Source of the DNA: Candidatus Bathyarchaeia archaeon
GTDB lineage: Archaea > Thermoproteota > Bathyarchaeia > Bathyarchaeales > Bathycorpusculaceae
Direction of reading: 5' to 3'
Assembly: GCA_041447175.1 (NCBI GenBank)
Contig: CP166960.1
Coordinates: forward strand, 293,118-357,117
DNA length: 64,000 nt
Shown here: positions 1-64,000 of the stretch, one piece after another
Layout: every line of letters begins with the position of its first letter
Position numbering within the stretch: position 1 is the stretch's first letter
Made by a program: the position numbers and the translations under genes
The notes under the pieces: generated by a model
Databases searched by the model: none
What the model was told of the DNA's origin: nothing
What the model saw: the letters and a program-made list of their open reading frames with translations, nothing else

Positions 1-43
1 CAGCTAACAGCGTAACAACCACGACCACGATAGCTCTTTGCAT
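1..43 (-). CDS. N-terminus of a secreted or membrane protein (partial)
   Basis: On the minus strand an ATG at 41-43 opens a frame reading M-Q-R-A-I followed by a run of Val, Thr, Leu and Ala up to the window edge. That looks like the start of a signal peptide or membrane segment. Only 14 residues are visible, there is no strong ribosome site upstream, and no family can be assigned. It would be divergent from the Gln-rich secreted protein at 175. Confidence 0.3.
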   Translation of the reverse strand, partial: MQRAIVVVVVTLLA

Positions 44-174
44 GGAGGAATCCCTTGAAACAATACGTAAGGTGGGCTTATAAGCTGTTTCAGTTTCTGA
101 AACGCCTGTTACAGCCAACAACTAAACCCCTGTTCAGCCCATTGGTTTCTCGTAGAAAATGGAGGTGAAAAAGA

Positions 175-606
175 ATGAAACTGAAAATGCTTCTGTTGGC
201 TGGCGTCATAATTGGGCTCCTCGCAGTACCCCTTGCAGCTGCGGCTCCTTCGTTTGGGCAGGGAAAGACTCAGAACGGCGACACACTTCAGCTTCAAGAC
301 AAGCAGCAGCTTCAAACGCAGGATTGCCTAAACGCTGCGGACGACTCTGTGGAGCCTCTGCAGAGCCAAGACCAAAACCAAACACAGACCCAAGACCAAC
401 AACAACTCAGAACCCGAGACTGCAACTGTACGGACGCGTGTGGCGGCGACTGTAACCAAACTCAAACCCAGCAGCAAACTCGGACCTGTCTGCAACAGCA
501 AGCTGGAGTCCAATCATCAACGGGCTACGGTAGCGGTGAACAAACCTGTAACTGCTATGCCTACATTCATGCACACCAGAATCGACAAGGCAACAAAACC
601 CCATAA
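175..606 (+). CDS. Secreted Gln/Cys-rich low-complexity protein
   Basis: The protein has 143 aa. A clear signal peptide (about residues 1-23: basic MKLK, hydrophobic core, AAAA-type end) is followed by a body made mostly of Gln, Thr and Asp with QTQTQDQ-like repeats. Cysteines occur in short clusters (DCNCTDAC, GGDC, CNC). A near-perfect ribosome site, GGAGGTGA, sits about 6 bases before the ATG and fixes the start. I do not recognise a family. Paired Cys and polar repeats would suit a disulfide-bonded surface or extracellular polypeptide. A T-rich stretch follows the stop. Confidence 0.7.
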   Translation: MKLKMLLLAGVIIGLLAVPLAAAAPSFGQGKTQNGDTLQLQDKQQLQTQDCLNAADDSVEPLQSQDQNQTQTQDQQQLRTRDCNCTDACGGDCNQTQTQQQTRTCLQQQAGVQSSTGYGSGEQTCNCYAYIHAHQNRQGNKTP

Positions 607-622
607 ACCATCAGCAGCCCCA

Positions 623-640
623 CTTTTTTCTTATTTTTTT
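623..640 (+). terminator. T-rich archaeal-type terminator
   Basis: Two runs of six or seven T lie about 20-35 bases after the stop of the Gln-rich protein, the usual form of an intrinsic archaeal terminator. Confidence 0.45.
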
Positions 641-676
641 GCCCCTTGAGTCAGGAGTTAACCTGACGTTTAGGTT

Positions 677-3175
677 TTGTGGATCAAATGTTCTAAACCT
701 GTAAATCGCTCAGTGTCTTTTACTGCTTTGATTTCTTTGCCTAAACCGAACACAGACCCCGACTCTTCACATGCTACGCAGACTGTAGCAGAGACGCTTA
801 CTGAAGCACAGATGGAAATGGGGTTAACTTCCGCGCAGGCACAACAGACGCTATTGGAATACGGGTTTAACGAGGTTCCCGAAAAGCGACCTAACCCTGT
901 TTTGCAGTTTGCCAAAAAATTCTGGGGATTAACCGCTTGGATGCTGGAACTCATTATCGTGCTGTCGTGGTTTTTGCAAAAATACGCCGACGTCTACATT
1001 GTGCTGGGGCTGCTCATATTCAACGCCATCTTGGGCTTTGAGGAAGAATACCGCGCGTCAGGCGCCGTGGACGCCCTCAAAGACAAACTCCGCGTAAACG
1101 CCCGCGTTCTGCGTGATGGCATCTGGCGTCTTCTTCCCGCACGGGAACTGGTGCCCGGTGATGTGGTGCGCATCAGGGCAGGCGACTTTGTACCCGCCGA
1201 CGTGCAGTTAACAGCGGGTGCTCTCGAAGTGGATCAGTCCGCGCTCACAGGGGAATCATTGACGGTGCAGAAACAGGCTGGCGAAGTGGTTTACTCGGGT
1301 TCTATTGTTAAGCGTGGCGAATCCAGCGGTGTCGTTTCGGCGACGGGCGTCAAAACCTACTTTGGGCGCACGGCACAGCTGGTTCAACTTGCAAAACCCA
1401 AACTGCACATTGAAAAGGTCATTTCCAGCGTCATACGGTGGCTGCTGGTTATTGACTCCTCTCTTATTGGGGTGGCGTTAGTTTTCTCTTTCCTGTGGGG
1501 CTTTGGCATCTTGGAAGTACTCCCTATCGTTCTGGTGCTCCTGATGTCGGCTATCCCCGTGGCTTTGCCCGCTATGTTCACCGTAAGCATGTCTATCGGC
1601 GCGAAGGAACTTAGCAAAAAAGGGGTGCTGGTCACAAGGCTTAACGCTGTTGAAGCCGCCGCCACCATGAACGTATTGTGCGCAGACAAAACTGGAACCA
1701 TAACCATGAACCGGCTATCAATCGCCAAAGTTTTCCCCGCCGACGGCTTTACGGAAAGTGATGTGGTGTTTTATGGCGCTTTGGCGTCGCAGCAAGCAAA
1801 CCAAGACCCCATCGACTTGGCTTTCCTGAACATGGCTAAAGAGCAAAAGTTGCCGCTTGATTCGTTTGTGCAACGAGCATTTGTTCCGTTTGACGCCAAA
1901 ACCCGCAGAACCCAAGCCACCCTACAGCGGGGCAACGAAGAGTGCACGGTGACTAAAGGCGCAGTTAACACCATAGCCGAAGCCATCGGGCTCAAGGAGC
2001 ATGAGCTTTCAAGTTTAAAGAGCCAAGTCGAAGCGTACGCAGCCAAGGGTTACCGCACCTTAGCAGTCGCCAAAACCCTCAGTGAGGGGCGTTTTCAGCT
2101 TGTGGGGTTGGCAGCGCTCTATGACATGCCCCGCCCTGACTCCAACCAGCTTATCCACGAGTTGCAGGAGTTGGGGGTCTCGGTGAAGCTGCTTACGGGC
2201 GATGCGTTGCCTATCGCGCAGGAAACCGCCAAAAGCGTTGAGTTAGGTGACAAAATCCTAAGTGCCGCGGAACTTAAAGACTACATTGAAGCGGACCCCA
2301 TTGAGGCGCAGTTGCAGGCGGAAAAAAGTGATGGGTTTGCGGAGGTTTTTCCTGAGGATAAGTACACGATTGTGAAGAGTTTGCAGGCGGGTAGCCGCGT
2401 GGTAGGCATGACAGGTGATGGCGTGAATGATGCGCCCGCGTTAAGGCAAGCCGAAGTGGGTATAGCGGTGAGCAACGCAACTGATGTGGCTAAGGGCGCG
2501 GCGAGCGTGGTGCTGGTTGATGAAGGCTTAACAGGCATCGTGGACTTGGTCAAAAATGGCAGAGTAATTTATGAGCGGATAACGGCGTGGATTCTGGGCA
2601 AAATCATTCGAACCCTGCAGATTGCCCTCTTTGTGGTTTTCGCTTTCATTTTCACAGGTAACTACATCGTGACGGCGTACACGGTGGTTTTGTTCTTCTT
2701 TTTGACGGATTTTGTAAAAATTTCCATATCCACCGACAACTTCCGGTGGTCTCAAAAACCCGACACCTGGGACATCAAAGGCGCCGTGACAGCCTCCATG
2801 ATTCTAGGCGTCGCAGTCACATTGGAGTCCTTCATCCTCTTGTATATGGTGCTTAACTGGTTCCACATAAACCTCAACGACCCTGCGCTTTACACGTTCA
2901 CTTTCGAAATTCTCTTCTACTCAGCAGCGTTCCTGATTTTCAACGTCCGCGAAAGAGAACACTTCTGGGACTCCATGCCCAGCAAAACCCTGCTCCTCTC
3001 CAGCATCATCAGCATAATAACCGCAACCGTCATAGCCACAACAGGACTGCCTGGGTTAACTCCTGTTGCTTTCTGGCAAACCATGCTGGTGTTGGCGTTC
3101 TCCGCGTTGTTTGCCCTTGTCGTAAATGACTCCGTAAAGTTTGTTATGGTGAAGAAAGCAGGCATCAAATGGTAG
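677..3175 (+). CDS. Plasma-membrane proton-efflux type P-type ATPase (P3A-like)
   Basis: An ATP-driven cation pump, 832 aa as read from a TTG. Landmarks in order: N-terminal cytoplasmic segment with NEVPE; first membrane pair (about 90-125); actuator-domain LTGES near 190; second membrane pair with a PVALP-type centre; phosphorylation motif DKTGT with the aspartate at residue 337; hinge TGDGVNDAP with its aspartate near 581; then a C-terminal membrane bundle. The family resembles fungal/plant and archaeal H+-ATPases rather than heavy-metal pumps, as there are no N-terminal CxxC domains. The true start may instead be ATG 812 or 818, since homologues begin near the MGLTSAQA segment and the TTG lacks a good ribosome site. 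Transported ion H+ is inferred. Confidence 0.9.
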   Translation: MWIKCSKPVNRSVSFTALISLPKPNTDPDSSHATQTVAETLTEAQMEMGLTSAQAQQTLLEYGFNEVPEKRPNPVLQFAKKFWGLTAWMLELIIVLSWFLQKYADVYIVLGLLIFNAILGFEEEYRASGAVDALKDKLRVNARVLRDGIWRLLPARELVPGDVVRIRAGDFVPADVQLTAGALEVDQSALTGESLTVQKQAGEVVYSGSIVKRGESSGVVSATGVKTYFGRTAQLVQLAKPKLHIEKVISSVIRWLLVIDSSLIGVALVFSFLWGFGILEVLPIVLVLLMSAIPVALPAMFTVSMSIGAKELSKKGVLVTRLNAVEAAATMNVLCADKTGTITMNRLSIAKVFPADGFTESDVVFYGALASQQANQDPIDLAFLNMAKEQKLPLDSFVQRAFVPFDAKTRRTQATLQRGNEECTVTKGAVNTIAEAIGLKEHELSSLKSQVEAYAAKGYRTLAVAKTLSEGRFQLVGLAALYDMPRPDSNQLIHELQELGVSVKLLTGDALPIAQETAKSVELGDKILSAAELKDYIEADPIEAQLQAEKSDGFAEVFPEDKYTIVKSLQAGSRVVGMTGDGVNDAPALRQAEVGIAVSNATDVAKGAASVVLVDEGLTGIVDLVKNGRVIYERITAWILGKIIRTLQIALFVVFAFIFTGNYIVTAYTVVLFFFLTDFVKISISTDNFRWSQKPDTWDIKGAVTASMILGVAVTLESFILLYMVLNWFHINLNDPALYTFTFEILFYSAAFLIFNVREREHFWDSMPSKTLLLSSIISIITATVIATTGLPGLTPVAFWQTMLVLAFSALFALVVNDSVKFVMVKKAGIKW

Positions 3176-3214
3176 AAACAACAAAAGTTGAAAAATGATG
3201 AGAGAAAAAATTGG

Positions 3215-4303
3215 TTACTGCTTTTTGAGGTAGTTGGGGTCCTCACGCAGAACTTTAGGCACGTAGTTGCACGCGGGGTCAGATTCAAACAAGTCGCCCG
3301 TGTAATATTCGGCGCGTGTCCGACAACCCCCACAAATTTCCCGGTACTCGCAAACACCGCATTTGCCTTTGATGTTGCTCTTGTCACGCAGCTTCAAATG
3401 CAACTCGCTGTGCTGAATTTCATCCCAGACTTGGGTTAGCTTCTTTTCTTTAACGTTGCCTAACCGGTAACCTTCGTGGAAGCCGCAACTGCGGAAGTCG
3501 CCGTTTTCGGTTATGCTGACATAGTTGCCGCCGATGGTGCATCTGCCTAAGTATCCGTTTTGGTACCAGTCCCAGAAGTCCACAGGGTTTTTCTGGCGCA
3601 CAATTCGCGCGTAGAAGGGTGAGTAAACGTTGATTTTGACTTTGCCCATGAGTTTTCGTTGCAGGTCATAGATTTCGTCAAAAGCTGTTTCGTACTCTTC
3701 AGGGGTTGGAGCCAAGTCGGGCATGTTGCTGCCTGCTCTGCCCACAGGGACCAAGTTGTGGTATACAACCATGCGGGCGTTGTATTCTGCGCCTAACGCT
3801 GCAGGGTGCGCCATGTCTTTGATGTTGTATTTAGTCATGGTTGTGACGACGCAGTCTAAAATGTCGTTTTCCGACAGCTTCTTCATGGCGTAAAGCGCTT
3901 TATCATAGCCGCCTTTGCGCCTGATGATGTCGTTTGACTCGCGGTTGCCGTCCACACTAACAGCTGTATGTACTTCATACTTTGCTAGTTTATCCAGACG
4001 CTCTTGGTCAAACGCAAACCCGCTTGTGATAAGACTGACTTCCATGCCATACTCTTTTTCTGCGTAGGCAATTATGTCAAAAATGTCATCACGCACAAGG
4101 GGTTCTCCTCCGCTAATTCCAAACCATGGAGAACCAAAATCGTGAATCTCATCAACCATGTGATAAGCTTCTTTGGTGCTTAATTCTTTATCTTTGGCGT
4201 ATTCTTTGGTGTAACTGCAGTACATGCAGCTACCCACACAATTTCTTGTACATCGCCACGTTACCATGTACAGGGGGGCTTTAGAGTTAGCCATCAAACT
4301 CAC
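3215..4303 (-). CDS. Radical SAM protein with C-terminal SPASM domain
   Basis: The protein has 362 aa. Radical SAM cysteines C22, C26 and C29 form CxxxCxxC, followed by the SAM-binding GGEPL motif. The C-terminus carries a SPASM-like set: a Cys in the GxCTIGG segment, SCGF, then KCGVCEYREICGGC and a final PAC, for auxiliary Fe-S clusters. The tail closely resembles AhbC/AhbD/NirJ haem-modifying enzymes and peptide-modifying maturases. The paralogue at 9398 has the same architecture. GTG 4303 or ATG 4294 could be the start. It is convergent with the ATPase and divergent from the RnfD-like gene. The substrate cannot be fixed: haem/haem-d1-type chemistry is possible, but no siroheme genes are in view. 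Confidence 0.85.
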   Translation of the reverse strand: MSLMANSKAPLYMVTWRCTRNCVGSCMYCSYTKEYAKDKELSTKEAYHMVDEIHDFGSPWFGISGGEPLVRDDIFDIIAYAEKEYGMEVSLITSGFAFDQERLDKLAKYEVHTAVSVDGNRESNDIIRRKGGYDKALYAMKKLSENDILDCVVTTMTKYNIKDMAHPAALGAEYNARMVVYHNLVPVGRAGSNMPDLAPTPEEYETAFDEIYDLQRKLMGKVKINVYSPFYARIVRQKNPVDFWDWYQNGYLGRCTIGGNYVSITENGDFRSCGFHEGYRLGNVKEKKLTQVWDEIQHSELHLKLRDKSNIKGKCGVCEYREICGGCRTRAEYYTGDLFESDPACNYVPKVLREDPNYLKKQ

Positions 4304-4632
4304 ATGATGATTAGATGAGGCTTTACGATATAAAATTTCCTATTAAAAAAGAAGCCCCTTTTACTCTCCATTTTGACCTGTTTCTGTGCTTTTTGGATAA
4401 AAAACCCGTTTCAACACAAGAAGAACTAACACCTGAAGCTGCAAAACTTAACGAACTTGCCTGTGTGTTTACGTTCTCTTCAGAAAGGCGTTTAGCATTT
4501 TTTTGTTCAAACAACCCAATAATCGGCGGATAATTGCTTTAATGCTGGTACAAGCCTTTAATGTACTAGAAAATCTTATAAACCAAATGCCATAGAGCTT
4601 TTGGTCAGATTTCCAACAAAGGAGATTAGGAA
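4304..4632. promoter_or_regulatory. Divergent intergenic region with TATA box for the RnfD-like gene
   Basis: A TATA element (TATAAA core, 4575-4584) lies about 50 bases before the ATG at 4633, and a ribosome site GGAG lies at 4621-4624. The rest of the 329 bases carries only an open frame of unconvincing composition, which I do not call. Confidence 0.6.
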
Positions 4633-5994
4633 ATGTCTAAACCAAAAGAATACTCTTCCATGACTAAAGACAAACTGATGACATATACCTTCGTTGCTCT
4701 ACTCGTACTCACCATCGTCACCATCGCTCTGTGGTCCCCCATCACCGTGATGCACATTGACGGCTCCCAAGGCTGGAACTTAGGCTTAACCCTTGCAGCA
4801 TGCGCACTGGTCGCAGTGGGTGTTGCAGTCGGAATAGACGTGCTCTTCTACAAGCTGGTCTCTGATAGTCCTCTGAACATAATGTCCGCAGCAGTCTTCG
4901 GCTTAATTGTCACACTTTCATACTCTTACGGTGTACCTTTAATGAACACCGAAGCCGTATTGCCCGTAGAAGCCCCTGGCGCGCTAATTTTTGTTGCCGC
5001 AATCGCTATGGTCGGTATGGTTGTATTCAAGAAAGTTATGTCAGGTAGGAAACTTGTAAACCCCGCAGCCGCAGCAAAATTCCTCGTTTTGCTTCCCCTC
5101 CTCAACAGCGTCTTCCTCGCAGTAGACCACATGAAAGACAGCATGCTCGGTGTACCCGCCTTGGCTGGTCCAATTGGTCCAGGCTTAACACCCATTAATG
5201 GCAACGGCTTTGCCTCGTTCTCCAGTTACCTTCAAAGTTGCTTTGGCAATCCTACCATGGGCGTGGCACCTGCTGACATAAACTGGATTATGATGGTGGA
5301 GAAATTCCACGGGTGGGCAGGTGGTGCCTCAAGCATCGCCGTTATAATCGTCGGTCTTGCTCTCTTTGTCGTTGCACGTCGCTACATAAAATGGAGAATT
5401 ACCCTCACATACTTTGTCGGCATCTCATTAATGTCCGTGTTAATGTCCACTATCTACGCAGACGGAGACCTATTCACACGACTCATCTTCGAAGTCTTCA
5501 TAGGCAGCTCAATCTTCATGGCGTTCTTCATGGCCACTGACCCCGCAACAACGCCCATAACGCATACTGGACAAATAATCTTCGGCGCTGGCTTAGCCGT
5601 CCTGACAATCCTCATTCAGACATACATGAACTTCTTCGGAGGCGCCCTTCTTGCGTTGCTCATAATGAACTTGGTTACGCCAAAGCTTGACGGCATCGGA
5701 AAAGGCAAAGCAACAACTGAAACCAAAGAACCCAAGCTTCCAAAACCAAAAGCCTTCCCACCAGAGAAAATCAAAGAATACCCATGTATGCGTTGCGGTG
5801 CTTGCATGAATGTATGCTGCCACAAACTGAGCCCAATTCTAATTAAGCAGGCTTTCGACAAGCAAAACTTTGACGCTTTGATAAAACTGCACCCCGACTA
5901 CTGCACTGGCTGTGGACACTGCACCTTTATCTGCCCCGCAAGAATCGACTTGCGAAAGAGCGTACTCCAAGCTAAGGGCGCGCTACGCGGTTAG
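4633..5994 (+). CDS. RnfD/NqrB-like membrane flavoprotein fused to an RnfC-like 2x[4Fe-4S] tail
   Basis: The protein has 453 aa. Residues about 18-350 form a polytopic membrane domain of the RnfD/NqrB family, including the conserved FMATDPAT segment near the usual covalent-flavin threonine region. Residues about 375-445 form a dicluster ferredoxin: CMRCGACMNVC then CTGCGHCTFIC, 25-30 residues apart, matching the C-terminal part of RnfC, with Pro after the last Cys of the second cluster (CPARI) but not of the first (CCHK). Rnf complexes couple ferredoxin:NAD electron transfer to Na+/H+ pumping; here two subunits are merged and no rnfA, E, G or B is adjacent. Start chosen from GGAG upstream. 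The unknown membrane gene at 6193 follows. Confidence 0.85.
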   Translation: MSKPKEYSSMTKDKLMTYTFVALLVLTIVTIALWSPITVMHIDGSQGWNLGLTLAACALVAVGVAVGIDVLFYKLVSDSPLNIMSAAVFGLIVTLSYSYGVPLMNTEAVLPVEAPGALIFVAAIAMVGMVVFKKVMSGRKLVNPAAAAKFLVLLPLLNSVFLAVDHMKDSMLGVPALAGPIGPGLTPINGNGFASFSSYLQSCFGNPTMGVAPADINWIMMVEKFHGWAGGASSIAVIIVGLALFVVARRYIKWRITLTYFVGISLMSVLMSTIYADGDLFTRLIFEVFIGSSIFMAFFMATDPATTPITHTGQIIFGAGLAVLTILIQTYMNFFGGALLALLIMNLVTPKLDGIGKGKATTETKEPKLPKPKAFPPEKIKEYPCMRCGACMNVCCHKLSPILIKQAFDKQNFDALIKLHPDYCTGCGHCTFICPARIDLRKSVLQAKGALRG

Positions 5995-6005
5995 TAGCCG
6001 TCCCC

Positions 6006-6019
6006 TTTTTTCCTTTTTT
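6006..6019 (+). terminator. T-rich terminator after the RnfD-like gene
   Basis: Two runs of six T interrupted by CC follow the stop codon at 5992-5994 by about ten bases. Confidence 0.4.
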
Positions 6020-6141
6020 GTTAAGACACCCCGTTTTTGATGTGGCTGATTTTACCCGCGCAAGCAAAATCCCTGTTCATTCCTTCATTTTTTGGTTGAA
6101 TCATTGTTCCTTTAGCCTTGTTCCGCTTCAGATAGGCATTA

Positions 6142-6152
6142 AATTTATAAAC
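6142..6152 (+). promoter_or_regulatory. TATA box of the 6193 membrane gene
   Basis: An ATTTATAAAC element about 50 bases before the TTG start suggests this gene is transcribed from its own promoter, separately from the RnfD-like gene, despite the same orientation. Confidence 0.5.
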
Positions 6153-6192
6153 GCGCCCAAACGTAATAGTTGAATCAAAAGAGGGAAAACAT

Positions 6193-6903
6193 TTGGAAAC
6201 AGAGAAATTTAAACTAAAAGATATCGCTTACGGTCTCGTAGTACCAGTGCTTGTCGGCTTGATTATCATCGCTTTTCCCGCAATTCTCCGCCCTGCCTTA
6301 GACTCATGGTTCCCACCACCAGACATGATGACTGGCTCTGCTGGCTCCCCATACGCTTTCCTGACGGCAATTTTCACTCACGGTTTTGCTCAGATGGTCA
6401 TATTCGCAATCCCGCTTATCCTCGGCTTAGTTTGGAACAAGTGGGCAGGCGGCGCTGCAGGCTTTCTGATGGGCACACTATACTATGTTGCAAACGCTGG
6501 CTACAACATTATGGTCAGCTCAATAACAGGTATACAAGTAGTGCAAGCCTTCGGCATTGAAGCGCTTGACGCAAGCTTGTTCCCGAATTTGTTTGCGGAC
6601 CCAAGCTTCATCGGAAACTACATTGTCGGCGGCATACTTGTTGGCTACATCACTGGCTCACTCAGCAACGGCTCATACAGCTTTAAACGGATGTTAGGCG
6701 CTGGTCTCACTGCTGCAATCACTGTTGGTGTGCTCCAATTCATCCTGAACATGACAGTTGCATACGGCGCATGGATGTCACAAGGCGACCCATTCCAAGC
6801 ATTCTATCTAGTTATGCTACCCATGGCAATCTTAGGCGTACTTGGACCAGTCATCGCAAAAGTAATGACTTGGTACGGTCTACAACCAGTAAAGCACTAC
6901 TAA
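6193..6903 (+). CDS. Unknown polytopic membrane protein
   Basis: The protein has 236 aa with about six hydrophobic helices and Gly-rich segments (GGAAGFLMGTLYY, GGILVGYITG). I do not recognise the family; overall it resembles a small transporter or the membrane subunit of an ECF/Rnf-like machine. The start is TTG, supported by GAGGG seven bases upstream. It lies next to the RnfD-RnfC fusion and both have strong TATA promoters, so a shared function in membrane electron or ion transfer is plausible but inferred. Confidence 0.75.
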   Translation: METEKFKLKDIAYGLVVPVLVGLIIIAFPAILRPALDSWFPPPDMMTGSAGSPYAFLTAIFTHGFAQMVIFAIPLILGLVWNKWAGGAAGFLMGTLYYVANAGYNIMVSSITGIQVVQAFGIEALDASLFPNLFADPSFIGNYIVGGILVGYITGSLSNGSYSFKRMLGAGLTAAITVGVLQFILNMTVAYGAWMSQGDPFQAFYLVMLPMAILGVLGPVIAKVMTWYGLQPVKHY

Positions 6904-7028
6904 ACCAACCTTTCTTTTCTCTTTTTCATTTTACCACAAAAGCTCGCAGCCCTTTCTGTTTCTGACAACAACGCCAGAATTATTAAAGCTGATTAGCCGT
7001 GTAAAACAAAAAAAGGAAGAACCTGCAT

Positions 7029-8330
7029 TTAGCAGGGAGCGGTTTTCTGCGCGAATTCCCACGCGATGTTGCCTTTCCAAACTTCACCTTGCTTGGTCAG
7101 GCGAACTTCCTTGTCGTCAATTTCAATAAGCCCCTTCGCCTTGAGATTTTCAAGCTGTGGTGCGAAGACGTCTTCGGGAAGTTTGCCAAACTTCTCCATA
7201 AACTCTGCTTTACTAACTGGTAACCTGATATAGAGGCGGCTCATTTCCCGTCGCATCATGTCTTCATCAGAGGATTCAGAGAGCTTTTGGATGGGTAGCT
7301 TGCCTGACTGCACAATTGCCATGTATTCGTGGATGTCGTCGGCGTTGCTGTAGCTGAACCGCTGCAGGTAACCCATAAAGCAGCCTGCACCCGTAGTGAG
7401 GATGCCGCCCCATGGCCAACCGTTAAGGCAGTTTTCCCGCATATGCCACTCGTTGCGGCTAAAGCGGTCATGACCCACAGCTTTGTAGCCGGCATCCGTC
7501 AGGAGCTTGTAAGCAGCAAGATACATCTCTTTCTCAAAGTCCGCGTCGGCTTGTGGTGGCACCACACCTTTCTGAATCATCTTTTCCAGCGGTGTTCCGG
7601 GGTCAACGTGTAGAGAGTAGCAGTCAATTTCCACGTCTAACTCGACGGCTTTCTTGAGGGTTTCAATCCAGCTTTCCATGGTCTGCGTCGGGAAGTTATA
7701 CATAAGGTCAACGCAGACACATAACTCAAGTTTGCGGGCGTGACGGATGGCTTTCTCCACATCTTCGGCGGAGTCGGGCAGGCACATCAGTTTTCGTAGC
7801 CTGTTGTCAAAGGTTTGGGCACCCATGTCCATTTGGTAGACGCCGTACTCAGCGAGTTTGTCAATTTTTGGCAGCGCCAACGTCTTGGAGGAGCCTGTGA
7901 CTTTGATAAAGTACTCCTTGTTTAATGTAAAGTTGGCTTTACAGAAGTCAATGAGGTCAATCATTTGTTCTGCCGCGAGCACGCTCGGGGTACCGCCGCC
8001 TAAAACAATCTCGTCAAACACGCTGGTTTTGACGTACTTAGTTTTAGCGTACATTGCCAGCTCTTTTTTGAGTTGTTCCATGTAGGGTTCAATTTCCACC
8101 CTGCTGGTGGCGGTGGTGGGGAAATAGCAGAAAGCACATCGGCTATCACAAATTGATATCCAAGGTTGTAGCTCCATCAGCCTGCCAGAGGTGTTTTCGG
8201 TGTTTAGGAACTCCATGAACGCCTGGTAGGTTTCAGGTTTAATTTCTGGGTAATCCCGGTATGTGTGGGGGGGCCAATTTGCTCTTTCTTCATAAACGTC
8301 TGATTTACTTTGCGATGTTGCGTTTTTCAT
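7029..8330 (-). CDS. HemN/HemW-like radical SAM protein (coproporphyrinogen oxidase family)
   Basis: The protein has 433 aa. The CxxxCxxC cluster motif lies at C61, C65 and C68, followed by EIVLGGGTPS near 110 (the SAM-binding GGGTP of the HemN family), MDMGAQTF, DLMYNFPTQT and SLHVDPGTPLE. The C-terminal third holds a winged-helix-like HemN_C segment. Family members include oxygen-independent coproporphyrinogen III dehydrogenase, HemW haem chaperones and anaerobic haem-ring openers (HutW/ChuW); motif content does not separate these. It lies between two unknown membrane proteins and within 3 kb of two SPASM enzymes. Confidence 0.85.
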   Translation of the reverse strand: MKNATSQSKSDVYEERANWPPHTYRDYPEIKPETYQAFMEFLNTENTSGRLMELQPWISICDSRCAFCYFPTTATSRVEIEPYMEQLKKELAMYAKTKYVKTSVFDEIVLGGGTPSVLAAEQMIDLIDFCKANFTLNKEYFIKVTGSSKTLALPKIDKLAEYGVYQMDMGAQTFDNRLRKLMCLPDSAEDVEKAIRHARKLELCVCVDLMYNFPTQTMESWIETLKKAVELDVEIDCYSLHVDPGTPLEKMIQKGVVPPQADADFEKEMYLAAYKLLTDAGYKAVGHDRFSRNEWHMRENCLNGWPWGGILTTGAGCFMGYLQRFSYSNADDIHEYMAIVQSGKLPIQKLSESSDEDMMRREMSRLYIRLPVSKAEFMEKFGKLPEDVFAPQLENLKAKGLIEIDDKEVRLTKQGEVWKGNIAWEFAQKTAPC

Positions 8331-8482
8331 TTTTTTGAAGCCTCAAACGCCTGAATGGAAAAAACGTTTAATAGCAGATAAAGTTTCCGTTACCCCACGC
8401 AAGGTGCTTCTGCAATGGTTTTTTGGTGCAGGGTGTTCTTCTGAATAGTCTTAAGTACCTCTTCTCCTGAAACCACATATAT

Positions 8483-9391
8483 TTGCAGCGGTGGACCGAG
8501 TTGAAGAGCACTTCCAGATGGGCATTCAAAGTGGGCTTATTTGCGGCGCTGGCAGTCTGGTTTGGCTCCTCCGCCGTTCAGGTCGGCAGAAGCCTCATCA
8601 CTGGCGTAGCTGATCCCTTCACAGATATCCCCGGTGCCGTCGGGCTAAGCTTTCGCATCGCCGCCGCTTTTGTCGCCTTAGTTGCGGTGCTGTTTTACCT
8701 GGCAAAACGCGCATTTTCAGATGTTGAATTGATTACCACTTTTCGCTGGCTGGTTCTGCTTGAAGCAGCCTACTTTGTGCTGTTTTTGCCCTCCGCCGTT
8801 TGGGGCTTCCAATACAGCAGCGTCTTGTACTCCCGCGAATTCTTCATCATAGAAGCAGGTTTACCCTGCCTTGTTGAAGCCCTCATAATGCCTACCGTGC
8901 TGCTGATGTTCTTCTTTAAACTAAAACCCAACACGCCTGCCGCCCCCGTCATCAAATGGGGTCTGATAACCGCGTCTGCCTACCTTTTTGTCATCTGGTT
9001 TAATTACACGGCGCAGTGGTGGAGCGACATTTACCTTCATGGGCTGGGCTTCTTGGAGTCCAACCTGTACCTTTTCGAGTTTGCCTTAACCGTCGGCGGG
9101 CTGCTGCTTTTGGCAATCTACACGGTGGTTTACACAAAAAACTCAGTTGGGGCGCAAACTTTGGCGGGGCTGGATTTGCGGCGGGCAGGTGCCATCTTGA
9201 CAGCGTTGGGCTTGTACTTTGATGTTTTAGTGGTTTTGTGGGTTCTGTTTGGCGACGCCAGTTTTGGCAGGTTAACCGTGTGGCCTGCGTTTTCGGTGCT
9301 TCACAACGTTGATGTCTGGATGGCGGCGTTGCCGCTGGTCGGGTTACCGCTTATGTTTTCAAAGAAAAGAAAAACTGCCCAAGAAAAATGA
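8483..9391 (+). CDS. Unknown integral membrane protein
   Basis: The protein has 302 aa with roughly eight hydrophobic helices spread along its length and ends in a basic SKKRKTAQEK tail. No motif is recognised. It starts at a TTG (8483); the 150-base upstream region is shared with the divergent HemN-like gene. It is convergent with the radical SAM gene at 9398, with six bases between the stop codons. Confidence 0.7.
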   Translation: MQRWTELKSTSRWAFKVGLFAALAVWFGSSAVQVGRSLITGVADPFTDIPGAVGLSFRIAAAFVALVAVLFYLAKRAFSDVELITTFRWLVLLEAAYFVLFLPSAVWGFQYSSVLYSREFFIIEAGLPCLVEALIMPTVLLMFFFKLKPNTPAAPVIKWGLITASAYLFVIWFNYTAQWWSDIYLHGLGFLESNLYLFEFALTVGGLLLLAIYTVVYTKNSVGAQTLAGLDLRRAGAILTALGLYFDVLVVLWVLFGDASFGRLTVWPAFSVLHNVDVWMAALPLVGLPLMFSKKRKTAQEK

Positions 9392-9397
9392 TGAAGG

Positions 9398-10477
9398 TTA
9401 CTGCGTTTTTTTGCGCAGTACTTCGGGTATGTAGGGGCAGGCGGGGTCGGATTCGTACATGTCGCCCGTGTAGGCGTAGGCGCGGTTTCGGCATCCGCCG
9501 CATATGTCGCGGTACTCGCAGACTCCGCATTTGCCCTTGAGGACGTTGCGGTCTTGGAAGCTCGTGTAGAAGGGTGACGCTTTGATTTCGTCCCACGCCG
9601 TCTGCAGGCTCTTGTTCCGGATGTTGCCCAGCTTCATGGGTTCATCGGGAGTCAAGTCAGTGTAGAAGCAGGGAATCAGGTCGCCGTTCTCGGTGACGCT
9701 CACGTAGCCGCCAAACGCGAAGTAGGTGCATTTGCCGTGGAATTTGTGTTCGTACCATTCATCAAAGTTGGGGATGTTACGTTGCTTGACGACGCGTGCA
9801 AAGTGGGGGCAGTGGACGTGGATTTCGAATTTGCCCTCGTACTTTTGGGTTAGGTCCCAGATGTGGTTAAGCGTCCACTCGTACTGCTCAGGCGAGGGGG
9901 CAAGCTCCATAGTAACTTTGGCTCTGCCGCTGGGCACCAAGTGGTTATACCAGACAAAGTTGGCGTGGTATTTGTCGGCGAGTTCGGCGACGTGGTCAAG
10001 GTGCTGGTAGTTAATGGTGGTGATGGCGCAGGCTAAGCCGTTAAGGATTTTGCCTTTGGATAGCTTCTCGATGGCGGCTAAGGCTTTTTTGTAGCTGCCT
10101 ATGCCTCGGAGTTGGTCGTTGATTTCTTCTGGTCCGTCGATGCTTACTGACGTCCAGACCTGGTTTTTGACGAGGTTGTCGTATATGCTGCCGTCGACGA
10201 AGACGCCATTGGTAAGCAGGCAGACATTGAGGCCTTTGCTTTTGGCGTAGGTTACGATTTCAAAGATGTCGGGTCGAGTGAGGGGTTCGCCGCCTTTGAT
10301 GCCGAACCACCGCACACCAAACTTGGTGACCTCGTCAACGAGGTGAAAGGCTTCTTTGGTTGTGAGTTCGTTGGGGGCTTTGGCGCCTGTGGCGTCGACG
10401 TTGCAGTATTTGCATCGGGCGTTGCAGGCTCCTGTAGCACGCCAAGAAGTCATAAGTAATGGACCTTTATGTACCAT
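9398..10477 (-). CDS. Radical SAM protein with C-terminal SPASM domain (paralogue of 3215)
   Basis: The protein has 359 aa. Radical SAM cysteines are C18, C22 and C25; GGEPL follows near 62. The SPASM-like tail reads GKCGVCEYRDICGGC, then a Tyr-rich YAYTGDMYESDPAC. It aligns end to end with the 3215 product, so the two are an ancient duplication. AhbC and AhbD of the alternative haem pathway also come as such a pair, which makes haem synthesis a reasonable but unproven guess. Start ATG has AGAGGA about ten bases upstream. Confidence 0.85.
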   Translation of the reverse strand: MVHKGPLLMTSWRATGACNARCKYCNVDATGAKAPNELTTKEAFHLVDEVTKFGVRWFGIKGGEPLTRPDIFEIVTYAKSKGLNVCLLTNGVFVDGSIYDNLVKNQVWTSVSIDGPEEINDQLRGIGSYKKALAAIEKLSKGKILNGLACAITTINYQHLDHVAELADKYHANFVWYNHLVPSGRAKVTMELAPSPEQYEWTLNHIWDLTQKYEGKFEIHVHCPHFARVVKQRNIPNFDEWYEHKFHGKCTYFAFGGYVSVTENGDLIPCFYTDLTPDEPMKLGNIRNKSLQTAWDEIKASPFYTSFQDRNVLKGKCGVCEYRDICGGCRNRAYAYTGDMYESDPACPYIPEVLRKKTQ

Positions 10478-10582
10478 GAACAGAATTCCTCTTACATATG
10501 TCCTGAATGTGTTTCTAGTTTAGAGTTGTCAACCTAAAAAAGATTATGCGCTTCACGCTTAGCTGGAGGCTGCTTTGTTTTT

Positions 10583-12100
10583 TTACGGTTGACGGTTTTG
10601 GACGCATTTTCTCCGTGTAGCAATTGCTGTAGCCAAACCTGTTGCCGTAATCAAAGCCAAAACGGTGGCAGGCGAAAACTCTGGTACAGTCGGCGACGGC
10701 GTAGCGTTCTCAGTTGTTGATGTTGCTGGCGCTGACTCAGAAGACTGGATGTCGTCAGCAGGGGTGTATTGTGCAGTTACTGAGAACATGCTGTAATCCA
10801 TGTAAACTCCACCAATCGCGTACAGTTTATCGTTTAAGCCCACAACTTCGGCGCCCCCAAAGTCACCTAAGCTGTTGTTTAGGGGAATTGGGGTTCCATT
10901 GGTCCACCGTTGGCTTGAGGGGTCGTAGATTTGGTTAAGGTTGCCGCTTATCACATAAATTTTCTTGGTCGCAGAGTTGTCTGTTGTGGTGGCGGCGCTT
11001 GCAAAGCTTACGTTGGCGTTGGGGATGGAGGGACCAATTTTCCAGGTGTCAGTTTCGATGTCATAAATCTGGTTTAATGCAGATTGCACCTGTGTTCCGT
11101 TTGGGCTACTTGTTACGCCTCCAATCACGTAGATTTTGCCGTCCACCACGGCTGAAGCATAATCGCTCACGGGAACCAGCATCGGCGCTTTCTGGGTCCA
11201 CCTGTCCGTAGTGGGGTCATAAGCTTCATTTGCCTTGGTTAAGCCTGCGCTGTTTCTGCCACCTATCACATAGATTATTCCATCCACTACGTTTGCCATC
11301 GCGCCTGTCCGCGCCGTTGGCATGGATGTTCTGTTCTGGTTCCAAGTGTCCATCAAGGGATTGTACGTCCAAACTTGACGGGTCACTTTTCCCGTTGACT
11401 CTGGCCCTGAGCAGCCACCTATAACGTAGATTTCGTTCTCGTAAACTGCTGTTCCGAAATATGCCAACGTGTCGGGCATCGGTTTTTTCTCAAACCACTT
11501 ATCAAGCGATGGATAATACTGCAGCACGTTTACGGTTGCGGTCTCGACGACGCGGTAACCTCCAAAAACATAAATTTTCCCATTAACTGCCGTGACTCCT
11601 TGTCCGTATCTCGTGAGGGGTGACGCTTTAGGTTCCCACGCTCCTTCGGAAGTGAACGTTGGAGTAACGGATGTGTTGTCGTACTCGGCAACCAACGTGT
11701 AATTTTGTACGTTTGTGGCGGTTATTTTTATTTCTACGTTACCCTGCACTTGCTCTCTGCCATTATGTTCCAATCCCACGCCCCACGTCATGTTCGCTAT
11801 ACCGTCACTGTCTGACTTTGACCCGCCTGATTGTGAACCAAAATAAATCATCAACTCCGCGGCTCCTGTGGAGACATAGTTGCCGCTGACTCGCCAATGC
11901 GCCTGAGTAGGCATAAACAAGTCTACAGTTTGGCTTTGATTGCCTGTTATTGTCTGGATATAAACCCACTGCGGCTCAGCTTGACCAGTAGGAAGAGACG
12001 GCGGATACCAGTATGGGTTTGCGGTTGTTATGGAACTTGCTGACGCAGCAAGAAGTACAGCCAAAGAAATCAAGGCAAACGCTGCCCTTTTGTTTTTCAA
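10583..12100 (-). CDS. Secreted kelch-repeat beta-propeller protein with PEF-type C-terminal anchor
   Basis: The protein has 505 aa. A signal peptide (about 1-28) is followed by an N-terminal beta-sandwich-like segment, then six or so kelch blades (repeated KIYVIGG and W-type motifs, about 150-430). A Ser/Thr-rich linker comes next, then SPTVPEFSP, a hydrophobic helix and a basic TRRK tail. That last set matches PEF-CTERM signals used by archaeosortases. The start is a TTG that overlaps the stop of the upstream kelch gene as TTGA, with AAGGAGG just before it, so the pair is translationally coupled. Confidence 0.85.
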   Translation of the reverse strand: MKNKRAAFALISLAVLLAASASSITTANPYWYPPSLPTGQAEPQWVYIQTITGNQSQTVDLFMPTQAHWRVSGNYVSTGAAELMIYFGSQSGGSKSDSDGIANMTWGVGLEHNGREQVQGNVEIKITATNVQNYTLVAEYDNTSVTPTFTSEGAWEPKASPLTRYGQGVTAVNGKIYVFGGYRVVETATVNVLQYYPSLDKWFEKKPMPDTLAYFGTAVYENEIYVIGGCSGPESTGKVTRQVWTYNPLMDTWNQNRTSMPTARTGAMANVVDGIIYVIGGRNSAGLTKANEAYDPTTDRWTQKAPMLVPVSDYASAVVDGKIYVIGGVTSSPNGTQVQSALNQIYDIETDTWKIGPSIPNANVSFASAATTTDNSATKKIYVISGNLNQIYDPSSQRWTNGTPIPLNNSLGDFGGAEVVGLNDKLYAIGGVYMDYSMFSVTAQYTPADDIQSSESAPATSTTENATPSPTVPEFSPATVLALITATGLATAIATRRKCVQNRQP

Positions 12101-13734
12101 TGTTGCCCCCTCCTTAGAGCAAACGCTGCACTTCCTACTGCGGCTGCCACAATCAACACGGCGAGAGGGCTGAATTCAGGAACTGTCGGAGATGGTGATG
12201 CCGCTAAACTCGGGTTTGGTGATGCTAAAACTGAAGCCTCGCTTGGCTTTGACGTCGACACGAGTGGACTTGAACCCGTTCCACTATAACCTATGGGTGT
12301 GTATTGGTCATTTACGGAGTAGTACGTTCCGTTTTCGCCTTTGAAGACGCCCCCTACAGCGTACAACTGGTCATCTACGCATGTGACGACTACGTCGGCA
12401 AAGTTCTCCATGCGGTTAGTCCTCTGCATGGGCGTAGCCAGCGTCCAGTTGTCCTCTGCGGGGTCGTAGACTTGGTTGAATCCTTTGCCCACAACGTAGA
12501 TTCTTTTGGGCACCATAACACTCGACGTAGCTGCGGCGCTTAACCCGCTCACCGCGTTCGGAATCGGCGCTCCTAACTGCCAAGTGTCGGTTTTGGCGTC
12601 GTAGATTTGAGTCACGTTAACAAGGCTCAGTTTGGTGCTGTTGGCTGCCCGCGTTAATCCGCCAATTATGTATATCTTGCCGTCAACTACTGCCGAAGCG
12701 TAATCTGTAACAGGGGTCGGCATTGGCGCCTTTGTGATCCATGTGTCTGTGGCTACATCATATACCTGCGTTGTGTTGGTGACTTCGTATGTTAAGCCGT
12801 TGTTTATTCTGATTGCCTCGTTTGATGTGCCGCCCATGAGGTAGATTTTTCCGTCCACGGCATTTGCGTCCATCCCATATCTCTCTGTGGGCATGGGCGT
12901 CTTGCTTGTGTTCCACGTGTCGACTGTGGGGTTGTAGACCCAAACCGAGTTTGTACCACTTCCTGACAAAAACCATGACCCCCCAAAAACGTAAATTTCC
13001 CCCTCGTTAACGGCTACGCCTGTGCCTCCTCTCATGCTGGGCATTGCTTTTCTGGTGACCCAAATATCCGCGAGGGGGTCGTATTCTTGATTGAAGTCGC
13101 ATGGAACGCCGCCTTGAATAAACAGGCAACCGCCTAAAGCGTAAATTTTGCCGTTAGCTACTGCGAGACTTACCGCGTATCTTGATGCTTGATAGGCTGC
13201 TTTTGTCTTCCATGAATCCTCCGAAGCCGTGGTTGTGTTTGTGGTTTCAGGTGTCAGGTCTAAGGTGAAGTAGACGGTTGAGTTGTTTCCTGTCCAAAAC
13301 ATCGTGCGGTTTCCCGGCAGCACAACGCCCAAAGAGTAGACGGTTAGGCTGTGGTTGCCTTGGGTGAAGTTTAGGGTTTCGGAGTAGCTGTAGTGGTCTA
13401 CGCCTGGTGGTGGATAATGTGTGCAGTAATAGATACTTTTGGGAAGATAGCCGTCGATGGCGTAGCTGATGCTTGCCACCCCCGCATCAACGGGCAATGG
13501 CTGCTGGGGTTTACTGGTGTTGAAGCTAAACGGGATGCTGGCGGAGTGGTAGATTGTGTTGTTTTGGGGGCTCAGAAGCTCGATGCTGGGTGGAACCGTG
13601 TCGGGAATAGGTTCTACTTCGCTGAAGATGACCCATGGGTTAGCAGATGTCAATGGTGCAGCCAAGAGGGTAAAGGTTAGGGAAAAGGCTGCCAAAAAGC
13701 AAACTGCGCCCCAGTTTTTCCTGAGCATAGGCAT
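12097..13734 (-). CDS. Secreted kelch-repeat beta-propeller protein with PEF-type C-terminal anchor
   Basis: The protein has 545 aa. Signal peptide at about 1-32; Ig-like or beta-sandwich segment to about 170; kelch blades (KIYALGG, EIYVFGG, KIYLMGG, KIYIIGG, QLYAVGG) to about 480; Ser/Pro-rich linker; VPEFSP; membrane helix; ALRRGQH end. It is a paralogue of the 10583 product and the first gene of a two-gene operon with a four-base stop/start overlap. The likely role is surface adhesion or ligand binding; the ligand is unknown. Confidence 0.85.
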   Translation of the reverse strand: MPMLRKNWGAVCFLAAFSLTFTLLAAPLTSANPWVIFSEVEPIPDTVPPSIELLSPQNNTIYHSASIPFSFNTSKPQQPLPVDAGVASISYAIDGYLPKSIYYCTHYPPPGVDHYSYSETLNFTQGNHSLTVYSLGVVLPGNRTMFWTGNNSTVYFTLDLTPETTNTTTASEDSWKTKAAYQASRYAVSLAVANGKIYALGGCLFIQGGVPCDFNQEYDPLADIWVTRKAMPSMRGGTGVAVNEGEIYVFGGSWFLSGSGTNSVWVYNPTVDTWNTSKTPMPTERYGMDANAVDGKIYLMGGTSNEAIRINNGLTYEVTNTTQVYDVATDTWITKAPMPTPVTDYASAVVDGKIYIIGGLTRAANSTKLSLVNVTQIYDAKTDTWQLGAPIPNAVSGLSAAATSSVMVPKRIYVVGKGFNQVYDPAEDNWTLATPMQRTNRMENFADVVVTCVDDQLYAVGGVFKGENGTYYSVNDQYTPIGYSGTGSSPLVSTSKPSEASVLASPNPSLAASPSPTVPEFSPLAVLIVAAAVGSAAFALRRGQH

Positions 13735-13846
13735 CCATGTTTTATGGTGCCTGTTTTTGGGTAAAAGCGTTTTTGTAAAGGTTTATTGTGTAAAGAAAAA
13801 CCTTGTGTTGTTTTCCTTGAACAAGAAAAGGGACGGGGGAGTGCCC

Positions 13847-15184
13847 TTATGCTTTTTTAATGTAGTCTAGGGCTTCTTGGGCGCTTTGGAACCCAAACTT
13901 TACGCCCACAAACTCTTGACGCAATGCCGTAACGTCTTTTTGCACTTCGGCAGGTTTGCGTTTGCCCTTGATTACTTGTAGCATGAGGTCGCAGAGGTGC
14001 TTGATGTCGCCTTCCTTGAAGCCCCTGCGGGTTACGTCTTGGAAGCCTATGCGCAAGCCTGAGGGGTCGCCTTTGCTGCTTTGGTCGTCGTAGGGCAGCA
14101 GGTTCTTGTTGCAGATGATGTTGGCGTCTTCGAGGTCTTGGGCGATTTTGTTGCCGCCGCCAAACGCTCGGATGTCTACGGCGATTTGGTGGCTGCGGGT
14201 GAATCCTTTGTGTTCACAGAGAACTTTAACGCCGTTCTCGTACAGGTACTGCCCCGCCGTCTGCGCGTTCTTAACAATCTGCGCCGCAAGCTCCTCACCA
14301 AACAGCTTCATCTCCAACGCGGCAACGCCCAACGCTGGAAGCCTGCCCAGATGTGTGCTGGAGGCGCTGAGGGGGAAGATGGCGTACTGGATTTTCTTCA
14401 CCGCCTTATCCAGCCGAGCTCCATCCGTGTTGCCCATAACAACGCCGCCCTGTGGACCCGGGAAGGTTTTGTGGGTGGAGCTGGTGATGAAGTCTGCTCC
14501 TTCGCGGAGGGGGTCTTGGAACTGCTTGCCCGCAATCAACCCCAGAACGTGGGAGGCGTCGTAGGCAACGTACGCGCCTACTTCGTCGCAGACCTCCTTA
14601 AGCTCCTTGATGGGGTGGGGGAACAAGAAGAGGCTGCCGCCAAACGTGACGATGCCTGGTTTAGCGGAGCGGATGACGTCGGCGGAGCGGTCAACGTCGA
14701 TGTTCATTTCGTCAATGTTATAGACGTGGCTGATGTTTTCTATGCCCAAAACGGCTCCTGCTAAGCCCGTGTAGTCATGGCTGATGTGGGCACCGCAGCT
14801 GAGTGGGGTGACGACCATTTTGCGGTTCTTCGTCGCCAAACTTAACCCCTTGAACGTGGCGAGGTTTGCGTGGGTGCCTGAAACCAAGCGGGTGTCTGCC
14901 CAGTTGCAGCCAAACAGGCTCTTCATGAGGTCCGTGGCGTAGTCCTCGATGGGCGACATGTACTTTTGACCTTGGTAGTAACGTTTTTTGACGTGTCCCT
15001 GCAGGTCGTTGTCGCCTTCCGCGTACCTGCCCTCCAAATCTGACGCTGCGGCTTGCATTTCTTTGACGGCGGGCGATTTGATGCCTTCGCTGGCAATCAT
15101 GTTTATGCATTTTTGGTCGCGGTATTCTTCATGGTTACGGGTGGCTTCTGTTAGTTTCAGAAAGAGGTCGTAGAAATCTTCCAT
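13847..15184 (-). CDS. glyA: Serine hydroxymethyltransferase
   Basis: Converts serine plus a tetrahydropterin to glycine plus the methylene-pterin. The protein has 445 aa, the usual size for the family. N-terminal MIASEG..S is the SHMT opening; LEGRYAEGD and the H-rich CGAHISHDYTG segment follow; YDASHVLG carries the PLP-ring aspartate and histidine; SSTHKTFPGPQGG holds the PLP Schiff-base lysine (about 240). The C-terminal QDVTRRG is typical of archaeal enzymes. It is a single gene with its own promoter. In archaea the carrier may be tetrahydromethanopterin rather than folate; the sequence alone does not say. Confidence 0.95.
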   Translation of the reverse strand: MEDFYDLFLKLTEATRNHEEYRDQKCINMIASEGIKSPAVKEMQAAASDLEGRYAEGDNDLQGHVKKRYYQGQKYMSPIEDYATDLMKSLFGCNWADTRLVSGTHANLATFKGLSLATKNRKMVVTPLSCGAHISHDYTGLAGAVLGIENISHVYNIDEMNIDVDRSADVIRSAKPGIVTFGGSLFLFPHPIKELKEVCDEVGAYVAYDASHVLGLIAGKQFQDPLREGADFITSSTHKTFPGPQGGVVMGNTDGARLDKAVKKIQYAIFPLSASSTHLGRLPALGVAALEMKLFGEELAAQIVKNAQTAGQYLYENGVKVLCEHKGFTRSHQIAVDIRAFGGGNKIAQDLEDANIICNKNLLPYDDQSSKGDPSGLRIGFQDVTRRGFKEGDIKHLCDLMLQVIKGKRKPAEVQKDVTALRQEFVGVKFGFQSAQEALDYIKKA

Positions 15185-15278
15185 TCGTATCGTCCTCAGT
15201 GATTACCAATCGGTGAATGCCTTTGTTGTATTTAGCCCTTACTGGAATTGCCCACGGCATTGCGCCATGCATTTTGAG

Positions 15279-15494
15279 CTAGAGCGAGTCCGATTTTCCT
15301 TTGCGGTTTGTCCACTCCAAAACAAACGCGCCCACAGCAGCAAACGGTAAAATCATAAACAGCCACGGGACCGCTGACAAGGCATCATCACCCAAAGCGG
15401 CGGGCAACACATCCGCGTCTGTATCTTCTTTCGTGCCGTCGGATTGGGAGGCTGAGGACCCTTGAGCCAAAAACAGGGACAAAACCACCGCCAT
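15279..15494 (-). CDS. Small secreted or membrane-anchored protein, start uncertain
   Basis: A short reading frame (71 aa from ATG 15494) with a hydrophobic N-terminus ending in QGSSASQ, an acidic middle, and one membrane helix (about 43-62) followed by a basic NRKGK tail. The codons just upstream of the ATG read RKKKTIYVTVAVAC, which would complete a normal signal peptide, but that extension runs to a TAG without any ATG, GTG or TTG. Either an unusual start or a frameshift upstream is likely. Function unknown. Confidence 0.5.
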   Translation of the reverse strand: MAVVLSLFLAQGSSASQSDGTKEDTDADVLPAALGDDALSAVPWLFMILPFAAVGAFVLEWTNRKGKSDSL

Positions 15495-15624
15495 ACAGGC
15501 GACGGCTACGGTTACGTAGATGGTTTTCTTTTTCCTGAAGCTTTGCGTTTTCGTTGTCTCTTCGCCAACCTAATACTCACCGCAATGTGGCTCCATGACT
15601 CTTAAGCCATTTTGTCAACTGAAC

Positions 15625-15653
15625 TTTGGCAAATTGCAAAGCCTATTTGGCAA
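15625..15653. repeat. Direct repeat TTTGGCAA, 21-bp spacing
   Basis: TTTGGCAA occurs at 15625-15632 and 15646-15653, exactly 21 bp apart (two helical turns), in the region upstream of the Bat-like regulator. Such phasing is common for dimeric activator sites. Confidence 0.35.
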
Positions 15654-15671
15654 CCCGCCTGCTTCTGGCTG

Positions 15672-15689
15672 TCCCGAAAACTCTCGGGA
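15672..15689. promoter_or_regulatory. Inverted repeat TCCCGA-N6-TCGGGA
   Basis: A perfect 6-bp dyad, 18 bp overall, lies about 84 bases before the ATG of the Bat-like regulator. A similar TCCC-N10-GGGA dyad is found before hcp (22499-22516), so the same regulator could act at both. Confidence 0.35.
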
Positions 15690-15772
15690 AACCAACAACA
15701 CCTGCCTGCTCTCTGGGCTAGCTGCATAAGGGTCAAATAAGTTCGCGACGTAGTTTCTGTATTCTGATTAAC

Positions 15773-16411
15773 ATGAAGGACCATTGGAGCAAACCCTACC
15801 ATGTCGTGTTGGAAGTGGAGAACCGCCAATGCGCCATAGCTAAACGCCTCGCGCCGTTGGGGCTAAAGCACGTTAAAGTCTCAGATATCCGTAGCTCCAA
15901 CCCTGCCTCAGTCAAGCACCTCATCGAACTGGACCCCGCCGAAATACGGCAACTCCCCAACCCGCCCGCCGAACTCAAAGCTGCTGCCCACCAAGGCGAA
16001 GGCAAAGCATCCATCTGGATGGAAAGCGAAGGCTGCGGCGTCTGCCACACCATCCTATCCAGCGACGCCTTCTTAGTGTCGGGCAAAAGCATTGAAGGCT
16101 ACACCATCATGTACAGCTTCATGGTGCCCAGCTTTGAAGCCTTCCAAAAAATCATGTCCAACCTACAGGCGGCAGGGCTTGAAGTGCGGGTTCTCAAAAT
16201 GGGCAAATTCGAACCCAAAGCGGGCGTGTTGACCGAGAAACAGGAACGTATCTTCTGGTTGGCTTTGAAGGGCGGCTTTTTTGAGTACCCACGCAGAATT
16301 GACACCGCTGAACTTGCCGCTAAGCTGGGCATTAGTCCGTCAACGCTTTCTGAGATTACTCGGCGGGGCATGCGGCGCCTTTTGGAGAGCTACTTTAAGA
16401 GTGAAACCTGA
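15773..16411 (+). CDS. HTH_10 (bacterio-opsin-activator-like) transcription regulator
   Basis: The protein has 212 aa. The N-terminal 150 residues resemble the sensor half of archaeal Bat-like regulators, with a GCGVC cysteine pair near 87-90. The C-terminal HTH_10 (about 155-205) reads LTEKQ..IFWLALKGGFFEYPRR and LAAKLGISPSTLSEITRRGMRRLL, the hallmark of this family. A TATA-like element near 15738 would place transcription start about ten bases before the ATG. The 3' end overlaps the convergent racemase-like gene by 17 bases. The target is unknown; direct and inverted repeats lie upstream. Confidence 0.85.
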   Translation: MKDHWSKPYHVVLEVENRQCAIAKRLAPLGLKHVKVSDIRSSNPASVKHLIELDPAEIRQLPNPPAELKAAAHQGEGKASIWMESEGCGVCHTILSSDAFLVSGKSIEGYTIMYSFMVPSFEAFQKIMSNLQAAGLEVRVLKMGKFEPKAGVLTEKQERIFWLALKGGFFEYPRRIDTAELAAKLGISPSTLSEITRRGMRRLLESYFKSET

Positions 16412-17117
16412 AAACTTCAAACAGCCGTCCCAATTGCGGCTTAAAACTGCTGTCCAACGCCTTTAGGCTCGCCCACAGCGTTGCGGAGTTGCTGCTGACC
16501 ACTGGCTTTTGCAGTTCCTCCTCCAGCTCCGTCAAAGCCTCAAACGTGGCAAAGTTGGTGCAGCTGACAAAGAGGGCTTCGGCGAAGTCAGAGTTGGCGC
16601 TTCGAGCAAGCACCGCCGCGTCCTCAGCGGTTAACCTGCCAATGTCAAGGTTGCTCTTCAAGTTAAACGAACGCAAGTTCACCACTTCAAAGCCGCTTTT
16701 CTCCAAAAACTCCACTTCCTTCCTGTTCACCTCCTCCAAATAAGGCGTAGCAACAGAGATGCGTTGAGCCCCAACATCGCTGAGGGCGTCAACCACGGCG
16801 CGCGAAGTCACCACCACAGGACGACCAGTCACTTTCCCAATTTTCTCCGCAAGGGCGGCGTCATGCCCCACGCCTTTGATGAGGCTACCCGACGTGCAAG
16901 CAAACACAACCGCGTCCACGTCTGCGTCTTTTAGGAGTTCCGCGGCGGCTTGGGTTTCTTTCTCCATGGCTGAGAGTCCTTTGACGGTTACGTCGCGCAG
17001 GGGGATGCGGGTGGTGTGCAGGCTGATTTGGCTGCCTTGAAGGGCGGCGGAGAATTCGGTTTCGACGGTAGTGTTTGAAGACGGCAAGATAACGCCTAAA
17101 CGCGGCATAGTCATCAA
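16395..17117 (-). CDS. Asp/Glu racemase superfamily enzyme (maleate isomerase / arylmalonate decarboxylase-like)
   Basis: The protein has 240 aa. The N-terminal GVILPSSNTTVE, the FACTSGS segment near residue 75 and the VSCTNF segment near residue 185 match the two-cysteine active site of the maleate cis-trans isomerase/arylmalonate decarboxylase branch. The substrate is likely a small dicarboxylate but cannot be read from sequence. It is convergent with and overlaps the Bat-like regulator at the 3' end. Confidence 0.8.
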   Translation of the reverse strand: MMTMPRLGVILPSSNTTVETEFSAALQGSQISLHTTRIPLRDVTVKGLSAMEKETQAAAELLKDADVDAVVFACTSGSLIKGVGHDAALAEKIGKVTGRPVVVTSRAVVDALSDVGAQRISVATPYLEEVNRKEVEFLEKSGFEVVNLRSFNLKSNLDIGRLTAEDAAVLARSANSDFAEALFVSCTNFATFEALTELEEELQKPVVSSNSATLWASLKALDSSFKPQLGRLFEVFRFHS

Positions 17118-17260
17118 TACATTATGGTGCGTATTTCTTATTTTTGTTACGGAATAGGAGGAACTGTTCTTGTTTGCTCAATAAATGTGTTGATTAGGCA
17201 GTTTCTTTTTTTGCTGACAGATTAGGTCTGTGGAGTTGAGGGTTCGTCTTCTTTTTGCAT

Positions 17261-17713
17261 TCACAGAATGTGCTGTTCTAATTGTTCCTCGGTAAGCGTT
17301 ATCCTTTTTCTCTTACCTGCAGTTTTTTGGTTTATCAGCAAATCCTTGACGGATTCATTAATTTCCACAAGTATGACAGGCATCTTCTTCATGGTTTGTT
17401 GTCCTTGCTCTGTTAGGCTGTAGATTTTTCCTGACCTGCCCATAACATAGCCTGCTTGTCCTTGTTTTTCTAATGCGTAGAGTTTGGAGTAGATGGTGCT
17501 TGGGTTGAGCATGATTCCGGTTTGCTTGGTTATGGCTTTGTTTATTTCGTAGCCGCTCATGGAATGCTGTGCTAGCAGCCGAATAATTACCAAGTCTAAG
17601 AAGGCTTTCAGGACTCTTTCCCGAATGCTGCACCTGCACTCAGGTTCGAACTTCACAGCAAACACCCCATGTGTTTCCTGAGCTTTTTCAGCGTCAGTCT
17701 GTTTTGGTTGCAA
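17261..17713 (-). CDS. PadR family transcriptional regulator
   Basis: The protein has 150 aa. The winged helix (about 30-105) shows the PadR pattern: IIRLLAQHSMSGYEI, LNPSTIYSKLYALEKQG, and a wing with GKIYSLTEQGQ. The C-terminus is helical for dimerisation. The N-terminal 28 residues contain two Cys (ECRCS). The upstream region to 17956 contains two dyads suited to PadR binding, so autoregulation is likely, perhaps together with the divergent secreted-protein operon at 17957. Confidence 0.85.
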   Translation of the reverse strand: MQPKQTDAEKAQETHGVFAVKFEPECRCSIRERVLKAFLDLVIIRLLAQHSMSGYEINKAITKQTGIMLNPSTIYSKLYALEKQGQAGYVMGRSGKIYSLTEQGQQTMKKMPVILVEINESVKDLLINQKTAGKRKRITLTEEQLEQHIL

Positions 17714-17956
17714 TTTGAATTAAAGCTTTTGGATAACTTATGGTTTACCAACTCTTGTGCAACACAGCCACATGTTCAAAAAAAGACTAACATTCAGAAT
17801 AATAATATGAATCATATTCCACAAGAAACCCTATACCTAACTTCTGCCCATACACGCCAACCAGCCCGAACTACACTGTTCGGAGGCGTGTCACCGCCTT
17901 GCCCTAATCGAAGGACAGAAAGAGAACAAAAAATGGAAAAACAAGAGGTAAAATAA
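17714..17956. promoter_or_regulatory. Divergent promoter region with two candidate PadR operators
   Basis: ATGTT-N12-AACAT lies at 17772-17793, close to the ATGT/ACAT form of known PadR sites. A 15-bp palindrome, AATATGA-A-TCATATT, lies at 17804-17818. A GGCG/CGCC hairpin lies near 17885-17900, and GAGGTA before ATG 17957 is the ribosome site of the rightward operon. Confidence 0.5.
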
Positions 17957-18574
17957 ATGAAAAAAGGTAATCTCATAGCATACGTAGTGCTAATGATGGC
18001 GTTTTTTGCATTGTCTATGATGGCATTAACAACCTCAGAAGTCAAAGGCTTCTATGGTGAGTACACTATTCAACCCATGGAAGACGGGTCTGGCGTCGCT
18101 GCTTCTCGTTGTGACCACTTGATTCAACCTCCTTCTTATCAAGATGCATGGACAGCCACCGGTATCGGGGCTTATTACGATGAGGATCCTCCGCCAGCAT
18201 ATGACGGCGCAATATTCCACTTTGAAAGAGGCTATGGCGGCACAATTCAAAATCCACATACGTGGACGATTCGGAGTGATCCTCTCGATCCCCTGATCTG
18301 CCAATACCAATATGGTCCATACAGTTTTACTTACTATGACAACCGTACACCCTCATGGGGTAGTGGGGAATTTGGTCTTTACTATGCGTATTACCAAGAT
18401 TTGCCCATAGACAAAGACCCGTTCTCGCCTTACCCTTACCGGCAGACTACCGTAGGCGCTAATGCACAGTCGTACTTCATAGAAGTAGCGGACCCAAGCA
18501 ACCGAATTTACATTTCTTCACCTATCAACCCAAATGACATGTATGCGCCAGACCCCAATTGGAGGGATAGCTAG
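17957..18574 (+). CDS. Secreted protein of unknown function
   Basis: The protein has 205 aa with a signal peptide or N-terminal anchor (about 7-28) and a mature part rich in Tyr, Pro and Asp (YYDEDPPPAYDG and similar). No family is recognised. The start is supported by GAGGTA seven bases upstream. It forms an operon with 18578, three bases after its stop. The two together look like components of an extracellular structure, but this is inference. Confidence 0.7.
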   Translation: MKKGNLIAYVVLMMAFFALSMMALTTSEVKGFYGEYTIQPMEDGSGVAASRCDHLIQPPSYQDAWTATGIGAYYDEDPPPAYDGAIFHFERGYGGTIQNPHTWTIRSDPLDPLICQYQYGPYSFTYYDNRTPSWGSGEFGLYYAYYQDLPIDKDPFSPYPYRQTTVGANAQSYFIEVADPSNRIYISSPINPNDMYAPDPNWRDS

Positions 18575-18577
18575 CAA

Positions 18578-19387
18578 ATGAACGAAAAAACGGAGTCTCC
18601 AAATCCAAGAAAGGCTAAAGCTTCAAAAGTATTTGAATGGCGTACTTTGTTAACAAGTATAGTTATAGCGATCATAACTGTTGGCCTATTTTCTCTATCA
18701 CCCATAAATGTACTTTCAGCGAATACTCCTGAAATAACGACCGCGGAATCACAGTTTAATTTAGATACAGCATATGCTTATGTGGGTCGAGGTGCCCCGA
18801 ATGATACAGTTACTGATTCCAGAGGAACTTTGTTGTCTCCTGTAAGTCAGTATCCTTCAGCCGTATACTTTAACATTACACGACCAGCCGCTGAAAACTT
18901 AGCATGTGATGCTCTTATAGAGGTCTATAACATAACTATAGCATCAGACAAAGGTCCCGCCGAATACTTTGTCTTCTTCGCAGGAACTAATAATGACCCT
19001 TCTTTCTCAGATGCAGACTTAAACAAACTAACTGAAGGCATTTATGACTTGTTTGATTTAAACTCGTTCGATGGCGTTACTGGTAATTTCCGCTTTAATT
19101 GGACTAATGACGAGTCTGTTTTGAGCGCAAAAGTTGGATCCTATGGAATTTACACGAACTACATAAATGGGTTGGGGCTGTGGAGTGCTGGTAAACCGAA
19201 CATGGTTTCTGTAACTTTTCATAGACTCGGCTACGTAACAATGACTAGCGGAGTTATTTCCGTTCAACCTGATACAATAAATGTCAACAACAAAACACAA
19301 GTTCAGCTACAAGAATTTGACGACGGTTTTCTTAAGAATACGATAGGTGAAATCACACAAGCAAACCGATTTCAACCAATAACATAA
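18578..19387 (+). CDS. Membrane-anchored extracellular protein of unknown function
   Basis: The protein has 269 aa. A cytoplasmic stretch rich in Lys and Ser (1-24) is followed by one membrane helix (about 26-46), then an extracellular part with several N-x-T/S sites. No C-terminal anchor is present. It is the second gene of the operon with 17957; GGAGG lies about 11 bases before the ATG. Family not recognised. Confidence 0.7.
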   Translation: MNEKTESPNPRKAKASKVFEWRTLLTSIVIAIITVGLFSLSPINVLSANTPEITTAESQFNLDTAYAYVGRGAPNDTVTDSRGTLLSPVSQYPSAVYFNITRPAAENLACDALIEVYNITIASDKGPAEYFVFFAGTNNDPSFSDADLNKLTEGIYDLFDLNSFDGVTGNFRFNWTNDESVLSAKVGSYGIYTNYINGLGLWSAGKPNMVSVTFHRLGYVTMTSGVISVQPDTINVNNKTQVQLQEFDDGFLKNTIGEITQANRFQPIT

Positions 19388-19448
19388 ACTTCAATTACCT
19401 CTTTTTTTATATTTTTACACAGTTTAAAGTGGATTAAACACATATAAG

Positions 19449-20756
19449 GTGATCACTATATCCAAAAAAAAGCTGATGACATTTTTGTTATTAGCGATTT
19501 TCGCAATTTTACCAGTTACTATCTTGAGTTCTAACGCTCTTGCGTCTTCCTCACACTTAGAAGGATGGCTTCAAACATATGGTGGAACTGGAACTGGCCA
19601 GTTTTACGCCGAGGCATTTGTTCAAGCTTACGATGGTGGATTTGTTATAGCTGGTCTGACAGATTCGGGTACTTTACTTCTTAAAACCGATTCCTCTGGA
19701 AATTTGGAATGGAATCGAACGTATGAATCAGGTTCTGGTGTTGCTCATTCTTTGATTGGGACAAGTGATGGAGGGTATGCATTAGTTGCTGACGCACAGT
19801 TGGTTAAGTTTGATGCTTACGGTAATATAGAGTGGAACAGGACCCTTATTGAAGGAAATATGGCGTATTCGCTTATACAAACAAGTGACGGCAACTATGC
19901 TATTGCAGGTTCTTCCGGGGATGTAATGCTTAACAAAGAGGCTTTTTGGCTAGTTAAGACGGATGAGTTGGGATATACCACATGGAGCAAAACGTACGAA
20001 ACAGTGATGCAGGGAGCAGCTCATTCGCTTATCCAAACCCTTGATGGTGGATACGCCCTATTAGGATCTAAAAGTCAGGGTCCAGATTTTTTGCTTATCA
20101 AAACCGATTCATCGGGCGAGTTGGAGTGGAGTAAAACGTATGGCAGTGAAGATATTGATTATGGTCGGTCCATAGCCCAAAATAGTGCTGGCGAATATGC
20201 GCTAGCGGGTACACTATGGAACCGTAGCGGCACTGGACACGGAGGACTAATAAAGACTGATTCAAGCGGGAACATATTATGGATGAGGAATTATCCAGGA
20301 GGGTTCCCATTGTTGATGGCGGCTACTGGTGAAGAAGGCTACATTTTATGCTCAAATTTAACGCTGTTTAAGACGGATTCAGAAGGCAACACATTATGGA
20401 CCAAAGGTCTGGATCTGCCCACAAATTTTTATTATACGTCCGAATTTTCAATAATTCAGACCTATGATAGAGGGTATGCGATTTTGGGAGGTGCATCCTT
20501 GCCCGATACTGACGGTCAGAGTGGGATTTCTTATGTATGGCTTTTAAAAACAGATGCAGATGGAAACTATCTTTCGTCCCCTTCGTCTACGGTTGTTGCC
20601 AGTAATACTTCAAGTTCATCGCAAGCACTTCAGCCAACGATAACAACGTTGCCATCGCCAACAGTACCCGAATTGAAACCGATTCTAATTTTGGTTTGCG
20701 CTGTAGCAGCATGTTTTGCCGCTTTCATCTTCAGGAAAAAGCGTCTGCTGAAATAA
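19449..20756 (+). CDS. Secreted beta-propeller-like repeat protein with PEL-type anchor
   Basis: The protein has 435 aa. Signal peptide, then seven or so repeats of the form DGGYA(L/I)xG...L(I/L)KTDSSGxxxW, as in secreted PQQ/delta-60-like propellers. Then a Ser/Thr linker, SPTVPELKP, a membrane helix and a basic RKKRLLK end. The start is odd: GTG 19449 lies inside AAGGTGATCA, a perfect match to the 16S 3' end, and an ATG ten codons in (19476) is the other choice; the longer form gives the better signal peptide (KKK before the core). Paralogue of 20861. Confidence 0.8.
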   Translation: MITISKKKLMTFLLLAIFAILPVTILSSNALASSSHLEGWLQTYGGTGTGQFYAEAFVQAYDGGFVIAGLTDSGTLLLKTDSSGNLEWNRTYESGSGVAHSLIGTSDGGYALVADAQLVKFDAYGNIEWNRTLIEGNMAYSLIQTSDGNYAIAGSSGDVMLNKEAFWLVKTDELGYTTWSKTYETVMQGAAHSLIQTLDGGYALLGSKSQGPDFLLIKTDSSGELEWSKTYGSEDIDYGRSIAQNSAGEYALAGTLWNRSGTGHGGLIKTDSSGNILWMRNYPGGFPLLMAATGEEGYILCSNLTLFKTDSEGNTLWTKGLDLPTNFYYTSEFSIIQTYDRGYAILGGASLPDTDGQSGISYVWLLKTDADGNYLSSPSSTVVASNTSSSSQALQPTITTLPSPTVPELKPILILVCAVAACFAAFIFRKKRLLK

Positions 20757-20860
20757 TCCGCTAGCTGTTCCAACAAGTTTGTTGACATAGTTTTTCTTTA
20801 CAAAACAAATCTTTACAAACATGCTTTTAGGCAACTTAGGACGTTAGGTGAATGATTGCT

Positions 20861-22048
20861 ATGGGTAAGAAAACTTGGGCAATCGTTGGCTCTTTGCTCT
20901 TAAAGCGTTTTTGCAAGGAAAAGTCGCGTTTAGTGATAGTTTTGTCGGTAGTTTTGCTGGTGCTGTTGCCCGTAGGTTTAGTTAGAGCCGATAGTGGGAT
21001 TGAAGTAGCTCCTGTTTCCCCATCCATTGTGTGGCAGCGAACATTTTACCAAGGTACCTCAACCTCGGCTAGTTCAGTGACACAAACAAGCGATGGTGGA
21101 TACGTTTTAGCGGGTACAGTGATTTTAAACTCCCTTGGCGAAATAGAATATTGGGTAACCAAAACAGATTCTTTAGGTAACCAGCAGTGGAGTATAAACG
21201 GACTCCAACAGCCCGGCTTTGGCCCCGCCAGCTCGATAGTTCAAACTCCAGACGGCGGGTGCGCTTTTGTCTGTAGCTATGGCGGTTTTTATGGTCCCTC
21301 TTACCTGATTAAAACTAACTCCCAAGGCGAAATACAGTACAATCAAAGCTACAGCAGTTTCAGCTTTAGCTCTTTGCAGATAAGCGGCGACGGCGACTTT
21401 GTGATGGCGGGTTACCAAAACAAGAGTTTCGCGTTAGCTAAAGCAAACTCCACTGGCAATATAGAATGGAGCCACACCTACGGCGACAGCGAAGACAACA
21501 CGGTTGGGTTTGTATCACTGGTCACCACAAACGATGGCGGGTACGCCTTGGGAGGATGGATATGGCTACGCTCTAATGGCGGGGGGGCAAACAACGCCAT
21601 AACAAAGACGGATGCAAACGGCAGCGAGCTATGGACCAGATACTTCGCTGGCGACGGCGCTCGTCAAATGATCAAGACAAGCAACGGCGACTTCGCAATA
21701 GCCACTTCCTCTGGCATAGTAAAGGTGGATGGTAATGGTAGTGAGCAATGGACAATAAGCAATTTACCCGCGCGTACCGCTTGCCTGGTTCAAACGCAAA
21801 ATGACGGTTATGCCATTGCAGGCGAGATGCCATCTGGTGGCAGTAAGCCTTGGCTGGCCATTGTAGAAGCTGCAAATTCCAACCCAACAACTCAGCCTTC
21901 TGGGCTGCAGTCATCCCCACCAACTATGACGACCGCGTCGCCATCTCCATCAATTCCTGAATTAACACCTTGGGTGCCCTTGGCGTTAGCTGTTGTAGTT
22001 TGCGTTGTTGTAGTGGTCTTGAGAAGAAGGCTTAAGCTTGTGGGATGA
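20861..22048 (+). CDS. Secreted beta-propeller-like repeat protein with PEL-type anchor
   Basis: The protein has 395 aa from ATG 20861. Signal peptide, then repeats SDGGYVLAG, DGGCAFV, DGGYALGG and DGYAIAGE with KT(D/N)S.G...W units; then SPSPSIPELTP, membrane helix and RRRLK. The track of AGGTGA at 20846-20851 abuts an upstream ATG at 20852 but is nine bases before ATG 20861, so the second ATG is the better start. Paralogue of 19449; each has its own upstream region. Confidence 0.8.
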   Translation: MGKKTWAIVGSLLLKRFCKEKSRLVIVLSVVLLVLLPVGLVRADSGIEVAPVSPSIVWQRTFYQGTSTSASSVTQTSDGGYVLAGTVILNSLGEIEYWVTKTDSLGNQQWSINGLQQPGFGPASSIVQTPDGGCAFVCSYGGFYGPSYLIKTNSQGEIQYNQSYSSFSFSSLQISGDGDFVMAGYQNKSFALAKANSTGNIEWSHTYGDSEDNTVGFVSLVTTNDGGYALGGWIWLRSNGGGANNAITKTDANGSELWTRYFAGDGARQMIKTSNGDFAIATSSGIVKVDGNGSEQWTISNLPARTACLVQTQNDGYAIAGEMPSGGSKPWLAIVEAANSNPTTQPSGLQSSPPTMTTASPSPSIPELTPWVPLALAVVVCVVVVVLRRRLKLVG

Positions 22049-22569
22049 CCGCTTTAGGTGACAATCGTTTCGTCTTTAAAGTGGGCTTCTACAGTTTTTC
22101 TTTTTAGCAAATTGTTCTATTGCCGTGGTGTTTAGAGGGTTTTGCGTTCGGTTGCTGTTTTGTTTTGGCGGTTCAGGGTTGTAGGTGGTTACTTTCTGGG
22201 TTAGTGTTGCTTTTGTTGTCTGCTGTAGTTGTGGTTGTAGGCTGTCGAGTTTTCATCGAAGTCGTTTTGCATATGTGGAAGAAAACGGTTGAGTGTTCAA
22301 CGTTCCTTCCTTGTTAGTTTATTTCTTTGGGGGATGTGTTGACGCTTCGCTATCGATGATGAGCAAGTGCTGGGCGTATAAATAGAAGCTATTGTTTTTG
22401 CCAAGCAAATAGCCCTTGCGCCTAAGGGCTGAACAAACCCTTTAAATCACGCGCGTTTCTCTCTTAATTAGGCAAACCGCTTCAACATCTTTTAAAAATC
22501 CCTGAAATGTTCGGGACAAACGCTATCTCTGCCCAAACCTAATTAACCCAACAGGTAAGGTGAACAAAT
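22049..22569. promoter_or_regulatory. 521-base region upstream of hcp with two dyads
   Basis: The first 330 bases hold nothing I can support (one Val/Leu-rich frame of poor codon quality). Near the gene are AGCCCTT-N6-AAGGGCT (22411-22430), a TATA-like CTTTAAATCA just after it, a second TATA-like TTTTAAAAAT near 22490, and an imperfect dyad TCCC-N10-GGGA (22499-22516). AAGGTGA six bases before ATG 22570 is the ribosome site. Confidence 0.5.
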
Positions 22570-24225
22570 ATGAGTCAAACTCAACCTGAAACCGCCATGT
22601 TCTGTTGGCAATGTGAACAAACCGCCCAAGGCAAAGGCTGCTCCACCTTTGGCGTATGCGGCAAATCCCCTGACGTAGCCTGCCTCCAAGACCTCCTAAT
22701 TTACCTGCTTCGAGGAACAAGCCAAATCGCCGTGGAAGCAAAAAGAGTCGGCGTAGCAGACGAACAAACCGACCTCTTCATAGCTGAAGCCGCCTTCGCA
22801 ACCCTAACCAACGTCAACTTTGACCCAGACGACCTCATAAACCGCTACATCAAAAAAACCCTCGAGTTACGCGAAGACCTCAAAGCGAAGGTCAAGGCTG
22901 CAGGAGGAAAAATCGACTTCCAAGGCGCCGCAACCCTCATCCCCGAAGAGACCCTGGAAGGCATGGTTAAGCAGGGCAAACAAGTCGGCATCCAGGCAGA
23001 CTCAGCCGACAACCCCGACCTGCAAGGGCTTCACTGGCTGCTCATCTACGGCATCAAAGGCGTCGCAGCCTACGCATACCACGCCTACCACTTAGGCAAA
23101 AAAGACCCCACAGTCTTCGAATTCATCGAACAAGGACTCGCCGCAACACTGGACAAATCTTTAGGCGTAAACGACTTTGTGGGTTTAGCCCTAAAATGCG
23201 GCGAAATCAACATCCGCGCCATGGAGCTCCTCGACGCAGGACACACCGAAACCTACGGACACCCAGTCCCAACCAAAGTGCCTCTGGGACACAAAAAAGG
23301 CAAAGCCCTTCTCGTCTCAGGACACGACCTTATGGACTTGGATGCGCTTCTGAAACAGACTGAAGGCAAAGGCATCACCGTCTACACGCACGGCGAAATG
23401 CTCCCTGCCCACGGCTACCCCCAACTCAAAAAGTACCCCCACTTCTACGGACACTACGGCACCGCATGGCAAAACCAAATCCGCGAATTCCCCCAATTCC
23501 CCGGCGCCATTCTCATGACCACCAACTGCATCCAAAAACCCGCCGAAAACTACAAAGACAACATCTTCACCGCTGGACCCGTCGGCTGGCCAGAAGTGAC
23601 GCATATCCCCGACAGAGACTTCACCCCCGTAATAGAAAAAGCCCTCGCCATGCCCGGCTTTCCTGACGATGTGGAAGGCAAATCTGTAATGGTGGGCTTT
23701 GCCCGGAACGCCGTTCTCGGAGTAGCAGACGCGGTGGTGGGCGCAGTCAAGCAAGGCAAAATCCGACACTTCTTTCTGGTGGGCGGCTGTGACGGCGCAA
23801 AACCTGGACGCAGCTACTACACCGAATTCGTCGAGAAAGCTCCCAAAGACACCGTTATCCTAACGTTGGCATGCGGCAAATTCCGCTTCTTTGACAAAGA
23901 CCTTGGTGAAATTGGCGGAATTCCAAGACTGCTGGATATTGGGCAATGCAACGACGCCTACTCAGCAGTTGTAATTGCGCAGGCGCTGGCAAAAGCCTTC
24001 AACGTAAGCTTAAACGAGCTGCCTTTGTCGATGATTCTGTCATGGTACGAACAGAAAGCATGCGCCATTCTACTATCCCTGCTGTATTTGGGCGTTAAAA
24101 ACATCCGCCTTGGCCCCAGCCTACCCGCATTCATTACACCAAACGTGCTGCAAGTGCTTGTGGACAACTTCAACATCATGCCCATAAAAACCGCCGACGA
24201 AGACCTCAAAGCCATCTTGGGCTAA
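22570..24225 (+). CDS. hcp: Hydroxylamine reductase (hybrid-cluster protein, class I)
   Basis: The protein has 551 aa, a normal length. N-terminal cysteines C12, C15, C24 and C30 give CxxCx8Cx5C, the [4Fe-4S] arrangement of class I anaerobe enzymes. Later ligands of the hybrid Fe-S-O cluster are visible in GDC/GCDG, LACGKFRFF, IGQCNDAYSA and the EQKAC segment. Family enzymes reduce hydroxylamine and also NO or mediate S-nitrosylation; a nitrosative-stress role is the usual reading. It stands alone, downstream of two dyads. Confidence 0.95.
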   Translation: MSQTQPETAMFCWQCEQTAQGKGCSTFGVCGKSPDVACLQDLLIYLLRGTSQIAVEAKRVGVADEQTDLFIAEAAFATLTNVNFDPDDLINRYIKKTLELREDLKAKVKAAGGKIDFQGAATLIPEETLEGMVKQGKQVGIQADSADNPDLQGLHWLLIYGIKGVAAYAYHAYHLGKKDPTVFEFIEQGLAATLDKSLGVNDFVGLALKCGEINIRAMELLDAGHTETYGHPVPTKVPLGHKKGKALLVSGHDLMDLDALLKQTEGKGITVYTHGEMLPAHGYPQLKKYPHFYGHYGTAWQNQIREFPQFPGAILMTTNCIQKPAENYKDNIFTAGPVGWPEVTHIPDRDFTPVIEKALAMPGFPDDVEGKSVMVGFARNAVLGVADAVVGAVKQGKIRHFFLVGGCDGAKPGRSYYTEFVEKAPKDTVILTLACGKFRFFDKDLGEIGGIPRLLDIGQCNDAYSAVVIAQALAKAFNVSLNELPLSMILSWYEQKACAILLSLLYLGVKNIRLGPSLPAFITPNVLQVLVDNFNIMPIKTADEDLKAILG

Positions 24226-24237
24226 ACACCCTCCTCC

Positions 24238-24243
24238 TTTTTT
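24238..24243 (+). terminator. T-run after hcp
   Basis: Six T follow a CTCCTCC stretch about a dozen bases after the hcp stop, just before the convergent flavoprotein gene ends at 24266. Confidence 0.35.
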
Positions 24244-24265
24244 CGGTAAAAGGGGAAAGAAGTGG

Positions 24266-24856
24266 TTAGGCTTTTATTTTCTTAAGAAGCCACGCCATGT
24301 TTCTGCCCAAATCCTCCATGGTTTTCATGCCTTCCTCATCCGCAGTGATTTCGCCTTTTTTATGTCCAACCCCAACATTCCAATAAGACGAACCTGGAAC
24401 AATCATCTCGTTAATGAAGAAGAAATGGTTTATCGCATCAAACGTGGGCATTCCACCCGCACGCCTAACCGCGACCACGGCAGCTCCAACTTTACGCCTC
24501 AGGATTTCAGGCTGCGCTCGAGCAACAAACCCTGCCCGGTCAATGAGCGCCTTCAACTCGGGCGTCATCATCGAAAAATACGTCGGCGAACCCAAAAGCA
24601 CACCGTCAGCCTCCGCCATCTTTTGGATGTAAAGATTCACGTTGTCCTCCTCGATGATGCAGCGTTGGTTCATTGTTTCAAAACATTTTCTGCAGGCCGT
24701 ACAGCCGCGGATTTGTTGTCCCGCAAGCTGCACCAGCTCGGTTTCGATGCCCTCAGATTCAAGAACATCTAGGACACGTTTAAGAAGCAAAGCGGTGTTT
24801 CCGTCTTTTCGGGCACTCCCATTAAAAGCTACAACTTTCACAACAACACACTCCAA
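24266..24856 (-). CDS. Iron-sulfur flavoprotein (NADPH-dependent FMN reductase fold)
   Basis: The protein has 196 aa. Flavodoxin-like fold with FMN-phosphate loop [12 protein letters not shown] near 10-22. The compact cysteine motif [15 protein letters not shown] (near 50-65, Cx2Cx2Cx7C as read) is the cluster site of the Isf family first known from methanogens. Later [19 protein letters not shown] contacts FMN. Members reduce O2/H2O2 or pass electrons from ferredoxin. It is convergent with hcp, a fitting partner in stress defence, though the two are not co-transcribed. Confidence 0.85.
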
Positions 24857-25277
24857 TAACTACAGCAATTCGCGCAAGGCATCATAAAAAAGTACCGTGC
24901 ACCGTGCAACCACGTGTTAGTTTAAAAGTGTGGGTTAGTGGATCAGGCTGTTAAGAGCCGCGGGCTGAAAAATTTTTTTGGGGGATGAGGGGACTTGCTT
25001 CCGCGTCTTGTTAACGCCCGACCCACCAAGCTTCACGATGGCTTCAGGACATTATACTACTTCGTTTCAAGGCTTATAACAAGTTGTGACAACCTCATGT
25101 CTACAACACAAATTTAATACCTCAGCGCCGTCCTCTGCAGGAGACATAAACAATTAATTGCGAGCGTCACCTGACTCTGTAAATTATAGCCTTCGGCGAT
25201 TTGGTCAATTTGAGACAAAAAACCCAAATAGCCAAGACACTAAAAAATAAATCGAAAACCCAAAAGGTTGCCTAACA
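24857..25277. other. 421-base intergenic region
   Basis: This region lies between two divergent genes. A tandem ACCGTGC heptamer (24894-24907) sits next to the start side of the flavoprotein gene and could be regulatory. The rest contains no convincing small gene on either strand and no tRNA. Confidence 0.4.
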
Positions 25278-25826
25278 ATGGCGTTTGACCAAACACCGCT
25301 TCCCACAAACCTGCCAAAATCAAGAACAGTGAAAACCCTAGGTCTAATCAGTGACACACATATTCCCTCTCGCGCCAAAGCCCTTCCCAACGCGGTTTTC
25401 AGGGTTTTTGCAAACGTAGACTACATTATTCACGCTGGCGACATTGTCGAACTAAGCGTTATTGACGAACTGGAAAAAATCGCACCTGTGCTGGCAGTTC
25501 ATGGAAACATGGATGGACCCCAAATTCAGAGTGTTTTTCCCAAAGTTAATTCCCTAAAAGTTGCAGATTGGAAAATCGGCGTCACCCATGACCCAGGTGG
25601 CTTTCAGGGTTTATGTAAGATGCGGGAACTTGCAAACCAAAACGGTTTTGATGTCGTGGTCTTTGGGCACACGCATATGTCTAAAGTGCGTTGGGAAGGT
25701 CAAACCCTCTTCATTAACCCCGGCAGCCCTACAAACCCTGAACCGCCTTTTCTGTGTAAACCTACGGTTGGCATTCTTAAGCTGACTGCCGATTCTATAA
25801 TTCCTGAGATACTTGAAGTGACCTAA
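25278..25826 (+). CDS. YfcE/MJ0936-family metallophosphodiesterase
   Basis: The protein has 182 aa. Calcineurin-like metal motifs in order: DTH (GLISDTHIP), GD (IIHAGDIVE), GNMDG, TH (GVTHDPGGF), and GHTH (FGHTHMSK), then the family's INPGSPTNPEP. These bind two metal ions (usually Mn/Ni) and cleave phosphodiesters in vitro; natural substrates are unclear. The N-terminus has about 20 extra residues before TLGLISDTH, so a downstream start is possible. Confidence 0.9.
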   Translation: MAFDQTPLPTNLPKSRTVKTLGLISDTHIPSRAKALPNAVFRVFANVDYIIHAGDIVELSVIDELEKIAPVLAVHGNMDGPQIQSVFPKVNSLKVADWKIGVTHDPGGFQGLCKMRELANQNGFDVVVFGHTHMSKVRWEGQTLFINPGSPTNPEPPFLCKPTVGILKLTADSIIPEILEVT

Positions 25827-25991
25827 ATCGACCCCCGTTGTCACCAAATTTTTCGGGTTAACTGATTGTGGCGGCACTTGGCAACGCACTGATTTTTCAT
25901 TTTAACTGACCCCTCCCCAGTGCGTTGCAAAGTCTTTTCAAGAGGCGTTTTAAAAGCAACTTTAACAGATTGGCAGACAGGAGGCAAAAAA

Positions 25992-26129
25992 ATGGAGCAC
26001 TGTCAAAACCCATGGGAAGATAACTGCAACAGCGAAAACATAAAACTATACATAGTAGTGAACGGCGCTACGCTGCCCATCTGCAAAGAATGCTGGGCTA
26101 ACATAGCCGACAAAGAAATAGAATGGTGA
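25992..26129 (+). CDS. 45-aa Cys-rich putative zinc-binding protein
   Basis: A perfect ribosome site AGGAGG lies seven bases before ATG 25992, so a real gene begins here. The product has two cysteine pairs separated by about 25 residues (C3..C11 and CKEC), a likely rubredoxin/zinc-ribbon-like knuckle. The stop overlaps the start of the next gene at 26123 by seven bases, which argues for an operon. Function unknown. Confidence 0.65.
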   Translation: MEHCQNPWEDNCNSENIKLYIVVNGATLPICKECWANIADKEIEW

Positions 26130-26374
26130 GCACCTTGGAAAGTTTTAGTTTAAACAGCGCAAAATCTTTCGTAGGAAAAAACGTAAACCTACACCTCAAA
26201 GATGGCTCGGTCATTATAAACATACATTTAGTTGGCATACGGAAAGGCGACTTCGGCAAAGGCAACCTAATCGAATACACACCGTATGGCTTTCACAAAG
26301 CAACTCTTATACCCCTTCGAAGCGTCGCCTGGGCTGAATTATTAAACATTAATCTACTGAGATTTGCCAACTAA
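26123..26374 (+). CDS. Small conserved-looking protein, Sm/beta-barrel-like
   Basis: The protein has 83 aa and begins with ATG GTG GTGAGC-type context overlapping the previous stop by seven bases. The sequence alternates beta strands (VNLHLKDGSVIINIHLVGIRKGD) and ends with PLRSVAWAELL. This is faintly like Sm-fold or photoreaction-barrel small domains, but I cannot assign it. It is co-transcribed with the 45-aa zinc protein. Confidence 0.6.
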   Translation: MVSTLESFSLNSAKSFVGKNVNLHLKDGSVIINIHLVGIRKGDFGKGNLIEYTPYGFHKATLIPLRSVAWAELLNINLLRFAN

Positions 26375-26415
26375 GCAAGCAAAAAGAGGCGTTAAAAACC
26401 GCGGGAAGTAAAGCT

Positions 26416-27087
26416 ATGCTGCCGAAAGTTATCATACATAACTCAATCAGTTTAGACGGGTCGCTGGTAAATTTTGTTCCCAACATGGAGCTACACTATA
26501 CAGTTGCTGCCCGGTTCAAACCAGATGCTTATCTCGTGGGGTCAAACACAGTCAAAGTTGGCATCCAAATGTATGAAAACGGCGTTCCTGCTGAAGAAGA
26601 AAAAGATTTCTCAAAGCCAAACCGTGACAAAGCGTTGGTTTACTGGTTTGTTCCTGATTCAGGTGGAACCCTAAAGGGGTTACTTCATGTGTGCAGGCGG
26701 TTTGAATACTGTAAAGATGTAATCGTGTTAGTTGCAGAGCAAACCCCGTGCGACTACATAAAGTACCTTAAAGAAAGAAACTACGATTTCTTGATCGCCG
26801 GAAAAACAAAGGTTGACCTCAAAAGGGCACTCGAACTTATTGCCAAAAAATATGCTGCTAAAACTGTGGTGACGGATGCTGGCAGAGTTCTAAGCAACTT
26901 GCTGTTGGAGCAGCGATTAGCATCTGCAGTAAGTTTGTTGATTCACCCGTCAATAGTAGGCAGAGAACCCTGCCGCATTTTCGACCAAATCAGTGAAAGA
27001 TTCGATTTGACCCTGAAAAGCAATGAGACATTAAACCAAAACTACGTTTGGTTGATTTACGCCGTAAATGGCAGTAACCCCACGTGA
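26416..27087 (+). CDS. RibD C-terminal/dihydrofolate-reductase-like protein
   Basis: The protein has 223 aa. N-terminal VIIHNSISLDGSL matches the opening of archaeal 2,5-diamino-6-ribosylamino-4(3H)-pyrimidinone 5'-phosphate reductase, which uses NAD(P)H in riboflavin/F420 precursor synthesis. VTDAGRVLSNLLLEQRL and SLLIHPSIVG are the later family motifs. A few glycines differ from the textbook GG pattern, so a divergent paralogue is possible. The stop overlaps the next gene as GTGA. Confidence 0.75.
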   Translation: MLPKVIIHNSISLDGSLVNFVPNMELHYTVAARFKPDAYLVGSNTVKVGIQMYENGVPAEEEKDFSKPNRDKALVYWFVPDSGGTLKGLLHVCRRFEYCKDVIVLVAEQTPCDYIKYLKERNYDFLIAGKTKVDLKRALELIAKKYAAKTVVTDAGRVLSNLLLEQRLASAVSLLIHPSIVGREPCRIFDQISERFDLTLKSNETLNQNYVWLIYAVNGSNPT

Positions 27088-27533
27088 CTTTCGCTTGCAT
27101 TAAAATAAATCCTGATATATCGCTGGACCAGAATAAACCTATGCGCTGTAATAGATGTGGAGTCTGTTGCCAAGAAACCGACATGCTCCTTTGCTCCGCC
27201 GACATTGCACGTTTAGAAAAGCAGGGCTACAGCAAGGCTTCATTTGTACGGTTCGACCAAGAAGGTTACGCCCTTCTACGAAACCGTCAAGGGCACTGTG
27301 TCTTTTATAACCCTCAAGCGTGTCGCTGTGACGTTTACGCTTCTCGTCCTTTTGGCTGCCGCGTTTACCCCGTAATTTTGGATGAAGGAAATCGTGTGAT
27401 TGTGGACGCTATTTGTCATGCTCAGGAGACGATTTCGGAAGAGGAAAAAGCTCGGCGTGGTGAAGTGGTGCGCAAACTCTTAGAACAAATCGATGAAGAA
27501 GCGGCAAGACGCAGAAAAGTTAATTCATTTTAA
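27084..27533 (+). CDS. YkgJ-family cysteine cluster protein
   Basis: The protein has 149 aa. The family signature of clustered cysteines is clear: MRCNRCGVCCQ near 20-30, CVFY.PQACRCDVYASRPFGCRVYP near 72-95, and a last CHAQE. Members are thought to bind Zn or Fe-S and are mostly uncharacterised. The GTG start overlaps the stop of 26416 by four bases; ATG at 27141 (MRCNRC) is the other possible start. Its 3' end overlaps the small minus-strand gene at 27530. Confidence 0.8.
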   Translation: MTFACIKINPDISLDQNKPMRCNRCGVCCQETDMLLCSADIARLEKQGYSKASFVRFDQEGYALLRNRQGHCVFYNPQACRCDVYASRPFGCRVYPVILDEGNRVIVDAICHAQETISEEEKARRGEVVRKLLEQIDEEAARRRKVNSF

Positions 27534-27697
27534 ATTTGCTTGGCTTCTTTACAGTTTTGGCAAAGCACTTTTTCGTTTCTTTTGTTCTCAATTTCTGTTA
27601 GAAGCATTAATCGACCGCCAATCAACCTGCCGCATTCATCGCATATGACTCGAACTTCTGCAACTCGACTGTTTGAATCCATAATTTGATACGGCAT
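27530..27697 (-). CDS. 55-aa zinc-ribbon-like protein
   Basis: Read directly from the minus strand: ATG at 27695-27697, stop TAA at 27530-27532, ribosome site AAGGAGG ten bases upstream. Two cysteine pairs, CDEC (19-22) and CQNC (46-49), lie 23 residues apart, a typical zinc ribbon. It overlaps the end of the convergent YkgJ gene by four bases. Function unknown; small ribbons like this often bind nucleic acid or partner proteins. Confidence 0.65.
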   Translation of the reverse strand: MPYQIMDSNSRVAEVRVICDECGRLIGGRLMLLTEIENKRNEKVLCQNCKEAKQI

Positions 27698-27807
27698 AAT
27701 AGAGCCTCCTTAATTCCCTGTGAGTGTGTATTGTGTTGGAGCGCTTTGATTATGCTGAAACGTAACGCATGCATACTTTTTAACGGTTGAACCGCTTTTG
27801 GGTGCTA

Positions 27808-27948
27808 TTATGTTTTTTGTTTGTCGTCTTTTTCTAGTAGATAATTGATGTATTCTGGTATGGTGCGGTTAGTTTCTTTGGCTTTTTTTTGAACGTTCTG
27901 GTAAACTTTGTCGGTGACGCATATTGTTCGGTACCCTTTGCGCGGCAA
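27808..27948 (-). CDS. 46-aa ribbon-helix-helix-like regulator
   Basis: The product is 46 aa if started at TTG 27946-27948, with AGGAG ten bases upstream. N-terminal PRKGYRTICVTD makes the beta strand; VYQNVQKKAKETNRTIPEYINYLLEK gives the two helices with the Arg-Thr-(I)-P turn, as in CopG/Arc-type DNA binders. A longer frame up to 28026 would run through the promoter and operator, so I prefer the short form. Its N-terminus aligns position for position with the divergent twin at 28132. Confidence 0.65.
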   Translation of the reverse strand: MPRKGYRTICVTDKVYQNVQKKAKETNRTIPEYINYLLEKDDKQKT

Positions 27949-27972
27949 CTCTTGGAGTCTCCTGTTATGTTT

Positions 27973-27985
27973 CCGTACTTTACGG
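27973..27985. promoter_or_regulatory. Operator CCGTA-CTT-TACGG before the 27948 gene
   Basis: A perfect 5-bp dyad with a 3-bp spacer, placed eight bases after a minus-strand TATA-like TTTATATC. This is where a repressor would block initiation. Confidence 0.55.
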
Positions 27986-28085
27986 TACTTCAAGATATAA
28001 ACATTTATTGATTTGCATAAACTCAAAAATCTTGTCCGAAGCCGTCATAAGAACGTAGACTCGCGTCGCATTTCAAGTTAAACCT

Positions 28086-28112
28086 TAAATATCGAAGTTC
28101 CGTACAATACGA
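28086..28112 (+). promoter_or_regulatory. TATA box and operator CCGTA-CAA-TACGA before the 28132 gene
   Basis: TTAAATATC is followed six bases later by a dyad at 28100-28112 with the same CCGTA-N3-TACG form as the site at 27973, in the same place relative to TATA. Confidence 0.55.
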
Positions 28113-28131
28113 GATGTAGAGGGGACATTCA

Positions 28132-28317
28132 ACGCCAAAAAGTGGATTCAAAAGCATTACGGTAAAGGCAGAAATCTACGACTACTTCTACAACGAATGG
28201 CTAACCGTTAAAGAAGACTACACCATAAAAAAAGGCATCCGAAGCTTCTCAGCATACGTCACCTACCGCCTATCCCAACTAATGAACGACGACAAAAGAG
28301 GCAACCTAAAGGAGTAA
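28132..28317 (+). CDS. 61-aa ribbon-helix-helix-like protein with ACG in the start position
   Basis: The open frame from 28132 reads (ACG)PKSGFKSITVKAEIYDYF and so on, ending in a Lys/Glu tail. It matches the 27948 gene: x-P-(R/K)-x-G-(Y/F)-(R/K)-(T/S)-I. AGGGG sits about seven bases before the ACG, exactly where an ATG would belong; between the upstream TAG and this point there is no ATG, GTG or TTG. Either ACG is used, or an ATG was lost by one base change (or a sequence error). Confidence 0.55.
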   Translation, partial: TPKSGFKSITVKAEIYDYFYNEWLTVKEDYTIKKGIRSFSAYVTYRLSQLMNDDKRGNLKE

Positions 28318-28417
28318 CCTAACAATCAACGCACCCCGTTGTTGGAAGGTACCTTGTGTCTCTCCTTTTTTAAGGCACAGTCCCCACAAGCGTTGTTGCT
28401 GGTTTAGGTGCCAACAA

Positions 28418-28427
28418 TTTTAAATAA
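28418..28427 (+). promoter_or_regulatory. TATA box of purA
   Basis: TTTTAAATAA about 35 bases before the ATG; predicted transcript start near 28448 gives a very short leader that still holds GGTGA. Confidence 0.5.
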
Positions 28428-28459
28428 GTCCTATTTGACCCTTAAAAGGGTGAACTATC

Positions 28460-29458
28460 ATGCCATGCAAAGTTATTGTCGGCGCATTTTGGGGCGATGA
28501 AGGCAAAGGAAAAATCATCAGCTACCTCGCCCTCAAAGATAACCTTGATTTTTGTGTACGAACGGGCTCCGTTAACGCTGCGCATACCGTTTGGTTCGAA
28601 GGCAAAAAATATGCCTTGCACATGGTTCCAGCAGCGTTTGTAAACCCAAAAACCCGTCTGCTTGTCGCGGCAGGCGCAAATGTTCATGTCGCCAAGTTTT
28701 TTGAAGAACTGGAACTAACCAAAGTTCAGGGCCGCGTCGCAATCGACATGAACGCATCAATAATTGAGGAAAAACATAGTGCTGCTGACAAAGCCAGCGC
28801 CGTTAACAAAGGGATAGGCACCACCGGTTGGGGTGTAGGACCCGCAATAGAAGAACGCGTAAGGCGCACGGCAAGACTTGCAAAGGACCTTCCCGAGCTT
28901 AACCCGTACCTCGCTGACACCATAACTGAAATTAACGACGGCATTGACCAAGACAAACAAGTTCTGCTGGAAGGTACACAAGGCTTTATGCTCTCCCTAT
29001 TCTTAGGCGGTGACTACCCATACGTGACGGGGCGCGACACAGGTGCTTCAGCAATCGCTTCCGAAGCAGGCGTCGGACCCACCCGTGTGGATGATGTGCT
29101 CATTGTTTACAAGAGCTTTATAACTCGCGTCGGAGCTGGACCCTTACCAGGCGAAATCAGCCGAGACGACGCACTTTCACGGGGTTGGTTCGAAGTTGCC
29201 GCAGGAACTGGCCGCGAGCGTCGCAGTGCTCCTTTCGATTTTGATTTAGCCAAAAAAACCGCGCGAATTAACGGGGCAACTCAAGCTGCTTTAACAAAAC
29301 TTGATGTGCTCTTCCCTGAATGTCAAGGGAAACGAAGTTTTGATGACCTTTCGGATAGGGCAAAAGCGTTTGTTAAAGAAGTTGAGGCTCGAACGGGTGT
29401 GCCTGTGACCTTAATTGGCACGGGACCTGATGCGTTGGACATCGTTGACCGCCGTTAA
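28460..29458 (+). CDS. purA: Adenylosuccinate synthetase, short archaeal form
   Basis: Joins IMP and aspartate with GTP in AMP synthesis. The protein has 332 aa, about 100 shorter than bacterial PurA, as in many archaea. N-terminal GAFWGDEGKGK is the GTP loop; RTGSVNAAHTV follows with the IMP-binding NAAH; GTTGWGVGPA, EGTQGF, GRDTGASAIA and GTGRERR are family motifs; the C-terminal GTGPDALDIV ends the protein. Start ATG is set by GGTGA. Confidence 0.95.
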   Translation: MPCKVIVGAFWGDEGKGKIISYLALKDNLDFCVRTGSVNAAHTVWFEGKKYALHMVPAAFVNPKTRLLVAAGANVHVAKFFEELELTKVQGRVAIDMNASIIEEKHSAADKASAVNKGIGTTGWGVGPAIEERVRRTARLAKDLPELNPYLADTITEINDGIDQDKQVLLEGTQGFMLSLFLGGDYPYVTGRDTGASAIASEAGVGPTRVDDVLIVYKSFITRVGAGPLPGEISRDDALSRGWFEVAAGTGRERRSAPFDFDLAKKTARINGATQAALTKLDVLFPECQGKRSFDDLSDRAKAFVKEVEARTGVPVTLIGTGPDALDIVDRR

Positions 29459-29538
29459 CGCTTTTTCCTTTTTCCACTTTTTGGAGGAAACTGGGAATAA
29501 TTTTATCTATTTGTTTCTAAAAATGTGACTAAGAGGTT

Positions 29539-30705
29539 ATGCATATGGCCCTTTATAGCATAGATTCCCGTAAGGCAACTACCAGCCTTTTTGTTTTGCT
29601 TTTCGTAATGGGCGCACTTGTTGGGGGCATCGGCAGCTTTTACCTCAACAACCGCCAAATCACCAACCTATCCGGTGAAGTTACCGACTTGCAGAGCCAC
29701 GTTTCTTTCCTTAACGCATCAACAAACCAAACCATCTCGAACCAAACAATCACAATCTACCAAAACGGGACATCCCTTGTTGACATCTACGCTAAGTCCA
29801 GCCCTTCGGTTGTGCTCATTCACGGCTCTACGAGCAGCGGTGCAGTGCAAGGTTCAGGATTTATCTATAACTCCTCCGGCAAAATGGTGGTCTTGACAAA
29901 CTTCCATGTGGTGCAAGACGCAACTGACTTAAGTGTTACCTTCTCCAACGGCCACGGATACGCAACTACCGTTTTAGGCTCAGACCCCTACTCTGACTTG
30001 GCAGTTCTTTCAACTGACGATGTGCCCGCAAACGAACTTAAACCCCTCAACATAGTGAGCTCCAGCAGCCTTCGCGTCGGTGACCAAGTGGTGGCAATCG
30101 GAAACCCCTATGGGTTAGTCGGCTCTCTAACCACCGGCGTTGTGAGTGCACTTGGGCGCTCCGAAACAGCCGAATTCACCCAAAGCTTCTCAATAAGTAA
30201 CCTGATACAAGTCAGCACACCAATCAACCCAGGCAACTCGGGTGGTCCATTGCTGAACGCTGTGGGTGAAGTTGTGGGGATAACGAACTCGGTGATTTCT
30301 GATTCTCAAGGTGTAGGCTTCGCAGTGCCTTCAAATGCTATTCTACGGGAAATCGCCTCTTTGGTTACAACGGGCAGCTACACCATGCACTCTTTGCTTG
30401 GTATTGCTTCTCAGCCAGACATGTCCGACATGACCTACAATTTAGCAAAACAGTTGAATGTTGACGTTACTTACGGAAGATACGTTGGCACAGTGTCCGA
30501 AGGCGGACCTTCCGATGGGCACCTTCAAGCCGGAGACATAATCATAGCCATGAACGGAACCGTTATCCGAAACAGCGATGACTTAGGCAGCTTCTTGGCA
30601 GAAAAGACCTTGCCTGGCGATGTAGTTCAGATTACCGTGGTTAGAAACAACGCAGAAACAACAGTCAACGTGACCCTAGGCACCCGACCGCAACCAAACG
30701 TTTAA
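29539..30705 (+). CDS. HtrA/DegP-like membrane-anchored serine protease
   Basis: The protein has 388 aa. One N-terminal membrane anchor (about 12-32), a short coiled linker, then a trypsin-like domain with catalytic H123 (TNFHVV), D153 (YSDLAVL) and S234 (NPGNSGGPLL), and one PDZ domain (about 290-380: GPSDGHLQAGDIIIAMNG). It should work outside the membrane in protein quality control. It is convergent with the ferredoxin genes that follow, 15 bases apart. Confidence 0.9.
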   Translation: MHMALYSIDSRKATTSLFVLLFVMGALVGGIGSFYLNNRQITNLSGEVTDLQSHVSFLNASTNQTISNQTITIYQNGTSLVDIYAKSSPSVVLIHGSTSSGAVQGSGFIYNSSGKMVVLTNFHVVQDATDLSVTFSNGHGYATTVLGSDPYSDLAVLSTDDVPANELKPLNIVSSSSLRVGDQVVAIGNPYGLVGSLTTGVVSALGRSETAEFTQSFSISNLIQVSTPINPGNSGGPLLNAVGEVVGITNSVISDSQGVGFAVPSNAILREIASLVTTGSYTMHSLLGIASQPDMSDMTYNLAKQLNVDVTYGRYVGTVSEGGPSDGHLQAGDIIIAMNGTVIRNSDDLGSFLAEKTLPGDVVQITVVRNNAETTVNVTLGTRPQPNV

Positions 30706-30720
30706 CCCCAATTTACATTT

Positions 30721-31065
30721 CTATCTTTTTTCGCAGTCCATGCAGACCTTGCTTTGCCTGTTTGTCCAGTATTTTTTGCCACATTTTTCGCAAGTGGTTT
30801 TCCAAAGCATTTCTTTTTTGTTTTCAGCTTGGCGAGAGGTGTTTGTGGAGTTGGGGAAGCTTATGGCTTTTTGGTGGCAAAGTGATTCGCAGGAGCGGCA
30901 TCCATTCACGCAGTTTAGGGGTTCTGTTACGTAGGCTTTTTCGTTTTGGAAGGAAAACACGTTGTTTGGGCAGTATTCTACGCACCGCGGTTTGCCTGTT
31001 TTAGCGCAGCCATCGCATTTGTCGGGAAAAACTGTTGGAAACCAAATGGGTGCTGAATTTGCCAT
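30721..31065 (-). CDS. Dicluster ferredoxin with C-terminal zinc-ribbon-like tail
   Basis: The protein has 114 aa. Cluster one has unusual spacing, CDGCAKTGKPRCVEYCP (Cx2Cx7Cx3CP), as seen in AprB-type ferredoxins; cluster two is CVNGCRSCESLC (Cx3Cx2Cx3C). A third cysteine set, CEKCGKKY...CMDC, follows near 93-111 and looks like a zinc ribbon. Electron carrier; partner unknown. It lies in a minus-strand run with a 40-aa Cys peptide 35 bases upstream. Confidence 0.8.
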   Translation of the reverse strand: MANSAPIWFPTVFPDKCDGCAKTGKPRCVEYCPNNVFSFQNEKAYVTEPLNCVNGCRSCESLCHQKAISFPNSTNTSRQAENKKEMLWKTTCEKCGKKYWTNRQSKVCMDCEKR

Positions 31066-31100
31066 GAGTTTTCACCTTGAATGGGGAGAAAAAGGGTTTA

Positions 31101-31223
31101 TTATGGGGTTTGGTTTTTCTGTTCCCGTTTTTGGAATTGTCTTGCTTGATAGGTTCGGCAGGTTGGGCTGTTGCAGCATTGGTCTTCGGGGATTCCGTAT
31201 GGGCATTCTAAGTTGTTTGCCAT
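31101..31223 (-). CDS. 40-aa Cys-rich peptide
   Basis: Read directly: ATG 31221-31223, TAA 31101-31103. Five cysteines in the first 22 residues (ECPYG, DQCCN, TCRTY) are followed by a Gln/Lys/Arg tail. A partial GTGAT ribosome match lies about six bases before the ATG, and TTTATATATA sits near 31255 on this strand. It should be co-transcribed with the ferredoxin at 30721. No family known to me. Confidence 0.55.
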   Translation of the reverse strand: MANNLECPYGIPEDQCCNSPTCRTYQARQFQKREQKNQTP

Positions 31224-31249
31224 TTTTTATCACTTCTAACGTATAATAA

Positions 31250-31266
31250 GGTTAATATATATAAAT
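31250..31266 (-). promoter_or_regulatory. TATA box for the Cys peptide-ferredoxin operon
   Basis: A long A/T stretch containing TTTATATATA on the minus strand about 30-45 bases upstream of ATG 31223. It separates this operon from the ferredoxin gene that ends at 31271. Confidence 0.5.
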
Positions 31267-31270
31267 ATTG

Positions 31271-31603
31271 TTATGTTATTTTCTTGGTCGACCCATCCCC
31301 TTCCCCCGCTTTCGCAGCCCTGCGCAGCTCCCCAATCAACTCCTGCGTTTCTTTCCTCGAGGGGTGCGAAATCGCGCCTGCCGGACAAACATCTTGGCAA
31401 CCTTTACAAAAAACAACACAATTATTAGGTCTCACGACGACGGGCTTCTTTTTTCCCTCTGCCTCCTCAAAATCGTAAATGCCCAACTTGCAGTAAGTCA
31501 CACATTTGCCGCAAGAAACACATTTCTCATAATTCACCTTTGGACCCCACGGAATCTGTTCTCTAGGAATTCCATGGAAAGTTTTTCCATTCACTTTAAG
31601 CAT
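31271..31603 (-). CDS. 2x[4Fe-4S] ferredoxin
   Basis: The protein has 110 aa. Cluster one CVSCGKCVTYC lacks the usual Pro after the last Cys; cluster two CVVFCKGCQDVCP has Cx4Cx2Cx3CP. N-terminal FHGIPREQIPWGPKVNYEKC is shared with the 31663 product, so the two are tandem duplicates. The C-terminus is helical and charged. Electron partner unknown. Confidence 0.85.
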   Translation of the reverse strand: MLKVNGKTFHGIPREQIPWGPKVNYEKCVSCGKCVTYCKLGIYDFEEAEGKKKPVVVRPNNCVVFCKGCQDVCPAGAISHPSRKETQELIGELRRAAKAGEGDGSTKKIT

Positions 31604-31662
31604 CTCCCTTAATTTTTCATTTTTTAGTTTTCTATTGGAAACAAACTATGCGCTTGAACGAA

Positions 31663-31950
31663 CTAAGCCTTATTTCTTCTTAATTTCTCAATTATCTGTT
31701 TTGTTTTTTCTTCTGACGGGTGAGAAATAGCGCCAGTTGGGCAGATGTCCTCACAACCCCTGCAAAACACCACGCATGTGCTGGGGTTTTTAGCCACAGT
31801 TATTTTCTTTCCATCTTTTTCTTGAAATTCGAATGCCTCTTTATGGCAGAATTCAACGCATTTTCCGCATGTGACACATTTCTCGTAATCTATTTTGGGG
31901 CTCCACGGTATCAGTTTTCTGGGTATGCCTTCATAAGTTTCTTCCGACAT
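31663..31950 (-). CDS. 2x[4Fe-4S] ferredoxin (tandem duplicate of 31271)
   Basis: The protein has 95 aa. CVTCGKCVEFC and CVVFCRGCEDICP cluster motifs with the same spacing as the neighbour, and the same GIPRKLIPWSPKIDYEKC opening. The gene begins 12 bases after the stop of the propeller gene at 31963 (minus strand, read right to left), so it may be its operon partner. Confidence 0.85.
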   Translation of the reverse strand: MSEETYEGIPRKLIPWSPKIDYEKCVTCGKCVEFCHKEAFEFQEKDGKKITVAKNPSTCVVFCRGCEDICPTGAISHPSEEKTKQIIEKLRRNKA

Positions 31951-31962
31951 TTGGGTCTCCTC

Positions 31963-33351
31963 TCAATCATCTGACAAGCTTGTTAACGGATTATATACAC
32001 TCTTTCCTATTCTTCTGACTATGATAATAGTTAAAGCCCCCATCATCACAACAATTGCCCCAACCAAGGCACTGCTGGGAAATTCTGGAATTGACGGAGA
32101 AGGTGCAGGATACGATGTATCGCCAGTTGATTGCACTCCAAACGCATACACCATATGGTCCCATGACCCCACATAAACATCGTCGCCTACAACGGCAGGG
32201 GAAGAATTCACATGGTTTCCAGTTGCATAACTCCAAACCTTTTCACCTGTTGATGCGTCGAGGCAATAGACCTTTCCATCCCATCCTCCAACATAGACAT
32301 GGCCGCCCGCAACGGCAGGGGATGAATTCACGCCGCCGAACGTTAGATAATTCCAGATTTCTTTGCCTGTTGCCGCATCAAGACAATACACTTTTGAAGC
32401 AATGTCATAAGAATCTGCACCTAACTCCCATGACCCAACGTAAACGTAACCGTTGGAAACCGCTGGCGAAGAGTCAACCCATCCTGGAGTGGTGTAATTC
32501 CAGACCTTGGACCCATTTAACGCGCTAAGACAGTAAACATTGTTGTCTTCGGAGCCAATATATACGTAATCTCCAACAACTGTGGGTGAGGACTGCACGA
32601 CATTTCCAGTTTTGTATGTCCAGATTTCGGTTCCCGAAGAAGCATCTAAACAATAAACATTGAAATTTGTTGAACCTACAAAGACTCGACCGTTGACGAC
32701 TGCAGGAGATGACTCAATGAGTCCTCCAGCTGTGAAGTTCCAGATTTTGGCCCCTGTACCTGCATCAAGGCAATATATGTCTCCGTCCCAAGACCCAACG
32801 TAGACACGGTTATCAGCAACGGCTGGGCTAGATTGAACAGAGTTGTTTGTAGTGAAATTCCAGATTTTTTCGCCTGTGAGGGCGTCCAGACAATATATGT
32901 TGCGGTCGTAACATCCAAAGTAAACAAAACCGCCTGCAACTGCCATTGAAGAACCAATTGCCGGACCCGTTACATCTGGTCTATTTCGGCCTGTTGAAGG
33001 AATTGTGTATTTCCATATCAGGGTGCCCTCAGATGAGTTGAGGCAGTATGCGATTCCGCCATCGGAGCCTATGTAAAGGCGTCCGTCAACTATTGCGGGG
33101 GAAGCCCAAACTACGTGGTTAGTCATATAACTCCATAACAAATTATCTGAAGCTGCCGTTGGAGCGTTGGTTGTGAAGCCTGTGTGAAGAAGGTCATGAT
33201 GGAACATTGGCCAATCCTCCGAAACAGAACTGGCTGTTTCTTTTGATGCGGCACTAAATGAGAGTAACGCTACGACCATTAGAACAAGCAAAATGCTTTT
33301 TTTAAGTTTCATTTTTCTCGGATTCTCCGCCGGCTTTCTCAAATCAATCAA
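31963..33351 (-). CDS. Secreted PQQ-like beta-propeller protein with PEF-type anchor
   Basis: The protein has 462 aa. Signal peptide (about 15-35), then eight very regular blades of the form YVGSxDxxVYCLDAxTGxxIW.Y.T...V.SSPAV (about 55-410); then PSPSIPEFPSS, a membrane helix and RRIGKSVYN. The blades resemble PQQ-enzyme propellers, but no PQQ-contact residues or haem sites are seen, so this is a structural or binding protein. Two ferredoxin genes follow on the same strand. Confidence 0.85.
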   Translation of the reverse strand: MIDLRKPAENPRKMKLKKSILLVLMVVALLSFSAASKETASSVSEDWPMFHHDLLHTGFTTNAPTAASDNLLWSYMTNHVVWASPAIVDGRLYIGSDGGIAYCLNSSEGTLIWKYTIPSTGRNRPDVTGPAIGSSMAVAGGFVYFGCYDRNIYCLDALTGEKIWNFTTNNSVQSSPAVADNRVYVGSWDGDIYCLDAGTGAKIWNFTAGGLIESSPAVVNGRVFVGSTNFNVYCLDASSGTEIWTYKTGNVVQSSPTVVGDYVYIGSEDNNVYCLSALNGSKVWNYTTPGWVDSSPAVSNGYVYVGSWELGADSYDIASKVYCLDAATGKEIWNYLTFGGVNSSPAVAGGHVYVGGWDGKVYCLDASTGEKVWSYATGNHVNSSPAVVGDDVYVGSWDHMVYAFGVQSTGDTSYPAPSPSIPEFPSSALVGAIVVMMGALTIIIVRRIGKSVYNPLTSLSDD

Positions 33352-33376
33352 TCTTAGTTAACTGAACTGCTATGTC

Positions 33377-33392
33377 AATATTTAAATATTGA
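33377..33392 (+). promoter_or_regulatory. TATA region of the ArsR-type gene
   Basis: ATATTTAAATATT is centred near 33384; a start site about 26 bases on falls at 33409-33410, the ATG I prefer for the regulator, so its mRNA may be leaderless. Confidence 0.5.
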
Positions 33393-33409
33393 TATGCATT
33401 GTTGTTGGC

Positions 33410-33739
33410 ATGTGCCCAAATGCAGAAAACAGTCTTCGACTAAAAGCCCGCGTATTTTATGCCCTCTCAGACCCAATAAGGCTAAAAACTCTTGAGTTCT
33501 TGCGCGACGGCGAAAAATGCGTCTGCGAAATTGTGCCCCACATAAACCTGGTTCAGCCAGTGGTTTCACGTCACCTCAAAATCCTGCGGGATTCAGGACT
33601 GTTGCGGTGCCGAAAAGAAGGCACTCGACGTCTTTACTCAGTGACCGATATGCGAATCTACAACATTTTGGATGCTTTATCGCCGGATTTTTCAGAGTTT
33701 TTAACTAAAGAAATCATGGAACACGCCGTCTGCCGATGA
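33410..33739 (+). CDS. ArsR/SmtB family metal-sensing regulator
   Basis: The protein has 109 aa from ATG 33410 (a TTG 21 bases upstream sits inside the TATA box). Winged helix with FYALSDPIRLKTLEFL, then CVCEIVPHI (the ELCVCDL-type metal site), VSRHLKILRDSGLL and a RRLYSVTD wing. The last residues carry a further Cys (AVCR). The family releases DNA on binding As, Cd, Pb or Zn; which one is not readable. Divergent from the propeller gene at 33351. Confidence 0.85.
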   Translation: MCPNAENSLRLKARVFYALSDPIRLKTLEFLRDGEKCVCEIVPHINLVQPVVSRHLKILRDSGLLRCRKEGTRRLYSVTDMRIYNILDALSPDFSEFLTKEIMEHAVCR

Positions 33740-33745
33740 CTACGC

Positions 33746-34138
33746 TTAGGTGGTCCAAAAACTGTAAATTTCCAGTTTCATATCCGCAAACTCGCCTTTC
33801 AAATAATCCTTGACTTCTTGGTCCTCTAAGTATCGTGTCCCAGTTTTGTCCTTATGCAACGGTATCCCCGTTTCCCTTAGCTGGTCCGCTTTAGGCGAGT
33901 CAATAAAAATGTAGTACTGCTGCTCATGCAGCATGATTATGCGCAGGATGGTCACTTCTTTGTTGGCGGCAAACCCATTCTGCTCCAAAATGTAAACAAT
34001 ACTTTGCGGCTTCTTCTCTCGGACTGTCTGCTTAAATTCTTGCCACGTCCGTATTCTGACTTGCCCGCTGTCTGGGTTCAAACTCACATGATGCCCTCCT
34101 GCTTGGTTTGTTATATAACTATTAATATTCTCGTCCAT
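33746..34138 (-). CDS. Unknown protein
   Basis: The protein has 130 aa from ATG 34138, which has AAAGGA just upstream; a longer frame to 34168 lacks such a site. Mixed alpha/beta composition with a strand-rich core (VYILEQNGF, VTILRIIML, YYIFID) and a charged, aromatic C-terminus. No family recognised. It is convergent with the ArsR gene and divergent from the PadR gene, with a dyad between. Confidence 0.55.
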   Translation of the reverse strand: MDENINSYITNQAGGHHVSLNPDSGQVRIRTWQEFKQTVREKKPQSIVYILEQNGFAANKEVTILRIIMLHEQQYYIFIDSPKADQLRETGIPLHKDKTGTRYLEDQEVKDYLKGEFADMKLEIYSFWTT

Positions 34139-34191
34139 TTTTTCCTTTAGGTAGCCTTTCCTTTCCATAAAGGAGATGCCGCTCTTGAATT

Positions 34192-34213
34192 GTTGTAGCC
34201 TTGGGACTACAAC
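34192..34213. promoter_or_regulatory. Inverted repeat GTTGTAG-N8-CTACAAC
   Basis: A perfect 7-bp dyad between divergent genes at 34138 and 34284. A second palindrome, ATCTTAAGAT, follows near 34240-34250. Both would lie inside the longest frame of the PadR gene, which supports the shorter start. Confidence 0.45.
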
Positions 34214-34283
34214 ATGGTTTTATTATCTGCAGTATCTAATCTTAAGATATTGTCTATTGCTTTCTAACGGTTGGTGCCGTGTT

Positions 34284-34637
34284 TTGAGTAAGAATCTGTT
34301 GCGTGGTGCCTTGCTGGATGCTGTTCTGCTAGGTCTCATCCACGATGCTTCAAGCCATGGTTTGCATGGGTATGCTCTTTTGTTGATGATTGAAAAACAG
34401 TATGGTGTACGTTTAGGACCATCAACCGTATACCCCGAGTTAAAGGTGCTTGAGCGCCGTGGCCTTATCGTTTCCCGCTGGGATTTCACGTCAAGCAAAG
34501 CCCGATGCCTCTACCGCATAACCAACAAGGGACAAAATCTGCTAAAAACCTACTCGGTTCAGTTGAGACTTGTAGTCCCAACTTTATTGACTCAAAAATC
34601 ATCATTTCAAAGAGGAAACGCCTTAAGTTTGAGGTAG
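34284..34637 (+). CDS. PadR family transcriptional regulator
   Basis: The protein has about 117 aa from TTG 34284 (LSKNLLRGALLDAVLLGLIHDA). Winged helix typical of PadR: GLHGYALLLMIEKQYG, LGPSTVYPELKVLERRGLI, and a wing with SKARCLYRITNKGQN. The frame stays open upstream to 34176, but that part is Cys/Trp-rich nonsense and contains the GTTGTAG dyad. The 3' end overlaps the convergent regulator at 34623 by 15 bases. Confidence 0.75.
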   Translation: MSKNLLRGALLDAVLLGLIHDASSHGLHGYALLLMIEKQYGVRLGPSTVYPELKVLERRGLIVSRWDFTSSKARCLYRITNKGQNLLKTYSVQLRLVVPTLLTQKSSFQRGNALSLR

Positions 34638-35300
34638 GTCATTTTTAAGTTTAGCCAGCAGCATCCGAATTGTTGATTCTTGCAAGTTCAACGCTTCCGC
34701 TATGTCTTCAATGTCGGTGCTTCTTTCATCCATAATGAAGTGGAGCACTCTTTTCTCGTTATGTGTCTTTTCTTGGATTTCGAGTTCTTCGCTCGCGTGC
34801 TGCATAGTCAAGTTTCGGATGCAGAGCAAGACCCTTTTTTCGTCCTCAAGCCGGGAAAGTTTTTCATCAATGTCTGAAAGAAGATTTGATAAGGGTTCAA
34901 TTTTAGTTCTTTTGGTTAGTTGAATTTTGTTGATTCTCTCTAAAAACTCCGTGGCGTCCTTAGAAATCTCAGGTGGCAAAGTTTCAAATGTTAGCAGCTG
35001 CTCGTTGTACAGGTGGGGTCCAAAACTCACCGTCAGATAAGCTGACTGTTTGAGAAAATAGAGTTTTCGTCTGGGTCCGATGGGGCTTGCTTCTGTGCTT
35101 GAACCCACAAACCCTTCTCGCTCCATCAAAGCCAAATGTGCAGTCACTAGCTGTTGGGCTTCTCGAATTTCTTTAGCCAATTCCAAAGCGTAACTCGGCT
35201 CTTGGCTAAGGCGTTTGATGATTTTTCTGCGGACGGGGTTTTCCACAATTTTTAACATGAAGTCGATTTGTGATGGTTCAGACATGCAGATACTGCTCAC
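34623..35300 (-). CDS. ArsR-like winged-helix regulator, hsp20 operon
   Basis: The protein has 225 aa. N-terminal winged helix (about 12-85: FMLKIVENPVRRKIIKRLSQEPSYALELAKEI..QLVTAHLALMEREGFV). The middle is helical with coiled-coil character. A second small HTH-like unit lies at the C-terminus (IEDIAEALNLQESTIRMLLAKLKND). It starts 25 bases after the hsp20 stop on the same strand, so it is probably the second gene of that operon and a candidate for the repressor acting at the dyad near 35868. Confidence 0.8.
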   Translation of the reverse strand: MSSICMSEPSQIDFMLKIVENPVRRKIIKRLSQEPSYALELAKEIREAQQLVTAHLALMEREGFVGSSTEASPIGPRRKLYFLKQSAYLTVSFGPHLYNEQLLTFETLPPEISKDATEFLERINKIQLTKRTKIEPLSNLLSDIDEKLSRLEDEKRVLLCIRNLTMQHASEELEIQEKTHNEKRVLHFIMDERSTDIEDIAEALNLQESTIRMLLAKLKNDLPQT

Positions 35301-35325
35301 TTAAAAAATAAAAATGGGTGGGGAA

Positions 35326-35856
35326 CTATTTAATTTCGACCTTGTGCGGTTTCTCTTCTGGTTTAGGTTCCTTCTTGGGGACTTTGAGTTCCAGCACGCC
35401 CTCTTTCATTGTGCCTTCGACTTTGTCGGGGGTGACTTCTTCAGGGAATGCGATGAATCTTTGCATTGAAGAGTAGGCTCTTTCTCGGTGTAGGTAGTTT
35501 TTGCGTTTGTTTTCGTTTTCCTCTCTGCATTCGGCTCTGATTGCTACGCCGTCTTTGTTGATTTGCACGTCCACTTGGTCTTTGTTAAAGCCTGGCAGTT
35601 CGGCGGTTACGGTGTAGGATTCGCCGTTATCTACGAGGTCCACTTGGGCATATCTGGCTGGGAGTTCCATCCATTGTTCCATTTCAACTGGGAACGAAAA
35701 GAATGGTTTCATGAGGTCGTCAAATGACCTGCGGAATTCGCTAAACATGTCGTCTATGCCTCTAGCTAATCCCGCTTGTTCGTGGGTTTTTGTTATTGAG
35801 GTTCCAGGTGTTGCTGAGGATACATTTGTTTTCTTTTTTGTTTTGTCTTCAACCAT
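35326..35856 (-). CDS. hsp20: Hsp20/alpha-crystallin family chaperone
   Basis: The protein has 176 aa from ATG 35856, set by GAGGTGG about nine bases upstream; an upstream ATG at 35934 would run through the operator. The alpha-crystallin domain runs about 70-160 (QVDLVDNGESYTVTAELPGFNKDQVDV, ending GVLELKVPKK). The N-terminal arm is aromatic and Phe-rich. The C-terminus lacks a clear IxI/V motif, ending HKVEIK. ATP-independent holdase. Confidence 0.9.
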   Translation of the reverse strand: MVEDKTKKKTNVSSATPGTSITKTHEQAGLARGIDDMFSEFRRSFDDLMKPFFSFPVEMEQWMELPARYAQVDLVDNGESYTVTAELPGFNKDQVDVQINKDGVAIRAECREENENKRKNYLHRERAYSSMQRFIAFPEEVTPDKVEGTMKEGVLELKVPKKEPKPEEKPHKVEIK

Positions 35857-35867
35857 GTATACCACCT

Positions 35868-35890
35868 CTATACAATCCAATGTTGTATAG
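35868..35890. promoter_or_regulatory. Heat-shock operator candidate CTATACAA-N7-TTGTATAG
   Basis: A perfect 8-bp dyad directly upstream of the hsp20 ribosome site, overlapping a TATA-like AATATAGC on the minus strand. It is positioned to occlude transcription start. It matches neither CIRCE nor the Pyrococcus Phr site as I know them. Confidence 0.5.
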
Positions 35891-36184
35891 CTATATTGCG
35901 TGCTCTGACAACATAAAAACCTTATGGAAATCAAAACCGCTAACTATGTTCCCGCAACAAAAAGAAACCAAAACCGCCTCCTTTAGCAACTCAACCGACA
36001 CATGTAGCACTTAACATGTCCGCTTTCCATCTGCCTGACGGACGGGCTACATTCTGCTGTTTTTCCAGTGAGCTTTTCTATGTTTACGGTGTTTGTATGT
36101 TTAGTTTTTTCAATAATTCAGAGAAAACTGGAAAATTTTTTATAGTTAAAGGTCTGTGACTGAAGATTTAGGAGAGAGATATAC

Positions 36185-38722
36185 GTGAGAACCAAACTTA
36201 ATGTGAAACAATCAAAACCTAAAAGAGAGTGGTTTAAAACATTTTCTGCCGTTGCTTTGCTTTTGCTGTTGACTGTTTCTGGATTGATGGCTACACTCCC
36301 CGTTTCTTCTGCACAGACTGCTGAATCACCAATACCCACCAATGCCTACCTCGCAGTTTCGCCCAACCCCGTCGGTGTCAATCAAGACGTAACCTTCCTG
36401 ATGTGGCTAGTCCAGATTGAACCAACAGCCATGGGCACCGCAGGTGGAAGATGGGATGGCTACACTTTGCAAATTTCAAAGCCGGACGGAACCGAGCAGG
36501 CACTCGGGCCCTTCACTGCTGATGATGCTTCCTACGCGCATGCAATCTACACTCCCGACACACTTGGCACATACACAATAACCTTTAACTTCCCTGGGCA
36601 ACACGTCTCTGGCGTCGGCATGGGCGGCCCAGTTGACAGCTACTACGGAGCCAGCAGCTTCACCGTCACCCTCACAGTGCAACAAGAAGCCGTAACAACT
36701 ACACCTCAAACTCCAATTCCAACTGGCTACTGGACGCGACCAATAAACGCTCAAAACCAAGAATGGTACACGATTTCAGGTAACTGGTTTGGAATCGGCG
36801 CAGGCTCATTTGGTCTTAGCATGTACAATGCAAGTGGCAACTTCAATCCATACACCACCGTTCCTGACACTGCACACGTTGTGTGGACCAAGCCACTAGT
36901 GTTTGGGGGCTTAATTGGGGGTGAATTTGGAGGCACTGCAACAAGCAACTACTACAACGGAAAATCGTACGAACCCGCTTTCGGTCCCCCAGTAATCATC
37001 AACGGTGTACTTTACTACAATGACCCCGCCACCCCCAGACAAGGCTTTTACGCGGTAGATTTGCGCACAGGCGAAACACTATGGCATCAAGAAAGCGCCG
37101 TCGGCATCACCAATGGGCAGATTTACAATTTCATGTCCCCAAACCAACAAGGCGGTGTCCCCTACCTATGGTACATGAGCGGCGATCCATGGTACATGTA
37201 CGATGCAGTAACTGGCAACTTGATACTGAAAATCGAAAACATAACAACTGGCACCACCGCACCAATGACTTCAGGCAGCACAGTTCAAGGACCCAACGGT
37301 GAACTGCTCGTCTACGTGATGGACTCAACCGATAACTGGATAGCAATGTGGAACTCATCCTTATGCATACTCAATTCAGGCGACATCACCGCAATGTCAC
37401 CCTGGATGTGGCGACCTCCAGCTGGGGCAACAATTAACTGGGAAAACGGCGTGCAGTGGAATGTGACGATACCTTCGTATCCAAACCAAGCAATTATGCG
37501 CATTAATTCAGGCGTCATATTAGCCATCACAGGCTCAATTAGCGCAGGAAACAACTGGCAAATGGAAATCGGCTACGACATGAACACGGGGCAAAAACTC
37601 TGGGCTGAAAACCGCACAACTTTCCCTGGAGCAACCATCTGGGGTCTAATGGGGCCAATAGCAAACGGAGTTTACACAGAGTTCCATTCCGATACAATGC
37701 AGTGGTACGGATTTGACGTGTACACTGGCCAGCAAATTTGGGGCCCCTCCGACGCCTACACCAACGCTTGGGGATCCATGGCTATGAACGATGTCTTCTC
37801 CGAAAGCGCTTATGGTATCCTTTACGGGTTTTCCATTGACGGCATACACGCACTGGATCTCATGACGGGTGATAGCTTGTGGACCTTCTACGGTGAACCT
37901 TCTGGCGCCGATTTCCCAGGCTACAGCACTCTGCCTTTCGAAACTAACATGCTCTTCACAGTTGCTGGCGGAAAAGTCATCGCCACCACAGGCGACTCTC
38001 ACGGTGTTCCGTTGTATCGCGGAGCCAAAATGTACGTTGTTGACGCTTATTCAGGAAATGAGGTTTGGAGCATAAACGGCTGCTTTGAGCAATCACTGCC
38101 TGTCGCAGACGGTTTCCTAGTAGGGTTCAACTTGTATGACAACATGCTTTACTGCTTTGGCAAAGGGCAAACAGAAACCACAGTTTCAGCGCCAAGTACC
38201 GCCGTGCCTAAAGGAACACCCGTACTAATACAAGGCTCAGTAACCGACCAGTCCACAGGGGAGACCTGCCTTGGAATTCCAACCGCAGGAACACCTGCCG
38301 TCTCTGATGATTGCATGACCGCTTGGATGGAGTACCTCTACATGCAGCAGCCAAAACCCAACGACGTGACTGGCGTTTCAGTGCATCTGACTGCTATTGA
38401 TTCAACGGGGCGGACCCAAGACATTGGCTCAGTGGTGACTGACGAAAAGGGGAACTTTATGACTTCTTGGACACCCTCCGCAGAAGGGTTGTACAAAATC
38501 GTAGCTGACTTCGACGGAACAAAATCATACTACAGCTCCGACGCCGAAACCGGTTTAGTGGTTTCAAATGCGGCAGCAACCGCAGCCGCTTCACCTTCGC
38601 CAAGCATGGCAGTTCAACCTCCAACCAGCAGCACACCAACAACAACCTACATCGCAATCGGCGCAGTAGCAGTGATCATCGTTGTAGTCGCGTTAGCGGT
38701 GTTGCTTAGACGACGAAAATAA
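36185..38722 (+). CDS. Giant secreted PQQ-like propeller protein with Ig-like ends
   Basis: The protein has 845 aa; start GTG set by AGGAGAGA about eight bases upstream. Signal peptide (about 18-42); Ig-like N-domain with NPVGVNQDVTF and KPDGT..LGPF (about 50-160); PTGYWTRPINAQNQEW linker; seven- or eight-blade propeller with YAVDLRTGETLW-type motifs (about 190-660); C-terminal Ig-like domain with VYMQQPKP and LYKIVADFDG (about 665-800); Pro/Ser linker; membrane helix; LLRRRK. It lacks the PEF motif of other surface proteins here. Close paralogue of 52943. Confidence 0.85.
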   Translation: MRTKLNVKQSKPKREWFKTFSAVALLLLLTVSGLMATLPVSSAQTAESPIPTNAYLAVSPNPVGVNQDVTFLMWLVQIEPTAMGTAGGRWDGYTLQISKPDGTEQALGPFTADDASYAHAIYTPDTLGTYTITFNFPGQHVSGVGMGGPVDSYYGASSFTVTLTVQQEAVTTTPQTPIPTGYWTRPINAQNQEWYTISGNWFGIGAGSFGLSMYNASGNFNPYTTVPDTAHVVWTKPLVFGGLIGGEFGGTATSNYYNGKSYEPAFGPPVIINGVLYYNDPATPRQGFYAVDLRTGETLWHQESAVGITNGQIYNFMSPNQQGGVPYLWYMSGDPWYMYDAVTGNLILKIENITTGTTAPMTSGSTVQGPNGELLVYVMDSTDNWIAMWNSSLCILNSGDITAMSPWMWRPPAGATINWENGVQWNVTIPSYPNQAIMRINSGVILAITGSISAGNNWQMEIGYDMNTGQKLWAENRTTFPGATIWGLMGPIANGVYTEFHSDTMQWYGFDVYTGQQIWGPSDAYTNAWGSMAMNDVFSESAYGILYGFSIDGIHALDLMTGDSLWTFYGEPSGADFPGYSTLPFETNMLFTVAGGKVIATTGDSHGVPLYRGAKMYVVDAYSGNEVWSINGCFEQSLPVADGFLVGFNLYDNMLYCFGKGQTETTVSAPSTAVPKGTPVLIQGSVTDQSTGETCLGIPTAGTPAVSDDCMTAWMEYLYMQQPKPNDVTGVSVHLTAIDSTGRTQDIGSVVTDEKGNFMTSWTPSAEGLYKIVADFDGTKSYYSSDAETGLVVSNAAATAAASPSPSMAVQPPTSSTPTTTYIAIGAVAVIIVVVALAVLLRRRK

Positions 38723-38778
38723 AAATCTCCTCCCTTCTTTTTTCTAATATAAAAAAACTTTTAAATTTGATGTGTTGA

Positions 38779-38856
38779 TGGTGGGGCTGCCCGGATTTGA
38801 ACCGGGGTCTATAGAGCCCAAGTCTACAAGCCTAGACCAAGCTAGCCGACAGCCCC
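38779..38856 (-). tRNA. tRNA-Pro (TGG)
   Basis: Minus-strand cloverleaf. Acceptor GGGGCTG/CAGCCCC; D-stem GGCT/GGCT with G-U ends and a GG-containing loop; anticodon stem GTAGA/TCTAT (one G-U) with loop CTTGGGC, anticodon TGG; T-arm CCCGG-TTCAAAT-CCGGG, fully standard. Discriminator A and CCA are encoded in the DNA. No intron. Confidence 0.95.
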
Positions 38857-38958
38857 TTAAGTGGAGAGTTCAGAGAACATAATTTATCATGAACCATAAA
38901 AACCTTAGCTCACCCGAGTGGGTGTTCTTTCCTTTTTTGTGGGTTGAGAATTTTAGGT

Positions 38959-39237
38959 TTAAGGGGCGAGGTTGTTTGGGTCGTTTTTGATGGGTTCGTT
39001 TAGGTTAAAGAATTTGAGCACTTTGATGCCGCGTGTGGATGCGGTGTATGTTGGTGGACTGTTTTCGGGTTGTTTTTGGGTGTTGATGATGCCTTGTTCA
39101 ATTAGGAATTCGATTTGTTCTTTTAGTTTTGGGGGTTCGATGTCTGTGTGTTCTGACAATTGTTGAAAGTTCAGTGGTCCTTGGTGGGCGACAATTTTTG
39201 TAATGGCTATGTATTCCTCTAGCTTTGTGTTGGTCAT
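38959..39237 (-). CDS. Winged-helix DNA-binding protein
   Basis: The protein has 92 aa from ATG 39237, which follows AGGAAG by seven bases; the frame upstream to 39390 is A/T-rich and not convincing. A small winged helix: EYIAITKIVAHQGPLNFQQLSEHTDIEPPKLKEQIEFLIEQGIINTQ, then a T-rich wing and PLNLNEP tail. Likely a local regulator; target unknown. Confidence 0.7.
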   Translation of the reverse strand: MTNTKLEEYIAITKIVAHQGPLNFQQLSEHTDIEPPKLKEQIEFLIEQGIINTQKQPENSPPTYTASTRGIKVLKFFNLNEPIKNDPNNLAP

Positions 39238-39441
39238 AAGGTCTTCCTGTTGTAGTATTCGTTTTAATGTTATAAGTTTTGTGTAGTTCTGTTTATCTCG
39301 TACAAAATTGTACGTTGAGCAGTAAAATTTTTTACGTATATATATTTTAAATGATTCAATATTTTGTTTAGTTTGTTTGTGGTGACACATGCTTTCATGT
39401 ATCGTTCAGGAACCTCCCTTTAATCGCGGTCACGTTCCCGT

Positions 39442-40269
39442 TCACAACGGAATAATTTTCATAAGAACCACTATAGGAAACCACTGGCCATCCACCAATA
39501 CCTCTGCCAAAAGTCTTGGGCAGTTACCGCTCATGAAATGCCAAATCAGCACGTAAGTGTAAAACACCCCAAACCCAAGCGCAGGCAAATACTTAACAAA
39601 TATACCTTCTAATCCGCAGAAAACCAACCACACACACAAAATAGAGTTTGTAACTACAAGCAAACGCCTCGTACGGTTCTTGCCCAGAATTATAGGAACA
39701 GTTTTCATGCCTGACGCCGCATCTCCTTTGATATCCAAAGTGTCAAAAAGAATAGTGTTCACAATCACCTGAATGAAGATATAACAAAAAACCAAACCGA
39801 TTCTATAACCATCCGCGTAGCCCGTAGTCAACGGTAAAAACGCCCCCGACAAGCTCCAAGTGAACGCCACAAATATGCTTTTTGCCCCCACTATTTCTTT
39901 AAGTCTTGGCAGCTTGTGTGTAATTTTAACGCTGTAAAAAAAACCCACAACAATAGGCGTCATAAGAATTAAAAGAGCAAAAATATTCACCGCGAATGCA
40001 ATTATGAAACTTGCAATCATAGCTATAAACGAAGGAATAACGTAGTAGCTTGTCGATTTTGTTGCTGCGCCCGGTCGATTGATAGCGTCTTCTGTTTTGT
40101 CGGTTGCCTTGTTAAGGTTGTAAACCGAAAAAACCGCCAGAAATGAAGCGGCAACAATTAGGAAGTTTATTGAAATGCCGTAAAGTAAGTACCCAAAAAT
40201 AACAATGAGCGGACCATCCAACGCGAGAAGCAGCGAAGTAGATGTAAGGAGGGTGGCAATTCGTTTCAA
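39442..40269 (-). CDS. UbiA-family prenyltransferase
   Basis: The protein has 275 aa and about nine membrane helices. First Asp-rich motif NLNKATDKTED (near 50-62) and second DTLDIKGDAASG (near 178-190) bind Mg2+ and the prenyl diphosphate. Archaeal members make digeranylgeranylglyceryl phosphate, menaquinone or haem-O-type lipids; the sequence does not resolve which. The DUF1724 regulator gene ends 19 bases upstream on the same strand, so they may share a transcript. Confidence 0.85.
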   Translation of the reverse strand: MKRIATLLTSTSLLLALDGPLIVIFGYLLYGISINFLIVAASFLAVFSVYNLNKATDKTEDAINRPGAATKSTSYYVIPSFIAMIASFIIAFAVNIFALLILMTPIVVGFFYSVKITHKLPRLKEIVGAKSIFVAFTWSLSGAFLPLTTGYADGYRIGLVFCYIFIQVIVNTILFDTLDIKGDAASGMKTVPIILGKNRTRRLLVVTNSILCVWLVFCGLEGIFVKYLPALGFGVFYTYVLIWHFMSGNCPRLLAEVLVDGQWFPIVVLMKIIPL

Positions 40270-40288
40270 AAGCGCCGTTTATTCCTCC

Positions 40289-41074
40289 TTACGCGACTGT
40301 TTCTGGTGTAAGCCTCCTGCTTGTTTTGAGGTATTCCAGAAAAAGTTGCTCTCCCCAATGTATGGCGTGTGGACTAAGCGATATAAGGTCCATTCGGTCA
40401 TCGTATTCCCCGTTTAAGTTAAAAAGGCCCAAGGAAAAATTTTTTTCCGTAACTGTGAGAGCAACCTTTAACCCCTCTTGGAGATAGATTTTGAGTTTTT
40501 CATTCTCTATCGCTGATTTTATCGGAGTTGTTTCCACCATCGAGTAAATTTTGTTCAGGACCGGTGTGGTGAGTATAAGCTCTACCGTGTTTCCTTGACC
40601 AATAATATCTGCTATGGCTTTTACATAGTCGGGGTGGAAAATGGGTGAAATGCCAATGACTCGATTTGAGGGCATCAAGATCTGAAGGTATGTTTCGTAG
40701 ACCTTATCCAGTTCAAGTGTGTCGGTGCGGATTAAGGTGGCTTCTTTGAGGGCGCCAATTTTTGACATTAAACTAGCCGGTAAAGCCGTTATGTCATGCT
40801 GTAGCCAAAAGTCTTTAAATTTTTCAAGCACCTCAGCGGCTTCAGCGGCTTCCTTGCCTATTTGTGCCGTTAACAAACCTAGCGAAGTCAACTTGTAGGT
40901 TCCCGCGGTTTTTGTTGTGAGGTTTTCTGCTTCAAAATCTTTGAGAACATGTAGGATTGTAGTTTCTCTAACGTCGATTTCGGTTTTTAATTCCGATATT
41001 TTCTTCTCTCCACTCAAAAGGCTCAGCAGGATTTTCAGCTTGAGTTCTGAACGGAGAGGCGCAAGATACTCCAA
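40289..41074 (-). CDS. DUF1724 winged-helix regulator
   Basis: The protein has 261 aa. N-terminal winged helix (about 5-80: LRSELKLKILLSLLSGEKKISELKTEI) and the DUF1724/FilR1-type effector half (about 120-255: SNRVIGISPIFHPDYVKAI, ELILTTPVLNKI, LGLFNLNGEYDDRMDLIS), an archaeal regulator family. It precedes the UbiA gene and may control it. Confidence 0.85.
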   Translation of the reverse strand: MEYLAPLRSELKLKILLSLLSGEKKISELKTEIDVRETTILHVLKDFEAENLTTKTAGTYKLTSLGLLTAQIGKEAAEAAEVLEKFKDFWLQHDITALPASLMSKIGALKEATLIRTDTLELDKVYETYLQILMPSNRVIGISPIFHPDYVKAIADIIGQGNTVELILTTPVLNKIYSMVETTPIKSAIENEKLKIYLQEGLKVALTVTEKNFSLGLFNLNGEYDDRMDLISLSPHAIHWGEQLFLEYLKTSRRLTPETVA

Positions 41075-41252
41075 GCAAATCCCGAGGAGTATGTAGCTGG
41101 GTGCATATTTAAGGGTTAATTAGCGTTTGTGCATTAATTAATGGAGTGTCGTGGATGGATTTTCATTGCTTAAACTGAGCAATTTTGCTGGGTTTTGACA
41201 AGATTTATATTGGAATCTGCTTACCTTTTGATTTCTGGAGGGCGAAAGGAGA

Positions 41253-41495
41253 TTGAAGGCAATAGAGAGCTACTGGTATTCGAAAGAGCGTTTGCCCATT
41301 ATAAAATGTGAATGTGGTGCAGAAATTTTGCTAGTTCCCGACCTAGCACTGATGAGCCACGCCATTGAAGACCACCTTGAAGAACACAGAAAAATGGAGC
41401 CTGACCCAAATAAAGCAGACGCTTCAGCTAAGCGGGTCAGGTTGCTCCTAATAAAACAGGTTCTAAAAAAAGCTGCGAACTACACCGAACTTTAA
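41253..41495 (+). CDS. Small protein with CxC...H..H pattern
   Basis: The protein has 80 aa from TTG; GGAGG lies about ten bases upstream. KCECGAEI followed by SHAIEDHLEEH suggests a metal knuckle; the C-terminal half is helical and basic. No family recognised. Confidence 0.55.
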   Translation: MKAIESYWYSKERLPIIKCECGAEILLVPDLALMSHAIEDHLEEHRKMEPDPNKADASAKRVRLLLIKQVLKKAANYTEL

Positions 41496-41625
41496 ACTAT
41501 CTATTTTAGATTCCTCTAGTTTTTTTGTTCAACACCTATAGTACTTCCTGTTAGGAACGGGAAGCTTGATTACTAAGCTTAATCTTCGATTATTAAACCC
41601 TAAACTAGGCAGAAGGAAAGAAGTA

Positions 41626-42420
41626 ATGCGAAGTATAGGAACAGCAGTTCTTCTTGTGGTGCTTGTTTCATGTGCCTCAATCCTAATAGCTACGGGAATA
41701 ACTGGCGTCCCCGTTATGCCCCCGTCAGTGCAAGAATATGTTTATGCGCCGACGGTTCCCTCAGTGGATGAAAAAGTTGTTTGCATCGTGTTTGATGATG
41801 GCTGGAAGTCTCAGTTAGAGGCGTTACCCATACTGAAAAGCCATAACTTTACTGCAACCTTTGCCTTAGTTACCTCCTACATCGGATACCCCGCATACAT
41901 GGATTGGACTGAGGTCGCTTCTGTTGCCCAGAACGGTAACGACATCGTAAGCCACACTTATAGTCATCTGAATCTTTCGGTTGTGAATGCCGAAGTCTTG
42001 GACCGGGAGATAGCCACAAGTCAGCAGATGCTTCGCTCTAAAGGTTACGCTGCGGATATTCTTGTTTACCCGTATGGTGAAGGTGATGCGAACCAGACTG
42101 TTCGACAGAAAGTTGAGCAGTATTACCTGCTTGCACGAGGCGTAAATGAAGGCAAATGCAATTTGGACGCCGTTGATAGGTATAACTTGTGTTCATATGG
42201 CGTTTATAATGATACTACTTTGGAGGCGTTCGCTGCCTACTTAAACGGCACTCAAGGCAACACCATAACCATACTGTACTACCACAAAATAGGCAATGAA
42301 CCTGTGAACATGGCAGTTACCAAGGAAGCTTTCCAGACCCAAATGCAGTATCTCGAAGACCACAACTACACCGTCCGAACCCTGACCCAGCAATTCCTAA
42401 AACCCCAACCCAAACCATAA
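41626..42420 (+). CDS. Polysaccharide deacetylase (NodB/CE4 family), secreted
   Basis: The protein has 264 aa from ATG 41626, preceded by AAGGA; an upstream TTG gives 20 extra residues. Signal anchor (about 3-22). NodB motif 1 IVFDDG (metal Asp pair), motif 2 HTYSHLNL (metal His residues), then VYPYGE and a C-terminal YYHKIG segment close to the family ends. It removes N-acetyl groups from extracellular sugars; the sugar is unknown. Confidence 0.85.
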   Translation: MRSIGTAVLLVVLVSCASILIATGITGVPVMPPSVQEYVYAPTVPSVDEKVVCIVFDDGWKSQLEALPILKSHNFTATFALVTSYIGYPAYMDWTEVASVAQNGNDIVSHTYSHLNLSVVNAEVLDREIATSQQMLRSKGYAADILVYPYGEGDANQTVRQKVEQYYLLARGVNEGKCNLDAVDRYNLCSYGVYNDTTLEAFAAYLNGTQGNTITILYYHKIGNEPVNMAVTKEAFQTQMQYLEDHNYTVRTLTQQFLKPQPKP

Positions 42421-42452
42421 CTACGCCAAATCCGCAACCCTTGCAACAGGTT

Positions 42453-42533
42453 TCACGTGTGAGCGTCGATATAGTGGTCCTCGTAGGTGTCCTGCTCAGA
42501 AAATGTTTCGCCACACCATGGGCACTGCATCAT
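42453..42533 (-). CDS. 26-aa C2H2 zinc-finger microprotein
   Basis: Minus-strand ATG ATG opens a frame containing CPWCGETFSEQDTYEDH and a final DAH: Cx2Cx12Hx4H, an exact classical C2H2 finger. No ribosome site at normal distance is clear, and the frame stays open a further eight codons upstream without another start. Finger microproteins are frequent in archaea. It lies close to the first copy of the structured element. Confidence 0.45.
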   Translation of the reverse strand: MMQCPWCGETFSEQDTYEDHYIDAHT

Positions 42534-42576
42534 GCCATCAGACAGCTTTTCCTGAGGCTACAAGTTTGGAGAGGTT

Positions 42577-42670
42577 GGGTTTGCTGGGGCTCTGGAACGG
42601 AACATTCTAGGAGAGAAAAGTTGAAGACCCAACGAGCAAAGTTGGAAATCAACCTCCAAAGCCCACTCAG
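42577..42670 (+). ncRNA. Structured RNA-like element, copy 1
   Basis: Closing stem GGGTTT (42577-42582) pairs with AAGCCC (42659-42664). Hairpin GGAA-CGGAACA-TTCT (42594-42608). Stem GTTGA (42620-42624) / TCAAC (42649-42653) encloses the constant hairpin CCAAC-GAGCAAA-GTTGG (42629-42645). Single-stranded GCTGGGG and TAGGAGAGAAA are shared with copy 2. All wobble pairs are G-U only on the + strand. A T-run follows at 42690-42696. Confidence 0.6.
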
Positions 42671-42797
42671 GCTAATTTGGCGCTCAAAATTTTTTCCATA
42701 AAAAAGGAAGATTGAGGTTGTTGCTGTGCGTAGTCACAAAAGTTAATGATAAACCATCGGCCTCTGTGGCCTCTGTGTTACTGAGAGGTGATTTTGT

Positions 42798-43091
42798 TTG
42801 TTGTTTATGGTGACTTTGGTTCATCCTCAGGAGTTGTGTTTTGGCAAAAAAGAATACAATGAGGAGGGTAAACGGTGGTTCAATGGCATGAAGGCTTCAG
42901 CGGAAAAGTACGGCGTGAAAGTACATGGCGCTTGGGTCTGTCCAATAGAGCATGTTTTCTACATTATGTTGGAATCAGACGATTTCAAAGCGGTTTCAGG
43001 TTTTCTAAGCCCGCCAATGTTGACACATCATAAAGGGAAAATTTCGCCGCTTATTACTTGGGAAGAAGCCTACGAAGCAGTAAAACCATAA
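42798..43091 (+). CDS. Small ferredoxin-fold-like protein of unknown function
   Basis: The protein has 97 aa from TTG 42798, with GAGGTGA about six bases upstream; ATG 42807 is also possible. The pattern MVTLVHPQELC..., WFNGMKASAEKYGVKVHGAWVCPIEHVFYIMLESDDF resembles small alpha-beta dimeric barrels (GYD/DUF3303-like). Function unknown. It lies between the two structured elements. Confidence 0.55.
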   Translation: MLFMVTLVHPQELCFGKKEYNEEGKRWFNGMKASAEKYGVKVHGAWVCPIEHVFYIMLESDDFKAVSGFLSPPMLTHHKGKISPLITWEEAYEAVKP

Positions 43092-43141
43092 CTAAAAAGA
43101 AACGCTCGCAAAACCTGACCTCGCAGAGAATTTATTGTGGA

Positions 43142-43238
43142 GGGTTTGCTGGGGTTCTGGAGACGGAAATCTTAGGAGAGAAAGAAAAGGAGAAACCAAC
43201 GAGCAAAGTTGGAATCATCTTCTCCAAAACCCACTCAG
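43142..43238 (+). ncRNA. Structured RNA-like element, copy 2
   Basis: Closing stem GGGTTT (43142-43147) / AAACCC (43227-43232). Hairpin GAGA-CGGAAA-TCTT (43160-43173). Stem GGAGAA (43189-43194) / TTCTCC (43220-43225), different in sequence from copy 1 but still paired, encloses the same CCAAC-GAGCAAA-GTTGG (43196-43212). The conserved loop bases CGGAA and GAGCAAA, and the ACTCAG after the closing stem, are the same in both copies. Confidence 0.6.
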
Positions 43239-43284
43239 CCCCATTTGTTCGCCAATATTGAAGAAAAAAGGAAAAGGGGTGTTT

Positions 43285-46011
43285 TTATTTGCGTTTTCTA
43301 AGGAGCAACATTGCGACTGCAACGACTGCGATGACAATTACGATGCCTATTGCTACGTAGAGCGTTGTGTCAGGTGAGGAAACTGTTGGTTCTGGCGTCG
43401 GCGTCTCTGTTGGCTGGGGTGAAGGAGTTGCGGTGGAGGTTGGTTTGGCGGTTGGTGCAGGTGTTTGTGTGGGGGTTTCGGTTGGCGTGGATGTAGCTAC
43501 TGGTTCGGGTGTCGGAGTTGGGGTTTCGGTTGGCGTTGGTGTCGAAGTGGGCTCAGGTGATTGTTCCGTCGTAGCTGCCGTCATCAAACGTTCATCGCCG
43601 AAGCAGTATAAGTTCCAGTCGTAGCATCCGATGTACAGGAAACCGTTGTATGGTGTTGGTGCTGAGTGTGTCTGGCTCCCGAATTGGTCATAGTATGAAA
43701 GTTTGGCGCCTGTTTGGGCGTCTAGAACATATATCATTCGTGCTTCGTTAACGGTGTATATTCGACCATACGAGTAGGTCAGGCTCTGGGCAAGGTTCTC
43801 ACGATTTAAATATGTGTGCCAGAGGCGCGTTCCGTCCGTTGCGTTAAGACAGCTTACTCCGTAGTAATCATTTAGGTAGACTTTGCCGTATTTGCATATC
43901 ATGCTGCCCATTTGTGCCGCGCCGTTTGCTTGTTGTGGAGTTGATGGATTGTTCAATGCTTGATATGTCCATACTGTTGCGCCTGTTGAAGCGTTTAATG
44001 CATAGTTTAATCGGTATCCGTCACGTACAAACAGCAAATTTAAGTCAGGTGCCAGTGTCGGCGATGCCACTAGATACGGTCCAACTAAGGTGTAGTATGC
44101 TATGGTCGCATTCCAGATAATGTTTCCAGTTGCTGCTTCTAAGCAGTAAGCGCTGCCGTTTGGTTGAGTGCTTGAAGTTATGTAAACCGCGTTGTTGTAG
44201 ACAACAGGTGTTGCGAGTATGGATGCGCCTGTTTGGAACTTCCAACTAACTGCTCCGCTGTTGGCATCTATGCAATACAAATTGCCATCAAGTGCGCCCA
44301 CGTAAACCTTGTTTCCAACTACCACTGGAGAGCTTCGGAAGTCACTGCCGCCAAGTTGACTATTTGTTATGTTGCCCGCGTCCGTCTGCCAGATTTTGGT
44401 ACCTGTAGCAGCATTGAGGCAGTAAACGCTTCCATCGTCAGCTCCTGTATAAAGCATGCCGTTAACCACTGCTGGTGAAGACTTAACAGCGAAGTTTGTT
44501 TTGAACGCCCAAAGTTTACTACCAGTAGCCGCGTCTATAGCATAGATGTTTTTGTCAAAGCATCCAAAATAGCATATTCCGTTATCTAAGGTCGGATTTG
44601 ACACGATTGCGGCGCCTGCTTCAAATTTCCAGTTGAGCTTCAAATCTGTTGGTCCAGCGCCTTCAGCAGAATGTGCAGAATCTGATAGGAACATGGACCA
44701 ATCGTTAACTTGGCTACTTATGCACCATAATTCGCCAACAGTTAGGTCGTAGGAATATGTGTATTCTCCAGTTGGATTTGTTGGAACTGAAGTTGGGACC
44801 ACATAGAGGTTGCCATATGCGATGCACTGGTAATTCATGGGGTCGTCGTTTTGCATTGGAAGAGACCAGATAAGCTGCCCTGTGAAAGCATCATAACAGT
44901 TGAATTCGTCGTGACCATATTCTCCTGTAGCGGGGTCTCGGTAAACACTAGAACCCATCTCACAATAGACCTTGCCATCAGCAATAGAAAGAATACCCGA
45001 GTATCCAACGCCTGGTCCTTTTTGTCGCCAAATTAATTCACCCGTAGACGCGTTAACTGCGTATAAATATGCATCTTGGTTGTGCTCGTAGACTATCCCG
45101 TACGCGTAAGCTGTTGAAGAAGCCCACATGTTGTAGAATGAATGAGGGTTATAGGTCCAAAGTAGTTCACCATTGGTTGCGTTCCAAGCACGCATGTTAC
45201 CGTCGAGACCACCATGAAAGACTCTGCCTTCAGCGTAAGACATACCGTATATGAAATTGTTTACAGTCGTCGGTGTTTCCCATAGTAAATCTCCAGTCTT
45301 TGCATCACGACATCTTAAGAATGCATCAGAGCCGCCTATGAACACTTTTCCGTCACCGTAAACAGCATAACCCGAACCAATATCCACCTCACTTGCTACG
45401 CTCCATGCGAGTGTAGGGGGCTGAGAGGGGTCAGGAAGATTCCAGCCTGCGGTTGCATCGACGAACATTTTTAGTTCTGGAACGTAGCCAGCGCCGTTGA
45501 AAATCAGATATGGCACGCTAAAGCCTCGGGATCCAACCCAGACTACTGAGCCGTCGGAAATCTTGACGCATGTGTTGTAGATTACCATGTAGTTATCGTC
45601 GATTTTGGACATGCCAATACCCCAACCATATCTGAAAAGGTCACCGCCAACATTGTTCCGCCATACGACCTCGCCAGTTGTGCCGTTGATAGCTACGGTT
45701 CCGTCGCTGACAGCAGCAAATACTAATCCATTAAAAGCCACTAAGGGGCCTCTTATCCCAGGTACTGCACTCTTCCATTGTATTCCCGGTGAGCTTGGAG
45801 CGGGACCTGCACTGTAAAAAGAGCCGGTATTTGAACCACGAGCGGTTGGCCATTCATACTGAAGCAAGTTACTGTTTTCTGTTGAATTGGTGGTTTGTGT
45901 GTCGGCAGCTGCAATTGAAAAATTTGGGGTGACAGCAAAAGCTAAAGAAGCGATCAGCAAACATAGTGTAATTACCAAAGCTTTTTTCCGTATAGATTCA
46001 ATTTTTGTCAA
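43285..46011 (-). CDS. Giant secreted PQQ-like propeller protein, tail-anchored
   Basis: The protein has 908 aa from TTG 46011, preceded by GGAGA; the frame upstream to 46104 lies in the promoter. Signal peptide (about 5-35). Two propellers in a row: one at about 60-445 with a DWSMFLSDSAHSAEG linker, and one at about 470-830 (IYAIDAATGSKLW, SSPAVV, VYCLNAATGTKIW). Then a Thr/Pro repeat stalk (TPTPTETPTPTPEP-like), membrane helix and LLRKRK end. No PEF motif. Divergent from the TrmB gene. Confidence 0.85.
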   Translation of the reverse strand: MTKIESIRKKALVITLCLLIASLAFAVTPNFSIAAADTQTTNSTENSNLLQYEWPTARGSNTGSFYSAGPAPSSPGIQWKSAVPGIRGPLVAFNGLVFAAVSDGTVAINGTTGEVVWRNNVGGDLFRYGWGIGMSKIDDNYMVIYNTCVKISDGSVVWVGSRGFSVPYLIFNGAGYVPELKMFVDATAGWNLPDPSQPPTLAWSVASEVDIGSGYAVYGDGKVFIGGSDAFLRCRDAKTGDLLWETPTTVNNFIYGMSYAEGRVFHGGLDGNMRAWNATNGELLWTYNPHSFYNMWASSTAYAYGIVYEHNQDAYLYAVNASTGELIWRQKGPGVGYSGILSIADGKVYCEMGSSVYRDPATGEYGHDEFNCYDAFTGQLIWSLPMQNDDPMNYQCIAYGNLYVVPTSVPTNPTGEYTYSYDLTVGELWCISSQVNDWSMFLSDSAHSAEGAGPTDLKLNWKFEAGAAIVSNPTLDNGICYFGCFDKNIYAIDAATGSKLWAFKTNFAVKSSPAVVNGMLYTGADDGSVYCLNAATGTKIWQTDAGNITNSQLGGSDFRSSPVVVGNKVYVGALDGNLYCIDANSGAVSWKFQTGASILATPVVYNNAVYITSSTQPNGSAYCLEAATGNIIWNATIAYYTLVGPYLVASPTLAPDLNLLFVRDGYRLNYALNASTGATVWTYQALNNPSTPQQANGAAQMGSMICKYGKVYLNDYYGVSCLNATDGTRLWHTYLNRENLAQSLTYSYGRIYTVNEARMIYVLDAQTGAKLSYYDQFGSQTHSAPTPYNGFLYIGCYDWNLYCFGDERLMTAATTEQSPEPTSTPTPTETPTPTPEPVATSTPTETPTQTPAPTAKPTSTATPSPQPTETPTPEPTVSSPDTTLYVAIGIVIVIAVVAVAMLLLRKRK

Positions 46012-46143
46012 ATTTTTCTCTCCGTTTTCATTTCTTTTAGGTAGCAAAAAGTAGCTCATGAAAACTTTATAAAAAATTGTAAGAAAAAGTTTTTCATACC
46101 ACACAATTGTTGTATAAAATTCACAAATTTCTTATAAACAACT

Positions 46144-46164
46144 GTCTGAAAAAAAATTTCAGAC
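46144..46164. promoter_or_regulatory. Dyad GTCTGAAA-N5-TTTCAGAC
   Basis: A perfect 8-bp inverted repeat with an all-A spacer, between the divergent propeller and TrmB genes, about 17 bases upstream of the TrmB TATA (46181-46190, TAAATATAAA). Likely operator for the adjacent regulator. Confidence 0.5.
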
Positions 46165-46225
46165 AACTATTTTGTAAAAATAAATATAAAAATCAGCCCA
46201 CCTATAGAGAGGTGGAGATTCACGC

Positions 46226-47026
46226 ATGGAGAGAGAAAACACATCGGAAGATACTGCTGAAACGTTAGTTGATTTAGGGTTAACACCCGTACAGGCCAAG
46301 ATTCTTCTTGCTCTCAAAAGGTTTGATTATGCTGCTGTAAAAGAATTAGCAAACGTCACAGAACTTCACCGACAAGAGATTTACCCCGTGCTAAATGAAT
46401 TGCAACAACTCGGTTTAATCGAAAAAAAACTTGGAATACCAAACCAATACAAAGCAATGTCCTTGAGTAAAACTCTAAGAACCCTACTTGATCGTAAAAA
46501 CGCATGGATTGCTAAGTTACAAAAGACAACAACAGAATTAATCAAAACGGCAGATTTTGAAAAGGAAACAAAAACGTGCGACAGCAAAGATTATGATTTC
46601 ACATTAATCACGGGTATTGAAAGGTTTGGTCACGCATTAAAGGATTGGATAAAGACTGCACACACAATTGATGAAGTAGTTAAATACGATAGGTTTTCAT
46701 ATCAAATTGCCGAGCGCCTAAAAGCGTCATCCGAGTTTAGGTACCAGAAGGATGTAAAAATTAGGTTAGTGACTTGCACAAGAGTAGATGATGCAACAAA
46801 AGCGGAACTCAGAGAGAAAAATATTGAATTCCGCGTTGCCGAATTTGAAACTCCAGTGGATATTGCTATCTACAATGGGAAAAGAGCACATTTAGCCATT
46901 TACTCAGACAGAAATAATATTTTGCAGACTGAGGTGGCTGCGTTAACTTCAAACAATCCATGTTTTGTCCAAATGCTCCAAAACTATTTTGACGTATTAT
47001 GGAAGCATGCAAAGATACAAAAATGA
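46226..47026 (+). CDS. TrmB family transcriptional regulator
   Basis: The protein has 266 aa. N-terminal TrmB winged helix (about 8-85: LVDLGLTPVQAKILLALKRFDYAAVKELANVTELHRQEIYPVLNELQQLGLIEKK). A coiled segment follows, then a PLD-like effector half. TrmB proteins sense sugars or redox state in archaea. It is divergent from the 43285 surface propeller gene and may control it. TATA at 46181-46190 and GAGGTGGAG about nine bases before the ATG. Confidence 0.85.
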   Translation: MERENTSEDTAETLVDLGLTPVQAKILLALKRFDYAAVKELANVTELHRQEIYPVLNELQQLGLIEKKLGIPNQYKAMSLSKTLRTLLDRKNAWIAKLQKTTTELIKTADFEKETKTCDSKDYDFTLITGIERFGHALKDWIKTAHTIDEVVKYDRFSYQIAERLKASSEFRYQKDVKIRLVTCTRVDDATKAELREKNIEFRVAEFETPVDIAIYNGKRAHLAIYSDRNNILQTEVAALTSNNPCFVQMLQNYFDVLWKHAKIQK

Positions 47027-47241
47027 TACAAGCAAAAATGACGAAAAACCATTTTTAACCAATTATAACCATTTTTTGCCTGTTCTATCCTTTTCTAACC
47101 GCATGTTACGCCCAATTCAGACGCTGAAACACAAAAGCACCCCAAAATGGAGTTTTCAAAAAAAGAGGGGGTATAAACCAAAAATCGCACGTCAGTAGGT
47201 GTTTTCACATCAACCCATATTAACCTGCGCTGGAAATAATC
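47027..47241. other. 215-base intergenic region with TATA for trmY
   Basis: AACCATTTTT-type repeats follow the TrmB stop. GTATAAACC near 47171-47180 is a plausible TATA for the GTG at 47242. No small gene seen. Confidence 0.35.
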
Positions 47242-47859
47242 GTGACTGTGAAGCGCATGAGGGAATTTCTGATTTACTCACGCATGGGCAAAACCGACCC
47301 ACACTGGAAAAACCTCCACGACGCAGGACGACTCGACATAGTCTACGAATGCATAGTCGCAGGGCTTTTTCTCTCGCATGGCTTGCGCAGAGACGTGACC
47401 CTGCATGCAATCCTCAACGGCGCGCCTAATCCACCTCTGCACCTACAAATCAACGGCAAAGAACTCTTCGATGTCCGCACCGACATCGACACTTGGGACG
47501 CAATCCTGAAAAAAGCCCTTAGCGGCAAAACCCACCCCGGCGTGAAAACCGAAAAAGCAGGTTTTGAAGCTCTCCTGAAATCTAAAGCCGAAAACTGCCC
47601 TGTCTACATTCTTGAAGAAGGCGGAAAAAACGCTCACAACATAGAGTTTGCGGCAAACCCGCTTTTTGTTTTGGGGGACCATGTGGGTTTGCCTAAGAAG
47701 GCAGAAGCGTTTGCTTTGCGGTTTGGCGAAAAAATCAGTCTTGGAAAAACGCCGTATCTGGCGGCTTCATGTGTTAACGTGATTAACTATTTGTTGGATG
47801 TGCAGCAGAAGGAAAACAAAGTCCCGCCTCAAGAAGGCGAAGCTGGCTTCAAGTTTTAA
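47242..47859 (+). CDS. trmY: tRNA (pseudouridine-54 N1)-methyltransferase
   Basis: Methylates pseudouridine at position 54 of archaeal tRNA T-loops, giving m1Psi54. The protein has 205 aa. Opening MREFLIYSRMGKTDP, FLSHGLRRDV near 50, and the SPOUT-knot GDHVGLPKKAEAF near 150 are characteristic. Start GTG 47242 or ATG 47257 (MREFLIYS). Its 3' end overlaps thiL by 11 bases. The tRNA-Thr at 48967 lacks T54, so it cannot be a normal substrate. Confidence 0.9.
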   Translation: MTVKRMREFLIYSRMGKTDPHWKNLHDAGRLDIVYECIVAGLFLSHGLRRDVTLHAILNGAPNPPLHLQINGKELFDVRTDIDTWDAILKKALSGKTHPGVKTEKAGFEALLKSKAENCPVYILEEGGKNAHNIEFAANPLFVLGDHVGLPKKAEAFALRFGEKISLGKTPYLAASCVNVINYLLDVQQKENKVPPQEGEAGFKF

Positions 47860-48886
47860 AGTGTTCATACCCCTGTGCTTCGATTTTCGTTTTTTCTCCA
47901 TCACGGCAGAGCAGAACCTGATTGTTCGATGTTGCCTCTCCAATGCGTAAGAGTTTGCCGCCGACAGCCTCCACCGCCGCTTCTGCAGCAGCCCACATCT
48001 GAGGCTTAACTGTCAAAACCAGCTCGTACTCTTCCCCGCCATGTAAAGCCAAAGTTGCCGCATCTAACTCATTCAAGGCAGCAAACTGTCGTGCCTCATC
48101 CGCAACGGGCAGCTGGGAAACCACAAACCCGACCCCGCTTGCAGTAGCCAACTCATGCAGGCACCAAGCCAAGCCATCGCTGCTGTCCATGCATGCGGAA
48201 ACTGCCCCCGACGCGCGCAGCGCCCGTCCTTCCCGCAGGCGTGCATGAGGCAAACAAACTGCGTCAACAAGCGCTTTCCGTGACTCTTCGGGAACCTTAA
48301 CGCTTTTGCCTAAAAGCAGTTGTAGCCCAGCGGCGGAGCGCCCAAACTGCCCCGTCACCGCCAAAATGTCGCCTGCTTTTGCGCCGCGCCGCAGCATCAA
48401 GCCTTCCCGCTTGGAGGTGCCATAAACATGTACGCTAACGATAAGGTCACTGGTTTGGTTTGTGTCGCCGCCTACCACGTAAGCGCCGTATTCTCGTGCG
48501 CCTGCATTGAGCCCTTTTGCCAGCGCCTCCAAATCCGTTTGCCCCAAACCCGCAGGCAACCCCAACGAAACCATAACCGCCATAGGCTCGGCGCCTTTGG
48601 AGGCGAAGTCGCTTATGTTCATGACTACGGCTTTGCGGGTTGCTTGCCATAAACTCATGCCGCATGGGATATCTGTCTTGCCCACCAGCATGTCTGCCTT
48701 CAAAACCGCAACCTCACCTTTACCTAACGGTAAAGCAGAAACATCATCACCAAACGGAATCGCCACGTCAGGCATCGGCTCAAAGTGCTTTTGCATCAAC
48801 TCAATTATGGCGTGCTCACCTAACAACGCAGCAGTTTTGGGGGATTCGTGTTTCTTCATGTTGTTCTCATCTTTGATTGGAAGCAC
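47849..48886 (-). CDS. thiL: Thiamine-monophosphate kinase (ThiL/AIR-synthase superfamily)
   Basis: Makes thiamine diphosphate from thiamine phosphate and ATP. The protein has 345 aa. GEHAIIELM opening, IPFGDDVSAL (metal/ATP aspartates), MNISDFASKGAEP, VGGDTNQTSDLIVSV, VTGQFGRSAAGLQ, ACMDSSDGLAWCL and GGEEYELVLTV are the family motifs in order. GTG 48886 or ATG 48859 could be the start. The length and motifs fit ThiL, though related kinases of F420/folate paths exist. Confidence 0.85.
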   Translation of the reverse strand: MLPIKDENNMKKHESPKTAALLGEHAIIELMQKHFEPMPDVAIPFGDDVSALPLGKGEVAVLKADMLVGKTDIPCGMSLWQATRKAVVMNISDFASKGAEPMAVMVSLGLPAGLGQTDLEALAKGLNAGAREYGAYVVGGDTNQTSDLIVSVHVYGTSKREGLMLRRGAKAGDILAVTGQFGRSAAGLQLLLGKSVKVPEESRKALVDAVCLPHARLREGRALRASGAVSACMDSSDGLAWCLHELATASGVGFVVSQLPVADEARQFAALNELDAATLALHGGEEYELVLTVKPQMWAAAEAAVEAVGGKLLRIGEATSNNQVLLCRDGEKTKIEAQGYEHFKT

Positions 48887-48920
48887 AGGTTTTTAAGGTG
48901 ATTTGTACGGTGCCGCGGTT

Positions 48921-48932
48921 ACATTTAAAAAG
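48921..48932 (+). promoter_or_regulatory. TATA box of tRNA-Thr
   Basis: ACATTTAAAAAG centred about 40 bases before the mature tRNA 5' end, consistent with a short leader removed by RNase P. Confidence 0.5.
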
Positions 48933-48966
48933 TTCGTCACCATCACAATAAACGGCTGGCACAGAT

Positions 48967-49043
48967 GCCTCGATAGCTCAGCCCAGCAGAGCGGCTGCCT
49001 CGTAAGCAGCAGGCCGCGGGAGCAAAGCCCGCTCGGGGCTCCA
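48967..49043 (+). tRNA. tRNA-Thr (CGT) with altered D/T-loop elbow
   Basis: Acceptor GCCTCGA/TCGGGGC; D-stem GCTC/GAGC; anticodon stem GCTGC/GCAGC with loop CTCGTAA, anticodon CGT; T-stem GCGGG/CCCGC; discriminator T and encoded CCA. The T-loop is AGCAAAG instead of TTCxAxx, and the D-loop is AGCCCAGCA without GG. So T54, T55 and G18 are all replaced while C56, A58 and probably G19 remain. All stems are intact, which argues against simple decay. Confidence 0.8.
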
Positions 49044-49162
49044 TTTTACCCTTATTTTCATGTGTTTTTTCGTTGTACGTGTAGGCGGATAGGTTTATTG
49101 GGCATCGCGGTTGGCTGTTTTTTATGCTTTAATGGGAGAGGTTGCTTAGTTGCGTTTGTTTG

Positions 49163-49238
49163 GTGGGTTCGGGCTTTCTCGCAATACTCAGCTGCGTTGC
49201 CCATACAAGGGTTGCGAGCAAACCTTCGAGAAACCCAC
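49163..49238. repeat. Nested inverted repeats
   Basis: GTGGGTT (49163-49169) pairs with AACCCAC (49232-49238); inside it CTCGCAA (49178-49184) pairs with TTGCGAG (49212-49218). The nested 7-bp helices would fold as one long irregular hairpin. It is located after tRNA-Thr and just before the decayed zinc-ribbon gene. Confidence 0.45.
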
Positions 49239-49256
49239 TGTGTTAACTGACCGCTC

Positions 49257-49497
49257 CAAGGTGCCCCGCGAATCCTACTATGCCTGCCCATTTCTGCATG
49301 AGCAAAATTGAAATCGTACCGAAGGCACCCGCGTCGTCGAAGTAAAACCCGTAGATTACCCTGCCAAAGTTTACGATTCACCAGCTAAATGCGCCCACTT
49401 TTCAGGGTTGCTTGGCTCTGTTGGCTTGAGTGGTCCTTTGCCGGACGAATGCTTAGTTTTTCCCAAAATTTTACAGTGCGAAGCCCGTAAACGGTAA
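49257..49497 (+). pseudogene. Decayed zinc-ribbon-type gene with two frame breaks
   Basis: The + strand shows coding signal in pieces: KVPRESYYACPF in one frame, MSKIEIV in the next, then EGTRVVEVKPVDYPAKVY, AKCAHFSGLLGS and PDECLVFPKILQC back in the first frame, up to TAA 49495-49497. The pieces join to the known archaeal pattern CPxC ... CxH ... PDECLxCPKxxxC. One base too many near CCATTTCTG and one too few near GTACCGAAG would explain the breaks, and a Cys is replaced by Phe. A pseudogene or sequence errors. Confidence 0.45.
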
Positions 49498-49546
49498 CTT
49501 TAGGTTTGGGCTGCGCTCCAAAGAATGTTACTTTCTTCTTTTCCCG

Positions 49547-49885
49547 TTAGAGTTGGACTAGTATGTCTTGGTTTTCGACTTTGACTTGGTAGGTTTGTTT
49601 GTCTTGGATTTTTGGGTGAAACGGTCCCACTTTTGGCGGCGAAACGACCTTGCCTGTGGTTACGTCGAATTGGGCTCCATGGTTTGGGCAAGTAACAACG
49701 TTACCTTCCAGAGTGCCCCTTGAGAGGTCGCCGTTTTTATGTGTGCATCGCGCTCCGAGCGCATAAAAGTTGCCCGCTACGTTTGCAACCAAAACCTCTT
49801 GCCCTTGAAGGGTGAACTTTTTCATTTCACCAACAGGAATTTCGGATGTTTTAGCGACAATAATTTGCTCCAATACCTTCACCAA
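49547..49885 (-). CDS. Rieske-type [2Fe-2S] ferredoxin
   Basis: The protein has 112 aa and is soluble. Cluster ligands C47 and H49 (CTHKNGDLS), and C66 and H69 (CPNHGAQFD). This matches the small Rieske ferredoxins of dioxygenase or NirD-like type. It starts at TTG 49885. No oxygenase partner is adjacent. In an apparent anaerobe its role is probably simple electron carriage. Confidence 0.9.
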   Translation of the reverse strand: MVKVLEQIIVAKTSEIPVGEMKKFTLQGQEVLVANVAGNFYALGARCTHKNGDLSRGTLEGNVVTCPNHGAQFDVTTGKVVSPPKVGPFHPKIQDKQTYQVKVENQDILVQL

Positions 49886-50015
49886 CTAATTCTCAACAAG
49901 TAGTATTTTATTTTGGTTTCTTAAAAACAGGTTGGTAATGGTGGTTTTGATAGTTTTCTGAACCTTGAGCTTGACCTTTGGGAAGAGCTATTATACTTGT
50001 GTGATAATTTGAGCC

Positions 50016-50987
50016 GTGAGCGTGAACGTTGCTTTGGGTTCGGCTACCTTTGGTGTGTTTCTTCCTGCATACGCTTTTCAAAACCAAAACTTGAAGCCGT
50101 CCCAAACGCTGTTTAGCCGAATACTGGATGTTGTTTTGGAGTGTGAACGGTTAGGCTACGATTCAGTTTGGCTTGACGACCACCTCATGTACCGCAACAA
50201 CCCCCTGCTTGAATGCTGGACCACCCTCTCAGCGATAGCCGCCGCCACTAACCACCTCAGGCTGGGCACAATGGTTACCTGCAACGGCTTTCGCAACCCC
50301 GCTCTGCTAGCAAAGATGGCAGCAACCGTAGACGTAATCTCGGGCGGAAGGCTTGACTTCGGTGTCGGCGCAGGTGTCCAGCAGCAAGAACACGAAGCCT
50401 ACGGGTTCGCCTTCCCTACGACACCTCAACGTGTGGAACGGCTCGCTGAAACGCTGGAAATAGTTAAAGCCTTGTGGACTAAACCCGAAGTTACATTCGT
50501 GGGCAAGCATTTTCAGGTTGCGAACGCTGTGTGTGAACCCAAACCCTTGCAAATGCCCCATCCCCGCATCATTGTAGGTGGAGGTGGAGAAAAATATACG
50601 CTCAAAGTCACTGCCAAGTATGCTGACCGCTTAGACTTCGGCTACCAGCCCCTTGACCTGTACAAACATAAACTGCACGTTTTGGAAGCTTACTGCCAAG
50701 CCTTAGGCAGAAGCTTTGTTTCCTTAGAGAAATCATGCTGGCCCACTGGTCAGATAATCCTTTGCTCAAACCAAACTGAGCTTGACCACAAACTCCAAAA
50801 ACTAATGCCTGACGGTGTAAGTCGTAAGGCTTTTGAGAAATTCAGCTACGTTGGTACACCAGGTGGGGTTGGAGCTATGTTGCAGCCATACTTGGATTTG
50901 GGCGTAACGCATTTCATGTTGTTTTTCGGGGACTTGCCTGATTTGGGCAGTCTACGGCTTTTCGCGGAATCCGTTTCCGAAACTTAG
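50016..50987 (+). CDS. LLM-class (F420/flavin-dependent) oxidoreductase
   Basis: The protein has 323 aa. A bacterial luciferase-like TIM barrel: GYDSVWLDDHLM near 47-57, LRLGTMVTCNGFRNPALLAKMAATVDVISGGRLDFGVGAG (about 85-125, cofactor-phosphate region), HPRIIVGGGGEKY near 185. Archaeal members usually use F420. Substrate unknown. Start GTG 50016; a single gene. Confidence 0.85.
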   Translation: MSVNVALGSATFGVFLPAYAFQNQNLKPSQTLFSRILDVVLECERLGYDSVWLDDHLMYRNNPLLECWTTLSAIAAATNHLRLGTMVTCNGFRNPALLAKMAATVDVISGGRLDFGVGAGVQQQEHEAYGFAFPTTPQRVERLAETLEIVKALWTKPEVTFVGKHFQVANAVCEPKPLQMPHPRIIVGGGGEKYTLKVTAKYADRLDFGYQPLDLYKHKLHVLEAYCQALGRSFVSLEKSCWPTGQIILCSNQTELDHKLQKLMPDGVSRKAFEKFSYVGTPGGVGAMLQPYLDLGVTHFMLFFGDLPDLGSLRLFAESVSET

Positions 50988-51042
50988 CTTGTTTCCTCCG
51001 TATGGTCTATCCTTTTAAGCTTGAACAAGAACTACTTTCAGC

Positions 51043-51900
51043 GTGCCTGTGATGTTCTCGGCTGAAAAACCCCTTAACAAAGCTCTCTATATCTTTGGAG
51101 TAGCTGTGATTTTCGTGGCGGTTTATCTTCAATATTTTGTTCCATTGGGGCAAATCTCGGGTTACTTGGTAGTGTATGGCATACCCATTTTGGTTGTCAG
51201 TTTAATTTTTGGCAAACCGCTCCTGTCTAAAGCCGCCAAAAACAATCGGTTTGCCTTAAAAAACGGCTTGGGACTTTTTGGTGCCTTAACTTTGCTGGGA
51301 TTTGTTTTCTCGGTTATTGCTATGACAATTATTATGCAGTTTAACCCCAATGCTCTTGACTTGCTTAGCAAACCTAACCCTGTGCTTGAAGTTACCCCCA
51401 CTGAAGCTTGGGTTCTGATTGCAGTTTCCCTGCTCGTGGTGGGTCCAGCTGAGGAATACCTGTTTCGCGGCTTCATGTACGGCGGGCTTCTTAGCATCTT
51501 TAAGGGCAAACACTGGCTCCCTCTCGCAATCTTATCAAGCGTCATGTTTGCGGGTGTTCATGGTTATTACGCAGTCACCTACGAAGTTGCCAGTGTCATC
51601 CCCTTCATAACCCTCACCGCTTTCGGCGTTGCCATGGCGATAACTTATTACTGGTCAGGCGGAAACCTCTTGGCGCCTGCAATCATACACGGTTTATACG
51701 ATGCTACAGGCTTCTTGGGCGCAGCAACAAGCACGGAAGTAGGCTTAGCCGCCCGTTTCGCACTAATAGCAGTGGGTGCCATATTTGCAATTAACTACCT
51801 TGTACTCAAGAAAATCCGCATTGACCCCAACAAGTTCAAAGATGTTCCCGCCGAGTCCCCGCAACCAGTTGAGCCACAGAACCTGCCTGCCAACCCCTAA
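51043..51900 (+). CDS. CPBP-family intramembrane metalloprotease
   Basis: The protein has 285 aa and about eight membrane helices. Motif 1 E137-E138-xxx-R142 (PAEEYLFRG), motif 2 with a His (AGVHGYYA), motif 3 HGLYDA: the CAAX-protease and bacteriocin-processing (Rce1/Abi) signature. The tail is Pro-rich and cytoplasmic. Substrate unknown. It begins with a GTG ATG-type context, ATG at 51052 also possible. Confidence 0.85.
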   Translation: MPVMFSAEKPLNKALYIFGVAVIFVAVYLQYFVPLGQISGYLVVYGIPILVVSLIFGKPLLSKAAKNNRFALKNGLGLFGALTLLGFVFSVIAMTIIMQFNPNALDLLSKPNPVLEVTPTEAWVLIAVSLLVVGPAEEYLFRGFMYGGLLSIFKGKHWLPLAILSSVMFAGVHGYYAVTYEVASVIPFITLTAFGVAMAITYYWSGGNLLAPAIIHGLYDATGFLGAATSTEVGLAARFALIAVGAIFAINYLVLKKIRIDPNKFKDVPAESPQPVEPQNLPANP

Positions 51901-51914
51901 AGTCGGAGCACATC

Positions 51915-52730
51915 CTATTTTTTGGCTATCCAGTAACTCATCTCTGGTCTGCAAACATGTTTATACACGGAAAAGACGGGGTTGTAAATCCATGAGCCCG
52001 TGAGGTAGTAGTCGGTTCTTTTGGCTGAGCTGAATTTTTCTTTTTTGAAGATTCCGGCGATTTTTTGGTGGTCCATCGAATGCTCTTTTTTGTGCCAGTA
52101 ATCCGACAGTGTGTAGTCTAAGGTGGGTACTTTGAAGCCGACCATCTGGAAGTAGATGCTGTTAAGTATGGGATTGGAGTGGAAGTATACTGCTTTGATC
52201 AGTTCCGCCAGCATGGTGGGCTCCATCTTCCAGTAGTACGGGGATGCTTCATGGTCCAAGTATATGACGCCGCCCTGTTTCAAAAAGCCACAAAGCTGCC
52301 TTAGCGCCGCCTCGTAGTCAGGCAGATGATGCAGAACCGAGTAACACGTTACTAAATCAAATTTTCCTGCCTCAAAACTCACATCCTCAATAGGAGCGTT
52401 AACCACCGCCAACTTCGCTGCATCCAAGTAAGTTCGATGCTTCTTTTTGAGAAGCTCACACATCTCCGCAGAAATATCCACAGCCGTTACCTCGTAACCC
52501 ATGGTGAGCAGTTTTTCCGTCAAATTGCCTGTTCCCGCTCCAAAATCCAGTGCCCTTTTACCGTTGTTGACTACGAGGCTGCCTGCTTTTTGGAGGGTTC
52601 CTGTTATCCTTTTTTGTTCGTGTTTGCTGTAGACTTCGGGGTGAAAGAGCTCGTAGTAGGAGACTTCAACTTTATGTACGGCTCTGTTGGCTTCATGTAT
52701 TTGCTGGCGCAGCGTTTGCGTGTCCGTCAC
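51915..52730 (-). CDS. Class I SAM-dependent methyltransferase
   Basis: The protein has 271 aa. Rossmann motif I LDFGAGTGNLTEKL (about 61-73), motif II VTAVDISAEM, IEDVSFEAGKFDLVTCYSVLHHLPD, then a longer C-terminal half with YLDHEASPYYWKMEP. Substrate unknown; the layout resembles quinone/cofactor methyltransferases. Convergent with the CPBP gene. Confidence 0.85.
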   Translation of the reverse strand: MTDTQTLRQQIHEANRAVHKVEVSYYELFHPEVYSKHEQKRITGTLQKAGSLVVNNGKRALDFGAGTGNLTEKLLTMGYEVTAVDISAEMCELLKKKHRTYLDAAKLAVVNAPIEDVSFEAGKFDLVTCYSVLHHLPDYEAALRQLCGFLKQGGVIYLDHEASPYYWKMEPTMLAELIKAVYFHSNPILNSIYFQMVGFKVPTLDYTLSDYWHKKEHSMDHQKIAGIFKKEKFSSAKRTDYYLTGSWIYNPVFSVYKHVCRPEMSYWIAKK

Positions 52731-52942
52731 GTTTCTTTTACCTTCACGTTGCAGTTAGGTTCTCATCGTCTGGCAGACACATATAGGTTTTGTGTCCAAC
52801 AAGCAATCCTCTTACGTTCAAAACAAGTAGCTTTTTTGGGTTTGGCTAACATTTTAACTTAACGTTAGTTCTATGGTATTAGGGGAAAGCTTCATTAACA
52901 CTACCATACATCGTTCTGCACGCAAATTACGGAGAGAAAAGG

Positions 52943-55546
52943 ATGAAACCTTTAACGAAAAGAACAGCGTTAGTTATACCTACGCTTCTGGCTTTGACAC
53001 TCGTTTTCCCTATCGTTGCTTTTCCCATCGTCAACGCACATACACCTGCATGGCAAATCCCAACCTACGCCTACCTCACAGTGGCCCCTAACCCAATTGG
53101 GGTAGGTCAAACAACTGCAGTCATTTACTGGCTCGACGTACCTCCACCAACCGCAGGTGGCAGTGGAGGAGACCGATGGCGCGACATAACAATCGACGTA
53201 GTCAAACCAGACGGAACAACCACAACTCTAGGTCCATTCGTTTCTGACCCTGTTGGAAGCGGAGGAACCATATTCAACCCCGACCAAACTGGAGAATACA
53301 CATTCACTGTGAACTTCCCCGGACAAACGCTTTCTCTGTATGGTCCCACAGGTGAAATTGGCACAGCAAGCGACTATGTTAACGACACCTACCTTGCAAG
53401 CAGCGCAACTGCAAAACTCACAGTGCAGCAAACTGAAGTTCCTGGACCCGCAAGTTATCCATTGCCGACTGGCTACTGGACACGCCCAATTGAAGGTCAA
53501 AACACCGCTTGGGCAGCCCTTGCCTCAAACTGGCTTGGCAGCCCACAAATCATGTTGCGTGTTCAACCCAACGGAGCAGCCCCCGAAACTAGCCACATAA
53601 TGTGGAATGAACCCTTGATGTTCGGAGGCATCGTCGGCGGTAGCTACGAGGTGTCCGCTGAAAACAGTTACTACCCCGGACCACAATACGAGTCAAAATT
53701 CGCTAACCCCATAATCATCAACGGCTACGTTTACTACTCCATTCCCCTTAGTGACCAAGTAAACGGCGCCGGAGTTGCTTGTGTTGACATACGCACTGGC
53801 GAACAAATGTGGGTACGTGAAGACATCACTCGCGTTACTTGTGGTCAACTATACGACTATGAATCTCCTAACCAACACGGCATCATCGCAAACGGGTACC
53901 TGTGGGTAACTTCGGGAACCACCTGGTCCGCATACGACCCCTTAACTAACCTTTGGCTATTTGACCTCACAAATGTTCCTTCAGGCACACAAGTTTATGG
54001 TCCCAACGGCGAAATTCTAATTTACCAACTAAACTACGCCAAACGATGGCTTGCCCTGTGGAACAACACCGCTGCACCTGATGAATTAGGAGGCACAAGC
54101 GGAACCAACTTCTGGCAATGGCGACCAGTCGGCAAAACCATCAACGCTAGCACCGCTTACACTTGGAACGTCACCATACCCGACCTGCCTGGTTCAGGTT
54201 CACCAGCTATACTAAGCGTTATCCCTGACAACATGGTTATCGGTAAAAGCACAACCCTACAAGGCGCAGGCTCAACCTCCAGCGGACTTTTCGGCACAGC
54301 AGACCCCTACACCCTCTGGGCAATCAGCCTTAAGCCTGAAACTCGCGGTCAACTGCTCTGGCTCAAAGACTACCCCGCCCCAGAAGGTAACTACACCGTT
54401 CTGGTCGGACCGGTAGACCCAGACACAGGCATCTTAACCATTGAATACCGTGAAACTATGCAGTGGTTCGGCTACGACATAAATACGGGCAAAAAAGTTT
54501 GGGGCCCAACTGACCCTGAAAACGCGTGGAACTACTACAGCGGAACCAGTGGCGCCTTAACCTCAAACACCATCGCCTACGGTCACCTCTACACCTGTGG
54601 CTACGGTGGCGTACTTTACTGCTATGACACCGCAACAGGTAATCTGCTCTGGACCTACGGTAACGGCGGCGAAGGCAACAGCACAAACAGTGGCCTCAAT
54701 ACAGTATACGGCAACTATCCTCTGCTTATCGGTGCAGTTGCTGACGGCAAAATCTACCTCTTCACCAGCGAACACTCCCCCAACACACCCCTCTACGAAG
54801 GCGCGCTGGTACGCTGCGTTGACGCAAATGATGGCTCCGAAGTCTGGACACTGGACGGCTGGGGACATACAAACACGATGGCAGTTGCAGATGGATACCT
54901 AATTTTCTACAACCTATATGACAGTCAAATCTACTCCGTTGGCAAAGGACCTAGCGCCACAACCGTCTCTGCACCCCAAACCGTTGTACCCTTAGGCACA
55001 TGCGTCATGATCACAGGCACAGTCACCGACCAATCCGAAGGAGCAAAAGGTACCCCCGCAATCTCTGATGCATGCATGAGCGATTGGATGGCATACCTCT
55101 ACATGCAGAAGCCAAAACCCGACGCGGCTGGAGTAGAAGTCTACCTAACAGCCCTTGACTCAAACGGCAACACCCAAGAAATCGGCACTGCATGCAGTGA
55201 CTCAAACGGCAACTACGGCTTAATGTGGACGCCCCCAATCGAAGGACAATACAAAATAATTGCCACATTCGAAGGAACCAACGCCTACGGAGGCTCAGAC
55301 GCAACCACCTACATGGGCGTCGGACCTGCTGCAGCTCCCTCGGTTGTTACACCAACACCCGGCGCTACTGCCACACCAATTCAGACTGCAACACCCACAA
55401 CAACCGCACCAACTTCCCCATCACCCTCCGTTGCTCCTCCACCAACCCAAAACCCAGCAACTGAAACCTATCTGACCTGCGTCGTTGTAGCGGTAATAGT
55501 CCTTGCAGTCGTCGCAGTGGCTTTGGTTATCCGCAGACGAAAATAA
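52943..55546 (+). CDS. Giant secreted PQQ-like propeller protein with Ig-like ends
   Basis: The protein has 867 aa. Signal peptide (about 8-32). N-terminal Ig-like domain with NPIGVGQTTAV and KPDGTTTTLGPF (about 40-165), PTGYWTRPIEGQN hinge, propeller with GVACVDIRTGEQMWV and YCYDTATGNLLW (about 180-660), C-terminal Ig-like domain with YLYMQKPKPD and YKIIATFEG (about 670-790), a Thr/Pro stalk, then membrane helix and IRRRK. Same architecture as 36185. GGAGAG about eight bases before the ATG. Confidence 0.85.
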   Translation: MKPLTKRTALVIPTLLALTLVFPIVAFPIVNAHTPAWQIPTYAYLTVAPNPIGVGQTTAVIYWLDVPPPTAGGSGGDRWRDITIDVVKPDGTTTTLGPFVSDPVGSGGTIFNPDQTGEYTFTVNFPGQTLSLYGPTGEIGTASDYVNDTYLASSATAKLTVQQTEVPGPASYPLPTGYWTRPIEGQNTAWAALASNWLGSPQIMLRVQPNGAAPETSHIMWNEPLMFGGIVGGSYEVSAENSYYPGPQYESKFANPIIINGYVYYSIPLSDQVNGAGVACVDIRTGEQMWVREDITRVTCGQLYDYESPNQHGIIANGYLWVTSGTTWSAYDPLTNLWLFDLTNVPSGTQVYGPNGEILIYQLNYAKRWLALWNNTAAPDELGGTSGTNFWQWRPVGKTINASTAYTWNVTIPDLPGSGSPAILSVIPDNMVIGKSTTLQGAGSTSSGLFGTADPYTLWAISLKPETRGQLLWLKDYPAPEGNYTVLVGPVDPDTGILTIEYRETMQWFGYDINTGKKVWGPTDPENAWNYYSGTSGALTSNTIAYGHLYTCGYGGVLYCYDTATGNLLWTYGNGGEGNSTNSGLNTVYGNYPLLIGAVADGKIYLFTSEHSPNTPLYEGALVRCVDANDGSEVWTLDGWGHTNTMAVADGYLIFYNLYDSQIYSVGKGPSATTVSAPQTVVPLGTCVMITGTVTDQSEGAKGTPAISDACMSDWMAYLYMQKPKPDAAGVEVYLTALDSNGNTQEIGTACSDSNGNYGLMWTPPIEGQYKIIATFEGTNAYGGSDATTYMGVGPAAAPSVVTPTPGATATPIQTATPTTTAPTSPSPSVAPPPTQNPATETYLTCVVVAVIVLAVVAVALVIRRRK

Positions 55547-56229
55547 ATCGAAAAATAAACCGAAGAAGCCCCTCTTCTTTTTTTATTTTTGTCCTACAAA
55601 TTGTGACGTACCTGTTGTTTTAAGGCAAGTAGCAGCTGACGTCTATCAGCGTTTTTATTATATAACCCTCCTGTTTTTATGCAATGTTTTGTTTTCTTTG
55701 GGATATGTTCAAAAAGGTCGCTTTTTTTGGTGTTAACTGTTTGTTTTTCGAAAACCTTATTAGGTTACCTTCTCCATATGCCTTTCGCGAAAATTAGGAG
55801 AGGAATTTAAAGAATGAAACCCACTTTAAGAATTGGGGCTGATTTGTTGAGGCTTTTTTGGTTTTTAGGGTAAGCGTTTTTCTGGTAATATGTACCTGAG
55901 CAATCGCCAAAATCGCCCCATACTTCCTTTTTGGAAGCCTCTTTCGAATGTTCATTTACTTGAGTGGATTGTTTAGCCTAAAACATACAGTTTAAATGTG
56001 TTCGAATTCTGAGTGGTTTTCGGATTTTTCCTTTTACATATTGCCTTATTAGGTCTTTTAAGGAAACACGAAGGCATAGTTGCGGTTCCGCTACCGTCCG
56101 TTTGTGTTATGATCAAAATACTTCGGGTACCTATGTTACCTTTATTTGAAAGTGATGCGTTAAGTCCTAAATATTTTTTGTTTAGATTCTGAATAGTTGA
56201 GAAAGTTTTTATTATTATGCTGAAGTAGT
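55547..56229. other. 683-base AT-rich intergenic region before the heptose operon
   Basis: A T-rich terminator lies at 55577-55590. AGGAGAGGAATTTAAAG at 55797-55813 precedes a 19-codon frame that may be nothing. A/T-rich stretches near 56160-56220 probably hold the operon promoter. I see no RNA gene or mobile element. Confidence 0.4.
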
Positions 56230-56721
56230 GTGCTGAGGAAGGGGCAAGACAGCTTGTTAAACAAACGCACACTAAAAACTGCAAGCATAAACAGCAATCA
56301 ACAAAACAACGCCACACACCCAAACACCCCAATCCAAAAAAACCAGTCTGGTATCCCCCAAACACTGTCTATCCCCAAACTAACACAAATCAAAAAACTC
56401 GCCCTTCGACGTGGCTTATGGTACCGAACCCTAAATCGTCTAGAGAGAGGCATAATTGACTTGACCGTTCAATTCGTCAGCAACATAAGAAGCGCAAAAC
56501 TGGCCCAAGCATTGACGGCAGTAGTGAACAAACTAAAGCTATCAACCGAAAGCATCCTATCAAAAACAGTCAAAACCTACGGCTTCTCTCAAACCCAAAA
56601 AATAAGCACCATAGCTCAAAGTTGGGGAAACACCCATGCAATCCAGTGGCTTAATGACTTCAATTTTGCACGGTACCTCTCTATCATTCACTTAAATGGC
56701 GTTGGCGTCTACAAAACATGA
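56230..56721 (+). CDS. Unknown basic protein, first gene of the heptose operon
   Basis: The protein has 163 aa from GTG 56230; TTG 56254, with AAGGGG upstream, may be the real start. The first 50 residues are Asn/Gln-rich and likely disordered. The rest is helical (RGLWYRTLNRLERGIIDLTVQFV, AKLAQALTAVVNKLKLSTES). No motif known to me. It overlaps hddA by four bases (ATGA), so it belongs to the operon. Confidence 0.65.
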   Translation: MLRKGQDSLLNKRTLKTASINSNQQNNATHPNTPIQKNQSGIPQTLSIPKLTQIKKLALRRGLWYRTLNRLERGIIDLTVQFVSNIRSAKLAQALTAVVNKLKLSTESILSKTVKTYGFSQTQKISTIAQSWGNTHAIQWLNDFNFARYLSIIHLNGVGVYKT

Positions 56722-57701
56722 TTGTTAGCAAGACTCCTTTACGGCTCACTTTAGGTGGAGGAGGTACAGACCTCCCCTCATACAGCTCTAAATACGGCGG
56801 CTTTGTTGTCACCTCCGCTTTAGACAAATACATTTACTTAGTAGTAAACCGCAGATTTGAAAAACCAATCCGAGCCAGCTACTCCATAACCGAAATTGTT
56901 CACCCCATCGATAACATTCAACATCCCGTGATAAGGGAATCCTTACGGCTGCTCAATCTAACAAGCAACATCGAATTAATCTCCATTGCCGAGGTCCCAT
57001 CAAAAACAGGTTTAGGCTCTTCAAGCTGCTTCACCGTTGGACTACTACACGCACTGCATACATACAAAGATGAGCAGATGCCTCGTCAAGCACTCGCCGA
57101 AGAAGCCTGCCGCGTTCAAATGGACATTCTCCAAGAACCCTGCGGCTACCAAGACACATTCATCGCAGCGTTCGGCGGGTTTGTTTGTCTGGACATCCAA
57201 AGGGATGGTCAAGTAAAAGTTACCAACCTAAAAATCCCAGACGAAGCAGTTCGCGAGCTTGAACATAACCTAGTTTTCTTCTACACCGGAATTGAACGAA
57301 GCTCCTTGTCGGTTCTGAATGACCAAGCTACAAACGTAAAACAAGATGGGTCCAAAGCCCTCGATGCCATGCACATTATCAAAGACATCGGCTACAAAGT
57401 TAAACACGCATTAGAAACGGGAAACTTAAACGAGTTTGGTAAACTACAAAACGAGCACTGGCAGGTAAAGAAGGCAACTTCCCCCATAATTTCAAACAAA
57501 ACAATAGACCACTGGTACGAAGTTGGACTCAAAGCGGGTGCTCTAGGCGGCAAAATCATGGGTGCAGGCGGTGGAGGGTTTCTCATGTTCTACTGTGAAA
57601 ATGGACGAACAAAACTGCGCAAAGCAATGGCAAAAGAAGGTTTGCGGGAAATAGCATTCGGTTTTGAACCCGATGGATCAAAAATCTCTCTTCATCTGTA
57701 G
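56718..57701 (+). CDS. hddA: D-glycero-alpha-D-manno-heptose-7-phosphate kinase (GHMP family)
   Basis: Phosphorylates heptose-7-phosphate at C1 in the GDP-heptose route. The protein has 327 aa. KTPLRLTLGGGGTDLPSY opening and VPSKTGLGSSSCFTVGLLHAL (ATP loop, about 93-113) are GHMP-kinase motifs; GAGGGGFLMFYC is the C-terminal motif. The neighbours gmhA, gmhB and hddC support heptose rather than mevalonate or galactose as the substrate. Confidence 0.85.
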   Translation: MIVSKTPLRLTLGGGGTDLPSYSSKYGGFVVTSALDKYIYLVVNRRFEKPIRASYSITEIVHPIDNIQHPVIRESLRLLNLTSNIELISIAEVPSKTGLGSSSCFTVGLLHALHTYKDEQMPRQALAEEACRVQMDILQEPCGYQDTFIAAFGGFVCLDIQRDGQVKVTNLKIPDEAVRELEHNLVFFYTGIERSSLSVLNDQATNVKQDGSKALDAMHIIKDIGYKVKHALETGNLNEFGKLQNEHWQVKKATSPIISNKTIDHWYEVGLKAGALGGKIMGAGGGGFLMFYCENGRTKLRKAMAKEGLREIAFGFEPDGSKISLHL

Positions 57702-57709
57702 GCGAAAAA

Positions 57710-58312
57710 ATGGATACCCCTTTCTTCATTAAAGAATACCTGCAAGAGCTCCAAACCGTAGTCCAAACCGTTTCCCAAGATGATATCCAACAAGCTGTGA
57801 AGCTGCTTTTTGATGCTTGGCAGGGCGACAAACAGGTCTTCGTGGCTGGTAACGGAGGTTCAGCTTCTTCAGCTACTCACCTCACTTGCGACTTAGCAAA
57901 GTTCACTGCGGTTGAAGGCAAAAAACGTTTTCGAACAGTTTGCCTAAACGATAACATCCCGCTGGTTTCCGCCCTCACCAACGATTTAGGCTGGGACAAC
58001 GTATATGTCGAGCAGCTGAAGAACTTGATGAACAAAGGCGACGTTTTAATCGTCCTAAGTGTTCACGGGGGTTCTGGCTCGGACCAGGCAGGAATATGGT
58101 CACAGAACTTGCTGAAGGCAGCAAAATTTGTCCAGAGTAACGGCGGTAAAGTGCTTGGTTTAGCAGGTTTTGATGGTGGCGCGCTGAAACAAGTAGCTGA
58201 CGCCTGCATTGTGGTGCCCGTGAATTCCACTCCTCAAGTTGAAGGTTTCCATGTTGTGCTGTCGCATTTGCTGTGTGCTGGTCTTCGTCAATCCATAACA
58301 GAAAGTGGATAA
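57710..58312 (+). CDS. gmhA: Sedoheptulose-7-phosphate isomerase (SIS domain)
   Basis: Converts sedoheptulose-7-phosphate to D-glycero-D-manno-heptose-7-phosphate, the first step of the path. The protein has 200 aa. FVAGNGGSASSATHLTCDLAKF (about 46-65) is the phosphosugar-binding loop of GmhA/DiaA proteins, followed by ALTNDLGWDNVY and VLSVHGGSGSD. Nine bases after hddA. Confidence 0.9.
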   Translation: MDTPFFIKEYLQELQTVVQTVSQDDIQQAVKLLFDAWQGDKQVFVAGNGGSASSATHLTCDLAKFTAVEGKKRFRTVCLNDNIPLVSALTNDLGWDNVYVEQLKNLMNKGDVLIVLSVHGGSGSDQAGIWSQNLLKAAKFVQSNGGKVLGLAGFDGGALKQVADACIVVPVNSTPQVEGFHVVLSHLLCAGLRQSITESG

Positions 58313-58313
58313 C

Positions 58314-58457
58314 GTGAAGCGTATCATCGTTTGGATTGACAGCAAGGATGATGTTGTTGAGCAAGTTGGCAAATCGCTCAAGACTCTCCTCTCCAGTCTT
58401 GAACTCAAATACAAAATCGTTGACATCGGCGAAATCGTAGAGAAAGAAAGCGAATGA
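58314..58457 (+). CDS. 47-aa small protein inside the heptose operon
   Basis: GTG 58314 (or GTG 58305, overlapping gmhA) opens a frame to TGA 58455-58457. The product, KRIIVWIDSKDDVVEQVGKS then LKYKIVDIGEIVE, reads as a beta-alpha-beta unit. The stop overlaps the gmhB start as ATGA, exactly like other joints of this operon, which supports a real gene. No family known to me. Confidence 0.6.
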   Translation: MKRIIVWIDSKDDVVEQVGKSLKTLLSSLELKYKIVDIGEIVEKESE

Positions 58458-59077
58458 CCAACGCCATATTCTTAGACCGCGACGGAGTAATAAACAAAAT
58501 CGTATACTTTCCCGAACACGGCATCTTGGATTCTCCCCTTAATCCCTCACAATTCAAGCTTATGCGGGGCGCAGCAAAAGCAATTTCCATCTTCAACCGC
58601 TTGAGGCTAAAAGTCATAGTGATTTCAAACCAACCTGCCATCGCAAAAGGCAAACTAACCGAGGCAGGCTTCGAAAAAATCCAACTGAAAATGAAGGCAT
58701 TGCTTGAAGAAAAAGGCGCTCACGTAGACGGCGAATACTACTGCTTCCACCACCCCAAAGCCAGAAAAAAAGAGTACCGAGTCAACTGTGATTGCAGAAA
58801 ACCTAAACCTGGGTTACTTCTAAAAGCTGCCAAGGATCACTGCTTGGATTTATCAAAATGTTTCATGGTGGGCGATGGCGTAACCGACATAAAAGCTGCA
58901 CGGGCAGTTGGATGTAAACCTATATTGTTGGGCGATTTGAAATGCGATTTGTGCCGGTTCATGAAGTATCTAGATGTAAAGCCCGACTATATTGCCTCAA
59001 GCCTTCTGGAAGCGTCCAAACTAATTGAAAAAGAAGTGAATGAATCATGGAAATATTCCTTGATACCGCAAACATAG
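58454..59077 (+). CDS. gmhB: D-glycero-D-manno-heptose-1,7-bisphosphate 7-phosphatase (HAD family)
   Basis: Removes the C7 phosphate. The protein has 207 aa. HAD motif I FLDRDGVINK (Asp nucleophile and acid), motif II VISNQ, the zinc loop CFHHPKA...VNCDCRKPKPG, and motif IV GDGVTDIKAA: all diagnostic for GmhB. The 3' end overlaps the next gene by 31 bases. Confidence 0.9.
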   Translation: MTNAIFLDRDGVINKIVYFPEHGILDSPLNPSQFKLMRGAAKAISIFNRLRLKVIVISNQPAIAKGKLTEAGFEKIQLKMKALLEEKGAHVDGEYYCFHHPKARKKEYRVNCDCRKPKPGLLLKAAKDHCLDLSKCFMVGDGVTDIKAARAVGCKPILLGDLKCDLCRFMKYLDVKPDYIASSLLEASKLIEKEVNESWKYSLIPQT

Positions 59078-59733
59078 ACGAAATAAAAGAGCTTCTGCGG
59101 TGGGGCGTTATAAGCGGCGTCACCACAAACCAAAAAATCTTCTCCAACGAAAAAGGAATAAACTTCGAAACCCGCGTCAAAGAAATCCTCTCAACAATCG
59201 ATGCCCCCGTCAGCATCGAAGTAACCAAAACAGGCGAAAGCGACGAGGTCTTAATTGCCGAAGCAAAAGAATACTCAAGTTGGAACCCAAAAAACATAGC
59301 CATAAAAATCCCGATGTTTGGCAACGGCAGAGGACTTGTTCTCGCCAACAAATTACACAAGGAAAAAATCAAAACCAACATCACCTGCCTTATTACCGCA
59401 AACCAAGTTCTGCTATCAGCGTTTACGGGAGCAACATATGCAAGCATCTTTTTCTGCAGAGTCCGCGACGCAGGTGGCGACCCCGTTAAAGTCATCCAAG
59501 ACTCCAAACTCCTACTTGAAGAAAGCAACTTGCCAACCAAAATCATCGCTGGGAGCATACGCAAACCGGAAGATGTAGTTCAAGCAGCTGCAGCAGGCGC
59601 CCACATAGTTACAATCACCCCCAAAGTTTTACGGCAGATGCCGTTTCACCAGAAGACCGAGGACACTATCAAAGAGTTCGACCAAGCCTGGCTGGAATTC
59701 AAAACAACCCAAACAGCCACAAGTAACTCGTGA
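59047..59733 (+). CDS. Transaldolase-like protein (TalC/fructose-6-phosphate aldolase family)
   Basis: The protein has 228 aa. MEIFLDTANIDEIKELLRWG opening with the active-site Asp, GVTTNQKIF, then AIKIP with the Schiff-base lysine near 87. A TIM barrel that swaps or cleaves dihydroxyacetone units. In this operon it may make or adjust sedoheptulose-7-phosphate for GmhA. True transaldolase versus F6P aldolase activity cannot be told by eye. Confidence 0.8.
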   Translation: MEIFLDTANIDEIKELLRWGVISGVTTNQKIFSNEKGINFETRVKEILSTIDAPVSIEVTKTGESDEVLIAEAKEYSSWNPKNIAIKIPMFGNGRGLVLANKLHKEKIKTNITCLITANQVLLSAFTGATYASIFFCRVRDAGGDPVKVIQDSKLLLEESNLPTKIIAGSIRKPEDVVQAAAAGAHIVTITPKVLRQMPFHQKTEDTIKEFDQAWLEFKTTQTATSNS

Positions 59734-59739
59734 CCTTAC

Positions 59740-60519
59740 GTGTATGCGATTGTCCTTGCAGGTGGATATGCAAAACGGCTTTGGCCCCTAACCTTAGGTG
59801 TGCCTAAAGCTTTGCTGCCTGTTGCTGGTAAACCTATACTGGACTACATCGTCGAGAAACTGCGCGCCCTCAATCCTCCCCTAACACACATTGTTCTGTC
59901 CACAAACATGCTTTTCCAACCCCAATTCCAAGCATGGCTCGACACGAAATCCTACAGCAGCATCAAGCTTGTTCCGGACGCCTCATCAAACGAGAAACAA
60001 AAACCAGGTGCAATAAAAGCCATTGCCAATATCATAAAAAAAGAGCCTAAAGACGACGTGCTGGTCATTGCTGGCGACGGCGTGTTTACTGACAATCTAT
60101 TGGGCTTTCTGGAAGCGTTCAACAAGAAAAACGGCTCGGTTGTTGCTCTGTATGAAGTAGCAAATCTGGAGGAAGCTAAACGTTGTGCAACAGTAACCGT
60201 GGATGGAGAAGGAAAACTTTTGGATTTTGTTGAAAAACCTGCAAAGCCCACGACCACGCTGGTTTGCGGAGCGGTTTATGCGTTCAAAAGAGGAGTAAAC
60301 CGACGGTTTAGCAAGTATTTGGCGTTAAAGTTGCCTACTGACCAACCGGGCAGGTTTATTGAATGGCTTTGTAGGCAGGAAACCGTTTACGGTTACATGC
60401 TTAAAGACTACTTGTGGGATATTGGGACTCACCAAGCCTATCAGGCATGTAATATGTGTTTTAGCAACTCTGGAGCAATACCGCTTATTGAAAAACTGTC
60501 AGAGGTAAACCCTGCATGA
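59740..60519 (+). CDS. hddC: Heptose-1-phosphate nucleotidyltransferase-like protein
   Basis: The protein has 259 aa. VLAGGYAKRLWPLTLGVPKALLPVAGKPI is the nucleotidyl-transferase signature (metal/NTP loop), with a GDGVFTDN catalytic Asp near 110 and KDYLWDIGTHQAY near 228. In Campylobacter and some Gram-positives HddC joins GTP to heptose-1-phosphate; GDP is assumed here by context only. The start is GTG; the stop overlaps the epimerase start (ATGA). Confidence 0.8.
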   Translation: MYAIVLAGGYAKRLWPLTLGVPKALLPVAGKPILDYIVEKLRALNPPLTHIVLSTNMLFQPQFQAWLDTKSYSSIKLVPDASSNEKQKPGAIKAIANIIKKEPKDDVLVIAGDGVFTDNLLGFLEAFNKKNGSVVALYEVANLEEAKRCATVTVDGEGKLLDFVEKPAKPTTTLVCGAVYAFKRGVNRRFSKYLALKLPTDQPGRFIEWLCRQETVYGYMLKDYLWDIGTHQAYQACNMCFSNSGAIPLIEKLSEVNPA

Positions 60520-61460
60520 AAGCAATTGTCACGGGCGGGGCAGGCTTTATTGGAAGTCACCTCGTCGACCGACTAATTGACGACGGATACGCAGTCACGG
60601 TAATCGACAACATGACCTGCGGAACCATGGAAAACCTGAAACAGCACAAAGATAACCCCAAACTCAAAGTTTACACCGTGGATATTCAAAACGCCCAAGA
60701 ACTTACCAGAATTTTCGCTGGGCATGATGTTGTTTTTCATCTAGCTGCACATGCAAACATAAGAAACAGCCTCGCCAACCACAGAGCAGACCTCGAAAAC
60801 AACCTGGTCGGAACCATAAACATTTTAGAAGCGATGGTTCACAACAAAATATCTGACCTTGTTTTTGCTTCAACTTCAGCAATATACGGAGCAGCAACAG
60901 TGCAGCCTACGCCTGAAGATTATATGCCAACTCAAACCTCTCTGTATGGGGCATCAAAACTCGCCTGCGAAGCATACGCCGAAGCATTCACAGAGTTTGC
61001 TCCAATCAAGTTTTGGGCTTACCGGTTCGCAAACATAATTGGCGAACGTTGCCGCAGAGGTGTAGTGTGGGACTTCGTTCATAAACTGCAGCGGAATCCC
61101 GCTTCCATTGAAATTCTTGGGGATGGAAACCAAAGCAAAGAATACTTGCACGTTGACGACTGTGTCAATGGAATGATGACGGGTTATCAGCAATCCACCG
61201 AGGAAGTTAACTTGTTCAATTTGGCAATTGAAGAAAACACCGCCGTTGACGAAGTTGCCGACATTGTGATCAAAGAAATGTCGCTTGTGCATGTGAAGCG
61301 CTATTACACGGGTGGGGCAAGAGGATGGATAGGTGATAATCCCGTAGTGCATCTCTCCATAAACAAAATCAAGTCGTTAGGTTGGGTTCCCGAGATTTCT
61401 GCAAAAGAAGCCCTTTCTATAACCGCTAAATGGACAATTGCTGAACTAAATCACGTTTAA
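60516..61460 (+). CDS. NAD-dependent nucleotide-sugar epimerase/dehydratase
   Basis: The protein has 314 aa, extended SDR. GGAGFIGSHLVDRL NAD loop; HLAAHANI; STSAIYG; catalytic Y-x3-K in SLYGASK. Family members are UDP-glucose 4-epimerase, GDP-mannose dehydratase and the like; it would alter the activated heptose or another sugar. AGAGGTAA precedes the ATG. Confidence 0.85.
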   Translation: MKAIVTGGAGFIGSHLVDRLIDDGYAVTVIDNMTCGTMENLKQHKDNPKLKVYTVDIQNAQELTRIFAGHDVVFHLAAHANIRNSLANHRADLENNLVGTINILEAMVHNKISDLVFASTSAIYGAATVQPTPEDYMPTQTSLYGASKLACEAYAEAFTEFAPIKFWAYRFANIIGERCRRGVVWDFVHKLQRNPASIEILGDGNQSKEYLHVDDCVNGMMTGYQQSTEEVNLFNLAIEENTAVDEVADIVIKEMSLVHVKRYYTGGARGWIGDNPVVHLSINKIKSLGWVPEISAKEALSITAKWTIAELNHV

Positions 61461-62348
61461 ATGGACAAAAACTTGAGCGCCCAACCACCAAAATTGAAAG
61501 ACAAAACCGCACTTATTACAGGTGCTGGGCGGGGCATCGGTAAAGCTATTGCTCTGACTTTTGCCCATGAGGGCGCAAACGTTGTTGTCGTCTCCAGAAC
61601 AGTTTCAGAAGTTGAGAAAACCGCTAGTCAAATACGCGCTTTAGGTGGAAATGCCTTAAGTCTTCAGGTTGATATTTCCAAAAAAACCGACGTAGACAAA
61701 ATGGTGCATTCAACTCTTACCGAGTTTGGAACGATTGAAATTCTAGTTAACAATGCTGGCGTAATCGGTCCTATTGGTCCATTGGCTGAAAACCCTGTTG
61801 ATTCATGGATAGATACGATAAACGTGAACTTAATTGGGACGGTTTTATGTTGTAAATCTGTTTTGCCGGAAATGATAAAGCGAAACAAAGGCAAAATTAT
61901 TAACCTGTCTGGAGGTGGCGCTACTGGACCCAGACCCAATTTCTCCGCATACGCCGTCTCTAAAAGCGCCATAGTGGGCTTTACTGGCACTTTGGCACAG
62001 GAACTGACGCCATTCAATATTCAAGTAAACGCCATCGCTCCAGGTGCCATCTTTACTTATTTGCATGAGCAGGTATTGAATGCAGGTCCACGAGCAGGCA
62101 ACAACGAGTTAGCCGTCTCAAACGGTGCCAAACAAGAAACTGCCCGTTCTTTAGAGTCAGCCGCAGGATTAGCTGTGTTTTTGGCATCCGACGAGTCAGA
62201 CGGGCTTTCAGGGCGTCTAATAAGCGCGGTTTGGGATAATTGGTCGGCAATGACAAAGGAGAAAATCCATGTGATAATGTCTGGAGAACTGTATACCTTG
62301 CGGCGAATTGATGACGTTTTATTTGGTTCAAAAAAAGCCGTTGCTTAA
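61461..62348 (+). CDS. Classical short-chain dehydrogenase/reductase
   Basis: The protein has 295 aa. GAGRGIGKAIA cofactor loop near 20, NNAGVIGPIG, catalytic Ser and Y-x3-K (YAVSKSA). The start codon directly follows the previous stop. Likely a sugar or polyol reductase within the operon; substrate unknown. Confidence 0.85.
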   Translation: MDKNLSAQPPKLKDKTALITGAGRGIGKAIALTFAHEGANVVVVSRTVSEVEKTASQIRALGGNALSLQVDISKKTDVDKMVHSTLTEFGTIEILVNNAGVIGPIGPLAENPVDSWIDTINVNLIGTVLCCKSVLPEMIKRNKGKIINLSGGGATGPRPNFSAYAVSKSAIVGFTGTLAQELTPFNIQVNAIAPGAIFTYLHEQVLNAGPRAGNNELAVSNGAKQETARSLESAAGLAVFLASDESDGLSGRLISAVWDNWSAMTKEKIHVIMSGELYTLRRIDDVLFGSKKAVA

Positions 62349-62369
62349 TAGAGTGCAGATGAACGCGAA

Positions 62370-63374
62370 ATGAACGTTGGCATTATAGGTTGTGGCCTTC
62401 AAGGCTGGCGTAGGGCAAAAGCTGTACGGGAAAATGGCGACAAAATCATTGCAGTTGCAGACAGCGACCCGACAAAATCGAAAACTTTGGCTTTTGAATT
62501 TAATTGCTTTGTTGCAACTCGCTGGGAAGACATAGTAGCTAATCCTGAAGTGGAAATCGTTATAGTCTGTTCCCCAAATCATCTGCATGCCCCCATGAGC
62601 ATCACCGCTTTAGAAAACGGAAAACACGTTCTGTGCGAGAAACCTTTAGCACGAAACCAAAAAGAAGCGCAGTCAATGTTGGACGCCTCCACAAAAACTG
62701 GCGTCATCCTTAAGTGTGGATTTAACCTCCGCCATCACCCTGCTATTGTCCAAGTTAAAGAGTGGTTTGACCAAGGTGCCCTTGGCGAATTATCTTTTTT
62801 ACGTTGCAGATATGGAACATGCGGACGGTTGAGCTACGAAAAGGACTGGCGAGGTAATTCCAACTTGGCTGGCGGAGGAGAACTCTTGGATCAGGGAATT
62901 CATGTTCTGGACTTATTCCGCTGGTTTGGCGGTATTTTCAGTGAAGTTACAGGGTTTATAGCCACAAACTATTGGGCGGTCGCCCCACTGGAAGATAACG
63001 CATTCGCGCTTCTACGTACCCCTAACGGTCAAATTGCCGCCTTACATGTCAGTTGGACGCAATGGCGAAATCTTTTCTCTTTTGAAGTTTTTGGAAAAGA
63101 TGGTTATGCTCTAGCAGAAGGTCTTGGAGGGAGTTACGGTCCTGAGAAAGCAATTCTGGGTAAACGGTCCTTTACCAAGCCTTTTACCGAAGAAATTATT
63201 GATTTTCGAGGGGAAGACCCTTCCTGGAGAGAAGAATGGCGGGAACTCGTAAACGCAATAAAAGAGAATCGCGAACCTCTCGGAAGTGGCCTGGATGGTC
63301 TAGAAGCCTTGAAACTGGTTGAGGCAATCTACAAATCCAATCGAAAAACAGAGGCAACAGCATTTCATGCATGA
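62370..63374 (+). CDS. Gfo/Idh/MocA family NAD(P)-dependent oxidoreductase
   Basis: The protein has 334 aa. GIIGCGLQGWRRA NAD loop, catalytic EKPL (CEKPLARN) near 90, GGGELLDQGIHVLDL near 170 with the family His. Such enzymes oxidise or reduce nucleotide sugars at C3. The end overlaps the next gene by eight bases. Confidence 0.85.
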   Translation: MNVGIIGCGLQGWRRAKAVRENGDKIIAVADSDPTKSKTLAFEFNCFVATRWEDIVANPEVEIVIVCSPNHLHAPMSITALENGKHVLCEKPLARNQKEAQSMLDASTKTGVILKCGFNLRHHPAIVQVKEWFDQGALGELSFLRCRYGTCGRLSYEKDWRGNSNLAGGGELLDQGIHVLDLFRWFGGIFSEVTGFIATNYWAVAPLEDNAFALLRTPNGQIAALHVSWTQWRNLFSFEVFGKDGYALAEGLGGSYGPEKAILGKRSFTKPFTEEIIDFRGEDPSWREEWRELVNAIKENREPLGSGLDGLEALKLVEAIYKSNRKTEATAFHA

Positions 63375-64000
63375 ATCTTTTACGGTTGGTTTTCAAGAAG
63401 CAACTAACATTAGTGTTGCAATAATAGGTTTAGGCCATTGGGGCTTTAAGTGGATAAAAATCTTTGATGAATCTAAAGCATGCGTTAAGGCATGTTGCGA
63501 TATGAATGAGGATATCCTAAAAAAAGTTCGAATCCAAAGCCCCAAAGTAACCCCCTATCTTCAATATGAGGAAATGCTTAGGGGCGATTGCGTTGACGCC
63601 GTTTATGTTGCAACTCCTCCTTCTACTCATTACAAAATTGCACGAGAGTGCCTTTTGGCGAAGAAACATGTTTTTGTCGAAAAACCTTTGACAACCAGTT
63701 TTGTTCAAGGTTTAGAACTTGTTAAACTTGCCAAAGATGTGAACCGCGTTCTCATGGTGGGAAACACGTACATCTACAATAAAGCAATCCAAGAACTCAA
63801 ACGTTTAATCAATTTGGGCGAAATCGGCCCCTTACGGTACATCCATTCCTGGATGACAAACTCAATTGATATGTGGACAGGAAAAACCATAAGCAACTAC
63901 GCTGATGTTTTGTGGGACCTAGGTCCTCATCAGATTTCAATCGTAAATTACCTCATGGCTGCTGAGCCAAAGGCTGTCTCGGCAACCTGCACCCGTTCTA
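63367..64000 (+). CDS. Second Gfo/Idh/MocA oxidoreductase (3' end beyond window)
   Basis: ATG 63367 opens the frame ahead of the previous stop. Visible: VAIIGLGHWGFKW cofactor loop, VATPPSTHY, VEKPL catalytic Lys, VGNTYIYN and DLGPHQISI with the family His. About 211 residues are inside the window. The two neighbours of this family may act at successive steps on one sugar. Confidence 0.85.
   Translation, partial: MHESFTVGFQEATNISVAIIGLGHWGFKWIKIFDESKACVKACCDMNEDILKKVRIQSPKVTPYLQYEEMLRGDCVDAVYVATPPSTHYKIARECLLAKKHVFVEKPLTTSFVQGLELVKLAKDVNRVLMVGNTYIYNKAIQELKRLINLGEIGPLRYIHSWMTNSIDMWTGKTISNYADVLWDLGPHQISIVNYLMAAEPKAVSATCTRS

Follow-up and report, generated by a model that had tools for sequence, protein, structure and literature searches.

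The window analysed here, a stretch of 64,000 nucleotides, belongs to a Bathyarchaeia genome (G000) that consists of one contig of 2.73 Mb. It contains two copies of a structured element, both of which had been proposed in an initial annotation and are recovered by a covariance model (Table 1). Copy 2 is intact and lies behind a gene for a PQQ/beta-propeller surface protein; the encoded protein carries a C-terminal TM anchor and a basic tail (LLRKRK), and the true start of the gene is probably the TTG at 46011, with the SD sequence GGAGAG at 46018-46023. Copy 1 is a decayed copy, in which the outer helix and the first central pair are gone (UUAG CCUG), and it is one of several degenerate copies in the genome that are not associated with a PQQ gene.

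Table 1. Features at the element locus in the window and, for comparison, the 16S rRNA processing stem of the same genome (window positions unless a genome handle is given)
Feature	Position	Strand	Remarks
Second PQQ surface-protein gene, without own element	36185..38722	+	RBS UUUAGGAGAGAG directly ahead of GTG
Copy 1, degenerate	42572..42678	-	85.9 bits; no PQQ gene ahead
Copy 2, intact, 110 nt	43137..43246	-	103.2 bits; 42-nt spacer after stop of PQQ gene 43285-46104(-)
Copy 2, outer helix h', 5' strand GGG	43240..43242	-	Pairs with CCC 43142-43144; direct reading
Copy 2, central 4-bp helix, 5' strand GCUG	43236..43239	-	Pairs with CAGC 43148-43151
Copy 2, 5' bulge AGU	43233..43235	-	Predicted EndA cut 43234|43233
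Copy 2, inner helix P2, 5' strand	43222..43232	-	Pairs with 43152-43162
Copy 2, hairpin P4 CCAAC-UUUGCUC-GUUGG	43196..43212	-	
Copy 2, unpaired linker UUUCUUUCUCUCCUAA	43172..43187	-	Complementary to PQQ and TrmB ribosome-binding sites
Copy 2, 3' bulge AAA	43145..43147	-	Predicted EndA cut 43146|43145
Copy 2, predicted excised RNA, 88 nt	43146..43233	-	From the BHB cut rule
Oligo-T tract between stop codon and copy 2	43262..43279	-	
PQQ/beta-propeller surface protein	43285..46104	-	PQQ_2, Beta-prop_ACSF4
TrmB-like regulator	46226..47026	+	Adjoins PQQ gene; RBS complementary to linkers, mean duplex -15.5 kcal/mol
16S rRNA processing-stem BHB	G000:566672-568166 flanks (L157), -103/+38		15/15 pairs Watson-Crick

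An element family behind surface-protein genes

The two copies belong to a dispersed family of elements of about 90-130 nt each, 38 of which are found in G000 by the covariance-model search. This number of copies, together with covariation above that of shuffled alignments (see below), confirms that the family is far above chance. With copy 2 as a DNA query, about 22 good copies were found in G000 and many in a sister species. Of 257 genomes from the class Bathyarchaeia, 43 contain matches to the covariance model; among 398 genomes drawn from the phylum, matches are restricted to two families (f1 and f6) of one order. Exact matches to a degenerate element pattern in 84,980 genomes amount to 54 stretches, all of them in Bathyarchaeota or related 'Crenarchaeota' bins. 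A comparison with Rfam, which the initial annotation had recommended, yields no matching family: Rfam 15 at the gathering score reports two tRNAs across the window and nothing for the element, and at E<=5 the element is without a credible match, the best sub-threshold hits being chance.

The family is tied to one type of gene. Thirty of the 38 copies in G000 are located within 150 nt downstream, and on the same strand, of one of the 46 PQQ genes (chance about 1e-78), and nearly all copies lie 28-90 nt past the PQQ-gene stop codon; the remaining 16 PQQ genes have no element. Across about 25 genomes, 79 of 80 ORFs upstream of elements fall in one protein family. The upstream genes encode secreted proteins of 800-1000 aa with PQQ/BamB-type propeller repeats, a C-terminal membrane helix and a basic tail. 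Since the PQQ paralogues have a median amino-acid identity of 38% and the element core is nearly invariant, the element is not merely carried by recent duplication.

Between the stop codon and the element lies an oligo-T tract that is likely a terminator. The same tract is found behind PQQ genes that have no element, and the element may therefore be reached only by read-through. Its position after a stop codon and beside this tract could suggest that the element itself is a transcription terminator or an insulator between adjacent genes. We give this reading only a slim chance, however, because the T tract lies ahead of the element and persists at genes without one, no T enrichment follows the element, and the constraint on its sequence is far above what a terminator needs.

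Several individual loci display additional features. The oligo-T tract often lies in the hairpin loop of a short stem (CUCCC-U-tract-GGGAG or CCCC-UUUUUUUU-GGG; for instance, L158 and L095). At L065:1951-2730 (G000:1407950-1408729), three diverged tandem copies with a spacing of about 330 bp follow one PQQ gene; the DNA in between is non-coding and the hairpins are diverged yet paired. Copies in close tandem, with a spacing of about 117 bp, also occur in a genome of the same genus (G002:C9:259005-259258). The elements at L062:3817-4010 and L071:7105-7298 (G000:2050 kb and 2441 kb) share 194 bp of downstream DNA at 96% identity and follow different genes, a PQQ gene and an ABC transporter ATPase, respectively; their common downstream DNA may stem from recombination at the element, or it may be a repeat in its own right. 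At L083:7930-8034 the element is immediately preceded by the beginning of a PQQ-like gene, ~21 codons long (MNFAKDLRKKKMYSIVALLLM), as though the rest of that gene had dropped out. At L064:5420-6970 (G000:1126.4-1128.0 kb) an element is followed, after about 110 bp, by a CRISPR-like array whose period is about 76 bp. Finally, the promoter-like boxes at the solo copies L131, L143 and L148 are suggestive, by eye only, of separate sRNA genes.

Structure, strand and basal motif of the element

The family-wide structure comprises an outer helix (GGG/CCC), a central helix (GCUG/CAGC) with a 3-nt bulge 3' of each central strand, an inner helix (GGGCUCUGG/CCAGAGCCC), a two-part hairpin (P3 and P4), and a pyrimidine-rich unpaired linker that precedes the 3' strand of the element. 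In an alignment of 121 distinct sequences, 90.9% of paired cells hold standard pairs, 22 of 25 pairs show double (compensatory) changes, and the covariation score is 0.354, compared to 0.152 +/- 0.005 for shuffled alignments and no more than 0.094 when the partners are slid. In particular, the central 4-bp helix is paired in 99% of cells in these 121 sequences. The inner helix (95.4% paired) and the outer three base pairs (92.3%) both display compensatory change, which extends to the outer pairs across the family, to nine of nine family pairs of the inner helix (P2), which change on both sides, and to five of five pairs of the P4 hairpin.

These observations bear out the earlier suggestion of a selected, undescribed structured RNA, since more than 100 further copies retain the helices through compensatory change and no Rfam family matches. 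The constant CCAAC-GAGCAAA-GTTGG hairpin and the constant linker TAGGAGAGAAA noted in the two window copies are likewise kept. The structure drawn from those two copies, however, is superseded by the family-wide one. What had been taken as a closing stem (GTTGA/TCAAC and GGAGAA/TTCTCC) is in fact the internal helix P3, which is 72-75% paired family-wide, and the true base is the longer GGGCUCUGG/CCAGAGCCC helix with its two 3-nt bulges; the proposed small hairpin (GGAA/TTCT) borrows bases from the main helix and is absent from the family consensus. We also rejected a pseudoknot between the linker and the flank before the element, since its effect is only mild where it occurs, in one clade and four f6 copies, and is absent from G000 and G006.

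The strand assignment is reversed by the family data. The non-Watson-Crick pairs of the two copies had been read as G-U on the plus strand, a call that leaned on helices only partly kept by the family. Across the whole family these pairs are 127 G-U versus 68 A-C on the strand of the PQQ gene, which is the minus strand in the window (140 versus 58 in the model alignment), and the odd pair of the main helix is U-G on the minus strand in both window copies. Minimum free energy folds of the two copies give z scores of -1.5 and -2.7 against shuffles on the minus strand; on the plus strand (-0.4 and -1.3) they are no better than shuffles. The gene association, the wobble pairs and the polarity of the bulges all point to an RNA with the same orientation as the PQQ gene, and a structured minus-strand RNA is, in our view, very probable.

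The plus strand of most copies does contain an SD-ATG-like string, as it would if the functional product were a plus-strand structured RNA or a small ORF with an AGGAG SD sequence and an ATG. That the plus strand, as the antisense of an anti-ribosome-site, itself resembles a translation start counts against the regulatory model outlined below. No reading frame is conserved across copies on the plus strand, however: the phase of the frames is random, and in two of three clades most of them contain stops, so that a small ORF was rejected. No conserved sequence was found ahead of the plus-strand element, hence no conserved promoter there, and both the wobble bias and the bulge polarity favour the minus strand. 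A functional plus strand is accordingly highly improbable. A C/D box sRNA, which would carry box C (RUGAUGA) towards its 5' end and box D (CUGA) towards its 3' end, was also rejected: by inspection, CUGA at the 5' end is not accompanied by a box C before it, and Rfam gives no match above threshold.

The dispersal of the copies, the tandem copies behind one gene in L065 and the 194 bp of 96% identical DNA downstream of two copies could also be explained by a repeat acting at the DNA level, whether MITE/REP-like or an attC-like recombination element, with a hairpin that works in DNA. Yet the placement of the element is non-random (target-site duplications were looked for by eye only), and a G-U bias on one strand, a constant position and orientation behind the genes of one family, covariation out to the outermost pair and the match to ribosome-binding sites described below are not expected of a transposon. 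Inspection of the alignment also shows that the integron attC boxes RYYYAAC / GTTRRRY are absent from the element ends, which read GGGGCTGAGT / CAGCAAACCC. We therefore regard a DNA-level repeat as very unlikely.

Of particular interest is the base of the RNA, which is probably a canonical archaeal bulge-helix-bulge (BHB), GGG-GCUG-[AGU]-helix...helix-CAGC-[AAA]-CCC, as judged by its geometry. The strict BHB of archaeal splicing endonucleases has a 4-bp helix, two 3-nt bulges and flanking helices (PMC7714728, PMC6379350, PMC4090602). The corresponding arrangement of inner helix, 4-bp centre and outer helix with 3-nt bulges is present in 136 of 155 anchored copies; each strand carries one bulge, on the 3' side of its central segment, and the flanking helices h and h' are present with compensatory change. 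The 5' bulge is AGU, AGA, AAA or AAU in 149 and the 3' bulge AAA in 144 of the 155 anchored copies, and the central helix is GCUG/CAGC or GCUG/CAGU in 104 of 111 well-fitting copies. A 3-bp centre with a 4-nt 3' bulge gives about the same pairing count, every other geometry is worse, and other 5' bulge lengths fit clearly more poorly. A 3' strand of CCU CAGC, instead of CCC CAGC, goes with a 5' strand of AGA AGG, instead of AGU GGG; the bulge stays three nucleotides long, and the first inner pair is A-U instead of G-C.

The 16S processing stem of G000 contains a BHB of the same polarity (CTCC/GGAG, bulges AAA and CAA); the scan that located it allowed G-U pairs, and 2 of 20 shuffles equalled its score, while the real match is all Watson-Crick and at the expected place. 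The genome encodes two EndA subunits; the open frames that match PF01974 have 197 and 191 codons. With a canonical BHB at the base, EndA is predicted to cut in both 3-nt bulges, and a rule placing the cut between the second and third bulge nucleotide predicts an excised RNA with a family median of 88 nt. In Haloferax, a 46-nt BHB intron in the HVO_1309 5' UTR is cut by EndA and recovered as a circle (PMC7714728).

Linker complementarity to ribosome-binding sites

The single-stranded linker UUUCUCUCCUAA is conserved and usually has a CAU upstream of it. Its sequence is complementary to the SD region of the PQQ genes, whose ribosome-binding sites (RBS) in G000 read TTAGGAGAGAAA and similar, the complement of the linker. 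When 20-nt windows of the element were scanned against the PQQ RBS, the linker region alone stood out in three clades, and in these clades the linker-RBS duplexes reach -10.7, -11.4 and -9.6 kcal/mol versus -7.4, -6.6 and -6.6 kcal/mol with shuffled sites; for the PQQ gene ahead of copy 2 the duplex reaches -17.4 kcal/mol. Of 97 elements, 76 have an anti-start CAU no more than 16 nt away from the anti-SD, where about 16 are expected. The motif GGAGAGA stands ahead of 12 of 35 PQQ genes and of 11 of 17 TrmB-like regulators, most of which adjoin PQQ genes, against 2 of 152 other ORFs (an SD-weighted rule determined the start codons, and some ORFs of the 'other' set are spurious). The match does not reflect general SD strength, since linkers bind PQQ sites better than those of GGAG-matched other genes (p 1.6e-6) and 16S anti-SD binding is no better for PQQ sites (-8.3) than for other genes (-9.2).

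In family f6, both partners have changed: the RBS contain AAGGUG or AGGAAUG (sites AAGGUGAAAA or AGGAAUGAA), and the linkers CACCUU or CAUUCCU (UUUUCACCUU or UUCAUUCCU). The f6 sites bind f6 linkers at -14.0 kcal/mol and other linkers at -10.0 to -11.3 kcal/mol; this co-change counts as one evolutionary event, and paralogues in the RBS statistics are not independent. One f6 genome (G103) showed no specific linker-RBS match. The complementarity itself is shown by these statistics, and the sequence comparisons tip the balance towards a functional pairing of the linker with the RBS.

Pairing specific to the gene's own element was rejected. The own linker is not a gene's best partner, and pairs shuffled within a genome are as good and, if anything, better. 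PQQ genes that lack the element carry the same RBS which, together with the equivalence of swapped pairs, indicates action in trans. A closed loop in cis, where the linker in the trailer pairs with the RBS of the same mRNA without excision, would account for the complementarity and for the location of the element on the gene's strand, but it is quite unlikely given the swapped pairs and the same site at element-free PQQ genes and TrmB genes, and it leaves the BHB unexplained. Alternatively, the element may serve 3'-end processing only, with EndA cutting at the BHB so that surface-protein mRNAs are trimmed or stabilised, and with no target for the RNA that is cut out. The BHB geometry and the position 28-90 nt past the stop codon fit such a role; the covarying inner hairpins and the linker match to PQQ and TrmB RBS are left unexplained, however, and we consider processing alone unlikely.

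A candidate trailer RNA regulator and its relation to known systems

The structure, the strand and the link to the PQQ genes are well supported by comparative data, and from these we infer excision, circularisation, pairing in vivo and repression as follows. The minus-strand RNA would reside in the 3' trailer of PQQ/beta-propeller surface-protein mRNAs, where cuts by EndA in the two 3-nt bulges would free an RNA of about 88 nt, probably to be closed into a circle by a ligase. The released RNA would keep the hairpin and the exposed pyrimidine-rich linker, which mirrors the SD region, and often the start codon as well, of surface-protein genes and their TrmB regulators. By pairing with those sites in trans it may lower translation, resulting in a common feedback over dozens of paralogous surface genes. 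This model as a whole, an EndA-excised and probably circular trailer RNA that acts as a trans repressor of a surface-protein/TrmB regulon, is put forward tentatively, with its chances close to evenly balanced.

If the model is true, the tRNA-splicing machinery would serve as a release switch. In archaea, the known cases of BHB splicing are tRNAs, rRNAs and a couple of mRNAs at single loci. With a multi-copy BHB family that is fixed behind one type of gene, the splicing endonuclease would become a regulator of mRNA. That these RNAs represent a new class of archaeal regulator, namely circular antisense RNAs spliced from mRNA trailers by a tRNA-splicing enzyme and controlling surface-protein paralogues and transcription factors, is possible but rather doubtful. 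Bathyarchaeia are abundant uncultured sediment archaea, and we know of no earlier RNA circuit proposed for their surface coat. The model predicts exact cut sites, the junction sequence and the target sites.

The element has nothing in common with the families of Rfam 15. Bacterial 3'-UTR-derived sRNAs, which are released from the mRNA 3' end via RNase E/Hfq, resemble it as regulatory RNAs from an mRNA 3' end; to our knowledge, no archaeal 3'-UTR-derived sRNA with BHB release is known. Bacterial sRNAs can also block the SD region. In archaea, sRNA162 of Methanosarcina mazei is described as a trans-acting sRNA (PMC3510493). The element resembles sRNA162 and the SD-blocking sRNAs in that an unpaired part of the RNA is predicted to pair with several mRNAs; it differs in that its RNA would arise from many copies behind the target genes, with EndA as the releasing enzyme. 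BHB introns and circular RNAs of archaea include those of tRNA, rRNA, Cbf5 mRNA and the Haloferax HVO_1309 5' UTR (PMC7714728, PMC2738675). The element shares with them the 4-bp helix, the two 3-nt bulges, the flanking helices and the predicted excision by EndA, and HVO_1309 provides a precedent for a BHB in a UTR that can be cut and circularised. Whereas the known mRNA cases are single loci, the element occurs in dozens of copies per genome in 3' trailers; it also differs in that its inner structure is conserved and its linker matches a set of genes.
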